24,954 bases of DNA from a virus, in the IMG/VR virus record IMGVR_UViG_3300013126_000227, positions 1-24,954 of that record, one strand, 5' to 3'. Under the pieces are notes generated by a model. The model worked only from the letters and a program-made list of their open reading frames with translations. It made no database searches and had not been told where the DNA came from. This document shows positions 1 through 24,954 of the stretch, piece after piece (within the stretch, counting starts at the first letter, position 1; every line of letters starts with the position of its first letter). The translations under genes were made by a program, and so were the position numbers.

Positions 1-1
1 A

Positions 2-577
2 AGTTTTCCGTTCGTGTTTATAAAACCTAAAGGAGCAGCATTCGGAATGGCTCCTGCGGGACGTGGATTTTCAGACTCACGAGCATACAATTTAAATGAA
101 ATATTAAACTCTAGAGTACCTAAACAATACGAAGTAAATAGTGCAGCTGGCAACCCACAACCACCATGGACTTTAACCATGAACCCAGGAATAACAGATA
201 CTTTGGGTTTAAATTTAAAAGAAGAAGACGAAGAGAAAAGAAAAGAATACACATCATATCCTAAAAATTTTGCTATGATGCCTGTTGGTAAGTTTAGGAT
301 TATAGATTCTGAAGGTGGTTGTCCTCCAGACTGGGACGATACAGGATCGGATACCTCATCCACAGATTTTTATTTTGGTGGCAAAGTGGTTCAAATGTAT
401 AAAATACCAAGAAAATCTTTAACTGGTATAGTAGGAGCCACAGGAGAATATATTAATAAGTTAGAATCTATTATAGACGGAGAAACCATATATCAAAATC
501 CTACAGAATATCTGTATATGTTTGATGCAGAGAATGCACATGACGGTATTTGTACAGATTGTGGTTCTGAGGTGTAA
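2..577 (+). CDS. Unknown virion-region protein, 5' truncated by window edge
   Basis: The reading frame is open from the first bases of the window to a stop at 575-577, so this is the C-terminal part (about 191 residues) of a longer protein. A GTG at 14 could be read as a start, but nothing like a ribosome binding site precedes it and the frame stays open upstream. The visible part is hydrophilic, with a Pro/Gly-rich beginning, an acidic/basic stretch (KEEDEEKRKE), and a short Cys-containing tail with the pattern C-x2-C close to the end. I do not recognise the family. It lies 13 bases before the hub-like gene, and its position before gp25 and gp6 suggests a baseplate or tail-tube component. 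That role is inferred from context only. Confidence 0.6.
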   Translation, partial: SFPFVFIKPKGAAFGMAPAGRGFSDSRAYNLNEILNSRVPKQYEVNSAAGNPQPPWTLTMNPGITDTLGLNLKEEDEEKRKEYTSYPKNFAMMPVGKFRIIDSEGGCPPDWDDTGSDTSSTDFYFGGKVVQMYKIPRKSLTGIVGATGEYINKLESIIDGETIYQNPTEYLYMFDAENAHDGICTDCGSEV

Positions 578-590
578 TATATAATTAAAA

Positions 591-1709
591 ATGTCTATGT
601 TTCCATACAATTCAGAGTCCGATGAGTATTATTACCCTCCATCAAAAAAGAATATAACTTCTTTTCAAGAGGATCAAAAATACCAATGCATGAGTCCGTA
701 CGGGCCTGTGAGCAATGCTAATTGTCCTGCTGATTTTCCGTATTGTAATTGTAATAATAGATTACTTACAGATTCTACTTTAAATCCGGGATCAGTAGAA
801 TACACGGATAAAGAACTAGCACAGTTGTTAAATTCAACCAAAGAATGTGATTTAATTCAACAAAAATTAGGTTATTCTTGGTTTGGAATAGATTATTCTG
901 AACCACATTCTCCTTATAATTGTATTTGTTTTAAAAGTGGTTCTGGCACTTCAAACAACGATTATAAGGATATTCCTCCATTAACAAATGATTGGAAAAA
1001 ATATGTAGAAATTAAAGATGATAATGTTGCTGGTGAGCCACCGACACCATCAGACTGTCCCAAAGATCCTGAGACAGGAGAAGACTTAGGAGCGTGCTGT
1101 AGTAGTTTTGGTGATGGGTGTTTTTCTAGCACTGCTGCTATATGTCAAGGTCAAGGCACATGGAATCTCTGTAAAAATTGTAGTGAAGTTAATTGTGTAC
1201 AAAATTTGGTTGAATCAGTATCACCTGTTCAAGAATTAGGAAATGCCACTACGACTTCTGGAAAAATAGTACGATACACAAATAATAATTCTGCATCAGC
1301 AGACAATAATTTGTTGTTCTTTAATTATGATCAAAGAAAACTTTTTGATGGAGATAACGCATTTCCTTTACCTGTATCAGAAATACCAAGTCCAGAAGAC
1401 GATAAAGTGTGCCCTGGTCCTATAATTGGGTCTAATTTTAAATTTTATAAAGAATACTCTAAAACTAATGCAACATTTTGGAATACTCCACCAGAAACTC
1501 CTCTTTTTAGGAGAGCTCAAACAGCATTGATGAATGCTCAACGTGTAAAAATTTTAGTACACGGAAACATTAATATAACTCCAGGAACTATTGTAAATAT
1601 TGATTATTTTAATTTTGGAGGACGGTGGATGGTTTATCGTGTAGAACGAACTATAACTGCTCAGAGACATTCCATGTATTTGTATTTAATGCGAGACGGA
1701 ACCCTCTAA
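591..1709 (+). CDS. Putative baseplate hub-type structural protein with Cys-rich insert
   Basis: 372 residues. The last ~70 residues (about 301-372) look like the closing beta module of hub proteins of the P2 gpD / T4 gp27 type: 'VHGNINITPGTIVNI', then 'GGRWMVYRVERT', then a strand ending in 'YLMRDG'. This follows the family pattern of G-x-x-x-L-x-P-G-x-x-V, a G-x-Y/W-x-V-x-x-V strand and a final R-D/N-G. The first 200 residues are different and rich in cysteine (C33, 45, 52, 54, 86, 111, 113) and end in a complete G-A-C-C module at residues 167-202, the same module found in the fibre proteins downstream. The ATG at 591 follows the previous stop by 13 bases with no clear Shine-Dalgarno sequence; a second Met follows two codons later. 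Likely location is the baseplate centre. It could instead be a peripheral baseplate protein that merely shares the beta fold. Confidence 0.55.
   Translation: MSMFPYNSESDEYYYPPSKKNITSFQEDQKYQCMSPYGPVSNANCPADFPYCNCNNRLLTDSTLNPGSVEYTDKELAQLLNSTKECDLIQQKLGYSWFGIDYSEPHSPYNCICFKSGSGTSNNDYKDIPPLTNDWKKYVEIKDDNVAGEPPTPSDCPKDPETGEDLGACCSSFGDGCFSSTAAICQGQGTWNLCKNCSEVNCVQNLVESVSPVQELGNATTTSGKIVRYTNNNSASADNNLLFFNYDQRKLFDGDNAFPLPVSEIPSPEDDKVCPGPIIGSNFKFYKEYSKTNATFWNTPPETPLFRRAQTALMNAQRVKILVHGNINITPGTIVNIDYFNFGGRWMVYRVERTITAQRHSMYLYLMRDGTL
1089..1196 (+). repeat. Single G-x-C-C cysteine module in the hub-like protein
   Basis: Residues 167-202 of the hub-like protein: GACC, a further Cys six residues on, then C, then C-x2-C, then a closing C. 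The spacing matches the modules in the proteins encoded at 11238-23046, including the central 'Q/G-G-x-W/Y' before the last cysteines. It is the only copy in this gene. Confidence 0.75.
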
Positions 1710-1710
1710 T

Positions 1711-2091
1711 ATGCCCAAATACACAGACATAGATCTATTATTCACTAAAAATGAATTAACTGATGATGTTAATTTAAAATACGACAACTCTGCGGTTGTG
1801 CAGTCTATAAAAAATATAGTATTAACAACCAAAGGAGAAAAAATATTTGATTCTCGTTTTGGTGGAAATGTATATGATCTTCAATTTGATGATTTATCTC
1901 CTCTTGAGTTACAAATTTTTAAAGGACAAATACGAGCAAATCTTGGTGTGTATGAACGCAGAGCCACAATACAAAACATAGATATTGTAAACAGTTTAGA
2001 CGGTTATTGGAATATCACAATAACGTATAGTTTAGTCTATAATCAGTCACAATTACGAGATGTTCAGATAAAGGTAAACAGTAATAGCTAA
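1711..2091 (+). CDS. 25: Baseplate wedge protein gp25
   Basis: 126 residues against 132 in T4 gp25. It belongs to the GPW/gp25 family, whose members sit in the inner baseplate wedge, contact the first sheath ring and help start sheath polymerisation. Family signs: N-terminal 'YTDIDLLF', the 'VVQSIKNIVLTTKGEK' helix and turn at residues 29-44, 'FDSRFGG' (46-52) in place of the usual P-x-F/L-G core, then 'DDLSPLELQIFKGQI' and two C-terminal beta strands. The start is one base after the previous stop (TAA-T-ATG), and its own stop overlaps the ATG of gp6 (TAATG at 2089-2093), so the two wedge partners are probably translationally coupled. Older databases call this family lysozyme-like; no catalytic residues of that kind are apparent and a structural role is established for T4 gp25. 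Confidence 0.93.
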   Translation: MPKYTDIDLLFTKNELTDDVNLKYDNSAVVQSIKNIVLTTKGEKIFDSRFGGNVYDLQFDDLSPLELQIFKGQIRANLGVYERRATIQNIDIVNSLDGYWNITITYSLVYNQSQLRDVQIKVNSNS

Positions 2092-3800
2092 TGGCAAATC
2101 CTAAAATAAACATTTCTTCAATAGATTTTAATGGCATTAAATCGTCTTTAAAAACATATTTGTCTGGAAAACCAGAATTTTCTGGTTATGATTTTTCTGG
2201 TTCAGGAATGAATTTATTTTTAGATGTGTTAGCCTATAACACCATGTTTTATTCGTTTTATAGCAACATGATTGCCAATGAAACGTATCTAGATACCGCT
2301 AAACTAGAAAACAGTATAGTATCTTTAGTTAAGCCTTTAGGATATCTGGTTCCTAGTAGAACCAGTTCCAAAGTAAATATTACTGCTGTTCCTTCAGGAA
2401 CAAGCACCACCGTAACCTTATCTGCTTATTCCGATTATTTTTCAGGACTAACTCCACAAGGAACATCTCATAGGTTTTATCCCATAGAAGATGTAACCTT
2501 AACAGCAGGAACTGATACGGATCTGGTATTGTATGAGGGAGTTTCTGTGGTTAGAAATCTTCCAGTTTCTGTTTTGGTTGCAGAACAAAAAGCTTTTTTG
2601 ACTGGTGCTTTTTTAGATATAGACACGATAACAGTTAAAGTTAACGGAGAAACTTGGACGCGTTTCAATACGTACCAATCATCTTCTGGACCGGACGGTA
2701 AAGTATATTTTCTAGACAGAACATCTTCTGGTTTTTATCTTATATTTGGAAAACGAACTTTAAACGATTATCAAACTTCTTTTGGTAAAAATATAGAAGA
2801 AAATGATGAAGTAACTGTTTCATATCTTATTCCCAGTGGTTCTGTTGCTAACGGTATAACAAATCTACTTAATGCTGGAGTAACAATAAAGAATACATTT
2901 ACCTCTGGAAGTGGTACGGATTCTCCCGATTTAGATTTAGTGAAGTTTTTTGCTCCCAAGTTGTTTGCTGCTAATGATAGAGCTGTAACAAAAGACGATT
3001 ATTATGGTCTTTTATTGGCTTCAGGATTGCTACCCGAAGGAATAGACACCGAAGAAGAAATAAATGTATGGGGCGGTGAAGAAAATGATCCTGCCAGCCA
3101 CGGTCGTGTTTTTGTTTCGTATTCTAATCCAAATCTAACAATAGTATCTCCTGCCGTAAAGAAAAGCATGGAATACTTGAAAGAAAAAAACATTGTAACA
3201 GTTATACCTGAATATATTCAGTCTAAATTAGTAAATGTTTATCTGGATGTGCAAGTTATAAGCACTTCTGCAATACAAACTTCTGGAGTTGCTTCTAAAA
3301 TTAACAGTATATATAACACTCCTGTAAGATTTAACAATAATATAAAAACCACAGACATACGCAGCGCTTTACTTACAACTTATCCCACAATAACAGCAGT
3401 TGGTGTTAGTTCCACAGAAATAGAACAAGAAGTAACCGGTTCTGGCTCTGAAAAGATATTATACTTTAAAAATGTGTTATTAAGCCCATCAGGATCGGCT
3501 GTCACTGTAAATTCTACACCATTTTCTCACACAAGCCAAATTATAAGACTGGTCGATCAAAAAATAACCGGTAAAACTACAGGAAACATAATAGCTGTAA
3601 ATAACATAACTGATACTGAAATCACTAGTATGGGAATACTAGGAACTGTGAATTATTCTATGGGAGTAATAGAATTAACTCCTTCTGCAGTACCAATAGA
3701 CACTACCATCAGAATAAAAGCTAAACTACAAACTCCTGATTCTGTAATAATAAAAGATGAATTTTTGATTAATGTAACATCAACCGTAACCAGAGTTTAA
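2091..3800 (+). CDS. 6: Baseplate wedge protein gp6 (baseplate J-like)
   Basis: 569 residues; T4 gp6 is 660. gp6 dimers form the continuous inner ring of the T4 baseplate and transmit the dome-to-star change. The N-terminal block (about residues 35-95) is the most typical part: 'GSGMNLFLDVLAYNTMF', then 'MIANETYLDTAKLENSIVSL' and 'KPLGYLVPSRTSS'. A second landmark is 'KFFAPKLFAANDRAVTKDDY' near residues 285-305, the P-x-x-x-x-x-x-R-A-V-T-x-x-D-Y signature of baseplate J-like proteins. The C-terminal third is beta-rich ('SMGVIELTPSAVPID'). Its ATG shares a base with the gp25 stop, and the next gene starts three bases after its stop, so it lies inside a wedge operon. Confidence 0.95.
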   Translation: MANPKINISSIDFNGIKSSLKTYLSGKPEFSGYDFSGSGMNLFLDVLAYNTMFYSFYSNMIANETYLDTAKLENSIVSLVKPLGYLVPSRTSSKVNITAVPSGTSTTVTLSAYSDYFSGLTPQGTSHRFYPIEDVTLTAGTDTDLVLYEGVSVVRNLPVSVLVAEQKAFLTGAFLDIDTITVKVNGETWTRFNTYQSSSGPDGKVYFLDRTSSGFYLIFGKRTLNDYQTSFGKNIEENDEVTVSYLIPSGSVANGITNLLNAGVTIKNTFTSGSGTDSPDLDLVKFFAPKLFAANDRAVTKDDYYGLLLASGLLPEGIDTEEEINVWGGEENDPASHGRVFVSYSNPNLTIVSPAVKKSMEYLKEKNIVTVIPEYIQSKLVNVYLDVQVISTSAIQTSGVASKINSIYNTPVRFNNNIKTTDIRSALLTTYPTITAVGVSSTEIEQEVTGSGSEKILYFKNVLLSPSGSAVTVNSTPFSHTSQIIRLVDQKITGKTTGNIIAVNNITDTEITSMGILGTVNYSMGVIELTPSAVPIDTTIRIKAKLQTPDSVIIKDEFLINVTSTVTRV

Positions 3801-3803
3801 CCT

Positions 3804-4919
3804 ATGATTTTATTGTTTACAACAAAAAAATTAAACAATAAAGACTATGTTTTAAATCCTCAGTTACAGGATTTTTCTGATCGTACTCCCGAATTTCAAA
3901 GTTTATCGCAGCCTGTTGCTTCGTTTTATACTGCCACTCAAGAATTTAAAGATTGTGCGTATCCTTTAAATATACGAGAGCTCTTCCCGTATTGGGTACG
4001 CATTTCTGATAGTGGTAACTCCGTATTAATTTCTTTAACAGAACAATACTATAAATGGTTAAGCTGCAACATAAATGATATAAATTCTGTTAGTTTTTTC
4101 AGACTTGAAGATCTTATAGACACAGAAAATATTCCTGAAGAATTAATAGAAAATCTAGCAAATACTTATCTTAATTCTCTTCCTAGAACCGCCATACAAG
4201 AAAAAATAGTTTCTCCTCAGTCTGTAAAAAATCTGATAGACAATGTTAAAGTGACTTTATATTCTAAAAAAGGATCAATTGATTCTTTTAAATTAATAAT
4301 AAACAATTTTTTTGGTGTAGATCCAGATAAAATAACTGTTTCGTATCCTAAAAAGTTTATTCTGCGTTTAAACGGTGGTAGATACGAATGGATGCCTAAT
4401 GAACCAACAGATGGACCTATTGTAACCGGTTATTCTGAATTTTATCCTAATTCTTCCGCAAGTTATTTAAATTATTCGGTGTTGCAAGACAACGATCAAT
4501 GGCAAGATTTTTCTTATATCATATCAGCACCGGGAATTTCTTTAGACACATATAATGCTACAGTAAGACCACTTGTTCATCCTGCTGGAACCAAAGATTT
4601 TTTTAATTTACGTTTTGATATTCCTGCAAATCCTTTAAGTGATGCAACCAGTTTAACAGAATATGAAATACCAGTTTTAAGAAATTATGCTCTGTATACT
4701 TTAGGATCCACAGCTACTATAGCGTATACGTTCGGATGTTCTGGCTCTTATGGTGGAGTTACCGGATATCCTTCTTACGTGTTCCCATCATGGGATGAGC
4801 ATATATCAACCTATCATTTTGCTGGGATGTCTTTTGCAGACGTTATATTTGAAGATTTTAGACATTTAAAGCCTTTGGCTGGCTATACATATCCAAATGA
4901 GGCACTATCTTGTGCATAA
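3804..4919 (+). CDS. Baseplate wedge protein, gp7 / P2 gpI-type
   Basis: 371 residues. The central part, 'VTLYSKKGSIDSFKLIINNF' at about 150-169 followed by 'YPKKFILRLNGG', is typical of the P2 gpI / T4 gp7 core wedge family. A later block, 'DNDQWQDFSYIISA' and 'VRPLVHPAGTKDFFNLR' (about 234-275), is a pattern I associate with wedge proteins of environmental T4-like phages. Position directly after gp6 and before gp8 is where gp7 lies in T4. T4 gp7 has 1032 residues, so if the assignment is right this is a reduced version lacking most outer domains. The start three bases after the gp6 stop has no clear Shine-Dalgarno sequence. The family assignment is from motif and order. Confidence 0.7.
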   Translation: MILLFTTKKLNNKDYVLNPQLQDFSDRTPEFQSLSQPVASFYTATQEFKDCAYPLNIRELFPYWVRISDSGNSVLISLTEQYYKWLSCNINDINSVSFFRLEDLIDTENIPEELIENLANTYLNSLPRTAIQEKIVSPQSVKNLIDNVKVTLYSKKGSIDSFKLIINNFFGVDPDKITVSYPKKFILRLNGGRYEWMPNEPTDGPIVTGYSEFYPNSSASYLNYSVLQDNDQWQDFSYIISAPGISLDTYNATVRPLVHPAGTKDFFNLRFDIPANPLSDATSLTEYEIPVLRNYALYTLGSTATIAYTFGCSGSYGGVTGYPSYVFPSWDEHISTYHFAGMSFADVIFEDFRHLKPLAGYTYPNEALSCA

Positions 4920-4925
4920 CCTATC

Positions 4926-6293
4926 ATGAGTAAAAAAAACATAACAAACGAACTGATACAAACGCAATACTCTGTTTTACCAGAATTACACTTAGTTTTT
5001 GGTGGTTTAGAAAACCGAACCCCTGATGACGCATTTATTCCTGAAGCGGATGCACTTTTTGCTAGACGTGTAAATAATGTAGAAAAATGTTTAATCGCAG
5101 ATAATAACGAATGGCAATACGGAAAAGTATATGATGCGTGGAGTCCAGAACTAACAAGCAACAATTATTATGTTTATAATTCTTCTAACAGAATTGTGTA
5201 TCTGTGCACAGATAATAAACCTAATAACAGAATAGACGAAGATTCGGCAATATCCACAGCTATACCATCACATATCACACCAGAAATACAAACATATGAA
5301 GACGGATACAGTTGGATTCCTCTTTTTATGGTTGATGTTAGTCAGATAGAATTTTTATCAAAAACAGATTTGCCCATACCAAATCTGCGAGGAACTAAAA
5401 ATTATCAATCATTTTCTGAAAAATATAATTCTTTATGTGGATCCGGTGTAACAGCATTCGGTTGTTGTTGTCTATACTTTAAAGATAACAGTGTAGATGA
5501 ACTAACCGGAGAAGTATATTCTGCTGGTGATCTAACCAATGAAACCATATTTTCTGATTGTTTTGAGTGCCAAAAAATAGCAGACGCACTAAACAGAGAA
5601 GTGCTATTTTTGAGTGGTGTCACGACTGGAGGAGTAACTTCGTCACATCCACCAGAAAATCCACTATGTCCAGCAACAAAAACTATAAAAACACTACAAC
5701 AAGAATTACAAGACGAACAATACACACTATCTCCAGGATCTAGCCGTGAATACGCTTTGTATTTGTTAAATAATTTTGCTAACGATAAAGGTATTATGTC
5801 TGCACGAATAGATCTAGCATCGGTTACCGATAAAATAATATCTAACGAAAATCCAGAGCTCCAGATAGCAGATGCAACAGGAACAGGAGCAAAAATTATA
5901 TTTACAACTGCTCCTTATTCATACAACGAATATGAAGTTACTGGGGTTTCTCTGGTATCTTCAGGAACAAATTATACACAAGTAACAGATTGGGGAGATT
6001 TAGAAGGAACTAACCTAGAAGTACTATTAAAATTAATATATTTTCCTGAAAATTTTTATAACGATCCAACAACTTTAATATCAGCAAAAAGAATCAGAAT
6101 CAAAGTTAACGTTAGTTCTGATGACATTTCTAGTGCAGTGGATACGAATAAAATAACAAAATTTGCGGTTCTAGTAAATCCTAAATTATACGATTCGGAT
6201 GCACCTGCAATATATCCTGAAGGGGACAATAGTATACGTTCTTTACAAACTTTTGCCTTTGCTGCCACGGGTCCTACAATAGTAGAAGTATAA
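4926..6293 (+). CDS. 8: Baseplate wedge protein gp8-like, with Cys-rich insertion
   Basis: 455 residues; T4 gp8 is 334. The N-terminal half carries the gp8 pattern: 'WQYGKVYDAWSPE' (63-75), 'YYVYNSSNRIVYLCTDN' (81-97) and 'PEIQTYEDGYSWIPLFMVD' (119-137), matching the family's W-x-Y, Y-V-Y/YLC and TDGY-x-W landmarks. A later piece, 'GTGAKIIF' plus 'EYEVTGVSLVSSGTNYTQ', fits the beta domain in which gp8 relatives read G-x-G-x-x-Y-T. Between these halves, residues about 171-270 are extra and contain seven cysteines including a CCC run. The usual C-terminal ending of the family (SGE-L-x-Y ... E-x-I-x-I) is missing here but seems to be present in the next gene, so gp8 may be split. gp8 dimers lie at the outer edge of the wedge and contact gp7 and gp10 in T4. 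Confidence 0.82.
   Translation: MSKKNITNELIQTQYSVLPELHLVFGGLENRTPDDAFIPEADALFARRVNNVEKCLIADNNEWQYGKVYDAWSPELTSNNYYVYNSSNRIVYLCTDNKPNNRIDEDSAISTAIPSHITPEIQTYEDGYSWIPLFMVDVSQIEFLSKTDLPIPNLRGTKNYQSFSEKYNSLCGSGVTAFGCCCLYFKDNSVDELTGEVYSAGDLTNETIFSDCFECQKIADALNREVLFLSGVTTGGVTSSHPPENPLCPATKTIKTLQQELQDEQYTLSPGSSREYALYLLNNFANDKGIMSARIDLASVTDKIISNENPELQIADATGTGAKIIFTTAPYSYNEYEVTGVSLVSSGTNYTQVTDWGDLEGTNLEVLLKLIYFPENFYNDPTTLISAKRIRIKVNVSSDDISSAVDTNKITKFAVLVNPKLYDSDAPAIYPEGDNSIRSLQTFAFAATGPTIVEV
5436..5735 (+). other. Cysteine-rich insertion inside the gp8-like protein
   Basis: Residues about 171-270 of the gp8-like protein: C171, a C-C-C run at 180-182, C212 and C215 (C-x2-C), C248, plus a Gln/Glu-rich stretch. 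It interrupts the two recognisable gp8 segments. The beginning ('FGCCCLYF', then 'DCFEC') looks like a degenerate or shortened relative of the G-x-C-C modules in the fibre genes. Boundaries are approximate. Confidence 0.55.
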
Positions 6294-6309
6294 TAAAGAG
6301 AAAAATAAA

Positions 6310-6741
6310 ATGAGTATAGTAGTAGACAATCAAACATTAACGTCATTAGACGTATCATTAAGTACTGTAGCAAATTTGTTTGCAAAAACAACCAAACTAA
6401 ATTCTTATAACATAAATGCCACAGCAATAAGTACAGGCATAAATGAAGGTGGTACCATTTATTCTAATTATGTTCGTATTTCTTCAAGCACAAAACAAAA
6501 AGGATATCGAGTAGATCTTTCTGATGCTAAAGGAGTAATTGCTATAAACGATACTATAGCTATTTCTGGTGCAGAGTATCCTACTTATGCGGTAAAAAAA
6601 TTAATCACTCCAGAAATACAAAAAACTTCAGGAAAATATCTGTCTTTTACAGATATATCTTCTACTCCCATAACTCCTGGTGGATCTAATGCTCCACGCA
6701 ATTATCTTATAGATATTAGTATAAATATTTCAGATATCTAA
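6310..6741 (+). CDS. Small protein resembling the C-terminal part of gp8
   Basis: 143 residues. The second half reads as the closing segment common to gp8 relatives of T4-like phages: a 'KGYRVDLSDAKGVIAINDTI' beta unit, then 'VKKLITPEIQKTSGKYLSF', a short I-T-P turn, and a final hydrophobic strand 'YLIDISINIS'. The family ending is P-x-L/I-x-x-x-SG-E/K-x-L-x-Y/F followed by a strand rich in I. The gp8-like gene just upstream lacks this ending. The ATG at 6310 is 16 bases after that gene's stop, in a different frame, with a weak AAAGAG ribosome binding site at 6295-6300. Either gp8 has been split into two chains or this is a separate small wedge protein using the same fold. No cysteine is present, unlike its neighbours. 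Confidence 0.6.
   Translation: MSIVVDNQTLTSLDVSLSTVANLFAKTTKLNSYNINATAISTGINEGGTIYSNYVRISSSTKQKGYRVDLSDAKGVIAINDTIAISGAEYPTYAVKKLITPEIQKTSGKYLSFTDISSTPITPGGSNAPRNYLIDISINISDI
6720..6727 (+). promoter_or_regulatory. Possible T4-type late promoter octamer (TATAAATA)
   Basis: An exact TATAAATA, the late promoter sequence recognised in T4 by the gp55 sigma factor, lies inside the 3' end of the 143-codon gene and 15 bases before the ATG at 6743. Transcription would begin about six bases downstream, leaving a very short leader. The region is A+T rich, so chance is a real alternative. Confidence 0.3.
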
Positions 6742-6742
6742 A

Positions 6743-7486
6743 ATGACCATACCACACCCATTTACAACCAATTTTCCTTTAAGTCCGTCTCCGTTTAACA
6801 GCAGAATAGAAGACCAGATAGACTCTACCAAAAATTATTATGCTGTGGCATTTAAACCTGGATTTCCATTACAAGCAGCAGAATTAAACGAAATTCAAGA
6901 AATATTTTATATACAACAGACTCTAACTCACGAAATGTTTGCTAATTGGAAAACCAAACAGTACAATGATTTACTTTCAATCACAGCAACACCATGGAAT
7001 GGGGCAACACCACTAAATCCAAATTTAATAGAAGCAACAGGTTCTGATGTTATTAATGTTACATGTAAGGCAGGATGGTATTTAATAAAACAAAAAGAAA
7101 CAGACACATTAAATTCTGTAAATTCTGGATTTTCTGTTTGGGTTTATAATTCTAATGATTTTGTTGTTTTGTCTGCTTATGATAAAGATGCTGCATCTCA
7201 ATTAGATGGAGATTATGGGATTATTGTAAAACCTGTTGTTATTAATTGTGGTAAAATTTCTCCACCATCAGATAATGACGATCTATCACTAAAGGATTCA
7301 TCTAATATAAATTCTATAAATGGACCTTGTGGTGCATCCCGACTTAAACTTGAAATAATCGGATTCGGTAAAACAGCAAATACAGCGAATGGTGAAATAT
7401 TTTGTCCTATATTTAGTGCTACACGAGCCCCCGGAGTTTCCGCAACAACTACTTTTAAAAATGGATACATATTTAAGCAAATATAA
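6743..7486 (+). CDS. DUF4815-like baseplate / fibre-attachment protein
   Basis: 247 residues. The segment around residues 27-65, 'DSTKNYYAVAFKPGFPLQA' then 'AELNEIQEIFYIQQTLT', is the signature of DUF4815-type phage proteins (F-K-P-G-x-x-x-Q-A-x-E-L-x-x-L/I-Q). These occur in the baseplates of many environmental myoviruses next to fibre genes. The rest is beta-rich: 'KAGWYLIKQKETD' and 'GFSVWVYNSNDFVVLSAYD' before a Gly/Thr-rich end. The position after the gp8 genes and before the first fibre corresponds to gp9/gp10 in T4, so a role in linking wedge to fibre is a reasonable inference. The start lies one base after the previous stop; no Shine-Dalgarno sequence is visible. Confidence 0.6.
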   Translation: MTIPHPFTTNFPLSPSPFNSRIEDQIDSTKNYYAVAFKPGFPLQAAELNEIQEIFYIQQTLTHEMFANWKTKQYNDLLSITATPWNGATPLNPNLIEATGSDVINVTCKAGWYLIKQKETDTLNSVNSGFSVWVYNSNDFVVLSAYDKDAASQLDGDYGIIVKPVVINCGKISPPSDNDDLSLKDSSNINSINGPCGASRLKLEIIGFGKTANTANGEIFCPIFSATRAPGVSATTTFKNGYIFKQI

Positions 7487-7504
7487 TAGGAAATATAATT
7501 TTTC

Positions 7505-10066
7505 ATGACTATTAATAACTTAACATACTCAGATACCTTTAAAAAGTGGTTTGATACTACTAATTCTGTAATTAGCGAAATAAATGGAATAACTGTTCAT
7601 AATATTTTAGCTGGTGATGGTATTGGTATAACATCTGCATCAAATATATTTACTATTAGTCATGCTTCTAACGTTTCTGGTGGTGTTACATTTTCTGGTA
7701 ATGTAAATTTTACTGGTATAGTGTCCTTTACTAATAATCCCACAACCAGTTCATCAAATATAATAAGTATTACACCCAAAACGACAGGATTAACTGCAGG
7801 AAATGTGGTTCGTATTGATTCTGTTGGTTTAACTTTAGCTAAAGCAGATTCTGCACTGAATGCAGAAGTATTAGGTGTGGTTGTTAATGAAACTGGAAAT
7901 TCAAATATTGTTGCTATATCTGGTCTAATAGATAACACCTCATTTAGTAAAACTATAGAAAATGTTTTAGGCGTAGCTGGTGCTACTTTATTTGCTGGAG
8001 AAGCTTACTTTTTAAGCTCTATCACAGCAGGAACAATTACAACAAATGAACCAGTAATATACGGACAAGTTTCAAAACCAATTTTATTAGGCGTTACTGC
8101 TCAGGCAGGATCATTATTAACATATCGTGGTATTTTACTTGAGGGAATAAGCGCAGGAATTACTGCTGAACTTGATAATAAAATTATTGTAGAGATAGAT
8201 TATTCTGGAACGGATTCTACAACAGGAAATCCTATTAAAGTTGGTGATCCTGTTTGTTTTTATCGAGACGAAAGTGCTTCAGAAGCTTTAATTAATACAA
8301 ATAAAACATCATTTAAACTATACGGTAAATTAAATAATTCAACACAAAATTGTGTATTTATTCCAGATATGAGTGAATGGACCAATTCTACAATTTTGAC
8401 AGGAAAAGAATTTTTAGGTTTAATCAGTAAAATAATAAACAATATTGGTAGTAAATATATCTTAGAAGTTACTGTGCCGGGTGGTTCGTTTAACACAACA
8501 ATCTCAGAATTAGATTCTAATTTTTACTTAGACACATCATCTACAAATTATTTAAATTTAAATTCAAGCAGTAAATTAGTTACTGCTACTTCTACTAGAA
8601 AATTTATAAATCTTTTACACGTAAATGATGGGTTTAACACAGTAAAAATTATTATTGTTCCGTCTGGTAGTTCTGTTTCTGGAGGAGGAGAACCGTCTCC
8701 TCCTGCCTATATCACTAGTGGTATAACAGCAGCAACTGAATATTATAATATAATACCTAATGGAGCATTTACTGTTTGGCAACGACCTGCTGTGATTAAA
8801 TCGGCCTTTACAACATCATATACCGATGATTATCTTCTACAACCAAATCAAGCACCTGCAACAGATGCAAATGGTCGCTATACCTACTATACATACAAAT
8901 TTTTAGACACCATCGCGGATCGTTGGTTTGTTATTAGAAATTTAGATTATTACACTTATAATGTAGGTCTTAATAAATTTATTGGGTTAACCGCAGGTAG
9001 CTCTGTATTAAGACGAGAATTTTCGTCTGATCAAGCAGAAGTTTCTGGATCTCCATTATTTTATATCGATTGTAAATTTAATTACAACTTAAGCCCAGTA
9101 GGTCAAAACAGTAAAAGACCCAGAATAGAAAACATTCAATCAAACGCAAGGCTTTGCCAGAATCAAAGAGTTACCTTTTCATTCTGGGGTAAATCTACAG
9201 TTTCAGGATCTACTTTAGATATTATCTACAATCAATATAGACCTTCATATAGCAACGAGGCTGGATTTACAGCCGCTTTAGAAGGAAGAACTAATGTAAC
9301 AGTTTCTTCTGGAGGTATAACATTAGGAACTAATTGGCAACAATACTCTCGTTCTTTTGATGTTAACGTGGCAGGATTTACTTTAGCAAGTACAGAGTTG
9401 GGTTGGTTTGGTATGGGATTTGAGTTTCCTTCTAGTACTGCAACTATTAGTTTAGCACAAGCTCAACTGAATATAGGAAATCAAAAGATAGAACCACTAG
9501 CAATAAATTATAATGATGAATTACATCGTTGTAAAAAATTATACCAAACTTCTTTTGGGCCTGGTATAACTTATATTAACACAGGTACATCCGCAAATAG
9601 ATTTGGATCAGCAAACAGAGAAAATACAGAACAGCCAGTAGTATTGTGTTTAACAGGAAATAGTACATCATTTACATATCCAGTACCAATGTATTTGGCC
9701 CCTACTACTGTTGATCACTTTTCTCCATATAGTGGTAGATATCTTGCTTCTTATGTGAAAGATAGTTTTGGGGGAGTGAACAAAGATAATACTTCTATAA
9801 CACCAAGCGACAATCAATCACTTCCTTGGCAAAGAGTCGCGCATGCGAGTGCTGCTATCAATAAACCAAGAGTAGCTAGTACTGGTACTGATTTATCGTT
9901 TACACCGTATTCCACTTATGCTAGTGTTACTTCACTATCTGGATTTTTAAATATAACTTATTTGGATACTGTAATTTTTGATTATGTTTTGGATGCGGAT
10001 ATAACAAATAGTGCTTATTCATCTTCTTTCTCTAAGAATTACACATCAACAAAAATTTACTATTAA
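7505..10066 (+). CDS. Long tail fibre with C-terminal carbohydrate-binding-type region
   Basis: 853 residues. The N-terminus ('TFKKWFDTTNSVISEINGIT' followed by 'AGDGIGIT') is the kind of attachment segment seen at the start of fibre proteins of marine T4-like phages. Residues ~92-220 form a beta-rich shaft module also found in the next gene ('GNVVRIDS', 'NAEVLGVVVNE'). The C-terminal half (from ~410) begins with 'NGAFTVWQRP' (419-428), continues with 'IADRWFVIRN' and 'VTFSFWGKSTVSGS' (~555-568); the N-x-x-F-x-x-W-Q-R ... D-R-W ... S-F-W order is a widespread phage fibre / carbohydrate-binding beta-sandwich pattern. It probably binds a surface glycan. An AGGA lies 13 bases before the ATG, too far for a good ribosome binding site. 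There is very little cysteine, in contrast to the genes from 11238 onward. Confidence 0.8.
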   Translation: MTINNLTYSDTFKKWFDTTNSVISEINGITVHNILAGDGIGITSASNIFTISHASNVSGGVTFSGNVNFTGIVSFTNNPTTSSSNIISITPKTTGLTAGNVVRIDSVGLTLAKADSALNAEVLGVVVNETGNSNIVAISGLIDNTSFSKTIENVLGVAGATLFAGEAYFLSSITAGTITTNEPVIYGQVSKPILLGVTAQAGSLLTYRGILLEGISAGITAELDNKIIVEIDYSGTDSTTGNPIKVGDPVCFYRDESASEALINTNKTSFKLYGKLNNSTQNCVFIPDMSEWTNSTILTGKEFLGLISKIINNIGSKYILEVTVPGGSFNTTISELDSNFYLDTSSTNYLNLNSSSKLVTATSTRKFINLLHVNDGFNTVKIIIVPSGSSVSGGGEPSPPAYITSGITAATEYYNIIPNGAFTVWQRPAVIKSAFTTSYTDDYLLQPNQAPATDANGRYTYYTYKFLDTIADRWFVIRNLDYYTYNVGLNKFIGLTAGSSVLRREFSSDQAEVSGSPLFYIDCKFNYNLSPVGQNSKRPRIENIQSNARLCQNQRVTFSFWGKSTVSGSTLDIIYNQYRPSYSNEAGFTAALEGRTNVTVSSGGITLGTNWQQYSRSFDVNVAGFTLASTELGWFGMGFEFPSSTATISLAQAQLNIGNQKIEPLAINYNDELHRCKKLYQTSFGPGITYINTGTSANRFGSANRENTEQPVVLCLTGNSTSFTYPVPMYLAPTTVDHFSPYSGRYLASYVKDSFGGVNKDNTSITPSDNQSLPWQRVAHASAAINKPRVASTGTDLSFTPYSTYASVTSLSGFLNITYLDTVIFDYVLDADITNSAYSSSFSKNYTSTKIYY
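7780..8155 (+). repeat. Fibre shaft module, copy 1
   Basis: Approximate residues 92-217 of the 853-residue fibre. The order is 'GLTAGNVVRIDS', then 'NAEVLGVVVNE', then a G-x-x-Y-F-L-S strand, then 'PVIYGQVSKPILLG' and a Y-R-G ending. It matches the module in the following gene in order and spacing. Protein-level similarity only; the DNA has diverged. Confidence 0.65.
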
Positions 10067-10071
10067 TTCTC

Positions 10072-11223
10072 ATGGCTAATACCACAACCACTTTAAACAC
10101 TAGACTTTTTGCTCCACAAGTAATTTTAGCACAAGATACTACACGTCTTGCTATTAAACTTAAATCTGGAGAAGGATATACGATACCATCGGGACTTACG
10201 TTGGGTGACGTTATTCGTTATGATCCCAATTCAACAGGATATACACTTTCCATAGCAAACTCAGAAATAAATGCAGAAGTTTTGGGAGTAATAGAAAGTA
10301 TTTCTTCGGGAGAATATACGGTAATTTGCTCTGGTTCTATAAAATATCCATCTAGTAGATTAGGATCTATAGTTTCTGGTGGTGGCGGTGGAATAGATAT
10401 ACTATTTTTAGACGAAGCTATTGCTGGTGGATTGACAGGAACGATTGATCAATCAACCGGAGCAGAGAAAATAGTAAAACCAGTAATTCAGATTGCACCT
10501 CATGCGGCTTATAACGGTGTTGTTATGAATTATGTTGGTTATAAAACAGGCAATCAAGCAGTATCACAAGAAGACTCTCCTTTATTACCTGTTGGTTCTA
10601 TAATGTATAGTGTTCCGAATATTACACCTGGAATAAATTGGATTCGTATAGATTCTAGTGTGCGGATTAGTACCACCGATTATTCTGAATTATTTGCTAT
10701 ATACAGCACGACTTATGGGCCTTATGTTGAAAAACTAACAATCACTGATGGTTATGACCCAGCAACATTTAATACTGGTTTAATTGGAAAAAGAATATAT
10801 TATGATGGAGATGTTGTTCGAGCAACTATAATTGATGTAGATTCTTCTAATAAACAGTTATTTGTATTGGTTGCAGGAGGAGAAGCGCAATCAACTGTAT
10901 ATCTTAATGCTGGTCCTCTTTTTGCAGATGTTGAAGATGTTGGATTTTTAACTGTAGTTTCTTCGGTGGTTTATGAATTTACAATTCCGGCAGTTTCTGA
11001 TGATGTGAATATCACTCAAGCTAGTATTACGTTAGTCCCATTTATTAAAGCATACGAATTTGTTTCTATAAAAATACCGGATACAATATCACTGGTTGGT
11101 ATTACTGCATCAGGGCAAATTTCTACCACAGGAAATGTTGTTGTAGGAGGAAATTTACAAGTCGGCTCTCTAACAGACATAGAAGCAGAAATATTAGCAC
11201 TCAAAACTGCAGTATTCCCATAA
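10072..11223 (+). CDS. Tail fibre / collar-domain protein
   Basis: 383 residues. The N-terminal third repeats the shaft module of the preceding fibre: 'SGLTLGDVIRYDPNS' and 'INAEVLGVIESIS', ending near 'PVIQIAPHAAYNGVVM'. Residues ~171-218 resemble a phage tail-collar domain: 'PVGSIMYSVPNITPGINW', then 'DYSELFAIYSTTYGPY' (family pattern P-x-G-S-I-x-x-x ... W-x-x-x-D-G ... Y-x-x-L-F-x-x-x-x-x-x-Y-G). The C-terminus has a short repeat-like stretch ending 'GNVVVGGNLQVGSLT' and a coiled helix 'IEAEILALKTAVF', a likely trimerisation end. The start is five bases after the previous stop and lacks a clear Shine-Dalgarno sequence. Role: fibre or short tail spike in the same assembly as the preceding gene. 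Confidence 0.7.
   Translation: MANTTTTLNTRLFAPQVILAQDTTRLAIKLKSGEGYTIPSGLTLGDVIRYDPNSTGYTLSIANSEINAEVLGVIESISSGEYTVICSGSIKYPSSRLGSIVSGGGGGIDILFLDEAIAGGLTGTIDQSTGAEKIVKPVIQIAPHAAYNGVVMNYVGYKTGNQAVSQEDSPLLPVGSIMYSVPNITPGINWIRIDSSVRISTTDYSELFAIYSTTYGPYVEKLTITDGYDPATFNTGLIGKRIYYDGDVVRATIIDVDSSNKQLFVLVAGGEAQSTVYLNAGPLFADVEDVGFLTVVSSVVYEFTIPAVSDDVNITQASITLVPFIKAYEFVSIKIPDTISLVGITASGQISTTGNVVVGGNLQVGSLTDIEAEILALKTAVFP
10189..10566 (+). repeat. Fibre shaft module, copy 2
   Basis: Approximate residues 40-165 of the 383-residue fibre. Shares with copy 1 the G-L-T-x-G-x-V-x-R-x-D opening, the x-N-A-E-V-L-G-V block, an F-L strand followed by a Gly-rich turn, and a G-x-x-x-x-Y-x-G ending. This suggests domain duplication or shuffling between the two fibre genes. 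Confidence 0.6.
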
Positions 11224-11237
11224 TAGTTTAATTTAAA

Positions 11238-14066
11238 ATGAAAATTGTAGGATCCAGTTTAGTATCGTCTTTAGCCAGAGCGTTTTCTGTTACTGGTCCA
11301 ACTGGAGCGACAGGAATAACGGGCTCAAAAGGATTAACAGGATATGGTTTAACTGGAATTAGTGGTTCTGATGTTATTGGTATTTCTTTAAATAATAGAT
11401 ACATCTTAACTACATTTTCTGATGGAACAACTTATCAATCTTCTAAACAAATTTATGGTACTACTGGTCCTACTGATTATGTTTTAGACATTAAAAATTT
11501 AGGAACAGGTTTTAGTTTAGCAACACAAATAAATAAAAAATTAAGTCCTGCAATAAATTTTGGAATTACTCCTTATCAGGAAATTGTTCTTCGTGGTATA
11601 ACTTTTACAAATAATACTGATTCTTTGTTTTCTGCTAGAAGAAGAACAGTTGGATCAAACATATATTATGAAATAAATTTACAACAACAACAAGGACTAA
11701 CAGTTGCTTCTAGTTCGTCTTCTACTGTAAATTTATTACAATTTGATAATAATAAAGCAATACAAAGAATAAACTTAGCCTATGGTGTGACGTTAGATAA
11801 TGGAACTCCTACAAATTTAATGGGAATAAATTTTATAGGAGCAAATATATTTGAAAAGACGAGAGGAATTGGTTGGACTGGTTCAACAGGAGCAGTTAAT
11901 TGTGTATTTACTCTTGATGGAATAACATGCACATTGGATCCCTTTAAAACAGAATTAGACAGTTTAATGTTTGGTTCTTCTTCAAAGGTTTTTATTGGAG
12001 ACTTTAAAGATAATAAAACAACTATAGAATTAGTTCCTCCACCGATAGATGGAAATGCTTATTCTTTTGATTTATTTTTATCTGGCGCATTAAATCCAAC
12101 TAATATTAACAATAGATTTAGAGGTCCTATATATTGGCCAAAAGGAAATCCTCCTTGTTTTTCTGTTGATGGAATCACATGTGGAATAAAGATGACATTT
12201 TTTGGTATTAATGGAACATGGTATTCTACTGCTGTTTCTACATCTACAAATTGCTCTGATAATTTATTCAAAACAAATTGCACTAACATAGAAATACCAT
12301 CATTACCAGAAAATATAATATTTTCAGTTGATGCGATTGGTGCTTGCTGTACTTCCGATGGTAATTGTTCAGAGACTAGTTATTATAATTGTTCTGGTTA
12401 TTTTCATGGAATAGGAACAACTTGTGGTACTACATTAGACTCAATATGTTCTAAACCGGGAGTTTGTTGTAGAAAAACAATAATAAATGGCATAGAGAAT
12501 ATTGATGCATTTTCTGATCAATTAACTTGTTATGAGTGTTTGGGTTTTACTGATCAAACTGTAAAATTTGCTGGAAATTATACAACAAAAGAGACTACAA
12601 ATTGTAACAACGTTTTTAATAGGATTGGAGCGTGCTGTAATGGACGTGGTGGTTGTTCTCAACTAACCAGAGAAGAATGTGATCAAGCTAATGGGTTTTA
12701 TCAAGGAGATGATATTGATTGTGTTGATTATTATGGAAATTCTATTTGTGGTTCTGGAACCGGGCCTTGCTGTATAAATGGAAGTTGCACAGAACAAAGT
12801 TATTTAAATTGTTTTGCTAGTAATGGTTTGTACGGCGGTAACGACAAGAGTTGTTCTAATTTTATTTGTCCCACAAAAAATAGTTGTTTAGGATTTATAA
12901 ATGGTATCCCTGTATATGAAGGTTCGCAATATGCTGGTGGTATTGTTGTTGGAACTTTCAATCCAGGAATATCTGAAATTTTAGGAGCAAAAGAGCTGTT
13001 TGATTTTGCTGGATTTACTTTAACAGATAATGATACTTTATGTAAGTTATATAAAAATGCTTCTGATTATTATGCCTACGGAACCACGGGATCATGCTCT
13101 TCCGAAAATAATTCTTATGTAATAATAATATACCCATATGATATTGCTATAGATGGTTTTAATAATATTAAAAATCCAGAAACTGAACTCTTTATTCAAA
13201 ATAAATTTGTATGGGGTGGAACGGGATCTTCTTGGGGACCATTAAACAATATCAATAATAGCTATAATGATGTTACTTTTGTTGATTATGACTATAGAAA
13301 TACACATCTAAAATTTACAGAAGGTTATTGGTCTCTTGGATTTACCGGAGCAACACAAGCAAATAATCAACTGTTATTGAATAACACATTTGCTACATGT
13401 AACTATACAGAAATTTTTGGTAATGATGCAGAAGCAAAACAATTTGCTAAATCTCCGTATAATGCACACGGACTGTGGTATAGGTCTTGGGGCTTAATGA
13501 ATACTATTAGGGCAATTTCTGCATATAATTTTTATACTTTAAATAAAAATGAAGAAACCTTAGGAATTTACAATTCTTCAGAGTTTGTTGGTATTACAAA
13601 AACAAATGCATTTTTAGCAACACGATTAATATCCGATGGATTAACTGCGGAAGTACAAGGAATAACAGCAAATCCTTCATATGTTTCTTCTTGGTTTCTA
13701 CCAAGTCACGATGAATTCGGATTCATTGCTTCTAAAACAATAAACAATTTTGGATTTAATATTAATCAAAGTTTAGCAAATTATGGCCAACCGTTAAATG
13801 GAACATATTGGACTTCTACTGGAACATTTTTATATTCAAATAATGAAGGAATATATGATGGAATAAATAAACCGTCTCCTGGTTCTGTTGCTATAGCTAT
13901 TAATATTGATGTAAATGGAGATTTAACTCAATATAATGTTCTAAAATTACCTAGAAAAACTACTAGTTGCAAAGTTCGACCAATAAGAATAATACGATGT
14001 AATCAAGATGTGCCAAATCTTAAATTGTGGTCAATTCCAAAAATTATAAACAGTAATATAAATTAA
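11238..14066 (+). CDS. Collagen-like / Cys-module / DUF1566-type adhesin fibre
   Basis: 942 residues in clear blocks. (1) A short collagen-like Gly-X-Y stretch at 20-43. (2) A beta-rich block ending near 366 with 'YWPKGNPPCFSVDG' and 'MTFFGINGTWYSTAV', a pattern shared with other phage collagen-like proteins. (3) Residues 368-544: four cysteine modules beginning GACC, GVCC, GACC and GPCC. (4) From ~550: 'SQYAGGIVVGTFNPG', then 'WFLPSHDEFGF' (819-829), 'YWTST' (857-861) and 'VRPIRIIRC' near 913-921. Block 4 matches the DUF1566 / Lcl_C pattern W-x-L-P-S-x-x-E ... Y-W-[ST]-S-T ... V-R-x-x-R. In Legionella Lcl, collagen repeats joined to this domain act as a glycan-binding adhesin; that comparison is family knowledge and the receptor role here is inference. 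There is no signal peptide and no clear Shine-Dalgarno sequence. Confidence 0.75.
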   Translation: MKIVGSSLVSSLARAFSVTGPTGATGITGSKGLTGYGLTGISGSDVIGISLNNRYILTTFSDGTTYQSSKQIYGTTGPTDYVLDIKNLGTGFSLATQINKKLSPAINFGITPYQEIVLRGITFTNNTDSLFSARRRTVGSNIYYEINLQQQQGLTVASSSSSTVNLLQFDNNKAIQRINLAYGVTLDNGTPTNLMGINFIGANIFEKTRGIGWTGSTGAVNCVFTLDGITCTLDPFKTELDSLMFGSSSKVFIGDFKDNKTTIELVPPPIDGNAYSFDLFLSGALNPTNINNRFRGPIYWPKGNPPCFSVDGITCGIKMTFFGINGTWYSTAVSTSTNCSDNLFKTNCTNIEIPSLPENIIFSVDAIGACCTSDGNCSETSYYNCSGYFHGIGTTCGTTLDSICSKPGVCCRKTIINGIENIDAFSDQLTCYECLGFTDQTVKFAGNYTTKETTNCNNVFNRIGACCNGRGGCSQLTREECDQANGFYQGDDIDCVDYYGNSICGSGTGPCCINGSCTEQSYLNCFASNGLYGGNDKSCSNFICPTKNSCLGFINGIPVYEGSQYAGGIVVGTFNPGISEILGAKELFDFAGFTLTDNDTLCKLYKNASDYYAYGTTGSCSSENNSYVIIIYPYDIAIDGFNNIKNPETELFIQNKFVWGGTGSSWGPLNNINNSYNDVTFVDYDYRNTHLKFTEGYWSLGFTGATQANNQLLLNNTFATCNYTEIFGNDAEAKQFAKSPYNAHGLWYRSWGLMNTIRAISAYNFYTLNKNEETLGIYNSSEFVGITKTNAFLATRLISDGLTAEVQGITANPSYVSSWFLPSHDEFGFIASKTINNFGFNINQSLANYGQPLNGTYWTSTGTFLYSNNEGIYDGINKPSPGSVAIAINIDVNGDLTQYNVLKLPRKTTSCKVRPIRIIRCNQDVPNLKLWSIPKIINSNIN
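11295..11366 (+). repeat. Collagen-like Gly-X-Y stretch in the 942-residue protein
   Basis: Residues 20-43: six regular Gly triplets (G-P-T, G-A-T, G-I-T, G-S-K, G-L-T, G), one break, then G-L-T-G-I-S-G. It is short and degenerate compared with the two following genes. The 11-base string GGTCCAACTGG at 11295-11305 recurs exactly at 14143-14153. Confidence 0.8.
12339..12869 (+). repeat. Array of four G-x-C-C cysteine modules
   Basis: Residues 368-544. Modules begin at GACC (368), GVCC (408), GACC (464) and GPCC (~502). The typical module has G-x-C-C, a Cys five or six residues later, T/S-x-x-x-C, an aromatic-Gly segment, and two closing cysteines, for about 36-40 residues. The second copy is longer and less regular (it contains C-Y-E-C). 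Confidence 0.85.
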
Positions 14067-14070
14067 ACCC

Positions 14071-15210
14071 ATGCTACAACGAATAGGATCAACAACTATA
14101 CCCATAAAAAATAATAAAATCTCTCAAGGATTTTCTTTTATGGGTCCAACTGGCCCAACGGGTCCAACAGGATCGACCGGTAATACTGGTTCTACAGGAA
14201 ATACTGGAGCAACGGGTATTGGTGTATTTTATTTATATCCCATAAATTCGGATGGAATAACACTATATTTAACCATACCAACCCCCCCAATAGAGTTGAT
14301 CGGTATATCGGGCCAATCTCCTACAACCACAGAGTCTTTTAATCTATTAAAAAATAAAATTAATGTTTTGAATGCAGGAGCAACGACAAGTAATCAGTTT
14401 TTATTTACAGGATTACCTGGTCAAGCAGGATTTACTGCTTATTATGCTTCATTCAAGATAAGTGGAGATGGTTTAACTGCATATTATAGTGGTGATGATA
14501 TAGTTTTTAAAGGAATTACTGTAAATTATGGCATAGGTGTTTCAGGTTCTGTTCTTGGTTCGTTTGGTAATACTGCAAATGCAATTTTAGATCCATCAAA
14601 TAGTTCATTATTTACTTATAAAGAAAATTTAGTAGGAATTACAACAGAAAACATAGCATTTGCAAAATTAAATTCTTTTTTTCAAGCAAAAAATTCTACT
14701 GGTATTACTAATATAAATTTAACAAAAATAAATGGTTTAACATTTATAATAAAAAATCCTTGGAATATTTTTACAAATACATTTTATATTGAAGGAAATA
14801 CTTGGTCTTCTCAACAATTATATCAGTCTAATTATTCTTCAGTAACAGGCCCACAGGGAGTTTCAGCTCCTCAAATTTATAATATAGACATTTTTAATAC
14901 AACAAACACTACAAATTATGGATTTAGAAAAGTTGGTTCTTGTTGTTATTGTGAAGGTGCTGGTCTTAAAACTTGTATTGATTACACAACAGAAAAATAC
15001 TGTATAGATATTATAGACGGAATATTTTCAACAGATCCTTGCATTACTAGAAGAAATAATGTTGGATCTTTTCCTTGTGATGATTTTGGATCCTGTTGTG
15101 TAAATGGAAATTGTGTTAATACTTCCAGAGAAACTTGTACTAAATTTGCTGGTTCTGTATTCAGTGTGGATACTCTGTGTGCTGATGCTAATAATGCCTG
15201 TAATCCTTAA
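14071..15210 (+). CDS. Short collagen-like fibre with two Cys modules
   Basis: 379 residues. The N-terminus ('MLQRIGSTTIPI') precedes an unbroken run of nine Gly-X-Y triplets (residues 25-51). The middle is beta-rich, with 'NPWNIFTNTFYIEGNTW' at about 231-247, apparently related to the pre-cysteine block of the 942- and 1711-residue proteins. The C-terminus (289-379) carries two cysteine modules opening G-S-C-C; the second, 'GSCCVNGNCVNTSRETC', is among the most regular in the window. Unlike the 942-residue protein it ends there, with no DUF1566-type domain, so it reads as a shorter member of the same gene family. It starts four bases after the previous stop. A TATAAATT at 14057-14064 lies just upstream, one base off the late promoter octamer. 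Confidence 0.75.
   Translation: MLQRIGSTTIPIKNNKISQGFSFMGPTGPTGPTGSTGNTGSTGNTGATGIGVFYLYPINSDGITLYLTIPTPPIELIGISGQSPTTTESFNLLKNKINVLNAGATTSNQFLFTGLPGQAGFTAYYASFKISGDGLTAYYSGDDIVFKGITVNYGIGVSGSVLGSFGNTANAILDPSNSSLFTYKENLVGITTENIAFAKLNSFFQAKNSTGITNINLTKINGLTFIIKNPWNIFTNTFYIEGNTWSSQQLYQSNYSSVTGPQGVSAPQIYNIDIFNTTNTTNYGFRKVGSCCYCEGAGLKTCIDYTTEKYCIDIIDGIFSTDPCITRRNNVGSFPCDDFGSCCVNGNCVNTSRETCTKFAGSVFSVDTLCADANNACNP
14143..14223 (+). repeat. Collagen-like Gly-X-Y run, nine triplets
   Basis: Residues 25-51, Gly at every third position, with P-T three times and then S-T, N-T and A-T. Thr in the Y position replaces the hydroxyproline of animal collagens, as is usual in bacterial and phage collagen-like proteins. 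Expected to form a trimeric triple-helical stalk. Confidence 0.9.
14935..15207 (+). repeat. Two G-x-C-C cysteine modules
   Basis: Residues 289-379. The first opens GSCCYC and has C, C and C at later positions with 'D-G-I-F-S' before the final Cys; the second is GSCCVNGNC with E-T-C, 'G-S-V-F-S' and two closing cysteines. Confidence 0.85.
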
Positions 15211-15220
15211 TATAGAGTAT

Positions 15221-15228
15221 TATAAATA
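15221..15228 (+). promoter_or_regulatory. Possible T4-type late promoter octamer (TATAAATA)
   Basis: An exact TATAAATA in the 25-base gap before the 1711-codon gene, ending seven bases before its ATG at 15236. With T4 spacing, transcription would start almost at the ATG, giving a leaderless or nearly leaderless message. That spacing argues for caution; it may be chance in A+T-rich spacer DNA. Confidence 0.3.
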
Positions 15229-15235
15229 ATAAAAA

Positions 15236-18200
15236 ATGCCAACAATTATAGGAAACAGCATAATACAAAACACAGGCGGTGCTACCGGTCCACAAGGACC
15301 ACAGGGGCCACAAGGACCAACAGGGCCTATCGGCACTACAGGAAACACTGGTAGTGCTGGACCTACTGGTTCTTATATTGCTGGAATAACAAAAAATCAA
15401 AATAATCATTTAATTTTTGAATTGTCTGATGGAACTTTATTGTACAGTGGAAGTGCCTTTACTGGACCTACTGGCACATATTCAAATGTATCAGGAATAA
15501 CTTATGTGTCTCCGGGATTTTTATCAATATTTAAAGATGTAGATGGAGGCAAAACTTTACAATTTAGAGGGATCTGTGGTTCTGAAAATGTAATTGTGCA
15601 ACAAAATTATGATAAATCAGCATTAAATATTATTTTTAATTCAATCAGTGGATCTGCAATATACGGAAATACTTCATCAAATTATTTAATATATTCAGAT
15701 GATAATTACACTGCTACTAGTTCCAAAATAGGAATAACATCTGATATTTTATCATTTGGTCTTACAGCAACAGATGGAGCTACTGGAAATTATGTAAAAG
15801 TATTTTCAGATTTTACTGAAAAATTATATACAATATCGAGTGTTGCTAGAGACCAGTCTCCTGGATCGGTATCACTTAATGATGTAGTAACTGGAGCATC
15901 TAATCAAGGATTGACTGTTAATTTAAATAAATATTCAGCATACTTTTTACAAACACCAATCGGTATAACAAATTTTGTTTGTAATTCAAATACAAATATA
16001 TTACAGTCGTATACTTTTTTTATAAATGGAGAGGATCTTTGGAATTTTCCAAGTAATGTCTACTTTGAAAATACTGATAAAGGAGTTGGAAGATATGATT
16101 TCTTACAAGGAATCAATATTATCAATATGTGGACCACGAATGGTGGTGTTTCATTCAATGCCTCTATAATAGAACGTGGTATTGGTCCTCAAAAAACATA
16201 TTATTCAGATTCTGTTGGTTCTTGTTGCTATAATGGTGGTTCTTCTTGTCAAGAATACGTTTCTCCTTCATTTTGCGAATCTTTAAGTGGTGTTTTTTCT
16301 CCACTAAAAAATTGTGACACTACTTGTGGTGTATTTGGTAGTTGTTGTATTCAAGGTAACTGTTATGATAATATAGAACAATCAATCTGTTTAGGGTTTG
16401 GTGGTTCTTTTAGAACTCAATCTTGCGCTGAATTGTCATGTCCTCCAGTTATAAAACAAGGAGCATGTTGTCAGCAATACGGAACGTGTTTAGATAATAT
16501 TTTAGAAGCAAATTGTAATCCTAACTATTTTCATTTAAATAAATCATGTGCAGAATTAAGCACTACTTGTGGTTCTAATACGATAGGAACGTGTGGAGAA
16601 CCTATTAACTGCACAGTATATTCCAATCAGACAAGATCTGCTTGCGATGATTTAAAATTATCGGATCCATCTTTAAACTTTTATCCTAATAATGATACAG
16701 TAAATCCTTGGCCAGGTTGTGCTACTGGTAATTGTTGTGCCAGTGACGCAACAATTCCAGAAAGCCCGACTTGGGCTTGTTATGGTGCAAGAACAAAACC
16801 ACAATGTGATGTACTGGGTGCAGGACCAAATAAATCTAGTACATGGCACATAGGAGTAACAGACTGTAATATTCTCGGGGCAAGTAATTGTGTAAACCAA
16901 TGTGTTGGAGGCTCTTGTTTTGGCTCTTGTTGTGTGGATCCTTCTCGTAATGAAGGAGTAAATTGTATTAGAGCAACCCAGACTGATTGTATTAATACTT
17001 ATTTTGGAACATGGTATGAAGGATTCCCATGCGCTTCTGATATTTGTGGTAATTATCCAATAGTTGTGTATGGTGCTTGTTGCGTGGGTGATACTTGCCA
17101 AGTAACAACAGAACAAAATTGCACAGCATTAGATGGAGGCAGTTGGTCTGCGTATACCCCATGTACTATGTCTACTTGTGTTGATACCAATGTTTATGAT
17201 TTCTCAATAACAGAAACAGACGGAACACTACTAACAAATGTTTATTTAAATACTGCTACCAATCCATACAGTAAATCTTTTAATATTGTTGTTACCAGTA
17301 ATTCTCCAAATCAATTTAGGCTATCTTTGCCTACCGCCATCATAGATAATGGTACAACTTATACAATAGTTAGATCCTCTGGAAACGATAGCACACTGTT
17401 AAACAGTGGAGCAACAATACCTATTACTGTTACTGTTTCCGCCAATACTAGTTTAATAGGTAGAAATGTCTCTCTTACAGGAACAATTAAAAATATAAAC
17501 AATTTAATAGTGAAAACGAGACAGATTAATGTTGTTGTTGGTTCTCCTATTCCTGGTATTGATGGATGTTCTAGTTGTTCTGCTAGTACAAATACTGCTA
17601 AAATACAATTAGAGGGAACTATAAAAAGATATTGTTTAGATTGCCAAAAATATGATTCCACCACAAAAACATTAAGACCGTATCCTGTAAAAGAACAACA
17701 AATTTATGCTAATGTTTGTGTAGATAAAAACACAGCAGTTCAGTGTGGTTGGGGAATTACACTCGATTGTGTCACTTACGGTGCGATAGATGATGTTTGG
17801 GATTGTCGTTACTCCTCTTCTTCTGTTGATAATGGAATAGCTGTTGCTTCGTATTATAATTGTCCCCATGTTGAGTATGGAACAGATAATAGTGATCTAA
17901 CACCATATGCAGGATTTTGGGAAAAAAATAAAAGAAGAACTGGAGCATCTTCTACTTTTAATTGCTCTGTTGATCCTAATTCTACAGATTATACTAATTC
18001 TTCAGCGATTTCTATGCAACCTAATCCTTTAGCTCCAAACTCAATAAATAGCTCAAATTACTGGAGAATTCTTATATCAAGGAAAAATAATGGTTGTGCT
18101 GGCGCTTCACCAACAACAAACAACACAGCAAAAGGTGCAGTTAAAACTTACAGTGGTGGTAACTGTTTTGGTGTTACTTTAGATCCATATTATTCCGAAA

Positions 18201-20371
18201 TAGAGTGGTCTCCAAATACTACTGCAAAATTAGGAAAATATTTCAGTGCTTCTTCAACAAACACCAGATTAACCAATATAGCAACAAGAATATTAAATTT
18301 AACAGTAAATGATGGAAAAACTGTTACATGGAATGGTTCATCGTATTCTATAGATTCAAAATTAGCATTTAATCCAGACAGACAAAATCAATCTGTTGCC
18401 ATAAATTCTGGTGATTGGGATTGTTGTAGTGGTATAAGTCTTTCTCAAATTCAAAATAGCGGAAAAATAATATTTTCAGAACCACCACCTGCAGGAAAAA
18501 TAACAAAATATTTATTGTTTTTAATTAAAAAATCAACATTAACAAATACTACTAATACAGCAACGAGAACTACCTCCACTACAACTTCTGCTACAAATTA
18601 TAATTCAAATGGTTGTAGATCTAGTTATTCATTATCAGTGGTAAAAATGATATTTAATTCTGATGGTTCTTTTGACGCTCTTAATAGTTGTTCGAGTAAT
18701 TTTTTAAGTGGACAATCGCAGTTTCCTTGGAAGGGAAATGGATATTATAAATCAACAAGATTAGATAGTTCTTGTATTGATTGTAGTTATGCAACCACAG
18801 AAACTTTGTATTCCGGATATCCAACACCTCTGTGGGACGCAATGCTAATAGGAGAAATAAATCCGTCAACAGATTTAGATTCTTCTAAAAATTTAATTTT
18901 TGAAACAGTAACCGATTATGATTCAAAAAATGTAGATGAATATTGTGATTTCTTATCAAATGATATTAGATTTGTACCAAATATCAATAATTATTGGAAA
19001 AATATATCAAATAAGAAACCAAAATTCACTCAATTACCGCTGGATGATGGTTACTTATTTGCTTATAGATTTAAAAAATTATACAGCGGTTCTGTTGAAT
19101 GTGCCACACTCAGCACCAAACTACAAACAATATGTTCTGGTAATAATTTTACCGCTTCTGGTTGTTTGATTGGAGAAGATCAGTATTCACATACTTCATA
19201 TTATTGTGAAACAGCTTTAACAAAATCACCAGTAAAAATTCTTTCAAAAATAGTTAATGAAAATTCTAATTATAACTCAAGCAGATACGATGAAATTTTA
19301 CAATATAATGTAAAACAACTTCCAGCACCCAATCAAGACCAAGCATCTCATGCTGTTACGATTATTGCTGGTTTTGATGCCCCCGCAACATCGGCATCTG
19401 TGAGTGCATTTAACAGAAGTGTTGACATCGAAGCCGGTAATGCTTTTTATGATACTGGTGGACAGTTTAGTGGTTACTCTCCTAACGCCATTCCTGAATT
19501 TGATTTTTCTGAAAATAGGAATTCAAATAAAATTCAAAATTGGTTAAATAACTCAAATCAAAAATATACAATCACTTCAACTGTGTATGCTACTGGTAAT
19601 CAAGTTGGAGGATTACTTGACTACTATGGAGATACTCCTGTAGTATCGTCAGAATTTACAATAAGGCAAACCCCAACCGGAACCGTTTTAACTCAACCTT
19701 TTGATGTAAATCCTGCAATTTCTATCACAGCAACAAGAAACACATCAAACAATACCATACAATCTGCATCCATAACAGTTAAACCAAACATATTCTTACA
19801 AGCAAGTAGTACAGAAGTTCAATTGAGTACTTTGGTAATGGATGCTTGGTTAGTGAATCCTAACTATGATGATGCTTCTGGTATGTTATTGAATGGTAAT
19901 ACTGGTTTTGTAAAAACCGGTTTGTATAGTAGTTCTGCTAATGTTGCAGCGAATTTACCAGGTGGTGCGGGTCAAACCCGAACTTTAAATGTGACAAAAA
20001 CAATAGGTGGTACTGTATATGGTATTCCATTAAAAATAATAAATGGAGAATATTTTGGGTCTGTTGTTGTTTTCTTAAAAGTAACAGCATTTATTAACGA
20101 TAATACAGGAAATCAAATCACAGATATTAGTAGACAGGGCTCTACTATTCCGAGAACTCGTGATATAGTAAAAATTTTACAATTTGATTTTAAAGTTGAC
20201 GGTACAGTACAATCATTAAATGATACCGATTTAAATGTTTTATCAATATTAGATGATAACAATTTAAAGACAAGTCAACCACGAATACAAAATAGATTAA
20301 TAAATAATATGTGTATAGCATTAGATTGTAGTAACAACGAATTGTTATGCGATAATTTAATTGGATGTTAA
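15236..20371 (+). CDS. Giant collagen-like / Cys-module fibre protein, 1711 residues
   Basis: Largest gene in the window. Blocks: a collagen-like run at residues 15-45; a beta-rich block with 'LWNFPSNVYFEN' and 'INIINMWTTNGGVSFNASI' that parallels the pre-cysteine blocks of the two preceding genes; six cysteine modules at 328-648 (GSCC, GSCC, GACC, GNCC, GSCC, GACC); an Ig-like beta sandwich at about 651-745; then nearly 1000 residues of Ser/Thr/Asn-rich sequence that I cannot assign. The latter contains scattered cysteine pairs (C-S-S-C, C-L-D-C, W-D-C-C, C-I-D-C) and beta-rich C-terminal domains ('ASITVKPNIFLQ', 'GEYFGSVVVFLKVT'). The very end, C-I-A-L-D-C-S-N-N-E-L-L-C, is again Cys-containing. 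Likely a long fibre or whisker. No signal peptide, no transmembrane segment. A possible late promoter lies just upstream. Confidence 0.75.
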   Translation: MPTIIGNSIIQNTGGATGPQGPQGPQGPTGPIGTTGNTGSAGPTGSYIAGITKNQNNHLIFELSDGTLLYSGSAFTGPTGTYSNVSGITYVSPGFLSIFKDVDGGKTLQFRGICGSENVIVQQNYDKSALNIIFNSISGSAIYGNTSSNYLIYSDDNYTATSSKIGITSDILSFGLTATDGATGNYVKVFSDFTEKLYTISSVARDQSPGSVSLNDVVTGASNQGLTVNLNKYSAYFLQTPIGITNFVCNSNTNILQSYTFFINGEDLWNFPSNVYFENTDKGVGRYDFLQGINIINMWTTNGGVSFNASIIERGIGPQKTYYSDSVGSCCYNGGSSCQEYVSPSFCESLSGVFSPLKNCDTTCGVFGSCCIQGNCYDNIEQSICLGFGGSFRTQSCAELSCPPVIKQGACCQQYGTCLDNILEANCNPNYFHLNKSCAELSTTCGSNTIGTCGEPINCTVYSNQTRSACDDLKLSDPSLNFYPNNDTVNPWPGCATGNCCASDATIPESPTWACYGARTKPQCDVLGAGPNKSSTWHIGVTDCNILGASNCVNQCVGGSCFGSCCVDPSRNEGVNCIRATQTDCINTYFGTWYEGFPCASDICGNYPIVVYGACCVGDTCQVTTEQNCTALDGGSWSAYTPCTMSTCVDTNVYDFSITETDGTLLTNVYLNTATNPYSKSFNIVVTSNSPNQFRLSLPTAIIDNGTTYTIVRSSGNDSTLLNSGATIPITVTVSANTSLIGRNVSLTGTIKNINNLIVKTRQINVVVGSPIPGIDGCSSCSASTNTAKIQLEGTIKRYCLDCQKYDSTTKTLRPYPVKEQQIYANVCVDKNTAVQCGWGITLDCVTYGAIDDVWDCRYSSSSVDNGIAVASYYNCPHVEYGTDNSDLTPYAGFWEKNKRRTGASSTFNCSVDPNSTDYTNSSAISMQPNPLAPNSINSSNYWRILISRKNNGCAGASPTTNNTAKGAVKTYSGGNCFGVTLDPYYSEIEWSPNTTAKLGKYFSASSTNTRLTNIATRILNLTVNDGKTVTWNGSSYSIDSKLAFNPDRQNQSVAINSGDWDCCSGISLSQIQNSGKIIFSEPPPAGKITKYLLFLIKKSTLTNTTNTATRTTSTTTSATNYNSNGCRSSYSLSVVKMIFNSDGSFDALNSCSSNFLSGQSQFPWKGNGYYKSTRLDSSCIDCSYATTETLYSGYPTPLWDAMLIGEINPSTDLDSSKNLIFETVTDYDSKNVDEYCDFLSNDIRFVPNINNYWKNISNKKPKFTQLPLDDGYLFAYRFKKLYSGSVECATLSTKLQTICSGNNFTASGCLIGEDQYSHTSYYCETALTKSPVKILSKIVNENSNYNSSRYDEILQYNVKQLPAPNQDQASHAVTIIAGFDAPATSASVSAFNRSVDIEAGNAFYDTGGQFSGYSPNAIPEFDFSENRNSNKIQNWLNNSNQKYTITSTVYATGNQVGGLLDYYGDTPVVSSEFTIRQTPTGTVLTQPFDVNPAISITATRNTSNNTIQSASITVKPNIFLQASSTEVQLSTLVMDAWLVNPNYDDASGMLLNGNTGFVKTGLYSSSANVAANLPGGAGQTRTLNVTKTIGGTVYGIPLKIINGEYFGSVVVFLKVTAFINDNTGNQITDISRQGSTIPRTRDIVKILQFDFKVDGTVQSLNDTDLNVLSILDDNNLKTSQPRIQNRLINNMCIALDCSNNELLCDNLIGC
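15278..15370 (+). repeat. Collagen-like Gly-X-Y run, ten triplets
   Basis: Residues 15-45: G-A-T, then three G-P-Q, then G-P-T, G-P-I, G-T-T, G-N-T, G-S-A, G-P-T and G. It begins almost at the N-terminus, so the triple helix would form the membrane- or baseplate-proximal end of the fibre. Confidence 0.9.
16217..17179 (+). repeat. Array of six G-x-C-C cysteine modules
   Basis: Residues 328-648. Openings in order: GSCC, GSCC, GACC, GNCC, GSCC, GACC. The best-kept copies are the second (GSCCIQGNC ... GGSF) and the sixth (GACCVGDTCQVTTEQNC ... GGSW). The fourth and fifth have longer loops between the CC pair and the next Cys, and a separate C-x-Y / R-x-A-C stretch with a different spacing lies between the third and fourth. 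Confidence 0.88.
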
Positions 20372-20376
20372 AATAA

Positions 20377-23046
20377 ATGTCTATTCAATTTAGAACCAGA
20401 ACTATAGGCCAAGAACTCCCAACAACGATTGCGGATAGTTCTGGATCTGGTTGGTGTTGTGGATTTGGTGGTGGTTATACTAAAGCAAAATGCATATCTC
20501 TTGGTGGTTTTTTTCTACCAAACGAATCAAATGATGTAAATTGTAAAACCATTTCTCCATGCAAAATAAATAAACTTAACGACAGCTTGGGCGGCGCGTG
20601 TTGTTATTGGGATAAATCTGGTGATTTTTTTATAAAAAAATGTAAAACTGTAGACAGCAAAATAGAATGTGATAATCTACACAAAGGATTGGACGAAGGA
20701 TTAAAATATAATTTTTATCCAGGAAGTTCTTGTGTTGTTGATGGTGGAGATATTGTTTGTAATGGTGTAAAACCAACACGCGAAGATTTGGATAATAATT
20801 GTAATCCTGACAGTATTGATAATTGTTTTGATTCTAAAAATATATTAGGAACTTGTTGTACCGATACAACAGAAGAACAAAAAAGTATTGGTTGTAAAAT
20901 ATCAACAAAAACAGAATGTGATACTGGTTTTTGGTCTCCTCCATATTTTGGAAAAATAATGTCTTGTGGTGGAAATACTTATCCATGTTATGGTGCGATG
21001 TTTTCTGGTAAATTTCTACCAGATGATGCGGCAAATGCTAATTTTACAACAGTAACAACAACTGATAATTACATCCAAAAACTTCCAACAATAGGAGATT
21101 ATTATCAAGGAGGAGTTTATGTTGGTATTTTTAAACCAGGATCACCTTTAAATTCTACGGGATCTGTAGTTTATGGAAATCCTATAGGCGGACCAATTAG
21201 TGATAATTATGTCGCTCGTGGAACTGGTGAAGGATTACAACAAGGAAATTCGTGGATACTAATAGCAGATACTGATGATTTTGATTTAAGACCATACGAA
21301 TTAACAACCAAATTTATTAAAGACGATTCAAAGAACTCGTCTACGTATGATGGTTTGTATAACACTTATAAAACACTTTCTCACAATTCAGAGTTATTTA
21401 ATTCTATAAAAAATTATAAAAAAAATGGATTTATAGATTGGTATATTCCCAGTCAGGATGAATTGGCATTTTATTTTAAAAATATACCTTATAATTATAA
21501 TTCTAAGTATTATAATAATTTACTTTATGAACAGTATATGTCTTCAACTGTTTTTTTTGATTATTTTATACCAAATTTAAACGAAGTTGATTTATTAATT
21601 TATTCTCAGTTAAACACCAAAGATAATTACGGAAAAGTTGTTGTGTCTTCTCAGTATACTACCATGGGTATTAGATTGTTTAGACGGATTTATCTGGACG
21701 CTATTAGCACAAAAGGATTTTCGTTAGAACAAAGACCTAATTGTGAGACTTGTTTAAATGATGCTGCTAGAAGACGCAATGAAAAAATAAAAGTACAAAG
21801 AAAACTGGTAGAAGATCTAGAAAATCAAATATTATTGGGAATTATGCCTGATGGTAGTCCTGTTGATTGCAATAATCAAGCAGAATTCAGTGAAGTCTGT
21901 TGTTGGCAAGCAGCAGAAGACGGTCTTTTAAATTTAATAGAACAGCAGATTGATTGGACCAGCGAAGGAGCAATCGCACTATATCTCGAACTAGTATCAC
22001 TATTATTAGGAATTGATTTAGGCACTCTTTACCAATTGTTTAATATTACCAGAAATCCAGCAGCATTCTTTTGGTATGGTGTGTTTCCACCAACCAATAG
22101 GCCTCCACTTCCCGGTGAAGCAGGAGGATGGGTAAAAGTTACTAGAAAAGTAGGAGGAAGGACAACTACGGCTTGGGAACCATCGATGAGGAATTCGCAA
22201 AGCGCCGGAAAACTAATAGATGGTCTTAATGGTCGAAATGGTTATGTACAACAACTAGAATTCAGGGAAGCAGTAGCAAGAAGCAGTGTTCCACCAGATC
22301 AAGAAGAATTAAATAGAATTGCCAGAGAAAGAAGAAGAGTATGGCAGTTATTTACAAAACGAGGAATACCAAATCCAGGAACTGGCACTATTATATATTC
22401 TCAACCTACCATAAAAGATGTTAGCACTAAAAGACTAGTAGTTCAACAATTTAAAGAAAATTTAAAAAGAGTGGGCAGAGGATTGACAACGGAACTACGA
22501 CGTGCTGGTGTAACAGCTGGTAGAAATTTATTACGAAATTTATTATTAAGATCACCACTTCTCCTTGCGGCTCTTGGTGGTGCCGCTCTTGCATTAGTCT
22601 ATAAACTTTTAGAGGACTACGTTGCTTGTTGTTGGGCACTAGAAGAAACTCTTAAAGAAGCGCGGGAACGCGCATGGGGTAGAGACGATTGTAAATGTAG
22701 TCCGAGTTGCTTAGATCCAACTTCAACATTTTGCTCGTATTGTGATTCAGCCAGTAGAGGCTGTTGTAAGGGCTCTTGTTCTGATTTAGAATGTCTTGGG
22801 GCTATAGGAATGATTAATAAAGATTACGAGCAGGATGTATTTAGTTGTTGTAGCAATGGTACTTTGTGTCCAACTCCAGGAAAACCAAAACCAAAAATAT
22901 GTCAAAATTTTCCTAATTGTCTCCCTAAAACAGACGGATGCCAATCGGCAGATGATAATTTAATCACTAATCCTTTAGAAGGCAAATGTCGTCCAGGAGG
23001 ACCCAGAGAACAGGACGATAAACCAATAACTACAGCACAAGAATAA
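20377..23046 (+). CDS. Cys-module / DUF1566-type protein with hydrophobic and Cys-rich tail
   Basis: 889 residues, a chimera of at least three parts. (1) Residues 25-204: three cysteine modules opening GWCC, GACC and GTCC; no collagen stretch precedes them. (2) About 240-440: 'GDYYQGGVYVGIFKPG' (240-255), 'WYIPSQDELAFYF' (355-367), 'YMSST' (387-391) and 'GIRLFRRI' (~431-438). These line up with the DUF1566-type domain of the 942-residue protein in order, but the W of YWTST is replaced by M. (3) From ~450 a different style: a charged helix ('RRRNEKIKVQRKLVEDLENQ'), Arg-rich helices, a hydrophobic segment at ~722-739 and a second Cys-rich tail (about 760-870) with other spacings. Part 3 is unlike any fibre here and might anchor the protein. 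Starts five bases after the previous stop without a Shine-Dalgarno sequence. Confidence 0.68.
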   Translation: MSIQFRTRTIGQELPTTIADSSGSGWCCGFGGGYTKAKCISLGGFFLPNESNDVNCKTISPCKINKLNDSLGGACCYWDKSGDFFIKKCKTVDSKIECDNLHKGLDEGLKYNFYPGSSCVVDGGDIVCNGVKPTREDLDNNCNPDSIDNCFDSKNILGTCCTDTTEEQKSIGCKISTKTECDTGFWSPPYFGKIMSCGGNTYPCYGAMFSGKFLPDDAANANFTTVTTTDNYIQKLPTIGDYYQGGVYVGIFKPGSPLNSTGSVVYGNPIGGPISDNYVARGTGEGLQQGNSWILIADTDDFDLRPYELTTKFIKDDSKNSSTYDGLYNTYKTLSHNSELFNSIKNYKKNGFIDWYIPSQDELAFYFKNIPYNYNSKYYNNLLYEQYMSSTVFFDYFIPNLNEVDLLIYSQLNTKDNYGKVVVSSQYTTMGIRLFRRIYLDAISTKGFSLEQRPNCETCLNDAARRRNEKIKVQRKLVEDLENQILLGIMPDGSPVDCNNQAEFSEVCCWQAAEDGLLNLIEQQIDWTSEGAIALYLELVSLLLGIDLGTLYQLFNITRNPAAFFWYGVFPPTNRPPLPGEAGGWVKVTRKVGGRTTTAWEPSMRNSQSAGKLIDGLNGRNGYVQQLEFREAVARSSVPPDQEELNRIARERRRVWQLFTKRGIPNPGTGTIIYSQPTIKDVSTKRLVVQQFKENLKRVGRGLTTELRRAGVTAGRNLLRNLLLRSPLLLAALGGAALALVYKLLEDYVACCWALEETLKEARERAWGRDDCKCSPSCLDPTSTFCSYCDSASRGCCKGSCSDLECLGAIGMINKDYEQDVFSCCSNGTLCPTPGKPKPKICQNFPNCLPKTDGCQSADDNLITNPLEGKCRPGGPREQDDKPITTAQE
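20449..20988 (+). repeat. Array of three G-x-C-C cysteine modules
   Basis: Residues 25-204. Openings GWCC (25), GACC (~73) and GTCC (~160). The copies are longer and more degenerate than in the upstream genes, with charged loops inserted, but keep the G-x-C-C opening, an internal Cys after x-x-x-C-x-x-L/x, and closing cysteines. Confidence 0.78.
22540..22593 (+). other. Hydrophobic, possibly membrane-inserting segment
   Basis: Residues about 722-739 of the 889-residue protein: LLLRSPLLLAALGGAALALV, flanked by Arg-rich sequence on the N-side and by K-L-L-E-D-Y on the C-side. Length and Ala/Leu/Gly content suit a transmembrane helix or a buried helix. It is the only such segment noticed in the window. 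Confidence 0.5.
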
Positions 23047-23080
23047 TAAATTTTCGTATAGTTTGTTTATACATATAATA

Positions 23081-23086
23081 AAGGAG
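23081..23086 (+). promoter_or_regulatory. Strong ribosome binding site before the 185-codon gene
   Basis: AAGGAG, eight bases before the ATG at 23095. It lies in a 48-base gap that also holds a TATAAT at 23074-23079. Most other genes in this window have no such site, so this gene is probably expressed differently from the fibre genes before it. Confidence 0.6.
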
Positions 23087-23094
23087 TTTATATT

Positions 23095-23652
23095 ATGGGA
23101 TGTGGATGTAATAAAAATAAACAAAATTCAGAATTTAAAGAACAATCTCCAACGAGTGAAACTAAAAATATACTTTCTCAAAAAATGAGCATGGTTAAAA
23201 GTTTTGCTTCCGCGATTGCTTCTCGTGGTTTATCTAATAATAAAGTAAATAAAGCCACAAAACAATTACGGGTTCTTAGTTGTTTTGGTAATCAACACAC
23301 TGGAGGAGAATTACCTCCTTGTGAGTATCTAAAACAAAGCACTACACCAGGAAAACATTACTGTGGAGGGTGTGGTTGTGGAGATAAACCAAGAACATGG
23401 TTAATGGCAGAAGGAGAAGAATACAGTAAATTAGATTATCCAAATCTAAACTGCCCATTAAATATGCCAGGATTTACTAATTATCAACCCAGCAAACCCG
23501 ATGAAGCAAACTCTCCAATAACTAGAAGATATTATCTTGAAAATATAGATTATAACGAGATAATTAAAACTTCGGTTTCTCTTCCAGAAGCCCCACCTAA
23601 CGAATCAGCCAATAAAGATCCCCAACAAGAGACAACAAATAAAGATCAATAA
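23095..23652 (+). CDS. Small Cys-rich protein of unknown function
   Basis: 185 residues with eight cysteines: C3 and C5 at the very N-terminus (MGCGC), C63, C76, then C90, C93 and C95 in 'YCGGCGCGDKPRTW', and C120. The middle (about 57-130), with 'KQLRVLSCFGN', 'GELPPCEYLK' and 'EEYSKLDYPNLNCPLNMPGF', has the look of a compact conserved domain. The C-x2-C-x-C plus outlying cysteines suggests zinc or iron-sulfur binding rather than the disulfide modules of the fibres, which it does not resemble. The C-terminus is Pro/Asn/Asp-rich and probably disordered. It has a strong ribosome binding site and sits between the fibre block and the neck genes. It could be a virion accessory protein or a chaperone for the Cys-rich fibres; neither is shown. 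Confidence 0.7.
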   Translation: MGCGCNKNKQNSEFKEQSPTSETKNILSQKMSMVKSFASAIASRGLSNNKVNKATKQLRVLSCFGNQHTGGELPPCEYLKQSTTPGKHYCGGCGCGDKPRTWLMAEGEEYSKLDYPNLNCPLNMPGFTNYQPSKPDEANSPITRRYYLENIDYNEIIKTSVSLPEAPPNESANKDPQQETTNKDQ

Positions 23653-23672
23653 TAGTCTTAAATTAATTTTGC

Positions 23673-23680
23673 CATAAATA
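23673..23680 (+). promoter_or_regulatory. Possible late promoter octamer (CATAAATA) for the neck genes
   Basis: CATAAATA differs from the T4 late octamer at the first, least constrained base. It lies in the 43-base gap before gp13, 15 bases before its ATG, with a GAGGAG ribosome binding site between. Spacing is right for a short-leader late transcript covering gp13 and gp14. This is the best placed of the three candidates. Confidence 0.42.
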
Positions 23681-23695
23681 CTATTGAGGAGTATT

Positions 23696-24496
23696 ATGGC
23701 AGCACCAAATTCAAGAGAATCTATCATAGAATACGCTTTTAGGCAACTAGGAGCTCCTGTTATTGAAATAAACGTAGACTGGCAACAAGCCGAAGATCGT
23801 TTAGATGATGCTCTTCAATATTTTACTGAACGCCATTTCGATGGGGTAGAAAAAGTCTTTTTTAAATATCAGTTAACTCAAGCTGATATTGATAATCGTT
23901 ACATCAATACTGAAGATATAGATTCTCCAAATGAAGTTGATGGACCAACCGGAAACGAGATTGTATCTGTAATTAAAGTCATGCAGTTTGGGCCTTTTAC
24001 AAACATTAATATGTTTGATGTTCGATATCAGTTGGCATTGACAGACTACTTTGGTATAAACAGAAACTTAAGTGGTGTTTATTCTATGGGTCTTGCTTCA
24101 TATGACTCAACCAAACGATACATTCAACTGATACAAGATTTGTTTCAACCAGAAAAAACAGTTAATTTTAGTAAAGTCACAAATCGTCTATACTTAGAAA
24201 TGAACTGGGGAGAAGAAACTAAAGCAGGTGATTGGATTTGTATTTGGGCATACGCCGCATTAAACCCAGAAAAATATACAGAAATATTTAATGATCGTTA
24301 TCTTAAACGATACGTTACTGCTTTAATTAAGCGTCAGTGGGGCGCAAACATGTCAAAGTTTGATGGAGTAGCTCTTCCAGGTGGTGTTACCATGCGTGGA
24401 GGACAAGTTTATATGGAAGCATTAAATGAGATTGCTGCTATAGAACAACAAATGCAACGCGAATATGAACTACCAGTTAATTTTATGACAGGTTGA
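23696..24496 (+). CDS. 13: Neck protein gp13
   Basis: 266 residues from the ATG at 23696; T4 gp13 has 309. gp13 and gp14 form the neck that closes the DNA-filled head and accepts the tail. Family signs: 'AAPNSRESIIEYAFRQLGAP' at the N-terminus, 'VDWQQAEDRLDDALQYFTE' (25-43), 'NMFDVRYQLALTDYFG', 'NRLYLEMNWGEE' and, near the end, 'LPGGVTMRGGQVYMEAL'. A TTG twelve bases upstream (23684) is in frame, but GAGGAG at 23686-23691 is the ribosome binding site for the ATG, so the shorter form is chosen. Its stop is followed one base later by the gp14 ATG, indicating coupled expression. Confidence 0.94.
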   Translation: MAAPNSRESIIEYAFRQLGAPVIEINVDWQQAEDRLDDALQYFTERHFDGVEKVFFKYQLTQADIDNRYINTEDIDSPNEVDGPTGNEIVSVIKVMQFGPFTNINMFDVRYQLALTDYFGINRNLSGVYSMGLASYDSTKRYIQLIQDLFQPEKTVNFSKVTNRLYLEMNWGEETKAGDWICIWAYAALNPEKYTEIFNDRYLKRYVTALIKRQWGANMSKFDGVALPGGVTMRGGQVYMEALNEIAAIEQQMQREYELPVNFMTG

Positions 24497-24497
24497 T

Positions 24498-24954
24498 ATG
24501 CCAACTAATCCGTATTTTAAAGATTATTCAGGAGAACAAGATCTAACAGAAGATCTCACCATAGAAATTATAAAAACTATGGGTCGAGAAATGTTTTATA
24601 TTCCTAGAAATATTCTTGAATTAGATAAATTATTTGGTGAGGGTGTTCGTGTAAATTATAAAAATGCTATACCTTTAGAAATGTATATTGATTCTGTTAG
24701 TGGGTTTCAGGGACAAGGTGATATAGCTTCTAAATTTGGAATAGAAATAAAAGATAATGTGTTTCTTACTTTATCTAAAAAAAGATTTATACAAGAAATA
24801 CAAACACGATTTCCAAAAATAACAAGGCCAAGAGAGGGAGATTTAGTATATTTTCCTTTATCTAAAGCCTTGTTTGAGATAAATTTTGTAGAACACGAAA
24901 ATCCTTTTTATCAACACGGAAAATTATATTCGTATCGTCTAACATGTGAATTAT
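24498..24954 (+). CDS. 14: Neck protein gp14, 3' truncated by window edge
   Basis: The frame is open from the ATG at 24498 to the window end, giving the first 152 residues; T4 gp14 has 256. The N-terminus 'MPTNPYFKDYSGEQDLTEDL' followed by 'IIKTMGREMFYIPRN' is typical of gp14, where a conserved helix leads to a Y-[IL]-P-R motif. Later segments 'GFQGQGDIASKFGIEIKDNV' and 'RPREGDLVYFPLSKALFEI' also fit (the P-x-E-G-D-L-[IV]-Y-[FL]-P-L block). With gp13 it makes the head-tail connector. The start is one base after the gp13 stop, so translation is probably coupled. Confidence 0.9.
   Translation, partial: MPTNPYFKDYSGEQDLTEDLTIEIIKTMGREMFYIPRNILELDKLFGEGVRVNYKNAIPLEMYIDSVSGFQGQGDIASKFGIEIKDNVFLTLSKKRFIQEIQTRFPKITRPREGDLVYFPLSKALFEINFVEHENPFYQHGKLYSYRLTCEL

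Follow-up and report, generated by a model that had tools for sequence, protein, structure and literature searches.

The window examined here, the whole 24,954-base record (33% GC) of an uncultivated bacterial virus, carries 16 copies of a six-cysteine module that begins with GxCC. We consider it probable that these modules are one small, unnamed disulfide domain that serves phage host-recognition fibres as a stackable rigid unit and is oxidised after lysis. The domain would comprise about 38 residues folded as a β-hairpin, a helix and a strand, with disulfides C1–C4, C2–C6 and C3–C5. It is missing from the tested libraries, to which it would be an addition: the module had no match at curated cut-offs in Pfam, NCBIfam or PHROG, and our literature search found no published description of it.

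The source virus is a T4-like myovirus, as indicated by T4-type genes for gp6, the head–tail adaptor and head closure. PHROG matches to T4-type genes were strong (gp6, phrog_219, E = 7e-73; phrog_211, E = 4e-37; phrog_460, E = 4e-55), and the gene set of the window also includes further baseplate-wedge proteins and a gp25 called solely by position and size. Four large open reading frames (ORFs) with modules, g11238, g14071, g15236 and g20377, lie between the baseplate and neck genes, and a fifth, g591, lies upstream. Cysteines make up 3.4–4.7% of the residues in these five ORFs versus 0–0.7% in gp6, gp25, the neck proteins and several other virion ORFs. The ORFs and their non-module features are as follows.

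591-1709, + strand: ORF g591 (372 aa, 16 Cys), single-module protein of the tail/baseplate region; C-terminal match to phrog_350 tail protein, E = 5e-6
11238-14066, + strand: ORF g11238 (942 aa, 35 Cys), GxT short repeats, then four modules and an Lcl_C-like end (sequence, orthologs)
13600-13990, + strand: Lcl_C-like domain of g11238, approximate bounds (PF07603 in orthologs)
14071-15210, + strand: ORF g14071 (379 aa, 13 Cys), collagen-like start and two C-terminal modules (Pfam and PHROG matches)
14143-14214, + strand: GPT collagen-like repeats of g14071 (PF01391, E = 0.0047, under the Pfam cut-off)
15236-20371, + strand: ORF g15236 (1711 aa, 71 Cys), collagen-like start, six modules and a long C-terminal part; the collagen-like start matches tail-fiber phrog_10972, E = 1.3e-7
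15278-15370, + strand: collagen-like repeats of g15236 (PF01391, E = 0.0017, under the cut-off)
20377-23046, + strand: ORF g20377 (889 aa, 42 Cys), three divergent modules; phrog_4245, E = 3.7e-4
21382-21552, + strand: weak Lcl_C-like stretch in g20377 (PF07603, E = 0.15)
23095-23652, + strand: ORF g23095 (185 aa, 8 Cys), conserved neighbour free of modules, about 60–66% identity in related loci

The sequence-only reading had described the carriers as a family of giant fibre proteins. That description suits g14071 and g15236, with their collagen-like segments and tail-fibre PHROG matches, and g11238 with its Lcl_C-like end; g20377 and g591 are better described as baseplate- or tail-region proteins, and we assign them no fibre role. 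The fibre proteins would consist of a collagen-like, probably trimeric, start followed by a string of modules, with at least one fibre tipped by an Lcl_C-like, probably glycan-binding, domain. PF07603 was detected in 28 of 41 g11238 orthologs (E ≤ 1, best E = 2.4e-5), while g11238 of the window itself gave no Pfam match. The family is named for the C-terminal domain of the Legionella collagen-like adhesin Lcl, which resembles our virus in pairing such an end, here in g11238 orthologs, with collagen-like repeats, here in the sister fibres. Lcl is a carbohydrate-binding bacterial surface adhesin, and the abstract describing it mentions no GxCC modules (PMC11162425). A Foldseek match of the g11238 model to 4eps was not relied on, as its E value of 6e-4 was accompanied by a TM score of only 0.2. 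Two further g11238 cysteines, one after the last module and one near the C terminus (about 12885 and 13998; positions 194 and 565 of alignment A3), were lost together in three of the 41 orthologs, a single row being discordant; from the sequences, a long-range disulfide closing the tip domain is possible.

A six-frame scan returned exactly 16 in-frame GxCC modules, all within the five ORFs and at the sites where they had been counted by eye, one of them (1089) outside the interval 11238-23046 to which the module had been referred. In the list below, bit scores are from the bacterial hidden Markov model (HMM) described thereafter.

1089-1196, + strand: module 1, in g591; 5.7 bits, marginal
12339-12449, + strand: module 2, in g11238; 18.8 bits
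12459-12605, + strand: module 3, in g11238, divergent; C3 and C5 missing at their usual places, additional Cys ahead of C4
12627-12749, + strand: module 4, in g11238; 35.0 bits
12762-12869, + strand: module 5, in g11238; 23.9 bits
14935-15078, + strand: module 6, in g14071, divergent, additional Cys; cysteine pattern
15088-15201, + strand: module 7, in g14071; 23.6 bits
16217-16327, + strand: module 8, in g15236; 10.4 bits; AlphaFold2 (AF2) model, pLDDT 91
16337-16441, + strand: module 9, in g15236; 12.9 bits; AF2 model
16460-16570, + strand: module 10, in g15236; 12.3 bits; AF2 model
16727-16891, + strand: module 11, in g15236, divergent, long loops; cysteine pattern
16922-17047, + strand: module 12, in g15236; 6.9 bits, marginal
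17072-17179, + strand: module 13, in g15236, canonical spacing; 23.9 bits
20449-20562, + strand: module 14, in g20377, divergent, C3 missing; cysteine pattern
20593-20760, + strand: module 15, in g20377, divergent, long loops; cysteine pattern
20848-20988, + strand: module 16, in g20377, divergent; cysteine pattern

The order C1C2–C3–x7/8–C4–C5–C6 was present in 14 of the 16 copies, several with longer loops elsewhere; the copies at 12459 and 20449 have odd cysteine numbers and lack C3 at its usual place. Similarity extends beyond the CC pair, with the glycine and C1–C5 invariant among 11 canonical copies. For an out-of-sample comparison, an HMM was built from 515 bacterial modules, all phage sequence being excluded, and scored against a null of 1,700 shuffled window proteins. 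Eight window copies scored 10.4–35 bits and two more 5.7–6.9, the best shuffle reaching 7.8; about half of the copies are thus recognised independently. Together with the alignment, these matches bear out the idea that a single module recurs through the adsorption region. The remaining divergent copies (the three in g20377 and those at 12459, 14935 and 16727) we accept as modules from their position, cysteine order and orthologs. Over 826 unique six-cysteine modules, the modal spacing was the canonical CC-x5-C-x7-C-x13-C-x4-C. All six cysteines are strongly conserved; cysteines and glycines are kept while loop residues vary strongly. A related-locus search with the window array or with profile A1 returned nothing.

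We then followed the module through viral and bacterial sequences; because the pattern scans prefer canonical copies, the distribution counts are lower bounds. In IMG/VR, in-frame DNA patterns recovered 84 and 111 stretches, while an out-of-frame pattern used as a null gave eight, all random. Modules were held by 138 of 176 fetched IMG/VR loci. A homolog of at least one window ORF was found in 113 loci, many of which keep parts of the baseplate–fibre–neck cassette running from gp6 to the neck. The largest module ORFs reach 1,950 aa and 284 cysteines, so that T4-like phages can place more than 100 cysteines in one fibre-region ORF. The tested module sequences had no match among 50,697 deposited phages, in which gp6 found about 29% identity at best. 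T4-like cyanophages, pelagiphages and Methylophilales phages share homologs of gp6 and the neck proteins but lack the tested cysteine-module sequences. In one locus (L105), a module-bearing ORF of 1,381 aa starts MSKVMGLDNYVWFQGVVEDRNDPLKLGRCRVRCLGF, resembling a gp5-type baseplate hub; judging by this start, modules may also be present in hub proteins.

Among the bacterial matches listed, the pattern scan gave mainly Phycisphaerae and other Planctomycetota. Profile searches at E = 1e-6 found the module in 22 of 120 genomes in the class of a Phycisphaeraceae genome. At the same threshold, the phylum around a Bacteroidetes locus gave one of 118 genomes, namely the centre genome, and the phylum around a Pseudomonadales locus gave none of 120; at 1e-3, seven of 149 genomes matched in the phylum to which a Planctomycetaceae genome belongs. 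A single genome had 165 profile matches. The link to Planctomycetes and environmental phages, raised in the sequence-only reading, is substantiated by the IMG/VR and bacterial pattern scans and by the profile search of the class around the Phycisphaeraceae genome. The secreted GACC-type repeats of Phycisphaerae and other Planctomycetota, an unnamed family, share module and spacing with the phage copies and form tandem arrays of up to 30 per ORF in fetched loci. By profile match and six-cysteine order, the window modules would count as members of this family. The two sides differ in setting: planctomycete GACC proteins usually, though not by definition, carry a signal peptide, whereas phage copies occur in virion-region proteins without one. 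A heuristic found signal-like N termini in 61 of 84 bacterial module proteins versus none of 153 viral ORFs, the latter as expected of virion proteins. Collagen-like starts and a baseplate context may be particular to the phage side, the only one on which they have so far been noted. Nearest neighbours of viral modules were mixed (426 viral, 194 bacterial), favouring neither direction for the possible movement of modules between host surface proteins and phage that the sequence-only reading had proposed.

Searches for structural relatives pointed to the iRhom homology domain (IRHD) of the animal signalling proteins iRhom1 and iRhom2. PDB searches with profiles A1, A2 and A3 ranked iRhom first each time, with weak best E values of 0.016, 0.0047 and 8.8, and Foldseek against 350,542 chains placed iRhom1 chains at ranks 1 and 2 (E = 1.1 and 1.3, TM below 0.3). 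The IRHD contains one motif CC-x6-C-x7-C-x13-C-x4-C with matching non-cysteine residues; it differs from the phage proteins in holding one full and one partial motif within a membrane-protein ectodomain of roughly 240 residues, with no tandem array. It is extracellular, has 16 cysteines in eight disulfides and was reported to have no similar structure (PMC11248996, PMC10148629). A disulfide reported for mouse iRhom2, C527–C548, does not settle how the cysteines of the module pair (PMC10148629). Kinship of the modules with the iRhom domain seems to us an even call on these sequence and model comparisons. If true, it would provide an evolutionary relative for a medically important domain that has had none. 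A single-module model also matched E3T4H5 of Cafeteria roenbergensis virus (BFVD, 147 aa) by Foldseek (E = 0.46, with a probability of 0.97 and an rmsd of 1.9 across 37 columns). This protein comes from a giant virus of a eukaryote, and its fold match hints that the module may have spread to viruses of eukaryotes.

The widest reading is that a single undescribed disulfide domain family joins T4-like phage fibres, Phycisphaerae secreted proteins, a giant virus and the iRhom ectodomain, with the phages using it as an expandable block oxidised after lysis; we hold it tentatively, at somewhat below even chances. Set against it is convergence of the phage and planctomycete modules and iRhom on a stable six-cysteine spacing, without common descent. 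Small cysteine-rich domains readily converge, and the iRhom scores are weak (HMM E = 0.005–0.02, Foldseek E about 1), but an iRhom2 segment scored 42 versus 8 (s.d. 6) for shuffles that kept its cysteines at their positions, none of 2,000 reaching it, with iRhom having been preselected as the best PDB match. Convergence is a serious possibility, to which we give slightly less than an even chance.

Within the phages, the arrays differ in length. GxCC counts, some from incomplete loci, were mostly 3–4 in g11238 orthologs, 1–15 in those of g14071 and 0–28 in those of g15236. As copy number is free in g15236 and g14071 and nearly fixed in g11238, the arrays probably set reach and surface. The modules could instead be receptor-binding parts that contact host proteins or glycans, array changes shifting host range and disulfides merely stabilising the binding face. 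Loops that vary between fixed cysteines and glycines, the varying copy number and the divergence of the fibre genes (28–38% median ortholog identity, compared with about 61% for neck genes) are in keeping with such a role; yet several baseplate genes are equally diverged, and the likely tip of g11238 is its separate Lcl_C-like end. We regard a primary binding role as rather unlikely.

A disulfide-bonded unit is supported by the fold and the cysteine losses. AF2 modelling of three tandem window modules from an alignment of 111 rows gave a mean pLDDT of 91.4 and the same hairpin, helix and strand in each; a pTM of 0.56 leaves the relative placement of the modules uncertain. Disulfide pairing was deduced from paired cysteine losses in homologous modules rather than from model coordinates. 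Modules without C2 lacked C6 in 15 of 19 cases, compared with 84 of 1,098 others (odds ratio 45, P = 2e-13, uncorrected for kinship); on inspection, about eight of the 19 were true modules, seven of these without C6. Clean double losses occurred in g11238 orthologs, where Ile stands at both the C2 and C6 positions or Met and Ile share them (L071, L171, L155), while one module (L122) had lost C2 but retained C6. C3 was missing jointly with C5 or C6 in four loci (L018, L123, L114, L086), and C1 and C4 were lost together in one (L275). These patterns give good support to a C2–C6 disulfide and fair support to C3–C5; C1–C4 is suggested by its one case and mainly by elimination. An apparently perfect C3–C5 co-variation in the g11238 alignment was discarded as proof of pairing after row inspection showed shifted or replaced cysteines in the two modules concerned.

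Of the two fates proposed for the cysteines in the sequence-only reading, disulfides thus agree with the losses, since one pair can disappear while the others stay, a pattern that does not fit a metal cluster. The accompanying suggestion of a fibre lock, in which inter-chain disulfides would join adjacent chains after lysis, appears improbable: odd-cysteine modules leave free cysteines and collagen-like starts suggest trimers, but in canonical copies the bonds are more likely intra-module, to judge from the confidently predicted monomer fold and from the losses of cysteine pairs within modules. Binding of zinc or another metal through the cysteines, with folding in the reducing cytoplasm, is very improbable, for although the cytoplasm is where virion proteins are synthesised and all six cysteines are strongly conserved, the module has no conserved His, His is very scarce in the module ORFs, cysteine pairs vanish singly, the bacterial homologs appear secreted and the similar iRhom domain is extracellular and disulfide-bonded (PMC11248996, PMC10148629).

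For the disulfide domain, the fibre chains would be produced reduced in the cytoplasm and most likely form their disulfides when virions reach oxygen after lysis; the bonds would then make the fibres more resistant to proteases and shear. A DsbA search with a working positive control found none in 22 related virus records, mostly fragments, and an Erv1/ALR search run without a positive control gave no match in the related records, likewise mostly fragments. Given the missing DsbA match and the absence of signal peptides on the phage proteins, air oxidation after lysis would be the simplest course, and we consider it plausible. Disulfides in phage particles have a precedent in the Qβ capsid (PMC7283501). 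With this system, the route by which phage proteins gain disulfides when no enzyme for it is obvious becomes testable.

Cysteines also stand out elsewhere in the window. Adjoining the neck genes, the small cysteine-rich ORF g23095 begins MGCGCNK and continues further on with CGGCGCG; its median identity is 60% across 22 related loci, with no match among deposited phages. At 5460, a baseplate-wedge-like ORF (4926-6293, 9 Cys) holds a lone GFGCCC(LYF) outside the module pattern. psbA was rejected as a host clue, as both contigs carrying it lack the module. On the contig of L013 (L306, L308), a PF00124 photosystem reaction-centre gene lies in two pieces with two TGA and one TAA internal stops, perhaps reflecting an intron or decay. 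In Synechococcus phage S-CAM9 (H26–H29), the 266 residues of the neck-protein match are spread in two pieces over 1,119 bases, and the gene may hold an insertion of roughly 300 bases.
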